DNA from: Roseobacter sp. GAI101
Lineage (GTDB): Bacteria; Pseudomonadota; Alphaproteobacteria; Rhodobacterales; Rhodobacteraceae
DNA length: 64,000 nucleotides
Direction: 5' to 3'
Assembly: GCF_000156335.1 (NCBI RefSeq)
Contig: NZ_DS999213.1
Span: 2,171,549-2,235,548, forward strand
Part shown: positions 1-64,000 of the stretch, piece after piece
Numbering within the stretch: position 1 is the first letter of the stretch
How the letters are laid out: every line of letters begins with the position of its first letter
Made by a program: the position numbers and the translations under genes
Notes under the pieces: model-generated
The model's input: the letters and a program-made list of their open reading frames with translations, nothing else
Told to the model about the DNA's origin: nothing
Database searches by the model: none

Positions 1-224
1 CCCAGACCCCGGGATATTTAAGAGCCAGAGAAGACTGAATAGTCGTTGTTTGAAAGCAACGGCAGTAAGGTCTCAGCGGTCGGTATCTTATGAAGTCTTA
101 CCGCCTGATCTCTCAGGTCTCCGGTTTTGCTCAAGCTTCTAAGTATTTTTTAAACAGGTCAAGATCCTACGCTCTTGGAAACGATAGCAAGCGCAGTCGC
201 ATCTGATGATGGCTGCCACCACCT
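1..224. other. Intergenic, no gene recognised
   Basis: This stretch lies downstream of plsC and runs to the window edge. I see no long open frame, no tRNA-like fold and no convincing hairpin followed by a T-run. It is visibly richer in A and T than the coding DNA next to it. Confidence 0.5.
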
Positions 225-950
225 TTAACGCTTAGAATGCGCCCGTGCGTCTGCGAGCAATTGATCCGATCGCGTTTCGACAACGCGTTCTAGGGTTTCC
301 ATAAACTCCTTGCGCGCCATTCCGGCGGGCATCGGTTCCAGAAACTCGACCACCGCGACGCCAGGGCGACGGTACAGGCCGCGACGGGGCCAGAAATACC
401 CAACATTCGTGGCGACCGGTACGCAGGGCTGACCCAGCTGTTCATAAAGTGCCGCAGTCCCTTTTTTATAGGGGACGACTGCGCCCGGTGCGACGCGGGT
501 GCCTTGGGCGTAGATGATCATCTGGCCCGCTTCCATGTCGCCGACCCTGACGTCGGCCAGCATCTTTGTCACCGCCTGCCCCCGTTTGCCACGGTTGACG
601 GGGATCATCCCCATGCGTTTGGCATATTGCCCGATCACAGGCATCCAGAGGATTTCCCTTTTCATGATGAATTTACCCGCCGGGACAGATTGAAATATCA
701 TCAGAATATCCAGGAAGGACTGATGCTTGGCGGCAATCAAGACTGCATCTGTTGGGGGCGTGCCGCGTACTTCACAGCGCATGCCGACGATATGTTCTGC
801 CATCCACATCACCCCGCGCGAATAGCATTTGCAGCAGGCATAAGCCCCCCGCTTGGAAAACAGCGCCCATGGTGCATAAAGAAGGCCGATAACAGGCATG
901 AAGACCGTGCACCCCACGATAAAGGTGATCGAGCGTATCCACTGTAACAT
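225..950 (-). CDS. plsC: 1-acyl-sn-glycerol-3-phosphate acyltransferase (PlsC family)
   Basis: Membrane acyltransferase of phospholipid synthesis that acylates lysophosphatidic acid at sn-2. The 241-aa protein has a hydrophobic N-terminus (about residues 8-32) and the HX4D catalytic motif at H76-D81 (KHQSFLD). The FPEGTR-type motif reads YAQGTR at 147-152, so the usual Glu is Gln. The chosen ATG at 950 overlaps the ftsX stop (ATGA), which fits translational coupling; a longer frame upstream would overlap ftsX heavily. It is the last gene of an ftsE-ftsX-plsC run, a common order in this bacterial group. Family assignment is secure, the acyl-donor preference is not visible. Confidence 0.9.
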   Translation of the reverse strand: MLQWIRSITFIVGCTVFMPVIGLLYAPWALFSKRGAYACCKCYSRGVMWMAEHIVGMRCEVRGTPPTDAVLIAAKHQSFLDILMIFQSVPAGKFIMKREILWMPVIGQYAKRMGMIPVNRGKRGQAVTKMLADVRVGDMEAGQMIIYAQGTRVAPGAVVPYKKGTAALYEQLGQPCVPVATNVGYFWPRRGLYRRPGVAVVEFLEPMPAGMARKEFMETLERVVETRSDQLLADARAHSKR

Positions 951-1855
951 CAGGCAAGTTCCTTTAGGGTACGGCGCGCTGCGGCACCAGTAGCGGCAAA
1001 GGCGACGGCACCTGCCAAGAACGGGATCAGCGGCGGCACCAGCCAATGCCATCCTTGAAAGCCGAGACCGGTCAGAAAGCCCCCCGCGTCAGAGGTGCTT
1101 GGCAGCAGCAGGATCGCCAGCATCCCCAGCACCGTGCCCGCTGCCGACCCTGTCAGCGCGCGCAGCGTGAAACGCCGGATAAAGGCCTGCGCGATATAGC
1201 CATCGGTGGCACCGACCAACCGCAACACCGCGATGACCTGTGCGTTCGCAGACAGCGCGGCATTGGCTGCAAGTGTTACCATCGCCGCCATCGTCGCCGT
1301 GATCAGCAATGTCGATATCCACCCCAACAGTTTGAGCCGCGAGGCCGCTTTGACCAGCGGCGCACGCCAGCGGCTATGGTTGTCCAACACCGCGCCGGGC
1401 ACCTCGGCAGCCAGTCGCAGGCGGAGCCCGTCGGCGTCCATGCCATCACCGTCCTCGATGATTTCGATCAGGCGGGGCACCGGCAATGCGTCAATTGCCA
1501 ATTCCGGGCCGAACCAAGGGGCAAGCAGTTCCTGCTGTTCGGCGTCTGTCAGCGCACGGGCGGTCTGTACACCTTTTGTCGTCTCAAGAATGCGCAGGGC
1601 GGCGGCCGTTTGTGCGGCGCGTTGATCAACCGGAGCCACGACGCGGATCGTCGCAGTACGCGCCAGTTCCTGCCCCCACATATTCGCCAACCGGCCTGAC
1701 GCCAGCGACAGCGCCAGCGCAAACACCGCCAGAAACGCCATCGTCGCAGCCGCAAATAATGTCAGCTGCGCGGTGAACCCAGACGGCGGCACGACCCGGT
1801 CCGCCTGCCGGTCCCCTTTGAAAAGGGCCGCAAGGGTGGCGTTTGGCTTGGTCAC
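950..1855 (-). CDS. ftsX: Cell division ABC transporter permease FtsX
   Basis: Membrane partner of FtsE. In known systems FtsEX sits at the septum and controls cell-wall hydrolases. The 301-aa protein shows the FtsX plan: one membrane segment near residues 28-50, an extracytoplasmic loop, then three more membrane segments in the C-terminal half. The start is GTG at 1855, overlapping the ftsE stop as GTGA, and the stop overlaps the plsC ATG. Both overlaps support one mRNA. Sequence divergence is typical for alphaproteobacterial FtsX. Confidence 0.88.
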   Translation of the reverse strand: MTKPNATLAALFKGDRQADRVVPPSGFTAQLTLFAAATMAFLAVFALALSLASGRLANMWGQELARTATIRVVAPVDQRAAQTAAALRILETTKGVQTARALTDAEQQELLAPWFGPELAIDALPVPRLIEIIEDGDGMDADGLRLRLAAEVPGAVLDNHSRWRAPLVKAASRLKLLGWISTLLITATMAAMVTLAANAALSANAQVIAVLRLVGATDGYIAQAFIRRFTLRALTGSAAGTVLGMLAILLLPSTSDAGGFLTGLGFQGWHWLVPPLIPFLAGAVAFAATGAAARRTLKELA

Positions 1856-2529
1856 AGGTCAGCCCCCGCCAGTTGGATACGCCGGTTGGCGATCCGCAAC
1901 ACCCGCGCCTGCACCTGCGCCTTGGTGGCGCGGATCAGGCTCAGGTCATGGGTCGCGATCAGCACGGTCTTTCCCATCTTGTTCAGCTCGACCAACAGGC
2001 GCAGCAGGCGTTGGGACATTTCCCAATCCACATTGCCCGTGGGTTCATCGGCCAGCACCACATCGGGCGACATGATCACGGCACGTGCAAGGGCCGCACG
2101 CTGGCGTTCGCCCCCCGACAGTTCAGGCGGCAAGGCATCGGCGCGGTTGCTCAGGCCGACCCAGGATAACAATTCCTGAAGGTCTCCGCCTGCAGTATCG
2201 GCATGGCGACCCGACACTGTCAGCGGCAGGCTTATGTTTTCGGACACCGGCAGGTGGTTCAGAAACTGGCAATCCTGATGCACGACACCGACGCGCCGGC
2301 GGACCATCGCGATATCATCGCGGTCAAGGCTGCGCACATCCGTATCGAACAGGCGCACATGACCCGCTGTCGGCAACAGCGCGCCGTAGCATAGCTTCAT
2401 CAAGGTGGTCTTGCCGGACCCCGACGGCCCGGTCAAAAAGTGAAACGATCCCGGTGCCAGCTTGACCGAGATATCGGACAGCAATTCGCCCCCGCCATAG
2501 CTATAGGCCACGTTTTCAAACTCGATCAC
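1852..2529 (-). CDS. ftsE: Cell division ATP-binding protein FtsE
   Basis: ATPase of the FtsEX complex. It has all ABC ATPase marks in order: Walker A GPSGSGKT (34-41), the signature LSGGERQR (about 138-145), Walker B with VVLADEP, and the H-loop ATHD. The length (225 aa) is normal for FtsE. The start is a GTG preceded by a GGGAA ribosome-binding site. It is the first gene of ftsE-ftsX-plsC and is divergent from a zinc-ribbon protein gene; the 165-bp gap should hold both promoters. Confidence 0.93.
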   Translation of the reverse strand: MIEFENVAYSYGGGELLSDISVKLAPGSFHFLTGPSGSGKTTLMKLCYGALLPTAGHVRLFDTDVRSLDRDDIAMVRRRVGVVHQDCQFLNHLPVSENISLPLTVSGRHADTAGGDLQELLSWVGLSNRADALPPELSGGERQRAALARAVIMSPDVVLADEPTGNVDWEMSQRLLRLLVELNKMGKTVLIATHDLSLIRATKAQVQARVLRIANRRIQLAGADL

Positions 2530-2694
2530 ACGAAATTCCCAACTCGTTCGAACTGTTGTGCCTTAGCACCGCTTGGGTTTCAATGCACCCCTTGGCAGGC
2601 TGGGTGCGAAGATTGCACTTTTCCTGTCGATTTCTACACCATAAGGTCATTTACAGGTGAAGAAGGTGAGGTTTCCAATGGGTACGGACGCGAG

Positions 2695-3489
2695 ATGAGA
2701 CTGATCTGTCCCAATTGTGATGCGCAATACGAGGTTCCCGACGAGGTCATGCCGAGATCGGGGCGCGATGTGCAATGTTCGAACTGTGGCCAGACCTGGT
2801 TCCAGCACCATCCCGATCATATGCCCGAAGAGGATTCAGACGCTGCCGAGGATGACGATTTCTTTCCCGGGACCACACCGCAAGGGACACCTGCCCCTGT
2901 GCGCAAGCAGCTTGATCCGTCGGTCGCAGATATCCTGCGACAGGAAGCCGAAGCGGAGCAGGCCGCACGCCAAAGCCGTCAGGCAGAGACATTGGAAAGC
3001 CAACCCGATCTGGGGTTGGATAGTGCCAGCGAAACCACTGAAAGCGAACGCGCACGACAGGCCCGCGACCGCATGGCCCGGCTGCGCGGCGAGGAAATGC
3101 GCACCGCACCCGAAGCCAAGGCAACAGCGGCTGCCATGGGATCACGCCGCGACCTGTTGCCCGACATCGAAGAGATAAATTCAACCCTGCGGTCTGATAC
3201 GGCGCGGCGCAATGCCGCCCCCGCCGGAGATGTGGCAACCGCCGTAGGCCTGGATACACCCGAAGAGCGGCGCGGCTTCAGCGTCGGGTTTCTGAGCATC
3301 GTGGTTCTGGCGACGCTGCTGATCATGGTCTATGTCTTTGCGCCAAAGATTGCCGCGATGGCACCTGGGGTCGATCCCTATCTGTCGGCCTATGTGGCTT
3401 GGGTCGACAACACCCGCCTGTGGCTGGACAGCCAGTTGCAAATCGCCTTGCAGTGGCTGGATGCCAAGGCTCTGGAATCGGGCAGCTAG
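2695..3489 (+). CDS. Zinc-ribbon, single-pass membrane protein (MJ0042-type N-terminus)
   Basis: 264-aa protein. The N-terminus carries a CPNC...CSNC zinc ribbon (Cys5, Cys8, Cys28, Cys31) of the MJ0042 type found in many alphaproteobacterial proteins. A long charged, Glu/Arg-rich linker follows, then one membrane segment near residues 195-220 and a short C-terminal tail. I chose the ATG at 2695 because the zinc ribbon begins immediately after it; an in-frame upstream ATG would add sequence lying in the ftsE promoter region. Divergence from ftsE is a recurring arrangement in this group. Molecular role unknown; an envelope or division link is only inferred. Confidence 0.8.
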   Translation: MRLICPNCDAQYEVPDEVMPRSGRDVQCSNCGQTWFQHHPDHMPEEDSDAAEDDDFFPGTTPQGTPAPVRKQLDPSVADILRQEAEAEQAARQSRQAETLESQPDLGLDSASETTESERARQARDRMARLRGEEMRTAPEAKATAAAMGSRRDLLPDIEEINSTLRSDTARRNAAPAGDVATAVGLDTPEERRGFSVGFLSIVVLATLLIMVYVFAPKIAAMAPGVDPYLSAYVAWVDNTRLWLDSQLQIALQWLDAKALESGS

Positions 3490-3528
3490 GCCAGTATCAA
3501 TCAGAATTCTGGCGCGCTCAGGCCTGAG

Positions 3529-6114
3529 CTAGAAACGGTCCAGCAAACGGTTCAGGTAGTCACGTTCGACCTCGGGGCGGCCAGCTTCGCCTGACCGGCG
3601 TCTAATCTCATCCAGCAATTCGCGCGCGCGCCCGTAAGCATCATTGTCCATCGACAGGTCGCCTTCGGTGCTTTCGCCCCCGTTCGAGGATTGATTGCGC
3701 CCCAAGGGATCACGGCTCTTGGCCTGCTGGTTTCCTTCGCCAGTGCCTTGGCCCGGCTGGTTCTGCTGCTGTTCCTGCGCCATGGCATCCCCAAGGGCAC
3801 GCATGCCGTCGCGCAGGGCTTCCATCGCCTGAGACTGGTTATCAATCGCCTCGGACAGGTCATTCCTGCGCAGAGCTTCTTCGGCACCATCCATGGCCCG
3901 GCCCGCGCGGTCCAGCGCGTCGCGCGCGGCTTTTCCTTCGGGTGTGCCACCGCCCGGAAGCCTCCCTCGCTGGCGGTTCAACTCATCCCGCAGCGCTTGC
4001 TGGCGATCGGCGATGGACCCTTGGCCTTGACCCTCTTGGGTCTGACCGTCGTTTTGGCCGTTGTTCTTCCCGGGCTGCTGTCCTTGCTGCTGCCCCTGCT
4101 GTTGTCCTTGTTGCTGACCGGGCTGCTGACCTTGCTGGCCTTGTTGCCCCTGCTGACCCTCGGGATTGAACTGATCCTGAAGATCGCGAAAGGCCTGATC
4201 GCTCAGGTCCTGCTGATCGCGCAAGGTCTCTGCCAGCCCTTCCATCGCTTGCTCACCGGGGCTTTGACCGCCCTGACCGGGCTGGCCCTGGGTGACGCGC
4301 ATGTTCTCCATCATTTCCTGCAACTCGCGCAGGGCCTGTTCGGCCTCGGCCATGCGGCCCTGCTCCATCAACTCCTGAATGCGGTCCATCATGCGCTGCA
4401 AATCGTCCTGGGTCATCTGCATGCTTTCGCCCTGCTGCCCTTGCTGCGGGTCCTGCGGGTCGCCGTTCTGAGCTTGCTGGCGCTGCAACTGACGCATGTA
4501 TTCCTCGGTCGCGCGGCGCAATTCGTCCATCAGTTCGGCGATTTCCTCTTTCGACGCACCGTTCTTCATCGCCTCTGTCAGGCGTTCCTGCGCACGGCGC
4601 ATCCGGTCCAACGCATCGGCCAGCACGCCCTCTTCCAGCTCAATCGCGAGGTCCCATAGATCTTCGGCGATATCGGTCTGGACCTCATCGGTCAGGCCAT
4701 ACCGGGCGCGAATATCCAACCGGTCGATCTGCTGACGCAGCCGCAATGCGGATGTTTCCGACCGGAACACGTCTTGCGGACGATACGCCACCGCCTTGAG
4801 GACCTGTGCCAACCGCGCCGCGTTCGCCTTGGACCACAGCAGGTCACGCCTCTGTTCGATCACTGCGGCAGCAAGCGGGTCGAAAAAGCGCCGTCCCGGC
4901 AAGGTCATCTCGCGCGCGGGGGTCGCAACCTGCTGCTCTGACGCGTCCAGAACGCTCAGGCTGATTTTGACCGGCAGGTTCGCCCATGGGTGCTTTGAGA
5001 AATCATCGATCAGATTTTCTTCGAAACTGGTACGGTCCCCCGCGATCGGCATCGGCAAGGGCACAACCAGTTCGGGGCGCATATCGGGTTCAATCGCCAG
5101 ACCGTAGCGCCGGTCAACCGCCGCCAGATCAAGGCTGATCCGCGCCTCGCCCGCCTCGACTCCGTAATCATCGCGGGCCGCAAAAGGCAGGCGCATTTCA
5201 CCCAAGGCCGCAACCTCGGGATTGCCCAGAATTTCCACCTCGGGGGCGGCATCCGGCAGCATCGTCACGTCCCACGCCCGCCCGCCGGGGCCATCAATGC
5301 GGATTTCACCACTTTGGGCGACCGTAAAATCCATCACCAGTGCAGGTTCTGCATCAGATGCGACAGGATCACCCGACACGGTCTGCGCCACGGTCAACGC
5401 GCCGACTTCGCCATAAAGCCGCAGCGTGATCAGCGTACCGGCAGGCAAATTGATCGCCCCGGCGTCCAAGTCAGCTAGGTACAGCGTCGGCCGCCCGGTA
5501 TAGCGGGGCGGTTCGGCCCAGCCTTCCCAGACAGGGCCGCTCGCCAGTCCGCCAGCGCCCGGGGCCATCCCCGCAACCGATCCCACACGCAGGACTGACC
5601 CAAAGATCAGCGCCGTCGCGAAAAACAGCACCGCCACATAGCGGAGCGCAAACGGATCGCGCCGTGACACGCGCAAATCGGCAGGCACGGCCCGCGCTGC
5701 CGCCGCGCGGTCGCTCATCCGTTTCTGATGGGCGCGCCAGACCGCCATCGACGCCGCATCGCCCGCACCGATGGCTTGCGCGTCCTTCAGGGCCTGAATG
5801 GGCCGTCCGGGCAAGCTGGCATCCAGCCGTGCCAATGCTTCGAACTGTCTAGGGATCCGAAAATGCCATGCGGCGTAAACCAATGCACCCACGGCAGCGA
5901 TCAACGCCACCACAGCCGCGGCGTAAACACCTTCGACCGGGACAAGATCGTGCAGCCCCAGCATCAACGCCGCCAGCACGAAAAGGATCACCCCGAACAC
6001 AGGCCAAAGCGCCTGCACCAACATTTCAGCCCACATGCCCGCCCAAGTCAGCCTGAGCGGCCACTTGATCTTGGCCAGCCCGCGCCGTTGGTCATCGCTT
6101 GTGAATAAGGTCAT
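3529..6114 (-). CDS. DUF4175 / TIGR02302-like membrane protein with Gln-rich C-terminus
   Basis: 861-aa protein with two hydrophobic segments at the N-terminus (about 30-95), a third near 155-175, a large central region, and a C-terminal half rich in Gln, Glu and Arg. The latter includes a low-complexity stretch made of GQQ/GQQQ units. This architecture matches the alphaproteobacterial TIGR02302 family (low-complexity, DUF4175), whose function is not established. It follows lysA by 39 bp on the same strand, so it is probably the distal gene of the argH-lysA operon. The Leu-rich open frame on the opposite strand is a shadow of the Gln codons. Confidence 0.85.
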   Translation of the reverse strand: MTLFTSDDQRRGLAKIKWPLRLTWAGMWAEMLVQALWPVFGVILFVLAALMLGLHDLVPVEGVYAAAVVALIAAVGALVYAAWHFRIPRQFEALARLDASLPGRPIQALKDAQAIGAGDAASMAVWRAHQKRMSDRAAAARAVPADLRVSRRDPFALRYVAVLFFATALIFGSVLRVGSVAGMAPGAGGLASGPVWEGWAEPPRYTGRPTLYLADLDAGAINLPAGTLITLRLYGEVGALTVAQTVSGDPVASDAEPALVMDFTVAQSGEIRIDGPGGRAWDVTMLPDAAPEVEILGNPEVAALGEMRLPFAARDDYGVEAGEARISLDLAAVDRRYGLAIEPDMRPELVVPLPMPIAGDRTSFEENLIDDFSKHPWANLPVKISLSVLDASEQQVATPAREMTLPGRRFFDPLAAAVIEQRRDLLWSKANAARLAQVLKAVAYRPQDVFRSETSALRLRQQIDRLDIRARYGLTDEVQTDIAEDLWDLAIELEEGVLADALDRMRRAQERLTEAMKNGASKEEIAELMDELRRATEEYMRQLQRQQAQNGDPQDPQQGQQGESMQMTQDDLQRMMDRIQELMEQGRMAEAEQALRELQEMMENMRVTQGQPGQGGQSPGEQAMEGLAETLRDQQDLSDQAFRDLQDQFNPEGQQGQQGQQGQQPGQQQGQQQGQQQGQQPGKNNGQNDGQTQEGQGQGSIADRQQALRDELNRQRGRLPGGGTPEGKAARDALDRAGRAMDGAEEALRRNDLSEAIDNQSQAMEALRDGMRALGDAMAQEQQQNQPGQGTGEGNQQAKSRDPLGRNQSSNGGESTEGDLSMDNDAYGRARELLDEIRRRSGEAGRPEVERDYLNRLLDRF
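4072..4165 (-). repeat. Gln/Gly-rich coding repeat
   Basis: Imperfect short repeats inside the DUF4175-like gene encode runs of GQQ, GQQQ and PGQQ. The DNA is biased to CAG/CAA on the coding strand. Such tracts can change length by slippage, so copy number may vary between strains. Confidence 0.6.
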
Positions 6115-6153
6115 CTTTGACAGTCTCCCGCACGGCAGACACGCAGCGCGCGG

Positions 6154-7419
6154 TCAAAGCCATTCAGGGATGGTATCTCGATTTATCATTTCGTCAAAGG
6201 TCGGTCGCGGGCGGATAACCGCAAATTGATCATCCTTGACCAGAACTTCGGGAATAAGTGCCCGCGAATTATACTCGCTGCTCATCACGGCACCATATGC
6301 ACCGGCACTTCTGAACGCGACAAGGTCTCCTGCGGCAAGCGCGGGCATCATGCGCTGCTTGGCAAAGGTATCCCCGGATTCGCAGACCGGCCCGACGATG
6401 TCATAAGGCTGCTGTTCCGCACCCGGTGCGGGTTCCACCACGGGGATGATATCGTGATGGGCCTCGTACATGGCGGGGCGGATCAGGTCGTTCATCGCAC
6501 CATCCAGAATCAGGAAATCGCGGCCTTCGCCAGACTTCACATAGATCACTTCGCTGATCATCAGGCCGGCATTGCCCGCAATCAGGCGACCGGGCTCGAT
6601 TTCAACCTCGCACCCCAGATGCCCCAGCTTGCGCTGCACCATCGCCCCGTAATCGCGGGGCAAAGGCGGCGCTTCATTGCTGCGCTCGTAAGGAATGCCC
6701 AATCCGCCCCCCAGATCAAGGCGGCGAATGTTGTGGCCATCAGCGCGCAGAACTTCCGTCAGTTCGGCGACCTTGTCATAGGCCTGTTCGAACGGGGCAA
6801 GATCGGTCAGCTGGCTGCCGATATGCACATCGATCCCGATGACCTCCAGGCCCGCCATCGCGCCAGCCATGCGGTAAACCTCGCGCGCACGCGCGATGGG
6901 AATGCCGAACTTGTTCTCGGACTTGCCGGTCGCGATCTTGGCGTGGGTCTTGGCGTCAACATCCGGGTTCACGCGAATGGTAATGGGCGCGACCTTGCCC
7001 AGTGACCGTGCCACAGTATCCAGCACCTCCATCTCGGGCTCGGATTCAACGTTGAACTGTCGAATGCCGCCTTCCAGCGCCAGCCGTATCTCGGCGGCCG
7101 TTTTGCCTACGCCGGAAAACACAATCTTGTCGCCCGGAACACCAGCCGCCTTGGCGCGCAGATATTCCCCGGCTGACACAACATCCATGCCAGCGCCCGC
7201 CTGGGCCAAAGTGCGCAAAACCGCCTGATTGGAATTGGCCTTCATCGCATAGCAAACCAGATGGTCCATCCCTTCAAGTGCATCATCAAACGCCTTGAAA
7301 TGGCGCAGCAACGTCGCCGTGGAATAGACGTAAAACGGTGTTCCCACCGTTGCCGCGATCTCTGATATGGCAACGTCTTCAGCGAACAGCGCACCGTCGC
7401 GATACAGGAAATGATCCAT
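6154..7419 (-). CDS. lysA: Diaminopimelate decarboxylase
   Basis: PLP enzyme catalysing the last step of lysine synthesis, meso-diaminopimelate to lysine plus CO2. The 421-aa protein has the PLP lysine in YAMKAN (K60), the HIGSQ motif, EPGR of the phosphate-binding region, and the CESGD motif that closes the active site across the dimer. Length is normal. It sits 40 bp downstream of the DUF2834 gene and in the same direction as argH, so arginine and lysine biosynthesis genes share one run. Confidence 0.96.
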   Translation of the reverse strand: MDHFLYRDGALFAEDVAISEIAATVGTPFYVYSTATLLRHFKAFDDALEGMDHLVCYAMKANSNQAVLRTLAQAGAGMDVVSAGEYLRAKAAGVPGDKIVFSGVGKTAAEIRLALEGGIRQFNVESEPEMEVLDTVARSLGKVAPITIRVNPDVDAKTHAKIATGKSENKFGIPIARAREVYRMAGAMAGLEVIGIDVHIGSQLTDLAPFEQAYDKVAELTEVLRADGHNIRRLDLGGGLGIPYERSNEAPPLPRDYGAMVQRKLGHLGCEVEIEPGRLIAGNAGLMISEVIYVKSGEGRDFLILDGAMNDLIRPAMYEAHHDIIPVVEPAPGAEQQPYDIVGPVCESGDTFAKQRMMPALAAGDLVAFRSAGAYGAVMSSEYNSRALIPEVLVKDDQFAVIRPRPTFDEMINRDTIPEWL

Positions 7420-7459
7420 CTTCTCTGGCTCCCAAATATCCCCGCCGGAGGCTCCGACA

Positions 7460-7777
7460 CTATTTTACAGGGGCCGACCGCAGAAATAGATACAAGGGCA
7501 GGCCACAGCTTACCCCAATACCAAAGGTTGCGGGAATGGCAATCAGCGCCAGCCAATTTCGCCGCACCGCGACCTCGGCGACGATCCAGACCGTCAGCGT
7601 AACAGCGGCGATCGTCAAATCCCAGACCAACCCGCTCGAGGCTGCGTTCGCATGCCACGCATCGACCATGCCCATGATATCAAACCCATTGGCCCGAAAC
7701 CATGACACGAAATAATACATCGGATGGACCGCGCCCCAGACGGCCAGGGCAAGATAGATCATGCGCAGGACGGACAT
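7460..7777 (-). CDS. DUF2834-like small membrane protein
   Basis: 105-aa protein with three hydrophobic segments. It has the pattern of DUF2834: an aromatic first helix ending near a Pro, a mid-protein Trp-Asp, and a Glu after the second helix. The ATG at 7777 lies one base after the stop of the upstream lipoprotein gene, which suggests coupled translation. No function is known for the family; the place between argH and lysA looks like operon hitch-hiking rather than a role in amino-acid synthesis. Confidence 0.7.
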   Translation of the reverse strand: MSVLRMIYLALAVWGAVHPMYYFVSWFRANGFDIMGMVDAWHANAASSGLVWDLTIAAVTLTVWIVAEVAVRRNWLALIAIPATFGIGVSCGLPLYLFLRSAPVK

Positions 7778-7778
7778 G

Positions 7779-7949
7779 TCAGAACCCCTTTGAAACGCCG
7801 ACGTTCACATACCCTGAAACGTGAATGCCCGGTTCATAATTCGACGGCTCTTGGCGCGGGTGGGTCACGTCATCAGCATTGCGCGGCACCGGTGTGGTAC
7901 AGGCCCCCAGCACGATCGCCGATAGGATCATCCCCGCCAGCCGCGTCAC
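7779..7949 (-). CDS. Small lipoprotein (56 aa)
   Basis: Starts with GTG at 7949, overlapping the preceding gene's stop as GTGA. The peptide has a short positive N-terminus, a hydrophobic stretch and a lipobox-like IVLGAC with the lipid-accepting Cys at residue 17. The mature part is only about 40 residues, Pro-rich first, and ends in alternating Gly/Val/aromatic residues. The longer frame upstream lacks a sensible signal. Roseobacter argH-lysA intervals often carry tiny lipoproteins, but the function is unknown. Confidence 0.7.
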   Translation of the reverse strand: MTRLAGMILSAIVLGACTTPVPRNADDVTHPRQEPSNYEPGIHVSGYVNVGVSKGF

Positions 7950-8125
7950 AGACCCAACCCCAGACCCAACCGAAACGGGTTGGGTCCGACAGACACGGAC
8001 GTGCCAGCGTAAACGCCTGAATTCGACAGGGTCACGTTGCCGTTGATCTGCGGTTTTTGCGGTTCGCCATCCGCGCCGCACCCCGCAAGGGCAAGCAAGG
8101 ACACCAAAGCCAAGGCAGGTTTCAT
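7946..8125 (-). CDS. Small lipoprotein (59 aa)
   Basis: The ATG at 8125 overlaps the argH stop (ATGA). The 59-aa product begins MKPALALV and has a lipobox LALAGC with Cys16, so it is a predicted outer- or inner-membrane lipoprotein. The mature tail is about 43 residues, short and Gly/Leu-rich at the end (LGLGLGL). Its stop overlaps the GTG of a second lipoprotein, giving a tandem pair. The position argH-lipoprotein-lysA resembles the place of small LptM-like lipoproteins in other Proteobacteria; that identity is an inference. Confidence 0.75.
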
Positions 8126-9513
8126 CCTACAATCCCTTTCCAGCGGGCAACCTGCGCCCGCACTTGCGCTGGCGCGGTCCCCCCGTAAGACATACGCGAA
8201 TTGACGGAATTTTCCACGCCCAGCACGTCAAAAACATCCGCCGTGATGCCGTCATGGGCAGTCTTCATCTGGTCCAGCGTCAGATCGGGCAGGTCACAGC
8301 CGTTCTTTTCGGCCAGTGCCACAAGCGATCCGGTGATGTGATGCGCGTCACGAAACGGCAGGCCCAGCACACGCACCAGCCAGTCCGCCAGATCGGTCGC
8401 GGTCGAAAACCCCGACCCCGCCGCAGCGGCAAGGCTGTCGCGGTTCGCGGACATGTCCTTGACCATGCCCTCCATCGCGGCCAGCGCCAGCATCAGGTTA
8501 TCGGCGGCGTCAAACACCTGTTCCTTGTCTTCCTGCATGTCCTTGGAATAGGCCAGTGGCAGCCCCTTCATCACCATCATCAGCGCCACGTTGGCCCCCA
8601 TGATGCGTCCGATCTTGGCGCGGATCAGCTCTGCCGCGTCAGGGTTCTTCTTTTGCGGCATGATGCTGGACCCGGTCGAAAAACGGTCCGACAAGGTGAC
8701 AAAACGGAACTGTGCAGACGACCAGATCACCAGTTCTTCCGCGAAACGGCTCAGGTGCATCGCACAGATGGACGCCGCCCCGAGGAATTCGAGGGCGAAG
8801 TCGCGGTCACTGACCGCATCAAGCGAATTGGCAGACGGGCGGTCGAACCCAAGCGCATGCGCCGTCATGTCGCGGTCGATCGGAAAGGACGTGCCCGCCA
8901 ATGCCGCCGCACCCAAGGGGGATTCGTTCATCCGGGCCCGTGCATCGCGCATCCGGCTCAAATCCCGGCCGAACATCTCGACATAGGCCATCATGTGGTG
9001 GCCCCAGGTGACCGGCTGCGCGGTTTGCAGATGGGTGAAACCTGGCATGACCCAATCGGCCCCCGCTTCTGCCTGCCCCAGCAATGCCTGGATCAAGGCC
9101 AGCAGACCGCTTTCGGCGGCGTCGAACTGGTCGCGCACCCACAGCTTGAAATCCGTCGCGACCTGGTCGTTGCGCGACCGGCCCGTGTGCAGACGCCCGG
9201 CGGGTTCGCCGATGACTTCTTTCAGCCGCGCCTCGACGTTCATGTGGATGTCTTCCAGCGTCGTTGAGAACTGGAACGTCCCGCCTTCAATCTCTGACAA
9301 GACCGTGAGCAGGCCTTTCCCAATCGCATCCGCATCGCTATCAGTGATGATGTTCTGTGCGGCCAACATGGCGGCATGGGCGCGCGACCCGGCAATATCC
9401 TGGGCGGCCATGCGCTGGTCAAACGAGATCGAGGCGTTGATCGCCTCCATGATCGCGTCTGGTCCGGCGGCGAAACGGCCACCCCACATCTTGTTCGAAG
9501 TCGTATCAGTCAT
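8122..9513 (-). CDS. argH: Argininosuccinate lyase
   Basis: Last enzyme of arginine synthesis: argininosuccinate to arginine plus fumarate. The 463-aa protein has the superfamily signature [12 protein letters not shown] around residue 280, the HTGRSRND region near the N-terminus and [14 protein letters not shown]. Length is normal. It is the first gene of argH-lipoprotein-lipoprotein-DUF2834-lysA-DUF4175 and is divergent from the thioredoxin-like gene with only 22 bp between start codons, so the two promoters must lie at or inside each other's coding DNA. Confidence 0.96.
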
Positions 9514-9535
9514 CAGGCAACCCCTCGGAGGGAAA

Positions 9536-10105
9536 ATGAGAAAAGTAATGCTCGCGCTCGTTTATACGGCCCTGGCCGTCGGTGCAAACCCAAGCTTTGG
9601 CCAAAGCGTCGACATCGCAGCCTTGCGCGACGGGGACATGAAAAAACTCGTGGTGCATGACGCGCCTGTGGCGACGTCGACAGTGGCCTTTGATCTGGCT
9701 GATGGCGCGGGCCAGGCGACACTTGAGGACTGGCGCGGCAAATATGTTGTGGTCAACTTTTGGGCGACATGGTGCGCGCCCTGTCGCAAGGAAATGCCGC
9801 AGTTGAACGCACTGCAAAAGGAATTCGGCGGCGATAATTTCGAGGTGCTGACGATTGCCACGGGCCGCAATTCCCCCGACGGGATTCAACGGTTCTTTGA
9901 CGAGGCTGGCGTTGACAGCCTGCCGCGCCATCAAGACCCCAAGCAGGCCCTCGCCAGCCAGATGGGGATTTTCGGCCTGCCGATCACCGTGATCATGGAC
10001 CCCGACGGCCGCGAGATCGCCCGCCTGCGCGGCGACGCCGATTGGTCCAGCGACAGCGCAAAGGCGATTGTTCAGGCATTGGTGGCCGACAGGACCGACA
10101 GTTAA
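9536..10105 (+). CDS. TlpA-like exported thiol:disulfide protein
   Basis: 189-aa protein with an N-terminal signal or anchor (about 1-22) and a thioredoxin fold carrying WCAPC at 79-83, followed by a cis-Pro region (GLPIT). This is the pattern of TlpA/ResA-type periplasmic reductases, which serve cytochrome maturation or protect thiols. The ATG at 9536 has a GGAGGG ribosome-binding site; the open frame extends much further upstream but only antisense to argH. Divergence from argH is common in related genomes. Specific substrate unknown. Confidence 0.88.
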
Positions 10106-10145
10106 CCGGTTCTGTTGCTAAAAACGACCGCACGCCCCCCCCTTA

Positions 10146-11222
10146 TCAGGCCGCGTGATGCAAAATCGCGGCCTCGGATACGCTAAGGTTGCGCCGCGCA
10201 TAGCTGCCATAGGTATGCGGATCAAAGGTCAGCTTGGGGTACTGCGCGACAAGCCGTGCCCGGTCGGAGCCATCAAGCGTCTCCAGCGCCGCCGAGGCGG
10301 GGTGGAAGCTTTCTGTTTCGACACCGTTGGCCCACATGATCTGGTGGGTGTCCAGCAGCACGTGGATATAGGTGATCTCGCGGGTGTGGGCGTCGACCGT
10401 GACGCTTGACCCGTTGATCATATCCTTGGCCGACACCAGCACCTCTGATGTATTGAACAAACTGCGCGCGACCTCACCCTTGATCAGCAGCCGGTGACTG
10501 GGCGACACCAGCAAATCCTGATCCGGGCGCGCAAGGCCCAGCGCGTTGGCGTGAAACCGCACAGGACGCAGTTTCGGCATCGCAAACAGGCGTGCACCGC
10601 TCATCCGGCGTTTGCCGATCCAGCGGATCGGTTGCATCCCGTTGTCTTTGGTCTGAACCAGATCACCTTCGCGCAGATTTTCGATCCGGTCTGCGCCATC
10701 TGCGGTGCGGATCAGCGTGCCGGGGGTAAAACAGATCACGCCCCCGCCGTTTTCGGCAACCTTGTCCAACGCGACAGACCCAAGCGTATGGTGCACGATC
10801 CAAAGATCGCTGTTGCGCGGCGGCATTTCATCCAGAAACATCAACAGTGGCTGGCTGCCACGGCCCACCTCGATCAAGGTCACGGTATAGCTTTTGCCAC
10901 CGTCGGTGACGACAAAACTGTTGTCCATCAGTTCCGAAAACTGCGTATCGCTGCGATCCTTGCGCACCGGCGGTGCGTCCTGATCCAATGCTGCGCCCAC
11001 AAGACGGTGCACCATGCGTGCCGCCCGTTTGCGCAAGTCTTCTGCGCCGTCTGCCTGATCCAGCCGCAATACATCATTCGGGCCGTCAACGCGGATTGCG
11101 TCACCTCTCCATGCCCATGCAGCCCCTACTTTCAAGGATTGCACCGGCGCGGCGTCTAGCCCGTCTATTTCTGTTTGCGCCCAGCTTATGACAAACGTGC
11201 CTTTAAAGCCCGTTCTGCCCAC
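10146..11222 (-). CDS. Hint-domain (Hedgehog/intein) protein
   Basis: 358 aa. The Hint domain starts at Cys164 (CFTPGT), preceded by a Gly-rich stretch, and runs to about residue 300 with the expected block LREGDLVQT and later SPSHRLLI. Hint domains can cleave or splice themselves; many roseobacter members are stand-alone and uncharacterised. The N-terminal 160 residues have no domain I recognise. The start is GTG at 11222 with AGGTGA upstream. No signal peptide is evident. Confidence 0.8.
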   Translation of the reverse strand: MGRTGFKGTFVISWAQTEIDGLDAAPVQSLKVGAAWAWRGDAIRVDGPNDVLRLDQADGAEDLRKRAARMVHRLVGAALDQDAPPVRKDRSDTQFSELMDNSFVVTDGGKSYTVTLIEVGRGSQPLLMFLDEMPPRNSDLWIVHHTLGSVALDKVAENGGGVICFTPGTLIRTADGADRIENLREGDLVQTKDNGMQPIRWIGKRRMSGARLFAMPKLRPVRFHANALGLARPDQDLLVSPSHRLLIKGEVARSLFNTSEVLVSAKDMINGSSVTVDAHTREITYIHVLLDTHQIMWANGVETESFHPASAALETLDGSDRARLVAQYPKLTFDPHTYGSYARRNLSVSEAAILHHAA

Positions 11223-11396
11223 TGTTCACCTGCCTCGTCTTTTTTTATTGGGGTCAGGTTAGCAAAACGGCAGCCGTCTGGGAAGACCGGTTGCGTCAAA
11301 GGTTCCAAGGCGTTGCAAAAAGGCTAACCTGTCAGATCGGCAGGTCGATGCTGCCCCTGCGTGCAGTCAGTTAACCGATCCGCCGGATCGGCACTG
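11223..11396. other. Intergenic with a distant 9-bp inverted repeat and a short hairpin
   Basis: CAGGTTAGC at 11255-11263 is repeated in inverse orientation as GCTAACCTG at 11323-11331. A second hairpin, CCGATCC/GGATCGG at 11375-11391, lies just after the LpxR-like stop and may be its terminator. The region upstream of the Hint gene should contain that gene's promoter. Confidence 0.4.
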
Positions 11397-12314
11397 CTAG
11401 AACGAGAAATTCACCCGAACCGCCCCGACAACCTGATCTTCGGGCTGGGTTTCATATTCCTTGCCCAACCATGTCACGCCATAAAAGGCCGATGCGCCGT
11501 CGCCCTGCCAATGCACGCCAAGACGCACGCGGTCGCGGTGGTCCGTCAGGTCAAGGCCGCGGTCTTCGGGCAGATAGGTGCTATCGGTGACATAGGCCAT
11601 GTCGGCCCCCACGACAAAGCTGAAGCCGGTGTTTTCCGCATTCGGGATCACCCGATAGCGATGTCCGGACGTCGAATCGCGGACCAATAGCCCGCCCCTG
11701 CCGATGCTGCCAAAGGTAAAGTCGACCCCTGCCCGCACCATGGTCTCGATCCCGGCTTGGCCTTCGACGAAAGGACGCAGGGTCGTTTTTGTCCCGATCG
11801 GATAGCTGCGGGCCGCCTCGACGATCATGGTCGGATGAAATCCATTGGCGATCTGCGCATTCAGGGTCTGGTCCGACGGAGGTCTGTCCCCGACCAGATC
11901 ATGAAACTCACGCTGCAAGCTGCCCAGCCCGGTCTGCGGACCCGTGGCATAGACCGCAGCACCCATCGCCAGTTCCATTGATTTATACTGGTAATGCGTG
12001 TGCAATCCTGCGGAAAGCACCCCGGCCCAAGGGCGCGATCCCGCGCCAGGGTTGACGATATTTTCCGGGGCGAGCACTTCCATCCCAAGGCGCAATTCGA
12101 TCAGATCGCCGAAACGGTCCGGAAGATCGCCGATCCAAGGGCTCCCCCACACTCTCGATGAGGCGACAGCGCCAGTACGTTCGCGGTCTTCCAGATCACC
12201 CAGAAAATCATTTGTGATCAAGCGGCCATAGCCGATGCGCGTGCGATCCGCGGCACTGGCAACGAGTGGTGTCAGAAGGGATGCGGTCAAAGCGGCAAGA
12301 AAAATTCGAAACAT
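11397..12314 (-). CDS. LpxR-like outer-membrane lipid A deacylase family protein
   Basis: 305-aa beta-barrel-like protein with a signal peptide (about 1-21, ending ASA) and a C-terminal aromatic residue as in outer-membrane barrels. It has the LpxR/DUF2219 features: a TND motif just after the signal, a conserved Gly-Pro-Gln segment, and a His in REFHDLVG at the place of the LpxR active-site His. In enterobacteria LpxR removes the 3'-acyloxyacyl group from lipid A. I chose the ATG at 12314 because it starts a clean signal peptide; an upstream ATG would precede it by 35 residues. Activity here is untested. Confidence 0.75.
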   Translation of the reverse strand: MFRIFLAALTASLLTPLVASAADRTRIGYGRLITNDFLGDLEDRERTGAVASSRVWGSPWIGDLPDRFGDLIELRLGMEVLAPENIVNPGAGSRPWAGVLSAGLHTHYQYKSMELAMGAAVYATGPQTGLGSLQREFHDLVGDRPPSDQTLNAQIANGFHPTMIVEAARSYPIGTKTTLRPFVEGQAGIETMVRAGVDFTFGSIGRGGLLVRDSTSGHRYRVIPNAENTGFSFVVGADMAYVTDSTYLPEDRGLDLTDHRDRVRLGVHWQGDGASAFYGVTWLGKEYETQPEDQVVGAVRVNFSF

Positions 12315-12497
12315 ATGCGGTCCTGCGGTTACGCCCCCCGGCCCACCTGATTTAACCCCTAAAGTGATTCGATCAATGCGGCTAGTGCGCAGCGGCAACA
12401 GAACAAGTTTTGTTTTCAACCTGTTGCATCCGATGAAACTTGCGCAACGCCGACAAATCGCTAACGTTATACCAGTAAAAATAGCGCCGGAGCCCCC

Positions 12498-13022
12498 ATG
12501 TCAGACCCGAAATCGCACCCGTCCCGCCGAATCGTTTCATCGCGCCACCTTGCCGAAGGCGAAGGTTGGGAGGCTTCCGAGCTCGAATACGGCATGATCA
12601 TCGCATATAACGCGTTCAGCCGATGGATGTCGCGCTGCATGACCGCAGCCGGCAATCCCGACCTGACACCGCTTGAGATTCTGGTGCTCCACAACACCAA
12701 CCACCGCCAGCGCGACAAACGCCTGACCGACATTTGCTTTATGCTGAACATCGAAGACACGCACACGGTCAACTACGCGCTGCGCAAGCTGTTGAAATCC
12801 GGTCTGATCGAAGCGGAAAAGCGCGGCAAGGAAGTATTTTACCGCACCTCAACCGCAGGGGCCGACCTGATCGAGGCCTACCGCGCCGTGCGCAACACCT
12901 GCCTGATCGACAGTCTGGGCCGCACCGACATCAAGGGCGACGATCTGCGTAACATCGCCGCCCATCTGCGGGCCATTTCAGGCCAATATGATCAGGCAAG
13001 CCGCGCGGCGGCGTCGCTTTAG
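12498..13022 (+). CDS. MarR-like winged-helix transcriptional regulator
   Basis: 174-aa cytosolic protein with a winged-helix core near residues 50-130 (PLEILVLHNTN, then LTDICFMLNI and a basic wing ending KRGKEVFYRT). This resembles the winged-helix DNA-binding regulators of the MarR superfamily seen across roseobacters. It is divergent from the LpxR-like gene with 183 bp between them and convergent with eda, overlapping its stop by 4 bp. Ligand and targets are not visible. Confidence 0.8.
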   Translation: MSDPKSHPSRRIVSSRHLAEGEGWEASELEYGMIIAYNAFSRWMSRCMTAAGNPDLTPLEILVLHNTNHRQRDKRLTDICFMLNIEDTHTVNYALRKLLKSGLIEAEKRGKEVFYRTSTAGADLIEAYRAVRNTCLIDSLGRTDIKGDDLRNIAAHLRAISGQYDQASRAAASL

Positions 13023-13660
13023 CGGCCCAACTGGTTGGCGGCACGGGCCAATTCGGTGATCGCGGCCCAGTCGCCAGCACGCACCAGCGCGTCGGGGGCA
13101 ACCCAGCTGCCGCCTGCGCAAACCACATTGGGCAGCGACAGATAGCTTTCCGCATTGGACGGGCTGACCCCGCCCGTCGGGCAAAAGCGGATTTGCGGCA
13201 AGGGTGACGCCAGCGATTTCAATGCCGGTGCCCCGCCAGATGCTTCGGCAGGAAAGAACTTGAGCATATCATAGCCGCGTTCCAGCAAGCGCATCGCTTC
13301 TGATGCCGTGGCGGCACCGGGCAGCATCGGCAGATCCAGATCTTCGGCGGCTTGAAGCAGCTTGTCGGTGGCACCGGGCGAGACGCCGAATGTGGCCCCT
13401 GCATCGACCGCGCGCTTTACATCGTCGGGCGTCAGCAAGGTGCCAGCACCGACGAAGCCGCCCTCGACCTTTGCCATTTCGGCAATGACATCAAGCGCGG
13501 CATCCGTACGCAATGTCACCTCGAGCGCAGGCAAGCCGCCAGCGACCAGCGCCTCGGCCAAGGGCCGCGCATGTGCAACGTCATGCACCACCAGAACCGG
13601 CACGATCGGGGCGCGTTTGCAGATCTCGTAGGCGGATGCGCTTGCGTCTTGGGGGGTCAT
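13019..13660 (-). CDS. eda: KDPG/KHG aldolase
   Basis: Class I aldolase that splits 2-keto-3-deoxy-6-phosphogluconate to pyruvate and glyceraldehyde-3-phosphate. The 213-aa length is normal. The GLPALEVTLRT block holds the catalytic Glu, and MLKFFPAE holds the Schiff-base Lys. It lies 21 bp after edd on the same strand, so the pair forms an Entner-Doudoroff operon. Confidence 0.95.
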   Translation of the reverse strand: MTPQDASASAYEICKRAPIVPVLVVHDVAHARPLAEALVAGGLPALEVTLRTDAALDVIAEMAKVEGGFVGAGTLLTPDDVKRAVDAGATFGVSPGATDKLLQAAEDLDLPMLPGAATASEAMRLLERGYDMLKFFPAEASGGAPALKSLASPLPQIRFCPTGGVSPSNAESYLSLPNVVCAGGSWVAPDALVRAGDWAAITELARAANQLGR

Positions 13661-13681
13661 ATTTTTCGTCCTTTTGTCAAA

Positions 13682-15481
13682 TCAAATGCTGCTGGCACCG
13701 GTATCGGCAGCGCCGACGGTCTTGCGGAAGGTGGCGAACAATTCACGCCCCTGCCCGTGTTCATTGCCCGACAGATCGGCGCTCGCCAACGGGCGATCCA
13801 TCACACCGGGCGTCACGATATCAAGCAGGCCGTCACGGGCATCGACGCGGATCACGTCCCCGTCCTGTATCCGTGCGATCGGCCCGCCGTCCAGCGCTTC
13901 GGGACAGACATGGATCGCGCTCAGCACCTTGCCCGACGCGCCCGACATGCGGCCATCGGTGACCAGCGCCACCTGTAGCCCGCGCGCTTGCAGGTTCGCC
14001 AAGACTGGTGTCAGGCTGTGCAGTTCGGGCATGCCGTTGGCCTTGGGCCCCTGAAAGCGCACGACAACCACGACGTCTTCGTTGAATTCGCCATTCTTGT
14101 AGGCCAGCTTGACCGCTTCCTGATCGTGAAACACCCGTGCAGGCGCTTCGACCACATGCTGTTCGGGCTTGACCGCAGATACTTTGGTCACCGCATTGCC
14201 CAGCGACCCCGTCAAGCGTTTCAAACCGCCTGTCGGCTGGAACGGGTCCCCCATGGGCCGCAGGATCTTGTCGTTCAATGTCGCGGTCGGCCCCGCGACC
14301 CATTCGACCGCACCGTCCTTCAGCTTGGGGTCCTGGGTGTAGCGGTCCAGACCGTCTCCGGCGACGGTTTTGACGTCCTTGTGCAGCAAGCCGCCCGATA
14401 TCAACTGCCCGATCATATAGCCTAGCCCCCCGGCCGCGTGGAAGTGGTTCACATCGGCCAGACCGTTGGGATAGACCCGCGCCAGCAGCGGCGTCACATC
14501 GGCCAGATCCGAAAAATCCTGCCAGTCCAGAACAATTCCGCCAGCCCGCGCCATCGCCACCAGGTGGATCAGCAGATTGGTCGATCCGCCCGTCGCATTC
14601 AGCCCGACGATACCGTTCACATAGGCTTTTTCGTCGAGCACATCGCACACCGGCGTATAGTTGTTGCCCAGATGGCTGATCGCCAGCGCACGCTGCGCGC
14701 CTGTCACGGTCAGCGCATCGCGCAATGGGGTATTGGGGTTCACGAAAGACGCGCCGGGCAAATGCAAGCCCATGAACTCCATCAACATCTGGTTGGTATT
14801 GGCGGTACCGTAAAAGGTGCACGTGCCCGGACCGTGATAGGCTGCCATCTCCGAGGCCATGAGCTCTTCGCGCGTCGCCTCGCCCGAGGCGAACCGTTGG
14901 CGCACCGCAGCCTTTGCATCGTTCGAGATACCCGAGGTCATCGGCCCCGCAGGCAGGAAGATCGCGGGCAGATGCCCAAAGACCTGCGCCGCGATCACCA
15001 GCCCCGGCACGATCTTGTCGCAGACCCCCAGAAAAACGGCGGCGTCAAAAGTGTTGTGGCTCAGGCCGACCCCTGCGGCCATGGCGATGACGTCGCGCGA
15101 AAACAGGCTCAGCTCCATCCCCGGGGTGCCCTGGGTGACACCGTCGCACATGGCGGGCACGCCGCCTGCAACCTGCGCGGTGCCCCCGACGGCGCGGGCG
15201 GCGTCGCGGATGATTTCGGGAAAGCGTTCAAACGGCTGATGCGCCGAAAGCATGTCATTATAGGTGGTGATGATGCCGATGTTGCCCGCCGATTTCGTGG
15301 CAAGCGCATCCTGATCGGGGCCGGCACCGGCATAGGCATGGGCCTGCCCGCTGCACGACAGATGCGCGCGCGCCGGTCCGTCTTCGGCGGCGCGGCGCAT
15401 GCGGCCCAGATAGGCTTCGCGGCTTTGCGCGCTGCGCGCAATGATCCGGTTGGTGACGCGGGCTACGGTATCGTTAAGCAT
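13682..15481 (-). CDS. edd: Phosphogluconate dehydratase
   Basis: Iron-sulfur dehydratase of the IlvD/Edd family that converts 6-phosphogluconate to KDPG. The 599-aa length fits Edd. IlvD/Edd hallmarks include the CDK of GVCDKIVPG, GTCTFYGTANTNQ and the C-terminal TDGRMSGASGK. I chose the ATG at 15481, which has an upstream GGAGGA on the minus strand; the open frame extends 29 codons further without support. A LacI-type operator lies about 50 bp upstream. Confidence 0.95.
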   Translation of the reverse strand: MLNDTVARVTNRIIARSAQSREAYLGRMRRAAEDGPARAHLSCSGQAHAYAGAGPDQDALATKSAGNIGIITTYNDMLSAHQPFERFPEIIRDAARAVGGTAQVAGGVPAMCDGVTQGTPGMELSLFSRDVIAMAAGVGLSHNTFDAAVFLGVCDKIVPGLVIAAQVFGHLPAIFLPAGPMTSGISNDAKAAVRQRFASGEATREELMASEMAAYHGPGTCTFYGTANTNQMLMEFMGLHLPGASFVNPNTPLRDALTVTGAQRALAISHLGNNYTPVCDVLDEKAYVNGIVGLNATGGSTNLLIHLVAMARAGGIVLDWQDFSDLADVTPLLARVYPNGLADVNHFHAAGGLGYMIGQLISGGLLHKDVKTVAGDGLDRYTQDPKLKDGAVEWVAGPTATLNDKILRPMGDPFQPTGGLKRLTGSLGNAVTKVSAVKPEQHVVEAPARVFHDQEAVKLAYKNGEFNEDVVVVVRFQGPKANGMPELHSLTPVLANLQARGLQVALVTDGRMSGASGKVLSAIHVCPEALDGGPIARIQDGDVIRVDARDGLLDIVTPGVMDRPLASADLSGNEHGQGRELFATFRKTVGAADTGASSI

Positions 15482-15530
15482 GATTTCTCCTCCTGTTTCG
15501 CATCCCGGCGGGGCCGTTGATCCAAAATAT

Positions 15531-15542
15531 GTTAGCGCTAAC
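15531..15542. promoter_or_regulatory. LacI-family operator between edd and nagK-like genes
   Basis: The 12-bp perfect palindrome GTTAGCGCTAAC has the central CG and half-sites typical of LacI/GalR-family operators. It lies in the only gap between the divergent edd-eda and nagK-nagA genes, so one regulator may control both sides. No LacI-type regulator gene is in the window. Confidence 0.65.
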
Positions 15543-15643
15543 CTAGCACGGCCGTCAGGATTTTGCAAACCTGCTGAAGCCTACGTGCGGGATAAAGCGA
15601 AAAGACCCTTTCCCCGCAAATTCTTGTACCTTAAACAAACCCA

Positions 15644-16519
15644 ATGACAAATATTGAACCTTCTTTTCTGATCGCCGTAGATGGTGGCGGCACCGGGTGT
15701 CGCGTTGCTGTGGGCACGGCAGCGCAGGGCATTCTGGCCGAAGCCAAGGGCGGGCGTGCCAATGTCAGCACCGATTTCGACGAGGCGATCGCGAATATCA
15801 TGCAGGCCACCGGAACAGCGCTTCAGGCCGCAGGGCTGGACGCCAGCCGGATGGGCGACGCCGTGGCGCATCTGGGGCTGGCAGGTTTTACCGGGCCGGA
15901 CATCGGGGCCAGGGTCGCTGCGGCATTGCCCTTTGGCACATCGGTCGTGACTGAAGATACCGCGACCACCATCGTCGGGGCCATCGGGCAAGACGACGGG
16001 TTCGTGATTGCCCTTGGCACAGGTACCATCATCGCGCGCCAACGTGACGAGGTGCAAAAATGCATCGGCGGGTGGTGTTATCAGGTGTCGGATCAGGCGT
16101 CAGGCGCGTGGCTGGGACACGGGGCGTTGGTACAAACGCTGCTGGTGGTAGACGGCATATTGCCTCCCAGCCCCTTGTCCAGCCATCTGCTCGACACCCT
16201 TGGCGGCGGCGCGGGCATCGTGCAATTCAGCCTCAAGGCGCGGCCCGGAGATTTCGCGACCCACGCGCCGGCCGTGGTGCAGGCCGCTGCCGCTGGTGAT
16301 GCGATCGGTGTCGACCTGATGAAAAGCGGTGCAGCATATCTGCAAAGCGCGCTCACCTCACTTGACTACAAGACCGGGGATATCCTGTGCCTCGCGGGCG
16401 GTGTCGGTCCGCATTACGCAGATTACCTGCCCGCCGACATGACGCGCCATCTGGTCCCCGCCAAGGGCCGCGCAGTAGACGGGGCCTTTGCGCTCGCGAT
16501 GCGCGCTGCGCGGCAATGA
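15644..16519 (+). CDS. BadF/BadG-type ATPase, probable N-acetylglucosamine kinase
   Basis: 291-aa protein of the ASKHA fold. DGGGTGCR near residues 10-17 is the first phosphate motif, GTGTII follows near 125, and a C-terminal AGGVG appears near 250. The family includes eukaryotic-type GlcNAc kinase and activator ATPases. The stop overlaps the ATG of a NagA homologue, which supports phosphorylation of N-acetylglucosamine (or a related amino sugar) before deacetylation. It is divergent from edd across the LacI-type operator. Confidence 0.8.
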   Translation: MTNIEPSFLIAVDGGGTGCRVAVGTAAQGILAEAKGGRANVSTDFDEAIANIMQATGTALQAAGLDASRMGDAVAHLGLAGFTGPDIGARVAAALPFGTSVVTEDTATTIVGAIGQDDGFVIALGTGTIIARQRDEVQKCIGGWCYQVSDQASGAWLGHGALVQTLLVVDGILPPSPLSSHLLDTLGGGAGIVQFSLKARPGDFATHAPAVVQAAAAGDAIGVDLMKSGAAYLQSALTSLDYKTGDILCLAGGVGPHYADYLPADMTRHLVPAKGRAVDGAFALAMRAARQ

Positions 16520-17643
16520 CCCCAAGACAGGCCTTCACAGGGGCACGGATATTTGACGGCAGCACCCTGTGGGACGACCATGCGCTGCTGGTTTCGCAGA
16601 CCGGCACGACACAGTTGGTTGCCCCTCATGCTGTGCCCGATGGGTGCCCCGTCACAGCGCTGAACGGCGGTGTGGTTTCACCCGGCTTTGTCGATCTTCA
16701 GGTCAACGGCGGTGGCGGGGTGATGTTTAACGACAGCCCCGATGTCGAAACCCTGACCGTGATGGCCACCGCCCATCAAAGCCTTGGCACGTCGGCATTT
16801 CTGCCGACGCTGATCACCGATACCCCTGATCAAACCCGGGCGGCAATTACCGCGGTACGCCAAGCGCTCGGGCAAAATATCCCCGGGATTTGCGGGCTGC
16901 ATCTGGAAGGGCCACACCTGAGCGTGGCGCGCAAGGGGGCCCATGACGCAACCTTGGTCCGGTCAATGACGGCCGATGACCTTGCTATGCTGCTTGAAGC
17001 TGCCGACCATATCGACACGCTGATGGTCACCGTCGCCCCCGAAAACGTCACCACAGCGCAGATCACCGCGCTGTCCAAGGCAGGCGTCATTGTTTCGCTG
17101 GGTCACAGCGATTGCGTTTACGACACTGCGATGCGGGCGTTTGACGCTGGCGCGGCCTGCGCCACCCATCTGTTCAACGCGATGAGCCAAGCCACTGCGC
17201 GCGAACCCGGACTGGTCGGTGCCGCGCTGGATCATGACACCGTGTCGTCAGGGCTGATCGCGGATGGCGTTCATGTGCACCCCGCAATGATCCGCGCCGC
17301 ACTGGCCGCGAACAAGGGACCGGGCGAGGTTTTTCTGGTCACGGATGCCATGGCAACGGCGGGGTCGGACATCACCAGCTTTACCCTGAACGGTCGCGTT
17401 ATTTCGCGCGCGGGCGGCAGGTTGACCTTGGCCGACGGCACGCTTGCGGGTGCTGATCTGACGCTGCCGCAGGCGGTGCGTTATATGGTTGATGTGGTTG
17501 GCACACCTCTGACTGACGCTTTGGCCCGCGCAACGACCTTCCCCGCCGCACTGCTGCGCACGGCGCATGATACGGCGCACGCGCATAGCATGATCTGGCT
17601 AAGCGATGACTTCACCCGGTGCCGCTGGCTGACCGACCTATAG
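16516..17643 (+). CDS. nagA: N-acetylglucosamine-6-phosphate deacetylase
   Basis: 375-aa amidohydrolase that makes glucosamine-6-phosphate and acetate. NagA marks are visible: GGVVSPGFVDLQVNGGGG at the start of the barrel, HLEGPHL with the metal-binding Glu, GHSD, ATHLFNAM and VTDAM with the catalytic Asp. The ATG at 16516 overlaps the preceding stop (ATGA). A NagB deaminase is not in the window. The end overlaps the convergent IclR gene by 6 bp. Confidence 0.93.
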   Translation: MTPRQAFTGARIFDGSTLWDDHALLVSQTGTTQLVAPHAVPDGCPVTALNGGVVSPGFVDLQVNGGGGVMFNDSPDVETLTVMATAHQSLGTSAFLPTLITDTPDQTRAAITAVRQALGQNIPGICGLHLEGPHLSVARKGAHDATLVRSMTADDLAMLLEAADHIDTLMVTVAPENVTTAQITALSKAGVIVSLGHSDCVYDTAMRAFDAGAACATHLFNAMSQATAREPGLVGAALDHDTVSSGLIADGVHVHPAMIRAALAANKGPGEVFLVTDAMATAGSDITSFTLNGRVISRAGGRLTLADGTLAGADLTLPQAVRYMVDVVGTPLTDALARATTFPAALLRTAHDTAHAHSMIWLSDDFTRCRWLTDL

Positions 17644-18435
17644 CGGCGGCAGGATCGGCGCAAAGGAATAGTCCTGACAAAAGCCGATCAGTTTTTGTAC
17701 CGCATGCGATCCGCTCTCGATGGCTTCGGCCTCGGTTCCGATCAAGGTGATGACGGCCTGCGCCTCGCCCTGCCAATCAAGGATCGGAGCAGCCAAGGCG
17801 ACCAGACCGGGAATGAAATCACCGTCCACTGTCGCATGCCCCTGCGCCTTGATCTTGGCACACAGCGCATCGACCCCCGCCGTCGTCGGCACAAAATCCG
17901 ATGCCAGGGCGGGTGTGCGTTTCATCCGGCGCAATTCGGCCTCGAGTAAGGTCTGGATCGGCGCGCGCGGGGCCCATGCAAGAAAAGCCCTGCCTGACGA
18001 CGAATTCAGCAAAGGCAGCGTCGTGCCCAGGCCCATCGACGTCACGACAGGGGCCGCCGCGCGTTCCCACCGGACCACCGTCGCACCGCCACCGCCCCAC
18101 ACGGACAGCAGCACCGTCAGGCCGGTTTCGTCGCGCAGATCGGCCAGCGCTTCGGACGGGCGGTTCACGAAATCATGGCGTGCGATGGCGGCAAGGCCCA
18201 GCCGCATTGCCCCCGGCCCCAGATCATATTTCCCCGACCGTCCTGCCTGCGCCACAAGCCCCGCGTTCAGGAAGGACGCCAGATAACGGTGCACCTTGCT
18301 GGGGGGCATGTCACTGGCGCGCGCCAGATCGGTCAGCGATGTCGGTCCCGCCTGATCCGCCATCACCGACAGCAAACGCAACGCGGTATCAAGCGACTGG
18401 ATGCCTGCGCTTTGGCTTTCGGATGATTTGGACAT
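17638..18435 (-). CDS. IclR-family transcriptional regulator
   Basis: 265 aa. An N-terminal winged helix (about 10-75, with QSLDTALRLLSVM and SKVHRYLASF) is followed by an IclR effector-binding domain. I chose the ATG at 18435; two upstream in-frame ATGs exist but lie in the shared promoter region. It is divergent from the monooxygenase-ligase gene, so it is the likely regulator of the aromatic cluster. IclR proteins in such places usually sense the aromatic substrate or an intermediate. Confidence 0.9.
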   Translation of the reverse strand: MSKSSESQSAGIQSLDTALRLLSVMADQAGPTSLTDLARASDMPPSKVHRYLASFLNAGLVAQAGRSGKYDLGPGAMRLGLAAIARHDFVNRPSEALADLRDETGLTVLLSVWGGGGATVVRWERAAAPVVTSMGLGTTLPLLNSSSGRAFLAWAPRAPIQTLLEAELRRMKRTPALASDFVPTTAGVDALCAKIKAQGHATVDGDFIPGLVALAAPILDWQGEAQAVITLIGTEAEAIESGSHAVQKLIGFCQDYSFAPILPPL

Positions 18436-18502
18436 GGCACCTTCCCTTGCGAATTCCCCCATCGTTACAGTCCGGACGGGCAAGACACAATCACCGCATA
18501 TT

Positions 18503-18517
18503 TTCCGCAATAAGGAA
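18503..18517. promoter_or_regulatory. Candidate IclR operator
   Basis: A 15-bp inverted repeat, TTCC-N7-GGAA, sits in the 153-bp gap between the IclR gene and the divergent aromatic operon. Size and symmetry fit IclR-family sites. No second copy was found nearby, so confidence is limited. Confidence 0.4.
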
Positions 18518-18588
18518 TCTATTGCCTAATGTGCAATTGTCCCCTAGCGTCCCCGCAAGGTTTGAGTGAGAGCTTTGGGAGGAGCAGG

Positions 18589-21303
18589 ATGTCAAAACTA
18601 TCAAGCGTGGCGATTCTGGGCGGCGGGCCTGCGGGGCTTTACACCGCGATCTTGTTGCGGCGCAAAATGCCCCACGTCCGCGTAAAGCTTTTCGAACAGA
18701 ACCCCCAAGGTGCCACCTTTGGCTTTGGCGTGGTATTCTCGGATCAGGCGCTGGCGTTTCTGAAGTCAGCGGACCCCGAGATTCACGACCTGCTGACGCC
18801 CCATATGGAACAGTGGCAAAACATGACCCTCCACCTGCCCACAGATCAGGTTGTGCTGGACGGGGTCGGGTTTTCCGCCGTTGGCCGGCTTGAGCTGATC
18901 GAGATCCTGCGCAAACATGCGCTGGCCTTGGGCGTCGAGATGTCGTTTGACCACCTGATCACCTCATTGGACGAGATTGATGCCGATCTTATTGTCGGGG
19001 CCGACGGGCTGAATTCACTGGTGCGCCGGACGTTCGAGGCTGATTTCGCCCCGCAAATCGACCATTTCACCAACCACTTTGCGTGGTTCGGCACCGACCG
19101 CCCCTTTGATACCCTGACACAAAGCTTTATCGAGACTGATCTTGGCCCGCTGAACGCGCACCACTACCGGTTTGCGCCGGATCGCAGCACGTTTATCATC
19201 GAATGCGAGGCCGAGACGTTCCAGAACTACGGCTTTGCCGACATGACCGAAGACGCCAGCGCCGCCCTGTGCCAGTCCCTGTTTGCGGATGTTCTGGGCG
19301 GGACCAAGTTGATCACGAACAAATCGCTTTGGCGGCAGTTCCCGCGGCTTTGGTGTGAAAACTGGGTCTCGGGGCGGCATGTCATCATTGGCGATGCAGC
19401 ACATACCGCGCATTTTTCCATCGGGTCCGGTACGCGCCTCGCGCTTGAGGATTGCATCGCGTTGGTCAACGCCCTGGCCACGGATGCCGACATTGATGCC
19501 GCCTTGGCCACGTTTCAGGCCGACCGTTTGCCGGTGGCGAAAAAGATGGTGCAGGCGGCAAACACCTCTGCCCTCTGGTACGACAATTTCGGCGACAAGA
19601 TGGCGCTTGCCCCGCTGGATTTCGCGTTTGACTACATCACCCGCTCCGGCCGTGTGGACATGGACCGGTTGCGCAAAATGGCCCCGGCATTCGCGGCCCG
19701 TTACGAGGGGCGGCCCGCCCAGATCACGGACCCGGTTGCCGACATGGTGCCCGGCGCGGTCGAGATCGGGTTTGACAAGACGCAGCACGCCAACTGCTCT
19801 GACATCCTGTGGCAAAACCTTGCACGCAACCCCGACAGCACCGCCATCATTACCCCCGATGGCCGGATCAGCTATGCCGCACTGATCACGGATGCCGCGC
19901 GTTGGGGCAATGCGTTCATCGCCGCCGGTTTGAAACGTGGCGAACGGATCGCATTCCTCCTGGATGATACCGCTGCCTATCCTGCTGCCTTCTTTGGGGC
20001 TGTGCGGGCAGGATTCGTGCCAGTGTTGCTGAACACGATGACCACGCCCGAGGTGTTGACCTTTTTCCTCAAAGACAGTGCTGCACGGTTTGCGATCTGC
20101 GACACGGCGCTGGCGGACAGGTTTGACGCGACCGTAATGACAGGCACCGATCTTGAGACTGTGATCGTCGTCGGAGGTGATGCAGCCGGTTTCATGACAG
20201 ACGCAGCTTTCCTTGAAAACCAACCCGACACGCTGGCCTGCGCGGATACCGGCCCCGATGATATGGCGTTCTGGATGTATTCTTCAGGCTCGACAGGCAT
20301 GCCAAAGGGCATCGTGCATCTGCATCACGACATGGCCTATACCCAAGCGTCATTTGGCGTTCAGATCTTGCAACTGCGCCCTGATGATGTCTGCTATTCC
20401 GTCCCCAAGATGTATTTCGCATACGGGTTCGGCAACTCCGCCACCTTCCCGTTTTCGGTCGGCGCTGCGGTCTTGCTGATGCCCGGACAGCCCCGCCCCG
20501 AGGCCGTGTTATCGGCGATCGAAACCTGCAAGCCCACGGTGCTGTTCGGCCTGCCGACCTTGTTCACCGCCGTCGCACGGCATGAAAATGCGGCGACGAC
20601 CGATCTGTCCTCTGTGCGTCAAAGCATGTCCGCCGCCGAAATTCTGTCAGAGGATGTCTATAAAACATGGGTCGATCTGGTGGGTCACGGCCCGACCGAG
20701 GGGCTGGGATCGACCGAATTACTTCATGTCTACCTGTCGAACACATTGCAGGATCACCGTCCGGGGGCCGCTGGGGCGCGGGTACCCGGCTATGAAATCC
20801 GGCTCGAAACCCCTGATGGCACCCCTGCACAGCCGGGCGAAGAGGGCGTGATGTATGTGCGCGGTACCTCGTCCGCGCCGATGTATTGGAACCGCCCCGA
20901 CAAGACCGCCGATACGATGCGCGGCGACTGGATCTATACCGGGGACCGCTTTGTCGAGCGTGACGGGTATTACTATTTCCAAGGCCGCGCCGATGATCTG
21001 ATCAAGGTGTCCGGACAATGGGTCTGGCCGCTGGAAGTCGAACGCTGCCTGAACGAACACCCCGATGTGCACGAATGCGCCGTGCTGGCGCATCAGCTTG
21101 ACGACCGCCGCATGACCCTGCGCGCCATCGTGCATCTGCGCGACGGCATTACGGCGGATGACACCCAAAGCGACGCATTGCGCGGCTTCGTCAAATCCCG
21201 GCTACAGCCGTATAAATACCCCCGCCTGATCGATTATGTCGCTGAATTGCCCAAGACCGGCACCGGCAAGATCGACCGCCAAGCGTTGCTGCACCGCCCC
21301 TGA
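18589..21303 (+). CDS. Fused flavin monooxygenase / aryl-CoA ligase
   Basis: 904 aa with two complete enzymes. Residues about 1-385 are an FAD aromatic hydroxylase: GGGPAG dinucleotide fold at 11-16 and GDAAHTAHFSIGSG near 267, closest in style to salicylyl-CoA 5-hydroxylase/anthraniloyl-CoA monooxygenase. Residues about 400-904 are an AMP-forming acyl-CoA ligase of the benzoate-CoA ligase type: YSSGSTGMPKG near 563 and C-terminal GTGKID near 890. The ATG at 18589 has a GGAGGAG site. It heads a run with gentisate-pathway genes, so the inferred job is hydroxybenzoate (salicylate, or 4-hydroxybenzoate with side-chain shift) to its CoA thioester to gentisyl-CoA. The two steps are encoded by separate genes in the salicylate (sdg) pathway of Streptomyces. 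Confidence 0.85.
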   Translation: MSKLSSVAILGGGPAGLYTAILLRRKMPHVRVKLFEQNPQGATFGFGVVFSDQALAFLKSADPEIHDLLTPHMEQWQNMTLHLPTDQVVLDGVGFSAVGRLELIEILRKHALALGVEMSFDHLITSLDEIDADLIVGADGLNSLVRRTFEADFAPQIDHFTNHFAWFGTDRPFDTLTQSFIETDLGPLNAHHYRFAPDRSTFIIECEAETFQNYGFADMTEDASAALCQSLFADVLGGTKLITNKSLWRQFPRLWCENWVSGRHVIIGDAAHTAHFSIGSGTRLALEDCIALVNALATDADIDAALATFQADRLPVAKKMVQAANTSALWYDNFGDKMALAPLDFAFDYITRSGRVDMDRLRKMAPAFAARYEGRPAQITDPVADMVPGAVEIGFDKTQHANCSDILWQNLARNPDSTAIITPDGRISYAALITDAARWGNAFIAAGLKRGERIAFLLDDTAAYPAAFFGAVRAGFVPVLLNTMTTPEVLTFFLKDSAARFAICDTALADRFDATVMTGTDLETVIVVGGDAAGFMTDAAFLENQPDTLACADTGPDDMAFWMYSSGSTGMPKGIVHLHHDMAYTQASFGVQILQLRPDDVCYSVPKMYFAYGFGNSATFPFSVGAAVLLMPGQPRPEAVLSAIETCKPTVLFGLPTLFTAVARHENAATTDLSSVRQSMSAAEILSEDVYKTWVDLVGHGPTEGLGSTELLHVYLSNTLQDHRPGAAGARVPGYEIRLETPDGTPAQPGEEGVMYVRGTSSAPMYWNRPDKTADTMRGDWIYTGDRFVERDGYYYFQGRADDLIKVSGQWVWPLEVERCLNEHPDVHECAVLAHQLDDRRMTLRAIVHLRDGITADDTQSDALRGFVKSRLQPYKYPRLIDYVAELPKTGTGKIDRQALLHRP

Positions 21304-21318
21304 ATGACCGGAGACCCC

Positions 21319-22014
21319 ATGAGCTTTATCTTTCCTCCTGCCCCCACCCCCAGCGTCGCCATCGCCGGATCGACCGACCGCATCCCAGTGCGCCGTATCT
21401 TTTGTGTGGGGCGCAACTATGCTGCCCACGCTATTGAAATGGGCAAAGACCCCGACCGGGACCCTCCGTTCTTTTTTACCAAACCCGCCGACGCGATGGT
21501 CGAGGATGGCCAGACGATCCCCTATCCGCCCGAAACCGAAAATTTCCACTACGAGGCGGAATTGATCGCCGTCATCAGCACGGGCGGGCGCAACATCGCG
21601 CAAGCGGACGCTTTGGATCACGTTTGGGGCTATGCTGTCGGCAATGATCTGACCCGCCGCGACCTTCAGCTTGAGGCACGCGAAAAGGGCCGACCCTGGG
21701 ACTGGGGCAAAGCCTTTGACCGCTCGGCGGTGATCGGGCCTGTCCATGCCGCAAGCGATGTGGGCCATCTGGCACAAGGGGCGATCAGGCTGACGGTGAA
21801 TGGCCAGCCCCGCCAAGACGCCGATCTGGCCGAACTGATCTGGTCGGTGCCCGAGGTCGTTTCGATCATCTCGCAGTCCATCGAACTGCGGCCTGGCGAT
21901 CTGATCATGACAGGTACCCCCGCTGGCGTCGGGCCGCTGCTGGAAGGCGATACATGTGTTGTCGAAATCGAAGGCCTGGGGCAGGTTACCACCCATATTG
22001 GCCCGCGCGCCTGA
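21319..22014 (+). CDS. Fumarylpyruvate hydrolase (fumarylacetoacetase family)
   Basis: 231-aa FAH-family hydrolase. Motifs: GRNYAAHAIEMG, FFTKPADA, the metal-binding YEAELIAVI, GNDLTRRDLQ and GDLIMTGTPAGVGP. In the gentisate route it cleaves fumarylpyruvate to fumarate and pyruvate. The ATG at 21319 has a GGAG site six bases upstream; a start at 21304, directly after the ligase stop, is possible. It lies between the fusion gene and gentisate dioxygenase, which supports the substrate. Confidence 0.88.
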   Translation: MSFIFPPAPTPSVAIAGSTDRIPVRRIFCVGRNYAAHAIEMGKDPDRDPPFFFTKPADAMVEDGQTIPYPPETENFHYEAELIAVISTGGRNIAQADALDHVWGYAVGNDLTRRDLQLEAREKGRPWDWGKAFDRSAVIGPVHAASDVGHLAQGAIRLTVNGQPRQDADLAELIWSVPEVVSIISQSIELRPGDLIMTGTPAGVGPLLEGDTCVVEIEGLGQVTTHIGPRA

Positions 22015-22035
22015 TCCGAAAAAGGGAGAGAGACC

Positions 22036-23136
22036 ATGACCAAAGAACCTGATCACGAGACGGTTGCCCACGGCATGCAACCCGAAGATACGCCTGCGCT
22101 TCGGGCGTTGTACAAGGGGTTCGAGGCGGAAAACCTGATCCCGCTTTGGAACCAGCTTGGCGATCTGATGCCGATGCACCCCAAGCCCAAGGCGGTGCCG
22201 CACATCTGGAAATGGTCGCGCATTCTACCGCTGGCCGAAGCGTCCGGTGAACTTGTCCCCGTGGGCCGTGGCGGCGAACGCCGCGCGCTTGGGCTGGCGA
22301 ACCCCGGCCTTGGCGGCAACGCCTATGTCAGCCCGACCCTGTGGGCCGCGATCCAGTATCTGGGGCCAAAGGAAACCGCGCCCGAACACCGCCATTCCCA
22401 GAATGCCTTTCGGTTCGTGGTCGAAGGTGAAGGCGTCTGGACGGTGGTAAACGGCGATCCCGTGCGCATGTCGCGCGGTGACCTGTTGCTGACGCCGGGG
22501 TGGAACTTTCACGGGCATCACAATGTCACGGACAAGCCAATGGCATGGATCGACGGGCTGGACATCCCCTTCAGCCAGCATAATGACGTCGGCTTTTTCG
22601 AATTCGGCACCGAACATGTCACCGATTATGCCACCCCCAACTTCAGCCAGGGCGAACGGCTCTGGGCCAACCCCGGCCTGCGCCCGCTCTCAAGGCTCGA
22701 GGATACCGTGAGCAGCCCGCTGGGGGCGTATCGCTGGGAACACACCGACCGCGCCTTGACTGAACAGCTGCTGCTGGAAGACGAAGGCATTCCCGCCACC
22801 GTCGAACAAGGCCACGCCGCGATCCGATATGTGAACCCCACGACGGGCGGCGATGTGATGCCGACGATCCGCTGCCAGTTCCACCGCTTGCGTGCCGGCG
22901 CATCCAGCAAGACCCGCCGCGAGGTGGGATCATCAGTGTTTCAAGTGTTCGAAGGCAAAGGTTCGGTTGTACTGGACGGCGTAGAACATGCGCTCGACAT
23001 CGGCGACATGTTCGTCGTGCCCTCGTGGATTTCATGGTCGCTGCAAGCCGAAACGCAATTCGATCTGTTCCGCTTTTCCGACGCGCCGATCATAGAACGG
23101 TTGAATTTCGGACGCACCATGGTGGTCGAGGAATGA
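22036..23136 (+). CDS. Gentisate 1,2-dioxygenase
   Basis: 366-aa bicupin iron dioxygenase that opens gentisate to maleylpyruvate. The first cupin carries EHRHSQNAFRF with the iron-binding His pair; a second cupin lies near residues 275-345. GGAG-rich ribosome-binding site upstream. The stop overlaps the ATG of the maleylpyruvate isomerase-like gene, so the ring-cleaving enzyme and the next enzyme are coupled. Confidence 0.93.
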   Translation: MTKEPDHETVAHGMQPEDTPALRALYKGFEAENLIPLWNQLGDLMPMHPKPKAVPHIWKWSRILPLAEASGELVPVGRGGERRALGLANPGLGGNAYVSPTLWAAIQYLGPKETAPEHRHSQNAFRFVVEGEGVWTVVNGDPVRMSRGDLLLTPGWNFHGHHNVTDKPMAWIDGLDIPFSQHNDVGFFEFGTEHVTDYATPNFSQGERLWANPGLRPLSRLEDTVSSPLGAYRWEHTDRALTEQLLLEDEGIPATVEQGHAAIRYVNPTTGGDVMPTIRCQFHRLRAGASSKTRREVGSSVFQVFEGKGSVVLDGVEHALDIGDMFVVPSWISWSLQAETQFDLFRFSDAPIIERLNFGRTMVVEE

Positions 23137-23666
23137 CAACCACAGACGCGGCCCTTGCAGCTTTTGTTGCGCGCCAAGGCAAGGGCGCGCGTTACGATGC
23201 GCAGGCGGCCCCGGCGGACGCACTGGCGATGGCCCGTAGGGGCACGGCCTATTTTGCCCGTCTTCTGAACGGGCTGGGCGATGCCGATCTTGACGCGCCA
23301 TCGGCTCGCGCGGGGTGGTCACGACGCGCGGTGATTGCGCAGACCGGATACCATGCCCGCCACCTTGGGCTTTTCATCGCCGCCGCGCAGACTGGTACCG
23401 GCCGGGACCGGCCGCTGGCCCCCTCCCCGGCGGAAATAGCCTTGGGTGAAACCCTCCCGCCGCGCGCCTTGCGGCACCTGATCGAACACGCCAGCGTGCA
23501 TCTGAACGTCGCATGGCGCGACATGACGGATGGGGATTGGGGGTTGACCTGCAACGGCATCGCCCTGCGCGATACGCCGGTGCTGCGTGCGCGGGTGCTT
23601 TGGCAGAACGCGCTGGACCTGAATGCCGGAGGACGCGTCAAAGACGTGCCCGACGACCTGCTTTAG
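23133..23666 (+). CDS. Maleylpyruvate isomerase-like protein (DinB/MDMPI fold)
   Basis: 177 aa. The N-terminal helical bundle has the MDMPI/DinB pattern with spaced His residues (near GYHARHLG and IEHASVHLN) that could bind a metal. In actinobacteria this fold gives mycothiol-dependent maleylpyruvate isomerase; Proteobacteria more often use a glutathione-dependent zeta-GST. Overlap with gentisate dioxygenase (ATGA) argues strongly that this is the isomerase converting maleylpyruvate to fumarylpyruvate. The thiol cofactor is uncertain. Confidence 0.8.
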   Translation: MTTTDAALAAFVARQGKGARYDAQAAPADALAMARRGTAYFARLLNGLGDADLDAPSARAGWSRRAVIAQTGYHARHLGLFIAAAQTGTGRDRPLAPSPAEIALGETLPPRALRHLIEHASVHLNVAWRDMTDGDWGLTCNGIALRDTPVLRARVLWQNALDLNAGGRVKDVPDDLL

Positions 23667-23668
23667 AA

Positions 23669-23705
23669 AACGGCGGCGCGGGGTAAACCCTACGCCGCCG
23701 CCGTT
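23669..23705. terminator. Terminator between convergent gentisate and selenoprotein genes
   Basis: A 10-bp GC-rich stem (AACGGCGGCG with CGCCGCCGTT) and a 17-nt loop lie directly after the isomerase stop and reach the stop of the facing gene. The arm ends in AA/TT on both sides, so it can act in both directions. Confidence 0.65.
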
Positions 23706-24225
23706 ATTCATCGCTCAAGGCCGCCATGATCTGATCATAAGCCTCACGCGCTTTGACGCGCATTTCGTCGTCGGTGGCATCCTGAATAGGATGCGGCACC
23801 AACACGTATCTTGCGCCTTCCATGCCTAGTGCCTTGCGCTGCGTTTCGGCGGCTTGGCCAAATGCGCTCGAGGCGACGGAAACGGACGGGATCCCCTGGA
23901 TTTCAAACCAGACTGTATCGTGCATACTGCACGTGGTACATGATCCTCAATCCGCCAATGCCTCTATCATGAAATCGCATTCATCGCGGATTTGATGGCG
24001 CAATGCGTCGGGGCACGGCTTGGCGAAAGTCGGCTTGGTATAGCGGCGGATTTCAACGGCGGGCGCGCCTTCGGCTATCAAGCGGTCCAGTTCGTCCAGC
24101 AGGATATTGCCGCGCGGTTTGCTGATGTTCAGCAGCCCTACGACACCCTGGACCGATCCGGATCGTTCGGTAATCTGACGCACGACCGGGACGCGTTCAT
24201 CCGTCGGGTCGAGAATTATTGTCAT
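23704..24225 (-). CDS. UGSC-family selenoprotein (in-frame UGA = Sec93)
   Basis: One 173-aa reading frame interrupted by a single TGA at 23949-23947. Before it the frame ends ECDFMIEALAD; after it, in the same frame, come GSCTTCSMHDTVWFE and then VLVPHPI. Read through, the site is D-U-G-S-C-T-T-C, the name-giving motif of the UGSC family, known from marine metagenomes as a selenoprotein family. The second half has no ribosome-binding site before its first ATG, so separate translation is unlikely. AGGAGG precedes the ATG at 24225. The gene is 24 bp behind the thioredoxin-fused gene and downstream of selA, selB and selC. The Sec-x2-Cys spacing suggests redox chemistry; the reaction is unknown. 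Confidence 0.9.
23914..23940 (-). promoter_or_regulatory. Candidate bacterial SECIS element
   Basis: In the mRNA, 6 nt after the UGA, TGTA pairs with TACA as a lower stem. After a small internal loop, CGTGC pairs with GCACG around the apical loop AGTAT. The loop has G at its second place and starts about 18 nt after the UGA. Both fit the general bacterial SECIS model: a short upper stem, a G among the first two loop bases, and a set distance from UGA. Confidence 0.65.
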
Positions 24226-24249
24226 TCATGTCCTCCTCTGTAGGTGATG

Positions 24250-25839
24250 CTAGCCCAGATCGATCTTTCTGGAAACGGAAATTGATCCGACCGCCCCCGT
24301 GGCCCAGCCATGGAAGGCCGACGAAAACTTGCCGGCCTCGCCGCCGGCGACAACGATATGGATGTATTCCTTGCCTGCGAATTTCGGGGCAAGCTGCGCC
24401 AGCTTTTCCGGGCCCATCTTTTCGGCATCAGCCTGCGGTATGCCTGCACCGGAATGATCATCCTGGACCATTTCACTTAAGGGGCGCGACGTGACCTCTT
24501 GGATCCGGTCGCGCAGGCGGTCTTTGGAGTATTCGCCATCCACGGTCAGCGTATTGATATGTTCAGGGCACACGACCAGCAGCGCATCGACGGGCAAGTT
24601 GTGTAACTTGGGCATGAAGACCCCCTCTAGCCCCTGCCCCAATGACCCGGCAATCTGGTCGGGCTTGCGCGAGGTCTGGTCGACGATATGCACCGGGCCG
24701 CCGGTCATGGCAAAGACGGTCACGACGGACTCCTCCGCCTTGAATCCGCGTTCAACATGCAGCGGCTCCCACGGCGACACGGCCTCGTTTTCGGCAAAGC
24801 ACATGGTGTATTTCATAGGGTTACCCAACACCGACCGTTCAACGCCCCCCGTCGTGGCCCCGCCAACATTGCGGATCACCAGACGCAGCGCGCGACCGAT
24901 GGTGGCGTTGGCACGGTTGCCCGCGCCCATTGCGCCAAGGCCCGCATTCATCCCGATTTTCTCTATCACGGGGCCGTTCACGATCATGACCGTCGCGGCC
25001 CCCATCGTCGTGGCAGTCACCCCGTGAATGTTGAATTCATCCGTACAAACCGCCTCGACCGCAGCGATGACTACGGGCAGATATTCCGGCTTGCAGCCCG
25101 CCATCACCGCATTGATCGCGATCTTTTCAACGGTACCGACCCCCATGTTCGGCGGCACGGTCGCGATCACCTCTTGCGGATCGCGGTGGGTCCCCGCGAG
25201 CATCCGCATCACCCGTTCGGGCGTCGGCGGCACCAGCGGCAACCCGTCCGAGAACCCCTGATCGAACATGAACTCTGCCACGTCGTCACCGCTGGCAACC
25301 TCAACCTTGCGGGCGCGCAGAACGCTGCCGTCCGCTTCGGCGCGCAGCTTGTCGTAGATTTCGGGATCAAAGTGTTTTGACCCGCAACCCGGCCGCCATG
25401 CGGGCAGGCTGTCCCAGTCGATCTGGGCATTGGGTTGGCGCGTCTCGGTCGCAATCTGATCGGATAGCGCTTGCCAGTCGTCGCGCACGAAACCCTCGAA
25501 TTTGGTGACGACCTTGCCGTCAGCATCAATCCAGAACACGGCAGGTACGATTTCGATGTCCCAATCAAAGGACGCCTTGCATCCCGCATCGGCCAGAACC
25601 GGCATACTCAGAACATGGCGTTGGGCAAAATCCGCGTTTTTGTCGCCGGACTGGCCCAGAACAATCATGTCGATGCCGCTGCCGTAGGCCTTGAACAGCC
25701 CCTCAAGAACAGGGCCCGCGATGTTGCAGGTCTCGCAATCTTCTTTCACGAAACAAACCAAAGCGGGGCCAGTGCCATCAAAGGCATGTGCCGTCCCGTC
25801 CAGATTATCCAGTGTGAAAGAACGCGCCTCGTCGATCAT
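24250..25839 (-). CDS. Thioredoxin-like domain fused to large conserved domain of unknown function
   Basis: 529 aa. Residues about 1-130 look like a thioredoxin/peroxiredoxin-type fold with a CETC pair at Cys35-Cys38. From about 175 to the end is a large domain I cannot name, rich in Gly and small residues (for example GFSDGLPLVPPTPERV, NMGVGTVEKIAINAV and GAMGAGNRAN). It has no signal peptide, so it is cytosolic. I chose the ATG at 25839, preceded by GGGAGGG. It sits between selC and the UGSC selenoprotein on one strand, and the selenoprotein starts 24 bp after it, so the two probably work together in a thiol/selenol redox reaction. That partnership is inference. Confidence 0.7.
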   Translation of the reverse strand: MIDEARSFTLDNLDGTAHAFDGTGPALVCFVKEDCETCNIAGPVLEGLFKAYGSGIDMIVLGQSGDKNADFAQRHVLSMPVLADAGCKASFDWDIEIVPAVFWIDADGKVVTKFEGFVRDDWQALSDQIATETRQPNAQIDWDSLPAWRPGCGSKHFDPEIYDKLRAEADGSVLRARKVEVASGDDVAEFMFDQGFSDGLPLVPPTPERVMRMLAGTHRDPQEVIATVPPNMGVGTVEKIAINAVMAGCKPEYLPVVIAAVEAVCTDEFNIHGVTATTMGAATVMIVNGPVIEKIGMNAGLGAMGAGNRANATIGRALRLVIRNVGGATTGGVERSVLGNPMKYTMCFAENEAVSPWEPLHVERGFKAEESVVTVFAMTGGPVHIVDQTSRKPDQIAGSLGQGLEGVFMPKLHNLPVDALLVVCPEHINTLTVDGEYSKDRLRDRIQEVTSRPLSEMVQDDHSGAGIPQADAEKMGPEKLAQLAPKFAGKEYIHIVVAGGEAGKFSSAFHGWATGAVGSISVSRKIDLG

Positions 25840-25855
25840 GTTCCACCCTCCCAAA

Positions 25856-25869
25856 TATGCATTTGCATA
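25856..25869. promoter_or_regulatory. Inverted repeat upstream of the thioredoxin-fused gene
   Basis: TATGCA-TT-TGCATA lies 17 bp before the ATG of the thioredoxin-fused gene, between it and selC. It is a compact symmetric site of the kind bound by dimeric regulators and could switch the two-gene selenoprotein unit independently of selAB. No regulator gene lies beside it. Confidence 0.4.
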
Positions 25870-25902
25870 GTGCAGGTGAACGCGGCGCAATGTCCAGCCG
25901 CT

Positions 25903-25997
25903 TGGCGGAGGTGGATGGGAATCGAACCCACCACACGCCTTTTCGGCGCGTCCATGGTTTTGAAGACCAGGGAAGCCACCAGACTCCAGTCACCTCC
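25903..25997 (-). tRNA. selC: tRNA-Sec (anticodon UCA)
   Basis: Reading the minus strand from 25997, a 95-nt tRNA begins GGAGGTGA and ends with an encoded CCA at 25903. The acceptor strand GGAGGTG pairs with CACCTCC. The anticodon loop is CTTCAAA with TCA at 25963-25961, which reads UGA. The variable arm is long (ACGCGCC paired with GGCGTGT), as in class II tRNA-Sec, and the T-loop is TTCGATT. The eighth acceptor pair looks like A-C. Length equals that of E. coli selC. It follows selB by 41 bp. Confidence 0.95.
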
Positions 25998-26038
25998 GAA
26001 CCGGGCCAAACTAGCGTGGGGCGGGCCGGGGTAAAGAC

Positions 26039-27925
26039 CTATTGCGCGGGCGGGGCCATTTGGCGGGTATCGTCGCTGCGGAAGGTGATGCCTTGGGCGT
26101 CGAAGTGTTCCAGCACCGGGACGATGAATTTGCGCGTCGTGGCCAGTGCTGCGCGGGCCTGACCGGTCGTGAAACGGGTTGCCGGCGGAAAGGCCGCCGT
26201 CAGGTCACGGGCGGCACGGGCAAGGGCATCAGCATGGAAAACCAGCCTTTGGTTCAGACCGACATTGACCATCGCGACGACACGCCCCGTGCCGGTCAAC
26301 AAGGCCAAAAGATCGGCATCATCCGGCGCGTCAAGAACCGTGGCGATGTCGGGCGGTGTTACCGCGCCGTGCCTGATCCGGCCTTCCATATGGTCCAGCC
26401 GTGTGCGCTGCGCATCGGTCAGCAGCGCCCAGGGATCATGGGCGGCAAGGGCAATATGGTCATCCTGTCGGCGCAGCACGCCGTCGGCGATCAACCCGTT
26501 TTCCGCGTGTTTCAAGACCACCTCGGACACAGTGCGGTCTTGAACGACAGCCTGCGGTGCCCATTGCCTGACCGGCTGCGCCGCGTGAAAATCCGTAAGC
26601 CGCGCGCGCATCTCTCCCTGGACAGTTTCCAGCGCTTTGTCCTGAATGACCCATCCGCCTTCAACCACAGTGAACCCGGCAGGCAGGTCCGCCTGCACCA
26701 TTTCTACGCTTTGCCGGCCGATGCGGACGATATCACTTATCCGCGCCGCACCCCGCCCCTTTTTGCACAGGGCCAAGATGATCTGACCTGCATCTTGCGC
26801 CCACCCCGCCTGCATCACCCCCAGATGGGCGGTATCGCCCGATTTCACGGGCAACGCCTGCGGGTCCAGAATGCTACACCCGCCCAAGGTGACAGCCGGT
26901 GACAGGCTGCGCAAAATAGCAGTCTGACCGGCAAAGGCCACGACGCGCTGCCCAAAGCGCAGTTGCGCAAATCCGGTGCCGCCCGGTGCTATCTGCCCGC
27001 CGCCCATCAACCGCACGGTCGCGACCGCATGCGCAGTGCCAAACAGCACGCGAATGTCCTGCATGTGCTTCAGGGGCCGCTTTGCGTCGGGCAGCAGCGA
27101 CAGGCATACATCCAGACAATCGGACGGCGCAAACGCAGCAGCGCCACACAAGACATCGCCGCGTGCGATGCCGTCGACCGCGATACCCCGCAGGTTCACC
27201 GCGACGCGTTCACCGGGGGCGACCGCATCACACGCCTGCCCCCGAGACTGCAAACCACGGACCGCCACCGGTCTGGCCTCAGGGTGTAGCACCATGGGAT
27301 CGTCCAGCGTCAACGCCCCGCCCAAAAGCGTGCCGGTGACCACGGTGCCCATGCCCGGCAGGCTGAACACACGGTCAATGGGCAAGAAAGCCGCCCCGGG
27401 CGACATGCCCTTTGGCAAGGTTTGCAGAACGGCGTCCAACTCTTTGGTCAGCGCCTCCATCCCGCCGGTTTGCAGCGCCGAACATGCGATCACAGGAACC
27501 CCGGCCAGACCAAGTTCCGTCAAGGCTGCAGCAATGGCATCAAGGCGATCAACCATGGCGCTGACCGGCACCAGATCGGCCTTGGTCACTGCGACAAGGG
27601 CGATCGGCACCCCCAAAAGCCCGGCAATCCGCAGGTGTTCAACGGTCTGCGGCGCAACGCCTTCGGCGGCCGACACGACCAGCATCGCACCGCTTGCGCC
27701 CGTGGCACCGCTGACCATGGCGCGGATGAAATCCTCATGCCCTGGCGCGTCGATCAGATCAAGCGTGCCCGAGGGCAAAACGCAATGAGCAAAGCCAAGG
27801 GTGATCGACAGGCCGCGTTGTTTTTCCTGGGCCAGACGGTCGGTTTCGATCCCCGTCAAGGCACGCACCAGCGCCGTCTTGCCGTGATCCACGTGACCGA
27901 TGACGATCATGCAGGCGGTTGTCAT
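26039..27925 (-). CDS. selB: Selenocysteine-specific elongation factor
   Basis: 628-aa GTPase that brings Sec-tRNA to UGA by binding the SECIS hairpin. G1 is GHVDHGKT (10-17), then a switch region with GLSITLGF, G3 DAPGH (59-63) and a TKAD G4 motif near 113. EF-Tu-like domains 2 and 3 follow, then a C-terminal third with winged-helix repeats that bind RNA. The ATG overlaps the selA stop (ATGA). Length is normal for SelB. Confidence 0.96.
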   Translation of the reverse strand: MTTACMIVIGHVDHGKTALVRALTGIETDRLAQEKQRGLSITLGFAHCVLPSGTLDLIDAPGHEDFIRAMVSGATGASGAMLVVSAAEGVAPQTVEHLRIAGLLGVPIALVAVTKADLVPVSAMVDRLDAIAAALTELGLAGVPVIACSALQTGGMEALTKELDAVLQTLPKGMSPGAAFLPIDRVFSLPGMGTVVTGTLLGGALTLDDPMVLHPEARPVAVRGLQSRGQACDAVAPGERVAVNLRGIAVDGIARGDVLCGAAAFAPSDCLDVCLSLLPDAKRPLKHMQDIRVLFGTAHAVATVRLMGGGQIAPGGTGFAQLRFGQRVVAFAGQTAILRSLSPAVTLGGCSILDPQALPVKSGDTAHLGVMQAGWAQDAGQIILALCKKGRGAARISDIVRIGRQSVEMVQADLPAGFTVVEGGWVIQDKALETVQGEMRARLTDFHAAQPVRQWAPQAVVQDRTVSEVVLKHAENGLIADGVLRRQDDHIALAAHDPWALLTDAQRTRLDHMEGRIRHGAVTPPDIATVLDAPDDADLLALLTGTGRVVAMVNVGLNQRLVFHADALARAARDLTAAFPPATRFTTGQARAALATTRKFIVPVLEHFDAQGITFRSDDTRQMAPPAQ

Positions 27926-29313
27926 GGGGCCGTCACCGCGTTGAATGCTGCCGCGATCCGGGGCAGGTCATCATCTGTCACCGTGCGCATGTCCAACAGC
28001 ATCCGGCCTTGGTGTATCCGGCCAATGACCGGTGGATGCGCGTGGCGCAATGCCTTGGCCAGATCATCGGCCGGCAGATCAGGCACACTGACCGAAACCG
28101 CAAAACTGGCCAGATCCTGCTGCGGCATCGCCCCGCCCCCGACATAGGCCGCAGACGGCGCGACCGACACCTCGCAGCCCCCTTGATCGTGCAACATGCC
28201 CGCCAGCAGATCAGCGCGGGCTTGGACCGTCGGCAACGGTTCGGACAACATCCGCAAGACGGGGATGCGGGTCAGCGGATCGTTCGGCGCGCGGTACAGA
28301 CGCAACGTCGCCTCAAGCGCGGCAAGCGAGAGTTTGTCGATGCGCAGGGCACGCAGCAAAGGATGCGCGCGCAGCTGCGCGATGATGTCGGCACGGCCCG
28401 CAATGATGCCCGCCTGTGGCCCGCCCAGCAGCTTGTCGCCCGAGAACATCACAAGATCGACGCCAGCTTTCAAGATATCCGCCACCACCGGTTCATCCGC
28501 CAGCCCGAATGGGGACAGGTCGATCAGAACGCCACTGCCCAAATCCTCGATCAGGATCAGATCACGATCCTTGGCCAGCTTGGCCAGATCCTCGCGCGCG
28601 GGCGAAGCCGTGAACCCCACGATCCGGAAATTGCTGGTGTGGCTTTTCAGCAGAACGGCCACGTCATCCTCAATGGCATCGGCATAGTCGCCAATCCGGG
28701 TCTTGTTGGTGGCTCCGACCTCTTTCAGCACCGCACCGCTTTGGGCAATGACATCGGGCAGGCGGAAGGAGCCGCCGATCTCGATCAACTCCCCCCGTGA
28801 CGCGATGACCTTGCGCCCCATTGCAGTGCCCATCAGGCCAAGAACGACGGCGGCGGCGCAATTGTTGACGATCAGCGCGGCGTCGGCACCGGTCAATTCG
28901 CAAATCAGCGCCTCGGCGTGATCATACCGCGACCCGCGCTTGCCGGTCGTCAGGTTCAGTTCAAGGTTGGACGCCTGCGCGCCGACATCCTGCATCGCCG
29001 CCAAGGCTTCGGGGGCTAGGCGGGCGCGGCCCAGATTGGTGTGAATGATGATCCCCGTGGCATTGACCACTGCGCGCAAATTCGGTGCACGCGCCTTGAG
29101 GATCTGCGCGTGCAGCCCCTGTGCAAAGCGGTCACCTGCAAAATCGGGCAGTTCGGCAGCATGCCCCGCCAGGATATCGACGCGCAGTCGCGACAACAGG
29201 TCACGCAACGCGTCAATGACTTCTTGGCGACTGCACGCATCAATCACCTTGGCGATCGCGGGGCTGTGCAACAGGGTATCAACCTGTGGCAATTGTCTAA
29301 GCTGGCTGTTCAC
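27922..29313 (-). CDS. selA: L-seryl-tRNA(Sec) selenium transferase
   Basis: 463-aa PLP enzyme that converts Ser-tRNA-Sec to Sec-tRNA-Sec using selenophosphate. The PLP Lys lies in SGDKLLGGPQAG around residue 293. N-terminal QLPQVDTLL is typical of SelA. I chose the GTG at 29313, since the family's N-terminus starts there; the open frame continues upstream without homology. It is the first gene of selA-selB-selC. selD, needed for selenophosphate, is not in the window. Confidence 0.96.
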   Translation of the reverse strand: MNSQLRQLPQVDTLLHSPAIAKVIDACSRQEVIDALRDLLSRLRVDILAGHAAELPDFAGDRFAQGLHAQILKARAPNLRAVVNATGIIIHTNLGRARLAPEALAAMQDVGAQASNLELNLTTGKRGSRYDHAEALICELTGADAALIVNNCAAAVVLGLMGTAMGRKVIASRGELIEIGGSFRLPDVIAQSGAVLKEVGATNKTRIGDYADAIEDDVAVLLKSHTSNFRIVGFTASPAREDLAKLAKDRDLILIEDLGSGVLIDLSPFGLADEPVVADILKAGVDLVMFSGDKLLGGPQAGIIAGRADIIAQLRAHPLLRALRIDKLSLAALEATLRLYRAPNDPLTRIPVLRMLSEPLPTVQARADLLAGMLHDQGGCEVSVAPSAAYVGGGAMPQQDLASFAVSVSVPDLPADDLAKALRHAHPPVIGRIHQGRMLLDMRTVTDDDLPRIAAAFNAVTAP

Positions 29314-29409
29314 CTGTCGGCCCTTCCCCCCTGTGCCGCGCCAGTCTAATGGGCCACACAGGCGGGGCAAGGCCGATCGCACCCCGTCAAAAGGAAAGCC
29401 GCAGCAAGA

Positions 29410-30048
29410 TCAGAACGACGCGATCCAGATGCCTGCAAACATAAGGATGCCGCCGAAATTCACCCAGAGATGCCATGTGGCATAGCGATACGGCATGGCC
29501 TTGCGGGCATAGAAAACCGTACCGATCACATAGCAGGCCGCGCCTGCGATGACACACCACAGCGCCGAGATATCGACGCTGGTCAAATGCGGCAGCGCCG
29601 CCATCCCCACGGCACCAAGGCCCAGATAAGAAGCCGTGGACCAGCGCGTTTTGACGGATTCGTTGGTGATCTTGTGCCAGATCGCCACCGCTGTCAGCAC
29701 CCAGCTGACAACCAGCAACGCAAGCGTCCATGTGGTATTCGCCTGAACGAAAAACGGGGTGAACGTGCCGGAAATACTGGGGTAAATCGCGGCGTGATCA
29801 ATGCGCCGCAACAGCGTGCGGTGACCGTGCCAGGCAGTAAAGTGATACGCAATAGACGCCAGGTTGGACCCAAGCGCACAGAGAACATAGACCACAACGG
29901 CAGCGATCAGCGCGGGTTCCAAGCTGTTCGCCGCATGAAAGATCAGCGCCGTACCGGCCGTCAGGATCAGCGCAAGCCCCAGAACATGCACGGCCAGATC
30001 GGCGCGGCGGTGGGCAAAATGCGGGCTGGGAAAGGTGATTGTGGTCAT
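29410..30048 (-). CDS. Hemolysin III / PAQR-family membrane protein
   Basis: 212-aa protein with seven hydrophobic segments. Family-typical polar residues are visible: SIAYHFT in the early part, RRIDHAAIY in the middle and YATWHLWVNFGG near the end, placing conserved Ser, Asp and His in the membrane. Bacterial members are called hemolysin III, but many are probably membrane-homeostasis hydrolases. It lies 96 bp upstream of selA in the same direction and 43 bp after MYG1; operon membership with selA is unclear. Confidence 0.85.
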   Translation of the reverse strand: MTTITFPSPHFAHRRADLAVHVLGLALILTAGTALIFHAANSLEPALIAAVVVYVLCALGSNLASIAYHFTAWHGHRTLLRRIDHAAIYPSISGTFTPFFVQANTTWTLALLVVSWVLTAVAIWHKITNESVKTRWSTASYLGLGAVGMAALPHLTSVDISALWCVIAGAACYVIGTVFYARKAMPYRYATWHLWVNFGGILMFAGIWIASF

Positions 30049-30091
30049 GGTCTTCTCTGCTAGATGGCGTTTGGCATGGGGCGCACCAAGG

Positions 30092-31018
30092 CTATTCGGC
30101 CAAGGCCTCCGTCACGGCCAGTTCGGCCATCTGCAAGACCGCGTCACGGCTGCTGGCCACGGCGATAAAGCGACCGTTGTGGCAGAACTTTGCGCCTTTC
30201 ACGCCAGACGCGTCCTCAAGCGCGGTGTCCGTCAGGCCGGCCCATGCAGCGGGCAGATCGGCGCGGGTGTCAAAGGTGTCGTCGCCGGTGCGGATCGTGG
30301 TCAACGCCCAATCCGCGCCGCGCGGGTGAACGACGAAAAGCAGATGGTCGGCACCGGCATTCTCTACGCCCGCGCGAAAGGGCATGCCCATCGGAAGCTC
30401 AAGAACATGGCGATCCCCGGCAGCTGTGATAGCGGCCATGACCATCGCCTCGGCGCGGTTTTTGGCAGCTTTGCGGTTGATCTGCGCCTCGACGAAGGCG
30501 CGTGCAATGGGCAGCGCCGCGGCAAAAGCGCGGTCGTCAGCGCCGTCTTCGCGATCATCAAACACCGGCTTGAGCGTCTCAAGCAGCACGGGCAGCGTCA
30601 GTCCGGCGAACAACGGGCCTGCTTCGGAGGCGTTGATCGCGCCATTGTCGATCAGATCGACGGGCACTACGAAACCACGGTCAAATGACGTGTGGATCGC
30701 CTCGATGTCCTGATCCGGCACATCCATCGCGCGCAGGTAGTCGCGACCGTAATGCGCCCAGATCAGGCCGAACGCACTGAAGGGCTGGCCGTTTTCACGC
30801 AGCGGATTGGGCCGCTGGTGGTGATCGAATATCTGCAAGCCCGCATCGAACTGCCCCCCCAGATCATAGATGATCCGGTCTTGGGCAGGCGTGATCCAGT
30901 CCTTGTCACGGGTGCGCACAAGCTGCGCATCCGGAAAAAGGCGCGTCAGGATCACCGAGGACAAAAGTTCGTCCGCGTGAAATCCGCCGGAGTGGGTGAC
31001 AAGGTGCTGGATGGTCAT
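30092..31018 (-). CDS. MYG1-family metal-dependent exonuclease-like protein
   Basis: 308 aa. The N-terminus reads THSGGFHADELLSS, followed by YDLGG and DHHQR, the DHH-type metal-binding motifs of the MYG1/UPF0160 family. Eukaryotic MYG1 is a 3'-5' RNA exonuclease; bacterial homologues are little studied. Length is normal. A 9-bp-stem hairpin between this gene and the upstream rpsU suggests separate transcription units. Confidence 0.88.
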   Translation of the reverse strand: MTIQHLVTHSGGFHADELLSSVILTRLFPDAQLVRTRDKDWITPAQDRIIYDLGGQFDAGLQIFDHHQRPNPLRENGQPFSAFGLIWAHYGRDYLRAMDVPDQDIEAIHTSFDRGFVVPVDLIDNGAINASEAGPLFAGLTLPVLLETLKPVFDDREDGADDRAFAAALPIARAFVEAQINRKAAKNRAEAMVMAAITAAGDRHVLELPMGMPFRAGVENAGADHLLFVVHPRGADWALTTIRTGDDTFDTRADLPAAWAGLTDTALEDASGVKGAKFCHNGRFIAVASSRDAVLQMAELAVTEALAE

Positions 31019-31122
31019 GGCAATGCCTTACATGAAACCGGCGGCCCGGTGACCGCCTTGGCGCAACCCGCAGGCCGCGCGCCAGTTGGGATCGCAAAAG
31101 GATGTGATCATAGCGCAAAGCA

Positions 31123-31154
31123 AATCCCCCGCCGCCGATTGGCCACGGGGGATT
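31123..31154 (-). terminator. Rho-independent terminator of rpsU
   Basis: A perfect 9-bp stem AATCCCCCG/CGGGGGATT with a 14-nt loop lies 26 bp after the rpsU stop. On the minus strand the stem ends in TT and is followed by a short T-containing tail. Confidence 0.55.
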
Positions 31155-31180
31155 GAAGTTCCGCTAAAGCGAGTCGTGAA

Positions 31181-31381
31181 TTATGCTTCGCGCTCAAGCT
31201 TTTTGCGTGCCAGCTTGCGTGCACGACGGATCGCTTCAGCCTTCTCGCGCGCTTTCTTCTCGGAAGGCTTCTCGAACTGTTCCTTGAGTTTCATCTCACG
31301 GAACACGCCTTCGCGCTGGAGCTTTTTCTTCAGAGCCCGGAGGGCTTGATCGACGTTGTTGTCGCGTACACTAACCTGCAT
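31181..31381 (-). CDS. rpsU: 30S ribosomal protein S21
   Basis: 66-aa basic protein starting [18 protein letters not shown] with the Lys/Arg-rich C-terminal helix typical of bS21. I chose the ATG at 31381, where the conserved N-terminus begins; upstream codons are not conserved ribosomal sequence. It is divergent from the succinate-semialdehyde dehydrogenase gene. Confidence 0.96.
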
Positions 31382-31640
31382 GTGGTTTTCATCATCCTTC
31401 TGGGATAAATCTACAATCATTGAAATCAAGCCGCCGTTTATCAACTCAACTTTGCTTTGTCGAGTCTGCTTTTGCATCAAATGGCGCGAAGGCGTGATGC
31501 GCACCTGAAACGGCGCGAGGCGATGCCCCCTCTTCGACAAACGGACATGTCCTGCTCCAATCCCGGTGCCTTAAGGTATTTGGAACAGTTGGCCGCATGC
31601 GGTGTTGTCTCTTCGAACACACAAAACTCGGAGAGTTTGC

Positions 31641-33017
31641 ATGACAGAGCTTACGACAGTTAATCCCGCAACGGACAAGCCGATTGCCGAATACCCCCTG
31701 ATGGACAAGGAGACAGCATTCGAAAAAATCGAAAGCGCCCATGCCGCCTTCCTCGATTGGAGAGAGAAGACGCATGCCGAGCGCGCGCCTTATCTGAACG
31801 CAATCGCAAAGGCGCTGCGGGAAAACGTCGACGATCTGGCGCAACTCATGACACAAGAGACCGGCAAGCTGCTGCGCGACGGCAAGGGCGAAGTCGAGCT
31901 TTGCGCGCAGATTTTTGAATACACGGCAACGCAGGGGCCCGATCTGCTTGCTGATGAGGAACGCACCCATTCAGGAGGCAAGAAACGCGGGATTGTCGCG
32001 CATTGTCCCATCGGCGTGATCTACAGCATCCAGCCTTGGAACTTCCCCGTCTATCAGCCCGTGCGCGTTCTTGCCGCCAATCTGATGGCGGGCAATGCGG
32101 TCGTGCTGAAGCATGCCGAAATCTGTACGGGCACCGGGCTGATGCTCAAGGAGATTTGCGCCAAGGCGGGGTTGCCCGACGGGTTGTTCGAGGTGATCAT
32201 CATCGATCACGACACGTCGGATGAAGTGATTGCACATGACCTTGTGCGCGGTGTCACCATGACGGGCAGCGACGGTGCCGGGCGCAAGATTGGCCAGACT
32301 GCCGCGAAACATCTGAAGAAATCCGTGCTCGAACTGGGGTCGAACGATGCATATCTCGTGCTTGAGGACGCGGATGTCGAACTGGCCGTGAAAACCTGTG
32401 TGCAGGGGCGGCTTTATAACAATGGTCAGACCTGCGTATCGGCGAAACGCTTCGTGGTGACGGACGCTGTCTATGATGCGTTCGTGGATGCCTTTGTCGC
32501 GCAGATGAAGACCATCAGGATGGGTGACCCTACTTCGGATGACACCCAGCTTGGGCCGCTGTCCAGCGAAGAACAATTTGCGACGATCAAGGAACAGGTA
32601 GAAAAAAGCGTCGCCAAAGGGGCCACCCTGCTGTGCGGCGGGGACCCTGATGACCGCACGGGCCAATACTACCCCGCGACCGTTCTGGCAGATTGTCAGC
32701 CGGGATCACCCGCCTATGACGATGAAATCTTTGGGCCCGTTGCCGCGATCATCAAGGCCAAGGACGATGCCGATGCCATGCGCATTGCCAATGACAGCCG
32801 CTACGGCCTGGGTGGAGGCATCTTTACCAAGGACGAAGACAAGGCGCTGAAGCTGGCCCGCGACCATTTCGATACGGGCATGGTCCGTCTTAATTCCTTC
32901 GGGACAGCCGATCCGAACATGCCGTTCGGCGGCGTGAAAGATTCCGGTTTCGGCCGTGAACACGGCGGATTTGGCATGAAAGAATTCGTCAACGCCAAGG
33001 CGATCTATCTGCCTTGA
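31641..33017 (+). CDS. NAD(P)-dependent succinate-semialdehyde dehydrogenase-type aldehyde dehydrogenase
   Basis: 458-aa aldehyde dehydrogenase. The catalytic Cys265 lies in GQTCVSAKR and the general base Glu231 in LELGSND. PWNFPVYQ marks the coenzyme-binding part. It is nearest to the YneI/Sad type of succinate-semialdehyde dehydrogenase by its short length and the ELGSNDAYLVL block. I chose the ATG at 31641 with a GGAGAG site. No 4-aminobutyrate genes are beside it, so the substrate is inferred. Confidence 0.85.
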   Translation: MTELTTVNPATDKPIAEYPLMDKETAFEKIESAHAAFLDWREKTHAERAPYLNAIAKALRENVDDLAQLMTQETGKLLRDGKGEVELCAQIFEYTATQGPDLLADEERTHSGGKKRGIVAHCPIGVIYSIQPWNFPVYQPVRVLAANLMAGNAVVLKHAEICTGTGLMLKEICAKAGLPDGLFEVIIIDHDTSDEVIAHDLVRGVTMTGSDGAGRKIGQTAAKHLKKSVLELGSNDAYLVLEDADVELAVKTCVQGRLYNNGQTCVSAKRFVVTDAVYDAFVDAFVAQMKTIRMGDPTSDDTQLGPLSSEEQFATIKEQVEKSVAKGATLLCGGDPDDRTGQYYPATVLADCQPGSPAYDDEIFGPVAAIIKAKDDADAMRIANDSRYGLGGGIFTKDEDKALKLARDHFDTGMVRLNSFGTADPNMPFGGVKDSGFGREHGGFGMKEFVNAKAIYLP

Positions 33018-33109
33018 GCAGCATATCGTGATGATCAAGAGGCGGCAAAGCACTGGCCAGATAAGGGGCCGCTTTGCCGACCGCATTCTATTTTTGAAAG
33101 GATACGACC

Positions 33110-33706
33110 ATGAAAGTACTTGTTGCAGGGGCGACCGGAAAAACCGGCTCCCGCCTGATGGAAACGCTCGTTGCGCGTGGTCATGACCCGATCGCCCTGG
33201 TGCGCGAAAGCTCAGACACCAGCAAACTTCCCGCGCAGGCCGAACAGCGCCTCGGGGACCTTGCGGATTTGCAAGACGGTGTGTGTGAAGGTTGCGACGC
33301 GGTGGTTTTCGCCGCGGGGTCCGGCGGGGATACCGGTGCCGACATGACCGACAAGATCGACCGTGACGGGGCGATGCGTCTGGTCGATCTCGCGGCGGAT
33401 GCCGGTGTGCGCCGCTTTGTGATGCTAAGCAGTGTCGGTGCGGGTGACCCCGACCCTGAAAGCGATCTGGCGCATTATCTGCAGGCCAAACACGACGCGG
33501 ACGAGCATCTGAAAAAGTCGGGGTTGGACTATGCCATCCTGCGTCCTGTCGCCCTGACGGACGATGACGGAACTGGCGACATGCTGTTCGGGGATGATGT
33601 CGATGTCACGGCCAAAGCAGCGCGCGGCGATGTGGCCACCGCCCTCGCGGATGCACTTGAAAGCGACGCGTGGACCGGCAAGGTAAAGCTGATGCAGTCG
33701 GCCTGA
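33110..33706 (+). CDS. NAD(P)-binding atypical SDR protein
   Basis: 198 aa. The N-terminal GATGKTG Rossmann loop (7-13) and the short single-domain length fit the NmrA/YwnB-like atypical SDR group, which often reduces flavin or senses NAD(P)H. A Ser-Ser pair in FVMLSSVGAG stands where the SDR active-site Ser is found, but the usual YxxxK is weak (HYLQAKHDAD). It is followed by a long hairpin and a convergent NnrD gene. Confidence 0.75.
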   Translation: MKVLVAGATGKTGSRLMETLVARGHDPIALVRESSDTSKLPAQAEQRLGDLADLQDGVCEGCDAVVFAAGSGGDTGADMTDKIDRDGAMRLVDLAADAGVRRFVMLSSVGAGDPDPESDLAHYLQAKHDADEHLKKSGLDYAILRPVALTDDDGTGDMLFGDDVDVTAKAARGDVATALADALESDAWTGKVKLMQSA

Positions 33707-33723
33707 ATCCGATGACATCACCA

Positions 33724-33764
33724 GCGACCAAGGGCCGTAGCACCTGACACCGGCCCTTGGTCGC
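33724..33764. terminator. Long perfect bidirectional terminator hairpin
   Basis: A 14-bp perfect stem (GCGACCAAGGGCCG with its complement) and a 13-nt loop sit between the SDR gene and the facing NnrD gene. There is no strong T-run on either side, so termination may rest on the stem. Confidence 0.6.
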
Positions 33765-33778
33765 CAGACTGCCAAACT

Positions 33779-34660
33779 TCACTTAACGTGATCTTCTGTC
33801 TCGAAACACTGCCTCAAGACAGCTGGCAACGCTTCGGGAAGATCCTCAGCGATCAGACCGGGGCCAAACTTTTCGGCACAGCGCAGATGAAGGTTCGCGC
33901 CCAGTGACGCAGCGTCGGACACATCAAACCCCTTGGCGATAAGGCCGGTGATGATGCCTGACAAAACGTCCCCCGACCCCGCTGTCGCCAGCCAGGCGGC
34001 ATGTGCGAAACCCTGTGACGATACAACGCTATGATCGCCGTTTGGCTGTGCAACAATCGTGTCGGTACCCTTGAAAAGCACGGTGCACTTCATCGTTTGC
34101 GCAGCACTCACTGCCAGCGATACGCGGCAGGTCGTTCGGGCAAATACATCGGGGATCAGACGGCGCAGTTCACCCTCGTGCGGGGTCATGACCACCTGCG
34201 GATGCATCACGGCCTTGATCGGCTCGGGGTCTTGCGCGATCAGTGTTATGGCATCGGCATCAAGGCAAAGCGGGATGCCAAGGGACAGAATATCCAGCAG
34301 TTTTCCATGGCTTTCCCAATCCAGTCCAAGGTTCGGACCAATGCAGACCGCCGATGCCCGCAACGTCGACAGCCCATCGGCAAATCCATCATCATCGGGG
34401 TAGGCTTTGACCATGATGGCATCCAGACGCGCAGCATTTTCACCTTTGCAGGCGTCCAGGCAGAAAACGCTGACCAGCCCTGCCCCGACGCGAAGCGCAC
34501 CGCGCGCAGCCAACCTTGCGGCCCCGCTTTGCCCCGGCGGGCCCGATACCACGACCGCGTGGCCGTAATCGTATTTATGCCTGTCACCGGATTTCATCAG
34601 TCGCTTCAGGTGGTCCCGCGTGATCCTGAATTCGGATTCCCGTTCGTCGGGTTGTGTCAT
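33779..34660 (-). CDS. nnrD: ADP-dependent NAD(P)H-hydrate dehydratase (NnrD-like)
   Basis: 293-aa protein of the ribokinase-like carbohydrate-kinase domain that repairs damaged, hydrated NAD(P)H. Marks: HAVVVSGPPGQSGAARLAARGALRVGAGLV-type Gly-rich start (given in part), TPHEGELRRL, and GSGDVLSGIITG near residue 235. It lacks the NnrE/YjeF_N epimerase domain fused to it in many bacteria. I chose the ATG at 34660 with a TGAGG site; an in-frame ATG at 34684 is the alternative. The epimerase is not in the window. Confidence 0.82.
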   Translation of the reverse strand: MTQPDERESEFRITRDHLKRLMKSGDRHKYDYGHAVVVSGPPGQSGAARLAARGALRVGAGLVSVFCLDACKGENAARLDAIMVKAYPDDDGFADGLSTLRASAVCIGPNLGLDWESHGKLLDILSLGIPLCLDADAITLIAQDPEPIKAVMHPQVVMTPHEGELRRLIPDVFARTTCRVSLAVSAAQTMKCTVLFKGTDTIVAQPNGDHSVVSSQGFAHAAWLATAGSGDVLSGIITGLIAKGFDVSDAASLGANLHLRCAEKFGPGLIAEDLPEALPAVLRQCFETEDHVK

Positions 34661-34822
34661 GCTGAACCTCACAGGTTGTTTCATGTCCGCCAAGCCCGGT
34701 TTGACATGGACCAGACACCGTTCCATCACTATCCTTGATCTGCAAGGCCAGAGCAACTGCGGTCCCCTTGGCCGATGGGTCAAATCGCGTTTTGGCGGCC
34801 GACCCCAATATTGGAAATACCC

Positions 34823-35743
34823 GTGACGACACGACTGCCGAACGACCGCAAAGCAAACCTGATTGGCAGCCTCTGGATGGTCGCGGCGATGGCTGTCTTT
34901 GCCAGCGAGGATGCGTTCATCAAGGCTGCTTCGGTCATGCTGCCCGTCGGCCAAATTCTGGTGATCTTCGGCATGGGGGGCGCACTGATTTTTGCAGGTC
35001 TGGCACGGTTGAACGCTCAACCCTTGTTCGTGAAAGACGTGGTGTCACGCCCGATGCGCTTTCGGATCCTGTTCGAGATCGTCGGCCGCCTGTTCTACGT
35101 CCTGGCCATTGCCGTGATCCCGTTATCGGCAGCGACCGTGATCTTGCAGGCGACGCCGCTTGTCGTTGTGGCGGGTGCCGCGCTGGTGTTCGGTGAAAAG
35201 GTGGGATGGCGCAGATGGACGGCGATCATCATTGGGCTGATCGGCGTTATCATCATCATACGACCGGGCACCGATAGCTTTTCGATGCTGTCCGTTCTGG
35301 CGGTGATCGGCATGATCGGATTTGCAGGGCGCGATCTGGCCAGCCGCGCCGCACCTGCAACGCTCAGCACGTGGCTGCTTGGGTTATACGGCTTTATCGC
35401 GGTTGTCATCGCGGGCGTGGCCTATTCCATCTGGCAAGGACAGGCGTATGTGCGCCCGAGCGTCGAAATCTCCCTTTACCTGCTGCTGTCGGTGCTTGCC
35501 GGCGTGGGGGCCTATTCCTGCCTGATGAAGGCGATGCGCACCGGCGACGTTTCGGCGGTGACACCGTTCAGATACACCCGGCTCTTGTTTGGCATCGCCT
35601 TTGGCGTCGCCCTGTTTGGCGAGGAACTCAGCATTCCCATGCTTGCGGGATCCGGCCTGATCGTCATTTCCGGGCTGTTCATCCTCTGGCGGGGGAAGGC
35701 AATAGAGGCCCCCCCGCCACACGATGCGGCATTGTTAAAGTAG
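34823..35743 (+). CDS. DMT-superfamily (EamA) transporter
   Basis: 306-aa protein with ten predicted membrane helices in two EamA repeats; the second repeat begins around residue 165. The family exports amino acids, purines and other metabolites; the substrate cannot be read here. I chose the GTG at 34823 because a GGAAA site precedes it and the first helix follows shortly; an in-frame ATG at 34775 is possible. It is convergent with the DUF1513 gene, overlapping it by 9 bp. Confidence 0.8.
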   Translation: MTTRLPNDRKANLIGSLWMVAAMAVFASEDAFIKAASVMLPVGQILVIFGMGGALIFAGLARLNAQPLFVKDVVSRPMRFRILFEIVGRLFYVLAIAVIPLSAATVILQATPLVVVAGAALVFGEKVGWRRWTAIIIGLIGVIIIIRPGTDSFSMLSVLAVIGMIGFAGRDLASRAAPATLSTWLLGLYGFIAVVIAGVAYSIWQGQAYVRPSVEISLYLLLSVLAGVGAYSCLMKAMRTGDVSAVTPFRYTRLLFGIAFGVALFGEELSIPMLAGSGLIVISGLFILWRGKAIEAPPPHDAALLK

Positions 35744-36817
35744 GACGAGATGATTGTCCCATGCCTGCTTTGCCCGCGACCCGGATTGCAGGTTTTGCCC
35801 GCGCAGCCCGCTGAGCAACCCTGTCCCGGATGTCAGCGTGAACCCCGTTTCATGTGTTGCGACGCCGCACACGTCCTCCAGATCAAGGCTGGCCTTGAGG
35901 CGCATGTTTTCGGCGTCGTAGACATGCAGCACGCTGCCACGCGGTGACGTCGCCGCGATGGATTTGCCGTCTTTCGAAAACGCGATGCTGCCGATATAGC
36001 CGTCCAGCCTGCGCGCATCCTCGGCGGGCGCATCCAACAAGACCGGCGCAGCGCCTCTTTTGTGCACCCCGACCAGCGACGCTACGGGCGTATCGCCCTG
36101 CCATTGCATCCCGAACGCCACATCGCCCGTGGGCGCGACGTCCAGATGCCGGATCGAATTCATATGCAGGTCCGCAGGCAGACTGGTGGTTTCCGTGATG
36201 CGACCGTTTTCGGCATAGGACAGGTTGGGCTGCATCGTCGCGATGTTCAGCTTGGCCCGCCCCGACCCCGGATGCGTGTCGATGCCGCCATTCGCAATCA
36301 CTAACGTGTCGGAACCGGGAAGCCGCTTGATGTCATGCGGACCGACACCGCCACTGTCGAATTCACCGGTGCGTTTATAACCGGCAGCCACGTCCCAGAC
36401 CCCGACAACGCCCCGCCCCGCCTCAAAGTCATTTTCGGTCGTGAACAGCCAGGCACCGTCGGCGGAAAACGCCCCGTGCCCGTAGAAATGGCGGCCTTCC
36501 GGCGCGTCCAGCGTTGCCTTGGGGGTTCCCGTGGCGCAGTTGATCACCATTGCGACAGTGCCGGGGCGGCGGGCGAACGCCACCGCTTCGGGCCGCGCGG
36601 GGTGGCCTGCTGCCGCATGGCCCCGCACGGGCAACGGGATTTCAAACAGCACGTCTAAGGCGGCGCTGATCCCGCACAAGACATATGCCCCATCCGGTTT
36701 TGCCGCCGCCGACAGATATGCCGGAGAGCCGACATCGGCCCAAGTGGGCGCAGGCACCAGCCCCGCCGCCAAAAGCCCGCCCAGAAAACGGCGGCGTCCG
36801 GGTTTCATACTGTCCAT
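35735..36817 (-). CDS. DUF1513 exported protein of the iron cluster
   Basis: 360 aa. The N-terminus has a twin-arginine-like signal (GRRRFLGGLLAAG, cut after ATWA-type residues near 27), then beta-propeller-like repeats with GHGAFSADG and GVGPHDIKRL. DUF1513 proteins occur with imelysins and di-heme oxidoreductases and are thought to serve iron acquisition. It starts one base after the second imelysin's stop, so it is the last gene of that run. Starts at 36808 and 36829 are also possible. Confidence 0.8.
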   Translation of the reverse strand: MDSMKPGRRRFLGGLLAAGLVPAPTWADVGSPAYLSAAAKPDGAYVLCGISAALDVLFEIPLPVRGHAAAGHPARPEAVAFARRPGTVAMVINCATGTPKATLDAPEGRHFYGHGAFSADGAWLFTTENDFEAGRGVVGVWDVAAGYKRTGEFDSGGVGPHDIKRLPGSDTLVIANGGIDTHPGSGRAKLNIATMQPNLSYAENGRITETTSLPADLHMNSIRHLDVAPTGDVAFGMQWQGDTPVASLVGVHKRGAAPVLLDAPAEDARRLDGYIGSIAFSKDGKSIAATSPRGSVLHVYDAENMRLKASLDLEDVCGVATHETGFTLTSGTGLLSGLRGQNLQSGSRAKQAWDNHLVLL

Positions 36818-36818
36818 G

Positions 36819-37835
36819 TCAATCCCCATCCAAAGCGTTGAAGCCCGCCGCGACACCCAGTGTCGGCCCCAGATCCTCGCGCACCGTGGCGCGGATGGCG
36901 TCGATGGACTGCTGCACAACCTCGACCCTCAGGCGGCTTTGCGGATCGTCGACACCGGCAAAGACCGGATCGTTCAACGCAGCCAGTTGGTCCAGTGCCT
37001 TCTGGAAATCGCCGCCCAGTTCGGCGACCAGATCAGGTTTGCCCATGGCCAGACGCAACGCGAGGTCCCTCAGCGCGATCAGGCTTAGTTCCACATGGCG
37101 CGCAGACCGGCCCGCGCGCCAGCTTTCCGCCCGCGATGCACGCGGGTGGTCAAACGTCCCCAACGGGCGGCCCATGCGCACGTCCGACGTAAACTCCAGC
37201 CCCGCAGTCTCTGCCTTGAACAGCTCTTTCAGGACTTCTTCGTGTGAATGGTACGTACCGTCCGGAGCGGGGGCAATCAGGCGATCGGCGTAGAAAGACT
37301 GCCAGTCGTTCAATATCGCCGCGCTGTTCGCCGCGATATCGCCAGCAACAGTCTGGACCAGCGTGCAGTGATAGGCCGGATCACCGGCAGTGCTTAATGT
37401 CTCGTCATACAGCAGGTATTCCATGGCATAAAATCCCCGCGCCGCGATGGACATTTCGGCATAACTTTCGGGGCTTTGCGCTATCTTGTCTTCATCCGCG
37501 ATCAATGCGGCCAGCGCACGGGGCGTTGCACCGCGACTGTCGGGCCAGAACGCCAGTGCGAAAGCGCGGTTGTCGGTTTCCGTCGGTCCAAAGCGCAGAT
37601 GGCTGGCTGCGATCCAGGCATCGAAAGCGTCGCCATAGGACGCGCGCAGGGTTTCGGATGCCGGATCGCAGTCGTCCAGCGCCACGTCACGCAGCCGTTG
37701 GGCCATGGTGTCCAGCGTGCCGAACTGCACCAGAATGTGATCATTGACGACATCCGTGATAATGTCCTGCGGTGTTTCGGCACCGGCAGCCATAGGCAGG
37801 GCCATCAGTGCCGCACGAAGGATGAAACGTCTCAT
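36819..37835 (-). CDS. Imelysin-family protein with altered GxHxxE motif
   Basis: 338 aa, signal peptide about 1-19 (ending AGA). It belongs to the imelysin/M75 family of periplasmic or lipid-anchored iron-acquisition proteins. The hallmark GxHxxE appears as GFYAME near residue 135, with Tyr in place of His. The start overlaps the di-heme oxidoreductase stop (ATGA), showing tight coupling. It may act as a partner to the canonical imelysin encoded 4 kb upstream. Confidence 0.82.
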   Translation of the reverse strand: MRRFILRAALMALPMAAGAETPQDIITDVVNDHILVQFGTLDTMAQRLRDVALDDCDPASETLRASYGDAFDAWIAASHLRFGPTETDNRAFALAFWPDSRGATPRALAALIADEDKIAQSPESYAEMSIAARGFYAMEYLLYDETLSTAGDPAYHCTLVQTVAGDIAANSAAILNDWQSFYADRLIAPAPDGTYHSHEEVLKELFKAETAGLEFTSDVRMGRPLGTFDHPRASRAESWRAGRSARHVELSLIALRDLALRLAMGKPDLVAELGGDFQKALDQLAALNDPVFAGVDDPQSRLRVEVVQQSIDAIRATVREDLGPTLGVAAGFNALDGD

Positions 37836-39373
37836 AAGCTCTCCAGATAGGCGATCAGGGCCTCCCGATCCGCGGTAGGAAGTTGGATCACGGCATCGCG
37901 CTGCGCTTTGGCTTCGCCGCCGTGCCACAGTACGGCCTCCAACAGCGATCGGGCGCGCCCGTCATGCAGAAAATATGTGTGCCCGCTGACCTGGCCTGTC
38001 AACCCGATACCCCACAGCGGCGGCGTGCGCCATTCGCTGCCCGTTGCACGGGCTTCGGGGCGGTTGTCGGCCAGCGCAGGCCCCATGTCATGGAGCAACA
38101 GGTCGGTAAAGGGCCAGATCAGCTGGAAACTCTGTTCGGGTCGGTCTTGCAGTCGCTGGGTCACGAAACTGGGGGTGTGACAGGCCGTGCAGCCGGTTTG
38201 ATAGAACAGCTTTTTGCCGCGCAGGACCTGTGGGTCATCGACATTCCGACGTGCCGGAACACCCAGGTTGCGGCTGTAGAAGGTGACCAGATCAAGCCCC
38301 TTTTCATCAACCTCGAACACACGGTCATCGCCGTCACCGTGCTGGGCTGCCTGACAGTCGGCCTGAAGGTCCGTGCATTCGCCGGCACCTGCAGTAAAGA
38401 TGGGATTGGAAATGCCGATATCCCCGACAAAGGCAGAGGCGGATTGTTCCAGGATGGTGGGATTGCCCGCCTTCATCCCGAAACGCCCCAGCATGGGCTG
38501 CGCATGAACCTGCGACCAGACGATGTTGGGCCGTCCCGATATCCCGTCGCCGTCGGCGTCGTCGGGGTCGGCACCGGCAAGGATATCGGCGCTGGAAATG
38601 GCTTCCAACAGGCCCAGTCCGATCATCTGCGGCGCGACGCGCGGGCTAAGCATCGCGTCGGGGTGCAACGGGCCGTACCCCAGATCGGCAGCGGTATAGG
38701 TTGGCTGTCTCAGCGATACGGTTTGCCCGTCGGCAAGGGCGATCTTCGTTTCCGTATAGCTGATTTCAAGCCGGTATTCAGAGGCATGGCCCGGCACGGC
38801 AAAATCCTGCAATTGCGTACCATAGGTCGGATCGGGGCGGGTCCCGATGTAATCCTTGATCTGCGCCATTGCATCATCCACCGTGCCCGGGATCGAGATA
38901 CGCAGGAACATCGAGATGGCGTTGTCATCGGGGCCTTCGGGCGGATGGCCGCGCCCGTCCTTGATGTGGCAGCGCTGGCAGGACCGCGCATTGTAAAGCG
39001 GCCCCAGCCCGTCAGAAGCCAGCGTCGATGAAGGGGATGACACCCAAAGCTTGCGAAACAGGCCGTTGCCCACCTTGAAGGTCAACTCGTCCTCGAAGGT
39101 GATGTTGCCCGAGGGCTGAGAGAAGGCATCGGCCGTCTTGCGGGCGCGTACCGTCGCGGCCCCAGCCGGCTTTTCCTCGAACTTCTGGGGCGCGCTGAAA
39201 TCCGTGGTCGGCGCGGTAACCGCAGCAATCCGTTCCGCTTCCTTTGCTGACCGGGGGATCACGTTCAGATGTGGATCACCCAGATTGAAACCGGGGTCCT
39301 GCGCATTGGCGGCGGTGGTGAACACCAACGCCAATGCGATAAGGCTGCTACTTTTCATCCATGTTCGATGCAT
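37832..39373 (-). CDS. Di-heme oxidoreductase (DHOR) family c-type cytochrome
   Basis: 513 aa. Signal peptide about 1-24 (ending ANA). Two c-heme sites are visible: CQRCH near residue 130 and CTACH near 395. The MauG/DHOR-like layout and the imelysin neighbours mark the group that travels with iron-uptake genes. I chose the ATG at 39373, which has GGGCGG upstream; starts at 39385 or 39358 are possible. The reaction is unknown, perhaps iron redox change at the cell surface. Confidence 0.85.
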   Translation of the reverse strand: MHRTWMKSSSLIALALVFTTAANAQDPGFNLGDPHLNVIPRSAKEAERIAAVTAPTTDFSAPQKFEEKPAGAATVRARKTADAFSQPSGNITFEDELTFKVGNGLFRKLWVSSPSSTLASDGLGPLYNARSCQRCHIKDGRGHPPEGPDDNAISMFLRISIPGTVDDAMAQIKDYIGTRPDPTYGTQLQDFAVPGHASEYRLEISYTETKIALADGQTVSLRQPTYTAADLGYGPLHPDAMLSPRVAPQMIGLGLLEAISSADILAGADPDDADGDGISGRPNIVWSQVHAQPMLGRFGMKAGNPTILEQSASAFVGDIGISNPIFTAGAGECTDLQADCQAAQHGDGDDRVFEVDEKGLDLVTFYSRNLGVPARRNVDDPQVLRGKKLFYQTGCTACHTPSFVTQRLQDRPEQSFQLIWPFTDLLLHDMGPALADNRPEARATGSEWRTPPLWGIGLTGQVSGHTYFLHDGRARSLLEAVLWHGGEAKAQRDAVIQLPTADREALIAYLESL

Positions 39374-39524
39374 TTTGCCGCCCATTTTTTGTCCACGCCG
39401 TCTTACCACTTGATCGCTTTCTTCAACCATAAAGTCGATCGCACCTTATCCACGGATCACCGCCCCCTCAACCAAGGCGGTTTCCGTGGTAGGCTGGCAG
39501 TAGCGGCGCTGTATCATCATCCCG

Positions 39525-40532
39525 TTAGAACGACACCACAACGGCCAGGCCGACAGCGGTGGATTTCTCGTCCCCGACATCGAAACGTGCCACGCCAAAG
39601 TTGACCTCGATACTTTCCGTCACGGCGCGGTCCACGCCAAATGCGATCACGCTGTCGGTGCCTGCTGCGGTATCAACCGTGGTGGCAGTCGTGGAAAACG
39701 TCCAATCGCCCAGCGCATAAGCACCGCCCAACGTCGCATAGGTCGCGTTTGCGTCAGTGCCGCCCGCGCCGTCAAAATGCGCGACCTCTGCAATCATGTC
39801 GAACCCGTTGCCGAAATCATGGGTCGCGCCAACGACGACACCCGTTTCATCTGATGCATCCCCCTCGCCCGCCGACTGGTGGCGCGCGCCGACCCAGCCG
39901 GTCGTAGCGCCAAATTCCTGCGTGTACTGGATTGCAAAGTTGTTCAGCTTGCCCGTGTTGCCGACACCCCCTGCGGCAACCGAATTGCGCCCGCGTTTAT
40001 TGCCGATGCTGTCGCTCAGAAAGCTGTCATCGACGTAGAACGCCGCAAATGACAAAATGCCCCCCGTGGTGCCCGCGGGCGTGTCCACGGTGACACCGAT
40101 CATTTCGCTCAACTCGTAATCTTCGACCAGTGACGTGCCGTAGAATCCCGGCGCGGCATCCCAAGCGACTGCGAACACCGGGCTAAGCTTGCCCACCGAC
40201 ATCACCGTTTCGCCAAAGGCGAACCGCAGTCCCAGTTCGCTAATGTACAGCCCCAGATCATCAAAGGTGCGATCATCTGCGGCGTCCGTTACGGATTCGA
40301 GCGTCAGTCCACCAAAGGCGCTGATGCGGTCCGTCAACGCCGCGCTGAAAGCAGCCTCAAAGCTGAGGTAGGTATCTGTCACCTCGGATGCTGGGTCACT
40401 GGCATTGACCGTGCTGTCAACGCCGACCTCAAGGCTGCCGCCCCAGGCAAAGCCTGCGTCCTGAGCGTGAAGTGCGGTGCCGCCAGCCAGCACGAGGCCG
40501 TAAAGCCCCGCGGTAAGTATCGTCTTTTTCAT
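39525..40532 (-). CDS. Outer-membrane porin
   Basis: 335-aa beta-barrel protein: signal peptide about 1-23 (ending LHA), alternating hydrophobic strands, and a C-terminal Phe (VVVSF) that marks barrel insertion. It resembles Rhodobacter-type porins. It lies inside the imelysin/DHOR run, 60 bp after the first imelysin and 151 bp before DHOR, so it may admit iron complexes; that role is inferred from context. Confidence 0.88.
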   Translation of the reverse strand: MKKTILTAGLYGLVLAGGTALHAQDAGFAWGGSLEVGVDSTVNASDPASEVTDTYLSFEAAFSAALTDRISAFGGLTLESVTDAADDRTFDDLGLYISELGLRFAFGETVMSVGKLSPVFAVAWDAAPGFYGTSLVEDYELSEMIGVTVDTPAGTTGGILSFAAFYVDDSFLSDSIGNKRGRNSVAAGGVGNTGKLNNFAIQYTQEFGATTGWVGARHQSAGEGDASDETGVVVGATHDFGNGFDMIAEVAHFDGAGGTDANATYATLGGAYALGDWTFSTTATTVDTAAGTDSVIAFGVDRAVTESIEVNFGVARFDVGDEKSTAVGLAVVVSF

Positions 40533-40592
40533 CTATGGGTGTCCCGGTTCAGATGTGGATCAACGTGGCTGGCGACGTGCTGGCGGGTTGGT

Positions 40593-41855
40593 TTATTGGA
40601 AAACGGCGTTCGGATCATCAAGGCTGTTCGACCCTTCAAACGCGATCTGATCAAGACCAAGCGTCGTGACGACACGTTCGATGGAGCGGGTTTGGTCGAT
40701 CAGGGCATCAACGCCGCCCATGATGAGCGCCTCACCGCCCGCATCCCCGCGCGCCAGCATCTGGTCATAGGCGAAACCTGCCTCGGCTGCGGTCTTGATC
40801 CGGCCAAGCGCCATCATGGTCTTGCTCAGCTTGGCTTGCATTTCCGTGTTAAGGTCGGCGTCTGTCTCGGCGACCATATCGGCAAGGGATGGGCCCGACA
40901 CCATGGTACCGTCGATGCGGACATATTCGCCCAGATACGCGCTTTGGATGCCAAGCCCGTCATAATAGTGGCTGTTGTGCGTGTTGTCGGAAAAGCAATC
41001 GTGCTCTTCTTCGGGGTCGTTCAGCATCAGGCCAAGGCGCATCCTTTCGCCCGCCTGTTCGCCGTAGGACAAGGACCCCATACCAGTAAGAATGGCTGCC
41101 AGACCTGCATTGGTGTCTTGCGTCAGTTCTGCGCGCGCAGCGCCGTCGTCGGCCCATTGCGCCGTCATCCACGTCAGGTCAGACACCAGCAGGTCGGTCG
41201 CAGCGGTCAGGTATGCGCCCCGGCGATCGCAGTTGGCGTTCGTGCACGCGTCACCCTTAGCGTAATCCGTCCAAGGGCGGTTGCCTGCGCCATCGCCGTG
41301 CCCGTTCAGGTCCTGCCCCCACAGCAGGAATTCAATGGCATGGTACCCAGTGGCCACGTTCGCTTCTATCCCGTCGGCTTCGTGCAGGGTGTCGGACAGA
41401 AAGGCAGGCGTGATGGTCGAGGCGTCAATTTCCGTGCCAGACAACGTAAAGGTCGGGCTGCTGATCACGTTCAGTCCGGCCAGTTCGTTTTCATCCGACG
41501 GCCCGCCATAGGACGCATCGACATAGTCGATCAGGCCTTCATCAAGGGGCCATGAATTCACCTTGCCTTCCCAGTCATCCACGATCGGATTGCCGAAACG
41601 GTACACCTCGGTCTGCTGATACGGCACGCGGGCTGCCAACCATGCCGAACGGGCCGCGGTCAGCGTATCGGCAGAGGGATCGGAAACCAGTGCGGCCACG
41701 GCAGTCTGAAGCCGCTGTGCGGTGATCAGGCTGTCCTCGTATTTTGCGGCGGCGATGTCTGCATAGGTGCCAAGCACTTCGGCTTTTTCAAGGGCTGCAG
41801 CCGGGGACGCGAGCGCCAGCAAGGCAAGAGGTGTCAAAAGATGAATACGTATCAT
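40593..41855 (-). CDS. Imelysin-family iron-acquisition protein (IrpA-like)
   Basis: 420 aa with a signal peptide (about 1-21, ending AAA). The canonical GxHxxE motif is present as GYHAIEFLLWGQD near residue 170. Homologues such as IrpA are iron-regulated and needed for growth under low iron. It follows the Cys-rich unknown gene by 11 bp and precedes the porin. The ATG at 41855 has GGAGG nearby; longer open frame upstream is not supported. Confidence 0.9.
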   Translation of the reverse strand: MIRIHLLTPLALLALASPAAALEKAEVLGTYADIAAAKYEDSLITAQRLQTAVAALVSDPSADTLTAARSAWLAARVPYQQTEVYRFGNPIVDDWEGKVNSWPLDEGLIDYVDASYGGPSDENELAGLNVISSPTFTLSGTEIDASTITPAFLSDTLHEADGIEANVATGYHAIEFLLWGQDLNGHGDGAGNRPWTDYAKGDACTNANCDRRGAYLTAATDLLVSDLTWMTAQWADDGAARAELTQDTNAGLAAILTGMGSLSYGEQAGERMRLGLMLNDPEEEHDCFSDNTHNSHYYDGLGIQSAYLGEYVRIDGTMVSGPSLADMVAETDADLNTEMQAKLSKTMMALGRIKTAAEAGFAYDQMLARGDAGGEALIMGGVDALIDQTRSIERVVTTLGLDQIAFEGSNSLDDPNAVFQ

Positions 41856-41866
41856 GGAGGATCCCT

Positions 41867-42346
41867 TTAGTGAAATGTGGTGGGGGTTGTGTCCAGACCG
41901 GCGATGTTTCGCGGCCTGCAAAGGTGCATCCGCTTCAGCGCCAGCCCGAATTCGGCGGCGCAGGATGCGATCAAGGGGGCCACGTCCGGCCGAACCAGCA
42001 AGGTGGCGATCAACAAGGCGTCCTCCCGCTCTCCCTCGGCTGCGGTGGCGATGAAGTTGGCAAAGCAGGATTCGTCCGCGCCAAGGCATTTGCACTGCAC
42101 AGCATGGCGCATCAGCGGGCGGCGGCCATAGCTGGCACACAGATCGCACAGCCGTTCGAACGACTGCATCGCCTTGCGCCCCCGAACAGCGCCAAGCCCT
42201 GCGACGAAGTCATCCAGCACCTTGGCTTGCGCGTCTGCGCCATCGGACCAAAGCCGCAGACACATAACGGAGGTCGCTTCGATCGCCGTCAGCTCCGTGA
42301 GCAAGCCGACAGGTGCGCCGCCGCGTTTTTCCGCTGCGTTGGTCAT
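41867..42346 (-). CDS. Unknown Cys-containing protein of the hemP operon
   Basis: 159-aa cytosolic, mostly helical protein. It has cysteines at CDLC and in CKCLGADESC, a spacing that could hold a metal or iron-sulfur centre. No family recognised. Its ATG overlaps the hemP stop (ATGA) and its end is 11 bp before the imelysin, so it is tied to heme/iron acquisition by position only. Confidence 0.75.
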   Translation of the reverse strand: MTNAAEKRGGAPVGLLTELTAIEATSVMCLRLWSDGADAQAKVLDDFVAGLGAVRGRKAMQSFERLCDLCASYGRRPLMRHAVQCKCLGADESCFANFIATAAEGEREDALLIATLLVRPDVAPLIASCAAEFGLALKRMHLCRPRNIAGLDTTPTTFH

Positions 42347-42507
42347 TTGGTCAGAATCAATTTGCCGGCCCGCGTGATCCGCAGGGTGTAGGTTTGATCG
42401 TTCAGCACGATCTGCGCAAGATCGCCGCCGCCGGTCAGATCGCTGGCCGCGTAGGTGGGCAAGTGGTCTGCGGGGGCACGTTGCGCCGGTACGGAATGAA
42501 AGCTCAT
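42343..42507 (-). CDS. hemP: Hemin uptake protein HemP
   Basis: 54-aa protein with the family's C-terminal signature: YTLRITRAGKLILTK at the very end. HemP proteins are small, iron-controlled and needed for heme use in several Proteobacteria, probably as regulators of heme-receptor expression. The ATG at 42507 overlaps the stop of a 41-aa ORF, and its stop overlaps the next gene, so three genes are coupled by ATGA junctions. Confidence 0.9.
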   Translation of the reverse strand: MSFHSVPAQRAPADHLPTYAASDLTGGGDLAQIVLNDQTYTLRITRAGKLILTK

Positions 42508-42629
42508 GCCGTCACCCCGCCTTGCACTTGCGCAAGGTCACGCGTCCACGCCAGCGCCTTTTGCGTCCCGGTCAGTTGAACGACCTGACCGTCGGCGTGC
42601 GGTTTTGAATGGGGTGCAGAATGATGCAT
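42504..42629 (-). CDS. 41-aa leader ORF upstream of hemP
   Basis: Small frame starting MHHSAPHSKPHADG, with several His residues in the first twelve, and ending TA just where hemP begins (ATGA). A GAGGA ribosome-binding site lies eight bases before its ATG. I recognise no family. The His-rich start could bind metal or heme and act in a leader role, but this is speculative; it may only provide coupling. Confidence 0.55.
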   Translation of the reverse strand: MHHSAPHSKPHADGQVVQLTGTQKALAWTRDLAQVQGGVTA

Positions 42630-42942
42630 TTCGAAGTCCTCACATGGCTCGCGTATCGGGCGTCCCCAGTTTCAGACCCGGGGTGGCTTGACATGATGCA
42701 TTCCTGAGTGATTTCATAGGATATGTCAATCCGACAAAATTAGTAAACTATTATCGCGGTTAAAGAAGGGGGTAATGAGGTCGCTCAGAGGCGCAAAACC
42801 TTCAGGGTCGCGACACTGCCGAACATGAACCTAAAGCTGCGGGTTTGGTCTGTGCGACGACCCCCGCCTACGCCCTGACGAAGCGGATCAACCGCGTCAG
42901 GGCGCACTTGGCCAACGGACAGGCACGGGATTTTTGGCCGGG
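42630..42942. promoter_or_regulatory. Promoter region of the hemP/imelysin operon
   Basis: No gene in this 313-bp gap. On the minus strand a TTGACA (-35-like) lies at 42729-42724, and a 10-bp palindrome TAGT-AA-ACTA at 42741-42750 sits just upstream of it, a plausible iron-regulator site. The matching -10 is weak. I found no clear Irr or RirA consensus. The far end holds a terminator-like hairpin of the facing C45 gene. Confidence 0.45.
42871..42904 (-). terminator. Hairpin after the C45 acyltransferase gene
   Basis: Perfect 10-bp stem CGCCCTGACG/CGTCAGGGCG with a 14-nt loop, 38 bp past the stop of the C45-family gene. No T-run follows on the minus strand. Confidence 0.45.
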
Positions 42943-44040
42943 CTAGGCCACGTCCTTCCACCCCGGAACAAAGCTGCGCCAGTCCGGTTGCCGCCCCGCA
43001 GCATACTCCATGCCGATCTTGACCCAATCAATGTCACCCGCAGGGGCTTGTCCGCTGATGTTCCCGCTGCCATAGCGCACAACCCTCGATCCCTCCTCAA
43101 AAGCGTCAATGGACTGTTCCCAGACGACGCCTTCCCAGTGCAGGGTCATATGACGCCGCAGCGGCTGGTATTCGGCGGTGAACAAAGTGCCGAAACCTTC
43201 GCCGTAGCGGTCTTGCCTTAACGGGGCCTCTTGGAATCGGCTGGCAAGGGTCGACGGCGTACACCCGCCCGACAACACCCCGTCCAGATGGTCAGATCTC
43301 TCGAACGTGCGGGTGAAGGCACCGCGATCAGGGGTGCTGCCGTCGGTCTGGTGGTTCGTGGCGACAAGGCGAGGCTGCACCTTGGCACCCCCACCGGCGT
43401 AGATCTCGACACTTGCTGCAGCGCCCGAGGCATCGGCTACCACCACATTATAGGGCATATGCGACGGCACCCGTTGCAGGGCACGCAACGCTTGCGGGAC
43501 CGTGTCGCAGGTTTCAAGCACATAGCGCAGGATCGTGGTGATGCCGAAACCGCGCCCGGTTTCCTGCCGCCCGCCATAGGCCAGCGCGATGCTTAGCCCC
43601 GCGTCGTTGATCCCGTCGGACAGGCCCCACAGGAACTCGACCATGCCCATGACGCGGCGGCCGGTCCACGCACTGTGCAGCAGCAGGCCTTCGTTCAGGT
43701 CAGGCGACAGATCGTAGTTGCGCACAAGGCGAATGTCGTCCTTGGACGTGGCGACGGCCAGCGAACAGCCTCCCAGATAGCTGGGCGGGCACCACGTTGA
43801 CAAAAAGCACGCGGCGCGGTCCGATCCGCCCGCCAAGGCGGTCAGTTGCGCGTGAACCGGCACCAGTTCGGGCATGTACTTTTCCAAAGCGGCAACGCAG
43901 GCGGCACGGTCGGGACCGCTGTCGCCGCCGCGCGCCACGAACCACGCTTCGTATGCAGGCCATGAACGCTGCCAGCGGGCTGCCCACTTTTGGCCGGGGG
44001 TTGTTTCGCTGATCGCATCGAAGGTCAGGGAATGGGTCAT
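42943..44040 (-). CDS. C45-family (acyl-CoA:6-APA acyltransferase-like) Ntn hydrolase
   Basis: 365 aa. The family's self-cleavage nucleophile is likely Cys92 in GGCSLAVA, followed by the RNYDL strand. Members cut amides or transfer acyl groups; the substrate is unknown here. It starts one base after the stop of a PHB-depolymerase-like esterase, so the two are co-translated. No signal peptide. Confidence 0.8.
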   Translation of the reverse strand: MTHSLTFDAISETTPGQKWAARWQRSWPAYEAWFVARGGDSGPDRAACVAALEKYMPELVPVHAQLTALAGGSDRAACFLSTWCPPSYLGGCSLAVATSKDDIRLVRNYDLSPDLNEGLLLHSAWTGRRVMGMVEFLWGLSDGINDAGLSIALAYGGRQETGRGFGITTILRYVLETCDTVPQALRALQRVPSHMPYNVVVADASGAAASVEIYAGGGAKVQPRLVATNHQTDGSTPDRGAFTRTFERSDHLDGVLSGGCTPSTLASRFQEAPLRQDRYGEGFGTLFTAEYQPLRRHMTLHWEGVVWEQSIDAFEEGSRVVRYGSGNISGQAPAGDIDWVKIGMEYAAGRQPDWRSFVPGWKDVA

Positions 44041-44041
44041 G

Positions 44042-45133
44042 TCATGCGCCTTTCAAAGGGAGATCGAGGAAGAACCGCACCATTTCGGTGCTGGCGTCGG
44101 GGCCGTCGGGGTCGGTGTAGGATCCTGCGGCATTGCCACCGGACCAGGCGTGACCCAGCCCCGCAATGGTCCAATGCTCCACCACCGGATGTCCCTCGGT
44201 CGCCAGGACCGTGCTTCGGGTAAACCTGCGTTTGCCGATGGTGCCGTCGTCGATCACCTGCGGGCCCGTCGCAGCATCTTCCGCGATGCGTTGGCCATTC
44301 GCCGCATTCACCGTATGATCGGTGTCACCATGAAACACGATCGTGGGAATGGGCTGCGCTTTCTGGCCATGCGCGCCCCATGCCCCCATCGCGGCAAAGG
44401 CGGACGGCATGTCGTGCGCAGCCTTGTAAGGCAGCCCCGAATGCGCGCCAACAGCGTCAAATACGTCCGGATAGGTCTGCCCCAGAATGACCGCCATCGC
44501 GGCCCCAGCAGACAGTCCCGCAACAAAGCAGCGACCCTGCGGAATCCGATGATCGCGCTGCATTTGCCCTGCCAGTTCGGCAAGGATCGCGGGTTCGCCT
44601 GCATCGCGCGCCTGGTCGGCAGCCGCAAACCAGTTCCAGCAAGATTGCATGTTGGCCCCCCGCGATTGCGCCGGATAGACCACAACCAGCCCATGTTTAT
44701 CAGCCAGTTGGTTCATGCCCGTGCCTTTTGCAAAATCCACGGGCGACTGCGTGCAGCCATGCAGCATCATGATCAGGCCCGTCGGCGCGGCCCCGTTCAG
44801 ATCGGGGATGTAAACGCGGTACTCCCTGCTGCCTTGCGCACAGGTTACGGTGCCACTGTCAAATCGCGCACCATCCGGCAGGGGTGGCTCCGTCACATTT
44901 GCCGCCGGCATCGGGGATTTCGGCATGTTGCTCAGGCTGGCAAGCGTTTCGCGCAAGCTGCAGCCTGCCTTGGCGCGACCGAACCTTTCAAGGGGCGTTG
45001 TGGTAGACGCCCCCTGGCCGGGCAATCCGCCCACGCCAAGGGCGGCTTGTATCATTTCGGTCGCGCCCACGGGGTTTCCCGCGCGCACAAGTTTACTGGC
45101 CCGGCGCAGAGCCGAGTTGAATTCATGTGTCAT
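44042..45133 (-). CDS. PHB depolymerase-family esterase (LpqC-like)
   Basis: 363-aa alpha/beta hydrolase. The nucleophile Ser lies in VAGLSAGAAM near residue 205 and the oxyanion region in LIMMLHGCTQSP. An unusual 100-residue N-terminal extension precedes the hydrolase domain, with no signal peptide. It could act on intracellular polyhydroxybutyrate or on other esters such as feruloyl esters. The preceding gene encodes a CopG-like protein and the following one a C45 acyltransferase. Confidence 0.83.
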   Translation of the reverse strand: MTHEFNSALRRASKLVRAGNPVGATEMIQAALGVGGLPGQGASTTTPLERFGRAKAGCSLRETLASLSNMPKSPMPAANVTEPPLPDGARFDSGTVTCAQGSREYRVYIPDLNGAAPTGLIMMLHGCTQSPVDFAKGTGMNQLADKHGLVVVYPAQSRGANMQSCWNWFAAADQARDAGEPAILAELAGQMQRDHRIPQGRCFVAGLSAGAAMAVILGQTYPDVFDAVGAHSGLPYKAAHDMPSAFAAMGAWGAHGQKAQPIPTIVFHGDTDHTVNAANGQRIAEDAATGPQVIDDGTIGKRRFTRSTVLATEGHPVVEHWTIAGLGHAWSGGNAAGSYTDPDGPDASTEMVRFFLDLPLKGA

Positions 45134-45163
45134 TTCAGTTTCCTTTAAGAGGTTAAATCGGGG

Positions 45164-45580
45164 TCAGCTGATCCGTGCGCCCAAGGCCTTCTTCACCTCG
45201 GCACTGGCCTGAAGCGCGCCCAGCACGTTGATCGACCCGATGGTGGCAAGCGCCAGTTCGGGCGTCACGTCGCTGGCGATGCGGGCAAGGCCCACCACCT
45301 TGATGTGCAGGATTTCATTGGCAGCCTGCACGGCCTCAAGATCGGCTGTGGTGTAATCGCGCAGGCCCAGTTCCATCGTGTGGCGGTCGATTGACTGCGT
45401 CACGGTATCGGATTGATGGTCCAACTGGTTGCGAATGGCAGTGCGGATAAAATCGCTGCGGTTCGAATAGAACCCTTCCTGCACCAACAGATCAATCCGG
45501 CCCAGATCGACAAAGCCAAGGTTGATGGTGATCTTTTCGTTTTCCGGCATCTTGTCCCGGATCTGTCTGACGTTGCTCAT
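45164..45580 (-). CDS. CopG-like ribbon-helix-helix protein
   Basis: 138 aa. Residues about 14-50 fit a ribbon-helix-helix DNA-binding unit (KITINLGFVDLGRIDLLV followed by SDFIRTAIRNQ). The rest is an uncharacterised helical tail. It lies 31 bp upstream of the depolymerase-like gene. A 6-bp inverted repeat covers the region just before its start codon, consistent with autoregulation. Confidence 0.78.
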   Translation of the reverse strand: MSNVRQIRDKMPENEKITINLGFVDLGRIDLLVQEGFYSNRSDFIRTAIRNQLDHQSDTVTQSIDRHTMELGLRDYTTADLEAVQAANEILHIKVVGLARIASDVTPELALATIGSINVLGALQASAEVKKALGARIS

Positions 45581-45589
45581 GACGTTTCT

Positions 45590-45605
45590 CCATCCATGTG
45601 GATGG
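45590..45605. promoter_or_regulatory. Palindrome at the CopG-like gene start
   Basis: CCATCC-ACAT-GGATGG lies 10 bp before the ATG and includes the GGAG ribosome-binding site. A repressor bound there, or the RNA hairpin itself, could block translation or transcription of the esterase operon. Confidence 0.35.
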
Positions 45606-45657
45606 TATATGGATGCTAACCGCCAGTTTGCAACACGTGATTTGGATTTACCCGCGC

Positions 45658-47079
45658 TTAGGCCAACATCCGCACAGCTGTTTCCAGATCGGCTCTGAAT
45701 TGCGCGGTGGCATCCGCCTTGGCGGCACGGTCGGGCAGACGCAGCAGATAGGACGGGTGCAGGGTCAGCAGCACGGGTGTGCCGTCTGGCGCCTCTTCCA
45801 CCTTGCCACGGCGGGCAAGGATCGCGTCACGGCGGCCCGTCAGCCCCTCGGCGGCCGTGGCCCCCATGCCAAGGATCAGCTTGGGCTTCACTTGCGCCAC
45901 TTCGGCATCCAGCCACCAGCGGCAATGGTCAATCTCAGAGGTGTTGGGCCGCTGGTGGATACGCTTTTTACCGCGCGGCGTGAATTTAAAGTGCTTCACC
46001 GCATTGGTGACATAGGCCCGGGACCGGTCCAGCCCCGCCTGTACGGCGATCTGGTCGAACAACTGCCCGGCAGGACCGACAAAGGGGCGACCGCTCAGGT
46101 CTTCTTGGTCTCCGGGCTGTTCGCCAACGATCATCAGGTCGGCATCCATCGGCCCTTCGCCCACGACGGCTTGCGTCGCGGTACAATGCAGCGGGCAGCG
46201 GGTGCAGGCGGCAATCGCGGCGGGCAGCGCATCGCTGGGGCCGTCCCACGCCGAGTGATGCGCCGCCAGTTGCGCCTGAACCTGCGCCATCCGCGCGGGG
46301 GGCAGCGACGGGGCCGCTTGGGCCATGGCACGCGCGCGGGCAGGGGCATCGGCGATCATCCGGGGGATGAATGCCGCTTCGGGCATGTTCTTCCAGTATT
46401 TCTTGGGCATCTCGGATTGCATGGCTTTGACCATGAGCCGCGCGGGGTTAAAGATATTCTGGAAATAGGTGATCCAAAGCTGTTCGCTGGCGTCTTCGGG
46501 CAGGTGCGGCTTTTCCTGCCCCTCGTGAAACGACAGCTTGCCGTTTTCAAACACTGCGGACACATCCGGCGTCAGGATACGCCAATCCATATCGCTGAAG
46601 CGGCGCACAAAGAAATCCGCCGTGGGTTCAACCGTATGGTACGTCGGTTCAAACCAGGCGGCAAAGGACCGGCGCGGCGCATCGGCTTCGCCAATCTCGC
46701 GAAAGCGCACGAAGGCTTTCATCTTGTGCTGGCAGCGATGCACGTTCTTTTCCATTTGCCGCAGCCGCGACAGATCGCGATCGCCGCGATCCGTCATAAG
46801 ATGCGGCGCATCTTTCAACCGCCACAAAAAAGTATAAAGCCGGGCAAAGCGTTCAGGATCGCCGTGCCAGACCACGCTGCTTGCCATGCTGACAAAACTG
46901 CGCGGCACGGAGACTTGGCCGTTTGGACGCAGGGGCGCGTCGGTGCCAAACAGGTCGGGTGCCGTGTTGGCATCACCCCACAAGATGTCCTCGGGGCGGA
47001 TACCGGCTGCCAGAAACTGCCGCGCCGCATCGCGCCACGCCTGCGCGGTGCCGATCTGTGGCATGACGGCGCGGTGCAT
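45658..47079 (-). CDS. DUF4130-UdgX fusion, uracil-DNA binding protein
   Basis: 473 aa with two parts. Residues about 1-245 are a TIGR03915/DUF4130-type domain. Residues about 265-473 are a UdgX-type uracil-DNA glycosylase fold: GEQPGD motif, iron-sulfur Cys in CTRCPLHC, the KRIHQRP loop whose His forms the covalent bond to uracil-DNA in UdgX, and HPSYLL. The start overlaps the radical SAM gene's stop by one base. The pair recurs in bacteria and is thought to repair DNA bases. A LexA box precedes the operon. Confidence 0.88.
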   Translation of the reverse strand: MHRAVMPQIGTAQAWRDAARQFLAAGIRPEDILWGDANTAPDLFGTDAPLRPNGQVSVPRSFVSMASSVVWHGDPERFARLYTFLWRLKDAPHLMTDRGDRDLSRLRQMEKNVHRCQHKMKAFVRFREIGEADAPRRSFAAWFEPTYHTVEPTADFFVRRFSDMDWRILTPDVSAVFENGKLSFHEGQEKPHLPEDASEQLWITYFQNIFNPARLMVKAMQSEMPKKYWKNMPEAAFIPRMIADAPARARAMAQAAPSLPPARMAQVQAQLAAHHSAWDGPSDALPAAIAACTRCPLHCTATQAVVGEGPMDADLMIVGEQPGDQEDLSGRPFVGPAGQLFDQIAVQAGLDRSRAYVTNAVKHFKFTPRGKKRIHQRPNTSEIDHCRWWLDAEVAQVKPKLILGMGATAAEGLTGRRDAILARRGKVEEAPDGTPVLLTLHPSYLLRLPDRAAKADATAQFRADLETAVRMLA

Positions 47080-48314
47080 CAGAATAGGCTAAGTTGCTGT
47101 GGCGGAGGCGTAAAGCGGGCGCGCAAATTAACGCTGTCGGTCAGACTGCCGGGGGACCAACCGGCCGCCGTGATAAAGCTGCGCGCCTTTTTCATGGACG
47201 CGCCCATGCGGATCAGATCCTCGTAGCGCAGGGTGCGGTGGCGGCGGGTGGACAGGATGCGGTTGACGGTTTTCAAGCCAAAGCCGGGCACGCGCAACAG
47301 CATCTCGCGACTGGCGCGGTTGACGTCCAGCGGGAAGACCGCGCGGTGTACCAAGGCCCAGGCCAGCTTGGGATCAACCTCAAGATCAAGGTTCCCGTCG
47401 GCGGTCACCGACGTAATCTCGTCCAGCTGAAAATCATAGAACCGCAGCAGCCAATCCGCCTGATAAAGCCGGTGTTCACGCTGCAACGGCGGACGGATCA
47501 ACGGCAGCTTGGAGGAACTGTCAGGGATCGGCGAGAAGGCGGAATAATAAACACGCTTGAGCTTGTAGCTGGAATAGAGCCGCGTGGATTGCCCCAGCAC
47601 GGTGGCATCATTCGACCCGTCGGCCCCGATGATCATCTGCGTCGACTGCCCCGCAGGCGCGAACCGCGGCGGGCGCTTGCCTGTGTGGGATGTGTCTTTG
47701 GACACGTCTTTGCGCAGCCGGAAATCGGCCATCGCCTTGCGGATCTGTTCGGGCTTCTTCTCGGGGGCGTATTGCTGGATCGCGGCGTCGGTGGGCAGTT
47801 CGACGTTGATCGACAAACGATCCGCCAGCAATCCTGCTTCGGCAATCAGTTCGGGGGCGGCATCAGGGATGGTTTTCAGGTGAATGTAGCCGCGAAAGTT
47901 TTCCTCGTGGCGCAGTTTGCGCGCGATTTGCACCATGTCGGACATGGTTGCATCCGGCGACCGGATCACGCCCGAGGACAGGAACAACCCTTCGATATAA
48001 TTGCGGCGGTAGAATTCGATGGTCAGTTTGACCACTTCATCCACGCTGAACCGTGCGCGTGTGACGTTCGACGACGCCCGATTGATGCAATAGCTGCAGT
48101 CGTAAATGCAGAAATTGGTCATCAGGATTTTCAGCAGACTGATGCAGCGGCCATCCGGAGCATAGGCGTGGCAAATGCCACTGCCTTCGTTTGATCCCAA
48201 CCCTTTGCCATCACGCGAATCGCGCTTCGTAGAGCCTGAAGAGGCGCAGGAAGCGTCATATTTTGCCGCGTCACTTAGAATCGCGAGCTTTTGTTCTACC
48301 GTATGTTTAACCAT
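47079..48314 (-). CDS. Radical SAM DNA modification/repair protein (TIGR03916-like)
   Basis: 411 aa. The radical SAM cluster is CIYDCSYC near residue 70 (CxxxCxxC). A helix-hairpin-helix-like segment VPGFGLKTVNRIL near 345 suggests DNA binding. It is the family partner of the UdgX-DUF4130 protein. No Shine-Dalgarno site is visible before the ATG at 48314, and a LexA box lies only two bases upstream of it, so the message may be leaderless. Confidence 0.87.
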   Translation of the reverse strand: MVKHTVEQKLAILSDAAKYDASCASSGSTKRDSRDGKGLGSNEGSGICHAYAPDGRCISLLKILMTNFCIYDCSYCINRASSNVTRARFSVDEVVKLTIEFYRRNYIEGLFLSSGVIRSPDATMSDMVQIARKLRHEENFRGYIHLKTIPDAAPELIAEAGLLADRLSINVELPTDAAIQQYAPEKKPEQIRKAMADFRLRKDVSKDTSHTGKRPPRFAPAGQSTQMIIGADGSNDATVLGQSTRLYSSYKLKRVYYSAFSPIPDSSSKLPLIRPPLQREHRLYQADWLLRFYDFQLDEITSVTADGNLDLEVDPKLAWALVHRAVFPLDVNRASREMLLRVPGFGLKTVNRILSTRRHRTLRYEDLIRMGASMKKARSFITAAGWSPGSLTDSVNLRARFTPPPQQLSLF

Positions 48315-48316
48315 AC

Positions 48317-48331
48317 GTTCACTGTATGTTC
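48317..48331 (-). promoter_or_regulatory. LexA (SOS) box, alphaproteobacterial type
   Basis: GTTC-ACTGTAT-GTTC on the plus strand is an exact GTTC-N7-GTTC site, the known alphaproteobacterial LexA operator. It lies at the start codon of the radical SAM gene, with a minus-strand TTGACA about 17 bp further upstream. LexA would cover the -10 region, so the repair pair is probably damage-induced. Confidence 0.75.
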
Positions 48332-48419
48332 TTATCTGACGGATGTCATGTCAAATCGCCGTGTAACACCGCCGTGGCCTGCGCGTACGGCCAAGGCGGT
48401 TTCGTGCCGCGGCCGGGAC

Positions 48420-48791
48420 TTACGTTTCCAGGTCTGGATACACGCGACGCAGTGTTTCGATCAGCTTTTGGCTGCTGACGGGTTTTTTCACCACACGGTC
48501 GTCTGGCCCGACAAAGCTGATCTGATCGCGATCATAGGCCGTGATGTAAACGAAGGGGATGCCGCGTTCGCGCAGGATATCCGCAACGGGCTTTGACGTC
48601 TTGTTGTGGCCTAGGTTCACATCCAGAAAGGCGATGTCGATATCACCTTCGCGGGCTTTGACCTTGGCGTCTTCAAGATGGATACTTGGACCAACGACGG
48701 TAAAGCCGATATCCTCTAGGATGTCAGTCATTTCAAAGGCCACGACGACCTCGTCCTCAACGATGAATATGTTCTGGGGAGCATTAGTCAT
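48420..48791 (-). CDS. Single-domain response regulator
   Basis: 123-aa CheY-like receiver with acid pocket Glu12/Asp13, phospho-acceptor Asp57 (FLDVNLG) and Lys106 (VVKKPVS). There is no output domain, so it may signal by protein contact. Its ATG shares one base with the stop of the HWE kinase gene, making a co-translated pair. Confidence 0.88.
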   Translation of the reverse strand: MTNAPQNIFIVEDEVVVAFEMTDILEDIGFTVVGPSIHLEDAKVKAREGDIDIAFLDVNLGHNKTSKPVADILRERGIPFVYITAYDRDQISFVGPDDRVVKKPVSSQKLIETLRRVYPDLET

Positions 48792-49888
48792 TATTTTAAA
48801 TGGTCTTCCGTTTGTTGCGGCATCCGAAGGTGCCATTTATATCCATCAGGCTCGAAGAATGTCTTAATCTCTCCGCCTGTTTCCATCTGAAGCGCGCGCC
48901 CGGTGATGATGCTGCCAAAACCCGTCTCTTTCGGTTTTTCCGCACCGGGTCCGCCTGTCTCGATCCAATGGAGTTCTATAGCAGAACCATTTTCCGTCTC
49001 AGTTTGTTCCCAAGACAAATTGACACGCCCGTCCGGCACGGACAACGCACCATATTTCATGGCATTTGTCGCCAGTTCATAAAAGGCCATTGAAAAGGCC
49101 AGCGCCTGCCGCGAGGGGATTTCGATCTGGGGGCCGTTCATGATGATGCGGCCGTTTCCGATCGGGTCCAGCACATCGGCAGCGACGGCACCGATCGCGG
49201 CACGGTCCCACGTGGTACCGACCAATTTGGAATGCGCCACCGCGTAGGCGTTCAGCCGTTGGTCGATGGTTTCGCGCAGCCCGATCTGAACGCGCATCTT
49301 GCGCAGGGACTGGCTGACGATAGACTTGACGACACTGAAGGCGTTTTTGACACGGTGGTTCAGTTCGGCGATCAGGATGTTCTGCGCCTCGCGCAGGCGG
49401 CGTTCTTCCTCGATGTCGATCAGGGCAACCGTCGCCCCGATGCGCTGCCCTTCGCCATCCCGCACGGGTTCGCAAATGATGCGCATCCAGAAGAACGTCC
49501 CGTCGCCCCGCTTGTAGTTCACGTCAATCTCGGAATGGTCCTCGTTTTCGAGGATGACCCGCGCAAGGGGGTATTCGTGGCTCTGAACCCGGCTGCCGTC
49601 CTCGTGAAAGGATACCCATTCATCGTATGAATCCGTGCTCTCGGAATGGAATACCGGATGGCGCACCATCTTTTCAACGTGGCTGTTCCCATAAAGGATC
49701 TGGCCGTCCCCGTCCGCCATGATGACGCCGATCGGAACCGTTTCCATCATGGCTTCGAGAAAGCTCAATCGGTTGGAGGCATTGCGTGCCTTGTTCCTGC
49801 GCGCGGTGGTTTCATCATTATGTGCTGCCAACTCTTCTTGCAGATGCAGAAGCTCCTTGGCCATCTCGTCGGGTGATCGTGTCGGCAT
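48791..49888 (-). CDS. PAS-containing HWE-family sensor histidine kinase
   Basis: 365-aa soluble kinase. A coiled-coil N-terminus (about 5-45) precedes a PAS/PAC pair (about 45-165). The phospho-acceptor His is in ELNHRVKNAFSVVKS near residue 179, and the ATPase part shows the HWE-style N-box YELATNAMKYGAL. There are no membrane segments, so it senses a cytoplasmic cue. HWE kinases in this group serve light, stress and attachment responses; the cue here is unknown. Confidence 0.87.
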   Translation of the reverse strand: MPTRSPDEMAKELLHLQEELAAHNDETTARRNKARNASNRLSFLEAMMETVPIGVIMADGDGQILYGNSHVEKMVRHPVFHSESTDSYDEWVSFHEDGSRVQSHEYPLARVILENEDHSEIDVNYKRGDGTFFWMRIICEPVRDGEGQRIGATVALIDIEEERRLREAQNILIAELNHRVKNAFSVVKSIVSQSLRKMRVQIGLRETIDQRLNAYAVAHSKLVGTTWDRAAIGAVAADVLDPIGNGRIIMNGPQIEIPSRQALAFSMAFYELATNAMKYGALSVPDGRVNLSWEQTETENGSAIELHWIETGGPGAEKPKETGFGSIITGRALQMETGGEIKTFFEPDGYKWHLRMPQQTEDHLK

Positions 49889-50116
49889 GCTGTTTCCAAG
49901 ATGGTTAAATGTGCTCCGCGAGGAATTAGAGCTTAGGCGGGCAGAGTCTAGCGAAAAACCACGCCCGTTCATTGGATGCCATAGTTTTCGAATTTGCAAC
50001 ATTGGAAATCTGCCAGATCCGGCAACGGCCAGAAGGAATGGCGAGCACTGCCTGCACGTTGTTTCAGGGCGCAAACCACGGATCCGCCCAAGGTGCCGAA
50101 AGCAAGATGACCGAGG

Positions 50117-50782
50117 TTATTCAACGGCACTGCTTGCTTCGCCAAAGGGCTGTGTCAGATGCCGTTGCCGCGCCAGGAAGCGGTCAACATCATGCGCGTC
50201 GGGTTGGACGCCGGCGAAAAGTTCGACGTAGTGTTGAACGCGGGCATGCCTTTCAGTGACTGTTTCTTTGACCTGCATCGAGATATAGCCGATCTGGGTA
50301 TAGATCACGGTCAGCCCGCGCACCTCTGCCTGTTCGGGGGAATAGCCGTGCCGCGTGAACATGCCCGACACCGCACCGATACGACGCCTGTCCGCCGCGC
50401 CGACACGCCGTTGCAGATCGGCATCGTTGCGGGCCCAGTTCCGGATGGCCAGATCAAGAGGCGCATCAAACAGCGCGGTGTCCAGCCAGCAGTCCATCAG
50501 ATGAAAAAGTGCCTCGCAAATGTTGGATGCATCCTTTTGGCACCGGGCCTCGAGGGTGGCGGTATTCTTAGCTTCCCACATCTCGATCATCGCGCCATGC
50601 AGTTCGGCGATATCTTTGAAAAACCAGTAGAACCCCGTGCGTGTCAGGTTGAGCCTTTTGGCCAGAGCCATGATTTTGACAGCCTCGATACCGTCTGAAA
50701 TCAACAGATCATACGCGGCGTTCAGCCATATGTCCCTGGAGCCGCGCTGCCGCGAGAGGTTTGCGTTCATATCAAGCACCAT
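50117..50782 (-). CDS. TetR-family transcriptional regulator
   Basis: 221 aa. The N-terminal HTH (about 15-60: RDIWLNAAYDLLISDG then NLTRTGFYWFFKD) fits TetR; the C-terminal ligand domain is unassigned. It is divergent from the flavoprotein gene at 50897. Two matching inverted repeats lie in the shared gap. The ATG at 50782 is preferred over 50770 because a possible AAGAG site precedes it. Confidence 0.87.
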   Translation of the reverse strand: MVLDMNANLSRQRGSRDIWLNAAYDLLISDGIEAVKIMALAKRLNLTRTGFYWFFKDIAELHGAMIEMWEAKNTATLEARCQKDASNICEALFHLMDCWLDTALFDAPLDLAIRNWARNDADLQRRVGAADRRRIGAVSGMFTRHGYSPEQAEVRGLTVIYTQIGYISMQVKETVTERHARVQHYVELFAGVQPDAHDVDRFLARQRHLTQPFGEASSAVE

Positions 50783-50789
50783 AGAACTC

Positions 50790-50840
50790 TTGACACACAT
50801 GTCAATTGTGCGGCACGCTTTGAATGTGACACCCCTGTCA
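50790..50840. promoter_or_regulatory. Pair of TetR-type operators
   Basis: TTGACA-CACA-TGTCAA at 50790-50805 and TGACA-CCCC-TGTCA at 50827-50840 share the same half-site and 4-bp spacer, 36 bp apart. They lie between the TetR gene and the divergent flavoprotein, so a dimer on each site could repress both. Confidence 0.6.
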
Positions 50841-50896
50841 AGTCGCTTTGCTGAACCGGCCAAGCCGATTGTACCTTTGTTTGCGAGATCACCCCG

Positions 50897-52942
50897 ATGA
50901 CAAAAGACCCGCTGCTTCAGCCCTATCAACTCAAGCACCTGACGTTGAAGAACCGCATCATGACGACCAGCCACGAACCGGCCTACCCCGAGGACGGCAT
51001 GCCAAAAGACCGCTACCGCGCCTATCACGAAGAGCGCGCCAAGGCTGGTGTGGCCCTTGCGATGACAGCGGGATCGGCGGCGGTATCAAAGGACAGCCCG
51101 CCGGTCTTCAACAACATTCTGGCCTACAAGGACGAGGTCGTGCCGTGGATCCAAAACCTGACCGACGGGTGCCACGCCCACGGCTGTGCCGTCATGATCC
51201 AATTGACACACCTGGGGCGGCGCACCACTTGGAACAAGGGTGACTGGCTGCCGTCGGTATCGTCGTCGAAACACCGCGAACCGGCACACCGCGCCTTTCC
51301 CAAGCTGATCGAGGATTGGGACATTGACCGCATCATCACCGACTTTGCCGATGCTGCCGAACGCATGAAGGCCGGCGGCATGGACGGGATCGAACTACAG
51401 GTTTACGGCCACCTTCTGGATCAGTTCTGGTCACCGCTTTCGAATGATCTGGTCGGGCCATACGGGGCCGATACATTGGAGAACCGCATGCGGTTCCCGC
51501 TTGATGTGCTGGGCGCGGTCCGCAAGCGGGTCGGAGACGATTTCATCATCGGCTTCCGTTATACCGCCGATGAAGCGCAGAAAGGCGGGATCACCGCCGA
51601 AGACGGGCTGGAGATTTCCAGAAAACTGGCCGCGACAGGCCAGCTTGATTTCCTGAACGTCGTCCGAGGCCGTATTCACACCGACCCCGCGATGACCGAC
51701 CTCATTCCCGTGCAGGGCATGGCAAATGCCCCGCATCTGGACTTTGCCGGGCAGGTCAAAAAGCTGACGGGCATGCCGACATTCCATGCAGCGAAAATCC
51801 CCGATGTCGCCACCGCTCGGCACGCAATCGAGGCGGGGTTGTTGGATATGGTGGGCATGACCCGCGCCCATATGGCCGATCCGCATGTGGTCAAAAAGAT
51901 CATCGAGGGTCGCGAGGAAGACATCCGCCCCTGCGTCGGTGCAACCTATTGCCTTGATCGCATCTATCAGGCGGGCGAGGCGCTGTGCATCCACAATCCG
52001 GCGACCGGCCGCGAACTGACGATGCCACACGAGATTTCGCCCGCCGCAGTCAAGCGAAAGGTCGTCATCATCGGCGCGGGCCCGGCAGGCCTTGAAGCTG
52101 CGCGGGTCGCGGCAGAGCGGGGCCATGACGTCGTCGTCTTTGAGGCGCAGGCCGATCCCGGAGGGCAGATCCGTCTGACGGCCCGCAGCCCGCGCAGGCG
52201 CGAAATGATCTCGATCATCGCGTGGCGGATGGCCCAATGTGCCGCACGCGATGTGGTGTTCCACTTTAACACCTGGGCCGAAGCTGCGGATGTCATGGCG
52301 CTGAACCCCGACGTCGTGATCGTGGCGACGGGGGGCATGCCCAATCTCGAGCTGTTCGAGACCGGCAAGGATGCTGCAAATGTGGTGTCTGCCTGGGACA
52401 TCATTGCAGGCGATGTGAAGCCTGCTCAAAACATCCTGATCTACGATGAAAGCGGCGACCACCCTGCCCTGCAGGCCGCGGAAATCGCGGCCTTTGCAGG
52501 ATCAAAGGTCGAGGTGATGACACCTGACCGCACATTTTCGCCCGACATCATGGCCATGAATCTGGTGCCCTACATGCGGTCGCTGCAAGACAAGGATGTG
52601 ACCTTTACCGTGACCCGCAGATTGCTGGGTGTCCTGCGTAACGGCAACCAGCTTACCGCAACGATCGGCACGGATTACAGCGACCACACAGAGATGAAGG
52701 ACTACGATCAGGTGGTCGTGAATTATGGCACACTGCCCCTGGATGATCTGTATTTCGACCTCAAGCCCAAAAGCTCGAACGGGGGGGCCGTGGACCATGA
52801 CGCCTTGATCGCCGGCACGCCGCAAACGATGACGCGCAACGAAAGCGGCACGTTCCAGTTGTTCCGCATCGGCGACGCGGTTTCCGCCCGCAACACGCAC
52901 GCAGCGATCTATGATGCCTTGCGCCTTGTGAAGGATATCTAG
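50897..52942 (+). CDS. FMN/FAD iron-sulfur oxidoreductase (DgcA/StcD-like)
   Basis: 681 aa. Residues about 1-360 are an Old-Yellow-Enzyme barrel. Iron-sulfur cysteines follow in CVGATYCLDRIY and LCIHNP near 350-375. Residues about 385-680 are an FAD/NAD-binding half starting VVIIGAGPAG. The SSKHREPAHRAFPKL segment resembles demethylases of dimethylglycine and N-methylproline, so removal of an N-methyl group is a reasonable guess. No methylamine pathway genes are adjacent. The end overlaps the next TetR gene by 4 bp. Confidence 0.82.
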   Translation: MTKDPLLQPYQLKHLTLKNRIMTTSHEPAYPEDGMPKDRYRAYHEERAKAGVALAMTAGSAAVSKDSPPVFNNILAYKDEVVPWIQNLTDGCHAHGCAVMIQLTHLGRRTTWNKGDWLPSVSSSKHREPAHRAFPKLIEDWDIDRIITDFADAAERMKAGGMDGIELQVYGHLLDQFWSPLSNDLVGPYGADTLENRMRFPLDVLGAVRKRVGDDFIIGFRYTADEAQKGGITAEDGLEISRKLAATGQLDFLNVVRGRIHTDPAMTDLIPVQGMANAPHLDFAGQVKKLTGMPTFHAAKIPDVATARHAIEAGLLDMVGMTRAHMADPHVVKKIIEGREEDIRPCVGATYCLDRIYQAGEALCIHNPATGRELTMPHEISPAAVKRKVVIIGAGPAGLEAARVAAERGHDVVVFEAQADPGGQIRLTARSPRRREMISIIAWRMAQCAARDVVFHFNTWAEAADVMALNPDVVIVATGGMPNLELFETGKDAANVVSAWDIIAGDVKPAQNILIYDESGDHPALQAAEIAAFAGSKVEVMTPDRTFSPDIMAMNLVPYMRSLQDKDVTFTVTRRLLGVLRNGNQLTATIGTDYSDHTEMKDYDQVVVNYGTLPLDDLYFDLKPKSSNGGAVDHDALIAGTPQTMTRNESGTFQLFRIGDAVSARNTHAAIYDALRLVKDI

Positions 52943-53622
52943 GACACAGGTGGTGGCTGATAGCCGACAACCACAGCTCCCAAAACCATATCGACCACGC
53001 GCTGCCGCATTCTTTTCTGCCCTTCTTTAGTATAAAGGCTGTTGCCGAACGAGGTCGAGAACGTCGCCATGTTGGAGACGTTGTAGAAACTTGCCGAACT
53101 GGTCATCCAGTGAAGTTCGAGAGGGTCGGCATCCTCGCGCAGGACGCCGCTGGCTTTGCCCCGTTCGCAAACGTCGGCCAGTTTTTCGATGATCGCCTTG
53201 TTCAGCTTCGGAATGATCTCCGACTTCTTCACATACTCCGCGTTGTGAATATTCTCGATCATCACGAGGCGGATGAAATGCGGGTTGTTTACGTGTGAAT
53301 CGAACGTCGCTTCGGTCAACCGGCGCAGGGCCGCGACCGGTTCAAGGTCGCTGACATTCAACGCCTGTTCGGTCTCGCGCAGGGATGAATAGACCCGCTC
53401 CAGCACGTGCTGGTACAACCCTTCCTTATCGCCGAAGTAATAGTAGATCATCCGCTTGGACGTCGCCGTCCGCTTTGCGATCTCGTTGATGTTCGCACCG
53501 GACAGACCCTGCGCCGCGAATTCTTCAGTTGCGATCGTCAGGATGTTCTCCTTGACGGCCTCAGGATTCTTTTTCCACGATGTCTTCCGGTTTTGAGAAG
53601 CCTCGTCACAGCTGCCACCCAT
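52939..53622 (-). CDS. TetR-family regulator of the shikimate/quinate module
   Basis: 227 aa. HTH about 25-70 (ILTIATEEFAAQGLSGANINEIAKRT then SKRMIYYYFGDKEGLY, split here for brevity), followed by a C-terminal TetR domain with MIENIHNAEYVKKS, as in regulators of aromatic and quinate use. It is divergent from the TctC gene across a gap that holds two 30-bp-spaced repeats. Ligand likely the transported acid or a product. Confidence 0.87.
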   Translation of the reverse strand: MGGSCDEASQNRKTSWKKNPEAVKENILTIATEEFAAQGLSGANINEIAKRTATSKRMIYYYFGDKEGLYQHVLERVYSSLRETEQALNVSDLEPVAALRRLTEATFDSHVNNPHFIRLVMIENIHNAEYVKKSEIIPKLNKAIIEKLADVCERGKASGVLREDADPLELHWMTSSASFYNVSNMATFSTSFGNSLYTKEGQKRMRQRVVDMVLGAVVVGYQPPPVS

Positions 53623-53670
53623 TTCAAACGCCTCCCCACGTTTTTTGATTCTTGTGTTGAGATATCACAA

Positions 53671-53720
53671 AATTAACTCGAAGGTACAATCTATTTGACA
53701 AATTAACCACGAGGTACATA
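53671..53720 (+). promoter_or_regulatory. Two direct repeats and promoter of the TTT operon
   Basis: AATTAAC-N4-AGGTACA occurs twice, at 53671-53688 and 53701-53718, exactly 30 bp apart (about three helix turns). A TTGACA lies at 53695-53700, so the second copy falls between the -35 and -10 of the plus-strand promoter. These are likely the binding sites of the divergent TetR regulator. Confidence 0.6.
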
Positions 53721-53784
53721 AGTGAGGCATGACGGCGATGCGAGGAGCGAATCGCCGGCAAACGAACAACTAGGGAGGACACAA

Positions 53785-54783
53785 ATGTCTCGTAAACTGA
53801 TTGGCGCACTTGTTGCGTTCGGGCTGAGCACAAGCGTTGCAATGGCTCAGGAATACCCAACCAAAGAAATCCAGGGCATCATCCAATGGGGTGCCGGTGG
53901 GTCGACAGACACCGTGATGCGGTCCGTCACACCCCACGCCGAAGCGGCGCTTGGTGGCACGGTCGTTATGCAGAACATGACCGGTGCGGTTGGCGCGATC
54001 GCCCTGAACCACGTTGCCGGCGCGAAAGCTGACGGCTACACCTTGCTGATGGGCGCGGAAAACCCGCTGCTCTACAAGGTTATGGGCCTTGGCGACAAAG
54101 ACTACTCCGAATTCACACCAATCAACATTCTGGCACGCGGCACGCCAATTCTGGTTGCCAACAATGACGCGCCTTTCGACGATTACGCAGGCATGATGGA
54201 CTACATCGCCAAGAACCCTGGCGAGCTGCGCATCGGTTCAACCGGCCCCGGCGGCGTTCCTTCGGTCGTTACCGCGATGATGAACACAGTCGAAGGCAAT
54301 CTGGACGTGATCGCAGTCCCTTACGACGGTGACGGTCCTGCACTGACAGCCCTTCAGGGTGGTGCCATCGACGTGATGCCCGCCGTTCTGGGTGCCGCAA
54401 TCGAAAGCATCCGCGCCGGCGCGATGAAGCCTATCGCGATCTTTGATGTCGAACAGAACCCAAAACTGCCAGAAGTGCCCGCCGTGACATCGTTCAACGA
54501 TGGCTACAGCAAGTACCTGCCTTGGGGTCCGTTCTTTGGCGTCTTCGTACCCAAAGGCACAGCTGACGATGTCGTGGCCAAGCTAAGCGCGGCCTACTCC
54601 GAAGGTGCCGCACACCCTGATTTCGTAAAGCTGATGGACGACCGTGGCTTTACCATGATGGGCATCAGCGGCGACGACGCGACCGCGTTCCTGTCGAAAT
54701 GGCAGCAAGGTACCGCATGGCTTCTTCAGGACGCTGGTCTGGCCAAGACGTCCCCGGAAGAGTTCGGCATCGCACGCCCATAA
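53785..54783 (+). CDS. TctC-type periplasmic substrate-binding protein of a TTT transporter
   Basis: 332 aa, signal peptide about 1-21 (ending AMA-Q). It has the tripartite tricarboxylate transporter receptor fold: IQWGAGGSTD near residue 33 and NMTGAVGAIA near 68, as in Bug/TctC proteins. The strong site AGGGAGGA precedes the ATG at 53785. With TctB and TctA and the shikimate genes behind it, the ligand is inferred to be shikimate, dehydroshikimate or quinate. Confidence 0.9.
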   Translation: MSRKLIGALVAFGLSTSVAMAQEYPTKEIQGIIQWGAGGSTDTVMRSVTPHAEAALGGTVVMQNMTGAVGAIALNHVAGAKADGYTLLMGAENPLLYKVMGLGDKDYSEFTPINILARGTPILVANNDAPFDDYAGMMDYIAKNPGELRIGSTGPGGVPSVVTAMMNTVEGNLDVIAVPYDGDGPALTALQGGAIDVMPAVLGAAIESIRAGAMKPIAIFDVEQNPKLPEVPAVTSFNDGYSKYLPWGPFFGVFVPKGTADDVVAKLSAAYSEGAAHPDFVKLMDDRGFTMMGISGDDATAFLSKWQQGTAWLLQDAGLAKTSPEEFGIARP

Positions 54784-54916
54784 GACGACACCCCGATTTT
54801 ATCGGACGGCCGGCCTTCGGGCCTGCCAAACTTGGTGCCGCCCGCGCCTGAAGATGCTGGGCGGCGCTTTGCGTTCCGGGGGAGGAGCCCGGATCAACCC
54901 CAGGGAGGAGAGGATC

Positions 54917-55492
54917 ATGGATCCGGATTTCAGAGGTGACATCGATCATCACGACGGCACATCCGACGCAACGCCGGGCGGATATGTTGAAAAGCGCCGG
55001 CCCGGGGAATTGGCTTTTGCCCTGTTCCTGACAGCGGCCAGCCTGTTCTTGCTCTATAGCGCTTATGGCATCTCGGGCTTCGAAGCCCTGTCGGCACCGG
55101 GTGCCATTCCGATGGCCACGACGCTGGTCATGGCGATCTCAGCCTTTATCGTGGTCCTGCGCACGGCAGGTCTGCCGAAGGTCACGACCGAAACGCTGGC
55201 CAAGGATATCCTGCCCGGCACCGTGATCGTCTTCATCGGATTTCTGATCCTGTTCGGTTTGCTTTTGCAGCCGCTGGGGTTTGTCCTCACGGCTGGCCTG
55301 TTTCTGATCGTCGCGATCAAGGTGCTCGCGAAACGGGGCTGGGGCTATACGCTGGCCGTCGCCCTTGGATCACTGGTTCTGATCTGGATCGTCTTTCGGG
55401 TGGTGTTCACGGTGCTCTTGCCCTCCGGCGTCCTGCCCGAAGCTGAATTCATCCAGTTCTTCCGCAACCTCATCGCCGCAGGAGCATCCTGA
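54917..55492 (+). CDS. TctB-type small membrane subunit of a TTT transporter
   Basis: 191 aa with four predicted membrane helices after a 30-residue polar N-terminus. It matches TctB by length, helix number and place between TctC and TctA. The ATG at 54917 has GGGAGGAGAGG upstream. Its stop overlaps the TctA ATG (TGATG). Confidence 0.88.
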   Translation: MDPDFRGDIDHHDGTSDATPGGYVEKRRPGELAFALFLTAASLFLLYSAYGISGFEALSAPGAIPMATTLVMAISAFIVVLRTAGLPKVTTETLAKDILPGTVIVFIGFLILFGLLLQPLGFVLTAGLFLIVAIKVLAKRGWGYTLAVALGSLVLIWIVFRVVFTVLLPSGVLPEAEFIQFFRNLIAAGAS

Positions 55493-57000
55493 TGGAAACG
55501 TTTCTCGCCATCCTTACCGTATTCACCCAGCCTGAACTGCTATTGCTTGTCGGCGTGGGCACCTTTGCGGGCATCTACATCGGGGCCATTCCCGGTCTTT
55601 CGGTCACAATGGCCGTATCGATCCTGATCTCCTTTACCTTTTCATGGGACGTTTACCCCGCGATTTCATTGATGGTCGGCATCTACATGGGCGGCGTCTA
55701 TGGCGGTTCGCGCACGGCCATTCTGTTGAACATTCCCGGTGCCCCGTCTGCCATTGCGACGGCCATGGACGGCTACCCCATGGCGCAACGCGGCGAAGCG
55801 GGCCAAGCCATCGGCGTGACAACGGTCATGTCGTTCTTTGGGGGGCTGATCGGCATTCTGGTGCTGGCCCTCGCCGCCCCGTTCGTTTCGGAATTCGCGC
55901 TCAGCTTTCAGCCGCGCGACTACATGCTGCTGGCGGTTCTGGGCATCCTCCTGGTCGGTTCGCTGTCCAGTGGGTCGATGATCAAGGGGATATTCGCAGG
56001 CTCACTGGGCATCGCCATCGGTGCCGTCGGCCGCGACCCGCTGACCTTTACGGAACGGTTCACCTTTGATTTTCAGATCATGGAAGGCGGCATTTCCTTT
56101 ATCGCCGTGATGATCGGCATGTTCGGCGTGTCCGAAGCACTGATGCAGTTGCAGAACGTCAACATGAAAGCCGTCCGCCAGAAGATCGACAAGATCGTTC
56201 CTTCCTTCGGGACCGTCAAGAAATTCCTGCCGCTGTCCCTGCAAACCTCGACCATCGGGGTGGTGATCGGCGCGTTGCCCGGAACGGGCGGCGATATTGC
56301 GGCGCTGATGGCCTATGACCACGCAAAACGTGTGACCAAAAACCCGAAAACCCCCTTTGGTGAAGGCGCGATGGAGGGGCTGGTGGCCCCCGAGACCGCG
56401 AACAACGCCGCCGTCGGCGGGGCCTTCATCCCGATGATGACGCTGGGAATTCCCGGCGATGCGGTCACCGCGATCATGATCGGCGCGCTGTTCATCCACG
56501 GCCTGAACCCCGGCCCGATGCTGATGATCGACCAGCCGAACATGTTCTGGTTCATCGTCGGGGCACTTTTCACCGCGAACATCTTCATGCTGATCTTCGG
56601 CCTGACCGGCATCAAGATCTTCACCAAGATCGTCGAGATGCCGCGGGCCATCATCATCCCGCTGATCCTGCTGCTGTCGATCGTCGGTGCCTATGCGGTG
56701 AACAATTCAATCACGGACGTTTACTGGATGCTCGGCTTTGGCGTGTTCGGCTATTTCATGCGCCACTACGGCTATCCTTTGGGGCCCGTGATCCTGGGTG
56801 TCATCCTGTCCCGTCTGCTGGATGACAACTGGCGTCGCGCAATCATATCGGAACGTGAGGATCTGGGCCGCTTTTTCGAAGGCGTCTTCACCAGCCCTCT
56901 TTCCCTTGTGCTGTTCGTCGCCGTGATTCTGATTTTCGTGAGCCAGACACCGCTTTGGACAGCGATGAAGAAACGCCTGTTTAGAAAGACACCGTCATGA
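55492..57000 (+). CDS. TctA-type large membrane subunit of a TTT transporter
   Basis: 502 aa with about 11-12 membrane helices. Family motifs are clear: IGAIPGLSVTMAVSIL near residue 23, MGGVYGGSRTAILLNIPG near 63, and the matching GALPGTGGDIAALMAYDHAK in the second half (first part quoted). The start overlaps the TctB stop and the stop overlaps the shikimate dehydrogenase ATG, so uptake and first catabolic step are coupled. Confidence 0.93.
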   Translation: METFLAILTVFTQPELLLLVGVGTFAGIYIGAIPGLSVTMAVSILISFTFSWDVYPAISLMVGIYMGGVYGGSRTAILLNIPGAPSAIATAMDGYPMAQRGEAGQAIGVTTVMSFFGGLIGILVLALAAPFVSEFALSFQPRDYMLLAVLGILLVGSLSSGSMIKGIFAGSLGIAIGAVGRDPLTFTERFTFDFQIMEGGISFIAVMIGMFGVSEALMQLQNVNMKAVRQKIDKIVPSFGTVKKFLPLSLQTSTIGVVIGALPGTGGDIAALMAYDHAKRVTKNPKTPFGEGAMEGLVAPETANNAAVGGAFIPMMTLGIPGDAVTAIMIGALFIHGLNPGPMLMIDQPNMFWFIVGALFTANIFMLIFGLTGIKIFTKIVEMPRAIIIPLILLLSIVGAYAVNNSITDVYWMLGFGVFGYFMRHYGYPLGPVILGVILSRLLDDNWRRAIISEREDLGRFFEGVFTSPLSLVLFVAVILIFVSQTPLWTAMKKRLFRKTPS

Positions 57001-57848
57001 CCTCTCCTGCTTCCAAAACCATCAAGCTTGGCCTGATCGGCGACAACATCAGCCGGTCCAAATCGCCGCGCCTGCATCGAACTGCCGGACAGTTGGCCGG
57101 CTTGGACGTCACCTATGACCGCCTGATCCCCAAGGACATGGGGCTGTCGTTTGACGACGTCTTTGCCCAAGCCCAAAGCGGCGGGTTTTGCGGCATCAAC
57201 GTCACCTACCCCTACAAGGAACTGGTGACCTCGAAAGTGACTGTTGCCGATCCGCTAGTCCGTGCCATCGGGGCCGTCAACACCGTGGTTTTCGATGCAG
57301 ATGGCCCGAAAGGGTTCAACACGGATTACACCGGGTTCATGCATGCCTACAGGGCAGTGCGCGGTGCGCAGAACCCCGGCATCGTTTGCCTGATCGGTAC
57401 TGGCGGGGTCGGCAAGGCGGTGGCCTTCGGTCTGGGTGCGCTCAAGGCGCAGACCATCCGCTGCGTTGATCTGGATCCGACAAAGGCAGATGCGCTTGCC
57501 GACGCGCTGCGCGCGCTTGGATCGGACACCACGGTTGAAACCTCGACCGATGCGATCCAGGCGGCCAAAGGCGCGGACGGCCTGATCAACTGCACCCCGT
57601 TGGGGATGGTCGGAATTGGAGGAACAGCCTTGCCAGCCGAGGCGATGCAGGGTGCAAGCTGGGCCTTTGACGCCGTTTATACCCCGGTAGACACGCAATT
57701 CCTACAAGACGCCGTGCAGGCAAGCCTGACCGTGATTTCCGGATACGAGCTGTTCTTCGGGCAAGGTCTGGATGCCTGGAAAATCTTTACCGGCGTCGAA
57801 ATAGACCCATCGGATCTGCGCAATGCCATTCAAGGGGAAGAGGTATGA
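56997..57848 (+). CDS. Shikimate/quinate dehydrogenase family protein
   Basis: 283 aa of the AroE fold. The substrate site shows SKSPRLHR and INVTYPYKE with the catalytic Lys, then NTDYTGF with the partner Asp. The Rossmann loop is GTGGVGKAV. The stop overlaps the next gene's ATG. Beside a dehydroshikimate dehydratase-like gene and a TTT transporter, it probably works catabolically, oxidising shikimate to 3-dehydroshikimate, rather than in aromatic amino-acid synthesis. Confidence 0.88.
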   Translation: MTSPASKTIKLGLIGDNISRSKSPRLHRTAGQLAGLDVTYDRLIPKDMGLSFDDVFAQAQSGGFCGINVTYPYKELVTSKVTVADPLVRAIGAVNTVVFDADGPKGFNTDYTGFMHAYRAVRGAQNPGIVCLIGTGGVGKAVAFGLGALKAQTIRCVDLDPTKADALADALRALGSDTTVETSTDAIQAAKGADGLINCTPLGMVGIGGTALPAEAMQGASWAFDAVYTPVDTQFLQDAVQASLTVISGYELFFGQGLDAWKIFTGVEIDPSDLRNAIQGEEV

Positions 57849-59731
57849 AAACATCAATCGCCACTGTTTCGATCTCGGGCAACCTGCCGGAAAAGCTTGA
57901 AGCGATTGCCGCTGCGGGCTTTGATGGCATCGAAATCTTTGAACAGGATTTCATCGCCCATGACGGAAACCCCCGCGAGGTGGGCGACCTGATACGGTCT
58001 ATGGGGCTCGAGATCACATTGTTCCAACCGTTCAGGGACTTTGAAGGCCTGCCCGCCCCGCTGCGGGCAAAGGCGTTCGACCGCGCGGAACGCAAATTCG
58101 ATCTGATGCAGGAACTGGGCACTGATCTGGTGTTGATTTGTTCGTCCTGCCATCCGGAGGCACTTGGCGGCATCGACCGTGCGGCGGCTGACTTTCACGA
58201 GCTGGGCGCACGTGCGGCCAAGCGTGACCTGCGGGTCGGCTTTGAAGCGCTGGCCTGGGGTCGCCATGTCAACGATCACCGCGATGCGTGGGAAATCGTG
58301 CGCCGCGCAGACCATGCGAATGTCGGCCTGATCCTTGATAGTTTTCACACCCTGGCCCGCAAGATCGACCCTGAAACGATCCGCCGTATTCCCGGCGACA
58401 AGATCTTTTTCGTGCAACTCGCCGATGCGCCGTTGATCGATATGGACCTGCTGTATTGGTCCCGCCACTTTCGCAACATGCCGTTCGAGGGCGATCTGCC
58501 TGTTGTCGACTTTATGAAAGCGGTGATGGCCACGGGATACGCCGGGCCGATCTCGCTCGAGATTTTCAACGACCAGTTCCGGGGTGGACAGCCCAAGACT
58601 ATCGCGAAGGATGGCCATCGGTCACTGATTGCGCTGATGGATGACGTGCGGCGGGATGCGCCGACTGCCCCTGCAGACATCGCCCCCATGCCTGCGCGGT
58701 CCAATGTCGATGGCGTATCGTTCGTTGAATTCGCCACGCGCGGTGAAGAGGCCGAAGCGTTGGAAGCCATTCTGGATACGCTTGGGTTTCAACACTCCGG
58801 CACGCATATCGCGAAAAAGCTGTCGCTTTGGACCCAGGGTGACATCCGCATCGTCATTAACCGCGAAACCTCAGGCTATGCCAGCAGTGCCTATACCACC
58901 CACGGTACGACCGTTTGCGATATCGGAATATCCGTCGACGCGGCCGCCAAGACGGTTTCGAGGGCAAAGTCGTTGGGTGCCGACCCGTTCGAGCAGGCCA
59001 TTGGCCCGGGCGAGCTGAACATTCCCGCGATCCGGGGACAAAGCGGCAGTGTCCTGCATTTCATCGACAAGACCAGCGGCCTGAGTGACGTTTGGTCGGT
59101 TGAATTCATCAAGACGGCGGCCGACAAGGCGGGCGCGGGACTTGAGCGGATCGACCACCTTGCGCAGACCATGAGCTATGACGAAATGCTAAGCTGGTCG
59201 TTGTTCTACACCACGCTGTTCCAGATGCAGAAATCACCGATGGTGGATGTGGTTGATCCGGACGGGCTGGTGCGCAGTCAAGCGCTCGAGACAGCGGACG
59301 GGTCGTTTCGCATCACGCTGAACGGGGCGGAAACGCATCGTACGATGGCAGGAAACTTTCTGGCCGACAGCTTTGGCGCGTCTGTTCAGCATATCGCCCT
59401 TTCCACCAGCGATATCTTTGCTACAGCCGACGCGATGGCCCAGCGGGGTTTCAAACCGTTACCGATGTCGGAGAACTACTATGCCGATCTGGTTGCCCGG
59501 TTCGATCTGGACCCCGACATGCTTGCCGCCTTGAAGGCCGCCAACATCCTGTACGACGAAGATGCGCAGGGGGCTTTTTTTCAATTCTATTCGCAGCCCT
59601 ATGCGGGCGGAATGTTTTTCGAAATTGTAGAAAGGCGGGGCGGTTACAAAGGATATGGCGCACCAAACGCACCGTTCCGGATCGCAGCACAAAAGCGTCT
59701 GATGCGCCCCAAGAGAATGCCCAGACGATAG
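57845..59731 (+). CDS. 3-dehydroshikimate dehydratase / HPPD-like fusion (QuiC1-type)
   Basis: 628 aa in two parts. Residues about 1-270 are a xylose-isomerase-like TIM barrel that fits 3-dehydroshikimate dehydratase. Residues about 290-600 are a VOC/4-hydroxyphenylpyruvate-dioxygenase-like half with HIAL and the metal-binding FEIVERR at the end. This two-part plan is that of QuiC1-type enzymes, which form protocatechuate. ATGA overlap with the shikimate dehydrogenase gene. No protocatechuate ring-cleavage genes are in the window. Confidence 0.87.
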   Translation: MKTSIATVSISGNLPEKLEAIAAAGFDGIEIFEQDFIAHDGNPREVGDLIRSMGLEITLFQPFRDFEGLPAPLRAKAFDRAERKFDLMQELGTDLVLICSSCHPEALGGIDRAAADFHELGARAAKRDLRVGFEALAWGRHVNDHRDAWEIVRRADHANVGLILDSFHTLARKIDPETIRRIPGDKIFFVQLADAPLIDMDLLYWSRHFRNMPFEGDLPVVDFMKAVMATGYAGPISLEIFNDQFRGGQPKTIAKDGHRSLIALMDDVRRDAPTAPADIAPMPARSNVDGVSFVEFATRGEEAEALEAILDTLGFQHSGTHIAKKLSLWTQGDIRIVINRETSGYASSAYTTHGTTVCDIGISVDAAAKTVSRAKSLGADPFEQAIGPGELNIPAIRGQSGSVLHFIDKTSGLSDVWSVEFIKTAADKAGAGLERIDHLAQTMSYDEMLSWSLFYTTLFQMQKSPMVDVVDPDGLVRSQALETADGSFRITLNGAETHRTMAGNFLADSFGASVQHIALSTSDIFATADAMAQRGFKPLPMSENYYADLVARFDLDPDMLAALKAANILYDEDAQGAFFQFYSQPYAGGMFFEIVERRGGYKGYGAPNAPFRIAAQKRLMRPKRMPRR

Positions 59732-59787
59732 GGGGCATCAGCGTCCCCACAAACACACTGGCCCGGTGCCAACCCTCGGGTTTGGAC

Positions 59788-59823
59788 AAACGGCGGCATT
59801 CCTAACGGGGTGCCGCCGTTTTG
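59788..59823 (+). terminator. Rho-independent terminator of the TTT-shikimate operon
   Basis: 11-bp stem AAACGGCGGCA/TGCCGCCGTTT with a 12-nt loop, then further T residues, 57 bp after the dehydratase stop. This ends the plus-strand operon and separates it from the ferric-reductase-like gene. Confidence 0.75.
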
Positions 59824-59983
59824 TCGTTGGTCCGGTGGCAATTTCCAGTGTCGCGCACCGCATCTTTGCCCCCTTTAGGGCCATCCATTGATCCATGACA
59901 TATTGGCCCCGTGAAAAAGCATCTAAACTTTCTCTCAAAAGCATCGAAATCACATCGCGGGACCACGTGCGCAGAAGGAAGAT

Positions 59984-61288
59984 ATGAAACCCCTGTTTTT
60001 GATCGCTGCCTATCTTGTCGTCGTCACCCTTCCGCTGATCTTGTCCTGGCTGACGGGCGCCCCGACGCGTGCGGTCCATCAGGAACTTGCTTCGGGCCTC
60101 GGCATTCTTGCCTTTTCTATGATCCTGATGGAATTCGTCCTTTCCGGCCGCTTCAAGAGCATTTCCAATGGCATCGGCATGGACGTGACAATGCGGGTTC
60201 ACCAGATGATGGCCCGCACGGCACTCGCTTTTGCGGTGGTCCATCCGCTGCTTTACCAAGGGACACCGTCAGGCGGACCGCGCCCGTGGGACCCGTCGCG
60301 GCAGATAACGATCACGACCGGTTTTTCCGATCTTTCGACGGGTATTGCGGCCTATCTTTTGCTGCCAGGCCTTGTTCTTCTGGCAGTCGGGCGCAGTCAG
60401 CTGGACTATAAATACGAAACGTGGCGTCTGATGCATGGCATCGGCGCGCTCTTGATCGCGGCCCTTTTGCTGCATCACACCGTCTATGCAGGGCGGTACG
60501 GATCGCAGCCGGTGATGATCTGGCTGTGGATCACGATGACCGGCATCGCGGTTGGGTCGCTGTTCTATGTTTATCTGCTCGTGCCGCTGCGGGATAGAAA
60601 TCGCGCGTGGCGTGTGATGTCTGTCACCCCGTTGACACCGGGACAGTGGGAATTGACCCTCGCCCCCAAAGACCATCACGGGCTTGATTACAGTGCGGGA
60701 CAATTCGTTTGGCTGAATGTGGGCCACAGTCCTTTCTCGCTCAAGGAAAATCCCTTTTCGTTATCTTCTACACCCGCGGCGCGGCCGACGATTTCTTTCA
60801 TGATCAAGGAATTCGGTGATTTCACGCGAACCCTGGGCCAGATCAAGCCCGGCACGGCTGCGTATCTTGATGGCCCTTTTGGCCACCTGTCCGTCGAAAA
60901 CCGCACTGAGCCAGGGATCGCCCTGATTGCGGGCGGTGTCGGCCTTGCCCCGCTGTTGGGCATTCTCAGGCACCTGCGCCTGACAGGCGATCCGCGCGAA
61001 ATCAGGCTGGTCTATGGGAATCGGACCGAAGATCAGATTGCCTATTCGGATGAATTGGGTGCGCAGGACGTGACATATGTGTTGTCGGCCCCGCCCCCGG
61101 ACTGGCAAGGTGCGACGGGTATCATCGATGCGGCGCTGATGGATCACGTCTTTTCGACGCAACAGTACAAAGAATGGGTCTTTGTGTTGTGTGGGCCGCC
61201 GGTCATGATGGATATCGTCGAAAATCACCTCCTGAAGTGCGGCGTGCCTTCCCATCGTATACTTTCAGAGCGGTTTTACTATGACTAG
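59984..61288 (+). CDS. Ferric-reductase-like membrane flavoprotein
   Basis: 434 aa. Residues about 1-205 hold six membrane helices with paired His (MRVHQMM, VVHPLL, LMHGIG, LLHHTVY) that could bind two b-hemes. Residues about 210-434 form a ferredoxin-reductase unit with NPFSLSS for FAD, LIAGGVGLAPLLG for NAD(P)H and VLCGPPVMM. It moves electrons from NAD(P)H across the membrane to metal or oxygen. AAGGAAG ribosome-binding site. Confidence 0.87.
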   Translation: MKPLFLIAAYLVVVTLPLILSWLTGAPTRAVHQELASGLGILAFSMILMEFVLSGRFKSISNGIGMDVTMRVHQMMARTALAFAVVHPLLYQGTPSGGPRPWDPSRQITITTGFSDLSTGIAAYLLLPGLVLLAVGRSQLDYKYETWRLMHGIGALLIAALLLHHTVYAGRYGSQPVMIWLWITMTGIAVGSLFYVYLLVPLRDRNRAWRVMSVTPLTPGQWELTLAPKDHHGLDYSAGQFVWLNVGHSPFSLKENPFSLSSTPAARPTISFMIKEFGDFTRTLGQIKPGTAAYLDGPFGHLSVENRTEPGIALIAGGVGLAPLLGILRHLRLTGDPREIRLVYGNRTEDQIAYSDELGAQDVTYVLSAPPPDWQGATGIIDAALMDHVFSTQQYKEWVFVLCGPPVMMDIVENHLLKCGVPSHRILSERFYYD

Positions 61289-61388
61289 ACTATTCAATCA
61301 CATGTGTCTGCGACGGCGCATCTTGGCCGCAATCTGGGCACAGAATATCATCCTGTGCCTCGCGCTTCTCGCGTTTGCCCTGCGCTGA
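61281..61388 (+). CDS. Possible 35-aa single-helix peptide
   Basis: The frame starts at an ATG inside the last codons of the reductase (MTRLFNHM), has an Arg triplet and then one hydrophobic helix ending FALR. Overlap and a positive-inside helix make it a candidate small membrane peptide of the reductase. There is no independent ribosome-binding site and no family match, so it may be chance. Confidence 0.3.
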   Translation: MTRLFNHMCLRRRILAAIWAQNIILCLALLAFALR

Positions 61389-61775
61389 TGACTGCGGGTG
61401 TTTCATGGGCACTCTAAGGACTTGTGGGTCGTGGTGAAATTACTTCCAGAAATCCGGCATAGTCGTGAAATACCAGAGCCTTGCTGGCGAAAGGCTCAAG
61501 ATGGAATTGAATATCTCGCAAATATGGGAAGGTGCCTGAAGCGTCCTGGCTTTACCTTCGCCGTGATGGGGCGTGTGGCTCCCGTTCTCTCACAAGCAAG
61601 GGCCCGACTTTAAAGCCAAGCGCTGTACATTTCTCGATCCTGCCTTCGCGGCGCACATTTTCAACTGGATGCAAGACATTATTCCTGATTGTGTTTTTCA
61701 ATCAGTGTTTTGTTTGTTTGGATTTGTCTTTGATTTCATCGTAGAGAGATACGTTTTTGATTGATGAACTTATTA
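61389..61775. other. AT-richer intergenic stretch, no gene recognised
   Basis: 387 bp between the reductase and the rRNA genes. I see no conserved protein frame and no tRNA. In particular the initiator tRNA often found after 5S in this bacterial group is not here. The end next to 5S is AT-rich and holds a terminator-like hairpin. Confidence 0.55.
61685..61705 (-). terminator. Candidate rRNA operon terminator
   Basis: CTGATTG/CAATCAG stem (7 bp) with a 7-nt loop, about 70 bp past the 5S 3' end on the minus strand. The flanks are AT-rich but there is no clean T-run after it. Confidence 0.35.
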
Positions 61776-61893
61776 GGTTTGGCGGTGACCTACTCTCCCA
61801 CGTCTTAAGACGCAGTACCATTGGCGCAGTAGCACTTAACTGCCGAGTTCGGGATGGGATCGGGTGTTTTGCTTACGCTATGACCACCAAACC
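61776..61893 (-). rRNA. rrf: 5S ribosomal RNA
   Basis: 118-nt RNA on the minus strand starting GGTTTGGTGG and ending CCGCCAAACC, which form the closing helix. The middle has CCCGATCCCATCCCGAACTC and GGGAGAGTAGGTC-type blocks conserved in 5S. It follows the 23S gene by about 190 bp. Confidence 0.96.
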
Positions 61894-61908
61894 GAATAAA
61901 TTCATCAA

Positions 61909-62014
61909 CGTCGCTGTTTTGCGTAGCAAAAAGCGACGGTGGCGAGAGCGTATTGCAGAGCAATGCGCGTAGCCACACGTTTGTTGTTATCGCCATTTCC
62001 CTGGCGATAACAAC
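61909..62014 (-). repeat. Hairpins in the 23S-5S spacer
   Basis: Three stem-loops stand in a row. At 61909-61938 two arms (CGTCGCT and TTTTGC) pair with GCAAAA and AGCGACG around a 3-nt loop. Then comes a short one, CGTATTGC/GCAATGCG. At 61983-62014 GTTGTTATCGCCA pairs perfectly (13 bp) around a 6-nt loop. They may guide RNase cleavage of the rRNA precursor. Confidence 0.6.
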
Positions 62015-62084
62015 GAAGTCCAAGTCAGTACATTTATGTATGTGTGTATGCTTTTGATAAATCCGTAAAAGTCTTGCTTCTACT

Positions 62085-64000
<1,916 letters not shown>

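Follow-up and report, generated by a model that had tools for sequence, protein, structure and literature searches.

Introduction

UGSC is a family of selenoproteins with a UxxC motif, described in 2008 from Global Ocean Sampling data, where 255 sequences with selenocysteine (Sec) and 21 with cysteine were assigned to it, a fusion to an unnamed domain (UGSC/Unknown_1) was recorded, and a thioredoxin-like fold was suggested (PMC2398784). The family is listed in reviews (PMC13188914, PMC9312934), one of which gives it as NF041046, a curated NCBI model whose name is UGSC family (seleno)protein. Furthermore, selenoproteins with the UGSC motif have been reported in Geodermatophilaceae, together with a tRNA-Sec of CUA anticodon (PMC5330540). 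In the titles and abstract openings covered by a limited literature search, we met no link of UGSC to glycine/proline reductase or to a constant partner, which is not meant as a claim of absence.

The locus considered here lies in a window of 64,000 nt from Roseobacter sp. GAI101 (NZ_DS999213.1), the window being the whole stretch of DNA that was analysed, and all coordinates are positions within it. Judged by its profile matches, the segment 23704-24225 is a member of this already known selenoprotein family. The adjacent partner gene, absent from an earlier reading of the letters alone (hereafter the sequence-only reading), is the more informative part of the locus, and the partner domain and a possible kinship with the GrdB/PrdB reductases are the parts worth following.

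The UGSC Gene and Its In-Frame UGA

On the minus strand, positions 24225 to 23704 make up one gene; its 173 codons include an in-frame TGA, the only one, at 23947-23949, and a TAA follows. It appears as an upstream ORF of 92 aa (23947-24225, minus strand), which terminates at this TGA, and a downstream ORF of 73 aa in the identical frame (23704-23925, minus strand), the TGA and the second ATG being separated by seven sense codons. Translated with TGA as U, the product has 173 aa and carries U93 within ALADUGSCTTCSMHD; AGGAGG stands six nt 5' of the ATG. In profile searches PF24696 (Pfam UGSC) reaches 162.1 bits over residues 4-171 (cut-off 25) and NF041046 (NCBIfam UGSC_fam) 180.2 bits over residues 28-170 (cut-off 125), and the coverage of both sides of the TGA by one profile is more than chance. 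The sequence-only reading had joined the frames of 92 and 73 codons into one gene, across one TGA and seven sense codons, with D-U-G-S-C-T-T-C at the junction as the UGSC motif. The motif is borne out by the translation and by family profiles above cut-off; the coordinates prove exact, with the strand (minus), then unstated, to be added; and the union of the two frames is upheld by their common phase, by the single profile spanning them and by purifying selection on both sides.

Indeed, the protein shares 61-72% of its amino acids with five Sec relatives before the TGA and 68-78% after it, and dN against them is 0.19-0.33 upstream and 0.17-0.26 downstream; since dN is low downstream with a dS that is above 1 or saturated, as it is on both sides, the part beyond the TGA behaves as a conserved protein. 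In an alignment of 32 sequences (A1), the U/C column corresponding to the TGA, i.e., U93 of UxxC, is invariant, as are G27, K64, G94 and D103. Within the membership motif U/C-G-S/A-C, columns 93 and 94 are invariant and columns 95 and 96 are kept in at least 90% of the 32 sequences, and C96 is likely the resolving thiol for U93. The TGA sits in a UG[SA]C motif in 31 of 31 fetched Sec loci. A1 includes five of the eight plasmid hits (L037, L038 and L041 being omitted), leaves out L021, L026, L027, L028 and L032, which we judged close to retained rows, and has L001 replaced by P0001, the window protein.

In a sample of 385 genomes of the class, PF24696 was present in 38, at no fewer than 97 places (a lower bound, at most eight candidates being scored per genome), with copy numbers of up to at least eight per genome. 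Exactly one TGA interrupts 92 of these 97 places, the other five have no stop (one of them ending short of the Sec site), and TAA or TAG is found in none. Within the same taxonomic family UGSC is rare, occurring in 3 of 198 genomes including the window's own, two with Sec and one with Cys. An alignment check for Cys in place of Sec, suggested by the sequence-only reading, came out in its favour: all six A1 homologues without TGA carry Cys at that column. The 54 Cys loci used below were gathered with a pattern requiring Cys at the site, and therefore they are not independent proof of the Sec-Cys match; moreover, L047 is the same record as L036.

Could the TGA be an ordinary stop, the locus then being a pseudogene or two short genes, the second starting at ATG 23925? 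The downstream frame does possess its own ATG and, among the protein-database matches, 22 of 37 measure 95-112 aa, their last residues being LAD (21) or VAD (1), just short of the Sec site. Homologues ending at the TGA were what the sequence-only reading had named as evidence against itself; in the protein database they seem to exist, but the DNA reads on through exactly one TGA at 92 of 97 places, and for this reason we regard the 22 short proteins as a gene-caller artefact. Termination at this codon also fits badly with a dN as low downstream as upstream, with a single profile covering both parts, with class-sample relatives that show TGA there and never TAA or TAG, with homologues that substitute Cys for the codon, and with Sec machinery adjoining the gene, so that we hold it to be very improbable. 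Decoding of the TGA as Trp, Gly or another residue by a variant genetic code seems more improbable still. It could appeal to three database hits (P0002-P0004) that bear Gly or Trp at the site, presumably from gene callers reading the TGA under other codes, whereas the cluster contains a tRNA-Sec with a UCA anticodon, the neighbouring gene at 22036-23136 itself terminates in TGA, and the aligned non-TGA homologues carry Cys. A single selenoprotein gene read through UGA thus appears by far the best reading: purifying selection, TGA conservation, Cys homologues, a bSECIS hairpin and adjacent machinery all sustain the selenoprotein interpretation first made from the letters, and UGA 23947-23949 is almost certainly read as Sec, with SelB, tRNA-Sec and the downstream hairpin, within one UGSC-family protein of 173 aa. 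The many database entries that halt just before the Sec codon show how such genes get lost.

The bSECIS-Type Hairpin and a Likely Terminator

The rules given for bSECIS elements comprise a loop of 3-9 nt located 16-37 nt after the UGA, a stem of 4-16 bp, a G in the first two loop positions and a minimum free energy of -7.5 kcal/mol or lower (PMC13188914). In the window gene the hairpin CGUGCA-GUA-UGCACG (23919-23933, minus strand) agrees with them in loop, stem, G and spacing: the stem has 6 bp, the loop GUA begins with G and lies 19 nt past the UGA, and the 40 nt after the UGA fold with this hairpin at -11.2 kcal/mol, the bare hairpin by itself giving -6.3 kcal/mol.

Across 31 Sec genes, the best hairpin under these rules has its loop at 19 nt in 25 and at 18 nt in 6. 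Set against synonymous-codon shuffles, the energy of the constrained hairpin has a mean z of -1.96 (median p 0.075) in the 31 Sec genes and of -0.15 (median p 0.51) in 55 Cys genes; hairpins under -5 kcal/mol occur in 26 of the 31 Sec genes versus 14 of the 55 Cys genes, and one Sec gene (L035) is a weak exception, at -1.2 kcal/mol. The loop-forming codon U+7 is AGT for all 25 serines found there, although AGT makes up 21 of 309 serine codons in the remainder of these genes; all six cysteines at U+7 are TGT, which accounts for 16 of 93 cysteine codons otherwise, and neither AGT nor TGT stands at this position in any of 54 Cys genes; in all these codon and hairpin counts the sequences are related and the events not independent. 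The pattern indicates that the bSECIS hairpin constrains synonymous codons in the Sec genes. The signal emerges with the bSECIS rules and synonymous-codon controls, though when the 59 nt around the UGA are folded without constraint the result is ordinary, no better than for shuffles (z -0.56).

Just past the UGSC stop, a strong hairpin followed by UUUU (23669-23702, minus strand; -27.1 kcal/mol, z -3.99, with 0 of 200 shuffles as good) is a likely terminator, which a simple pattern scan did not list. A promoter scan of the sel-partner-UGSC cluster performed no better than chance.

Selenocysteine Machinery and Cluster Layout

In minus-strand order the cluster consists of selA, selB, tRNA-Sec, partner, UGSC and the terminator-like hairpin, all collinear, with UGSC as the last gene, 24 nt from the partner; from this layout we infer that selA-selB-tRNA-Sec-partner-UGSC would be co-transcribed. 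The supply of selA, selB and tRNA-Sec by the surrounding genome, asserted before any profile was run, is accurate, the three lying on the same strand just upstream of UGSC. The gene for L-seryl-tRNA(Sec) selenium transferase, selA (27922-29382, minus strand; TIGR00474 573.6 bits, cut-off 267.9), overlaps by 4 nt with selB (26039-27925, minus strand), which encodes a selenocysteine-specific elongation factor of 628 aa with a SelB winged-helix domain (TIGR00475 257.9 bits, cut-off 242.25). The tRNA-Sec (selC, 25903-25997, minus strand), with anticodon UCA, was identified by ARAGORN and by Rfam RF01852 (74.3 bits, cut-off 47). A UPF0160/MYG1 family protein is encoded near the sel cluster (30092-31018, minus strand).

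The full set of SelA, SelB, tRNA-Sec and SelD is present in the host genome, selD being encoded away from the sel cluster, on another contig than selA and selB, as an ORF of 722 aa whose C-terminal part matches the SelD profile (L123:11075-14282, contig C7). Judged by eye from the sequence, the rest of this ORF appears to make it an NADH-dehydrogenase (Ndh)-SelD fusion, and the gene beside it is, on the same ground, presumably a tRNA 2-selenouridine synthase. Ndh-SelD fusions are mentioned in the description of the Global Ocean Sampling selenoproteins (PMC2398784). There are also seven Fdh-alpha matches, of formate dehydrogenase type, in the host genome (G000:C9), none with an in-frame stop, and the class search with TIGR04483 found no PrdB-like genes in it; going by these two families, UGSC may be one of few selenoproteins in this host.

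The link between gene and machinery extends to the class sample, where SelA above cut-off accompanies 34 of the 35 genomes with a TGA-bearing UGSC versus 22 of 350 others (Fisher 1e-32), the single exception being a genome 77% complete. A relative from the same family (G113) has selA-selB-partner-UGSC collinear, with no tRNA-Sec found in the 19.5 kb of that locus, and in three relatives from other families tRNA-Sec and selA-selB are located close to partner-UGSC. The surroundings of more distant relatives were covered in 13 stretches (L109-L121), reaching as far as 10 kb per side if the contig was long enough; they gave no selA, a tRNA-Sec in one (L115) and a single match to the SelB query (L120), of 26% over 256 residues, such as any EF-Tu-like GTPase could give. 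At the window locus, selA, selB and tRNA-Sec beside their own selenoprotein constitute a convenient natural construct.

A Nearly Constant Partner

The partner gene (24250-25839, minus strand) encodes 529 aa, with an N-terminal TlpA/AhpC-TSA-like domain bearing CETC and a C-terminal domain of about 350 residues without a named family. The ORF list begins it at a TTG (546 aa); we place its start at an ATG preceded by GGGAGGG, and a length of about 529 aa is shared by most of the best 120 of 7997 homologues, each at least 68% identical to the window protein. In all of these best 120, C52, C55, C169, C266, C282 and C364 are kept, and C266 is also found in at least 90% of the fusion-type proteins. 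PF00578 (AhpC-TSA) and PF08534 (Redoxin) match the N-terminal part only, and the C-terminal 350 or so residues of the window protein have no Pfam match. Among 56 fusion-type relatives no Pfam, NCBIfam or PDB sequence match recurs for this C-terminal domain, nor did searches of these three resources relate it to the known GrdB/PrdB partners or to anything else.

The association with UGSC is close. The partner C-terminal domain was found at 31 of 32 genome-search loci (31 Sec and 1 Cys; missing in L023), at all eight plasmid loci and at 53 of 54 Cys loci (missing in L081, where 14 kb were examined), and at 22 of the 54 Cys loci it shares a single ORF with UGSC. The redoxin domain is less steady: used as a query, that of the window found no match at any of the 62 loci of the plasmid and Cys sets, and the partner match stops short of it in 20 of the 31 genome-search loci that bear a partner. 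These matches indicate that the constant element of the partner is its C-terminal domain, and that UGSC nearly always adjoins, or is fused to, a partner domain of about 350 residues. From the adjacency and the fusions, it is probable that UGSC works in complex with the adjacent partner.

The family reaches the archaea: four records of Methanobacteriaceae and one further record from the Euryarchaeota (L065, L067, L071, L075 and L081) carry Cys-type UGSC. In a neighbour scan that included archaeal ORFs, class I lysyl-tRNA synthetase was matched by 5 and ThiC by 4 of 95 ORFs, which were not assigned to loci. A pattern requiring Cys at the site, and thus directed to Cys forms only, found no UGSC relative in viral contigs.

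Predicted Fold and Possible Kinship With GrdB/PrdB

The predicted model of UGSC (pLDDT 95.1, pTM 0.89) shows five strands alternating with helices and no beta hairpin, and U93 directly precedes the helix 94-109. Compared with the order of strands and helices in the thioredoxin fold, such strict alternation without a beta hairpin argues against that fold for UGSC, as far as the model goes. The Foldseek/VIA matches are generic Rossmann- or flavodoxin-like folds, uninformative on function, and neither UGSC nor the fusion alignment gave a convincing sequence match in the PDB. From the model of a fusion protein, no new fold is claimed for the partner domain.

In turn, one-by-one scans of members against 18,950 NCBI models hint at the reductases. 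With A1 (n=32), TIGR01917 was matched by 11 members (best E 0.006), GrdF by 6 and PrdB by 4; with the fusion set (A3, n=56), TIGR01917 was matched by 20 (best E 0.0016), GrdF by 10, various_sel_PB by 9 and GrdH by 4. After UGSC_fam itself, models of the GrdB/PrdB kind are the commonest matches, any other model being limited to two members at most per scan. The window protein itself matches none of these GrdB/PrdB-kind models, having no hit to TIGR01917 or TIGR04483 at E<=10; ten other UGSC members, scanned with positions, give at best 15.0 and 14.3 bits, against cut-offs of 602.2 (TIGR01917) and 300 (TIGR04483), and Pfam GRDB is matched neither by the window protein nor by any of the 56 fusion-set members. 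Going by their limits, the matches would place Sec at about residues 340-350 of the GrdB model, which is 431 residues long.

Since searches with PF07355 yielded only partial, C-terminal matches, PrdB-like genes were taken via TIGR04483; they occur in 35 of 289 class genomes, and 20 proteins from 66 places form the alignment A4, where 16 have TGA and the residue three after U/C is Cys in 15 and Asp in 5. With hhalign, the PrdB-like profile aligns to A1 with p 0.0013 and to A2, some of whose database rows show Gly or Trp in place of Sec, with p 1.1e-4, placing U/C on U93 and Cys on C96 at a probability of only 18-57%; ten column shuffles each gave p 0.11-0.79 (A1) and 0.17-0.70 (A2). The hits are weak but repeated, and that the Sec of UGSC corresponds to the Sec of the GrdB/PrdB reductases is suggestive, not proof; UGSC is not classed as a GrdB/PrdB member. 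PrdB-like genes, mostly with a single TGA, are often found in genomes holding many UGSC copies, and one PrdB-like place (G268:C321) has TAG instead of TGA.

Neighbourhoods and a Proposed Mechanism

Thioredoxin genes are annotated in two of the seven annotated plasmid neighbourhoods: an Arthrobacter plasmid carries trxB-trxA-partner-UGSC consecutively, and a Variovorax plasmid has trxB near partner-UGSC. The other five have CoA transferases, tripartite tricarboxylate transporter binding proteins and PEP-mutase-like proteins among their genes. Scans of the neighbours of UGSC loci revealed no recurring pathway, which fits different substrates for each copy, but proves nothing.

Convergent to the UGSC gene, an aromatic-acid cluster occupies 18529-23666 on the plus strand. 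It includes a striking 924-aa fusion of a salicylyl-CoA 5-hydroxylase-like monooxygenase with a benzoate-CoA-ligase-like domain, as well as a fumarylacetoacetate hydrolase, a gentisate-1,2-dioxygenase-like cupin and a protein with a mycothiol maleylpyruvate isomerase N-terminal domain. A role of UGSC in this cluster was considered and rejected: the cluster is encoded on the opposite strand, converging on UGSC, and 18 stretches surrounding relatives showed none of the cluster genes at E<=1e-6 beyond two CoA-ligase matches of 26-28%.

In the mechanism that we propose, the ribosome would read UGA 23947-23949 as Sec using SelB, tRNA-Sec and the hairpin just downstream. The resulting UGSC, predicted to be an alpha/beta domain in which five strands alternate with helices, a helix follows U93 and C96 serves as resolving thiol, would form a working complex with the adjacent partner. 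Electrons would pass from thioredoxin reductase to thioredoxin, from there to a CxxC domain (here the partner CETC) and on to the U93-C96 selenenylsulfide, and the U93 selenolate would attack a substrate held by the partner C-terminal domain. This electron flow and selenolate attack, much as thought for GrdB/PrdB, are put forward tentatively, and a thioredoxin-fed selenol reductase is our best guess for the UGSC-partner pair.

Alternatively, UGSC could be a real selenoprotein but a general thiol-redox or peroxide-defence protein, with a mechanism unrelated to GrdB/PrdB. The UxxC motif, the AhpC-TSA and Redoxin matches of the partner N-terminal domain and the thioredoxin-like fold proposed in 2008 (PMC2398784) would all suit such a role. 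However, the strictly alternating strands and helices of the predicted model are not a thioredoxin fold, the redoxin domain goes unmatched at all 62 loci of the plasmid and Cys sets and lies beyond the match in 20 of 31 partner-bearing loci, the constant part of the partner is its C-terminal domain, and several annotated plasmid neighbours look catabolic. We judge such a general redox or defence role rather unlikely, though a far stronger contender than an ordinary stop or a variant code.

Returning to the selenol reductase reading, UGSC and its partner domain of about 350 residues may represent a widespread two-part class of selenol/thiol reductases in bacteria and archaea, sharing ancestry with the Sec domain of the anaerobic glycine/proline reductases, provided with a different catalytic partner, multiplied in some genomes for different substrates and, in the window lineage, grouped closely with selA, selB and tRNA-Sec while selD is encoded at another place in the genome; we advance this wider view with reserve. 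With a nearly constant partner, natural fusions, some redox neighbours and a possible relationship to the glycine/proline reductases, what was an orphan becomes a two-protein enzyme open to test.

Comparison With Known Systems

With the UGSC family (PF24696/NF041046), the window gene shares the U/C-G-S-C motif and scores above both cut-offs, and no defining difference separates it from that family; its setting is particular, since it shares one collinear cluster with selA, selB and tRNA-Sec and its partner bears a redoxin domain. The UGSC/Unknown_1 fusion (PMC2398784), whose unnamed domain may or may not be the partner domain described here, differs in that the partner domain is here found at nearly every UGSC locus examined, archaea included. 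As to GrdB/PrdB, U/C93 and C96 of UGSC align with U/C131 and C134 of a PrdB-like selenoprotein and E-x-x-GIP comes next in both, a likeness which is a claim about how the protein may work and no more. In contrast, UGSC, at about 170 aa, is shorter than either profile (431 for TIGR01917, 238 for TIGR04483), scores far under the cut-offs of these families, has another neighbour protein, and occurs in Cys forms also in haloarchaea and actinobacteria.
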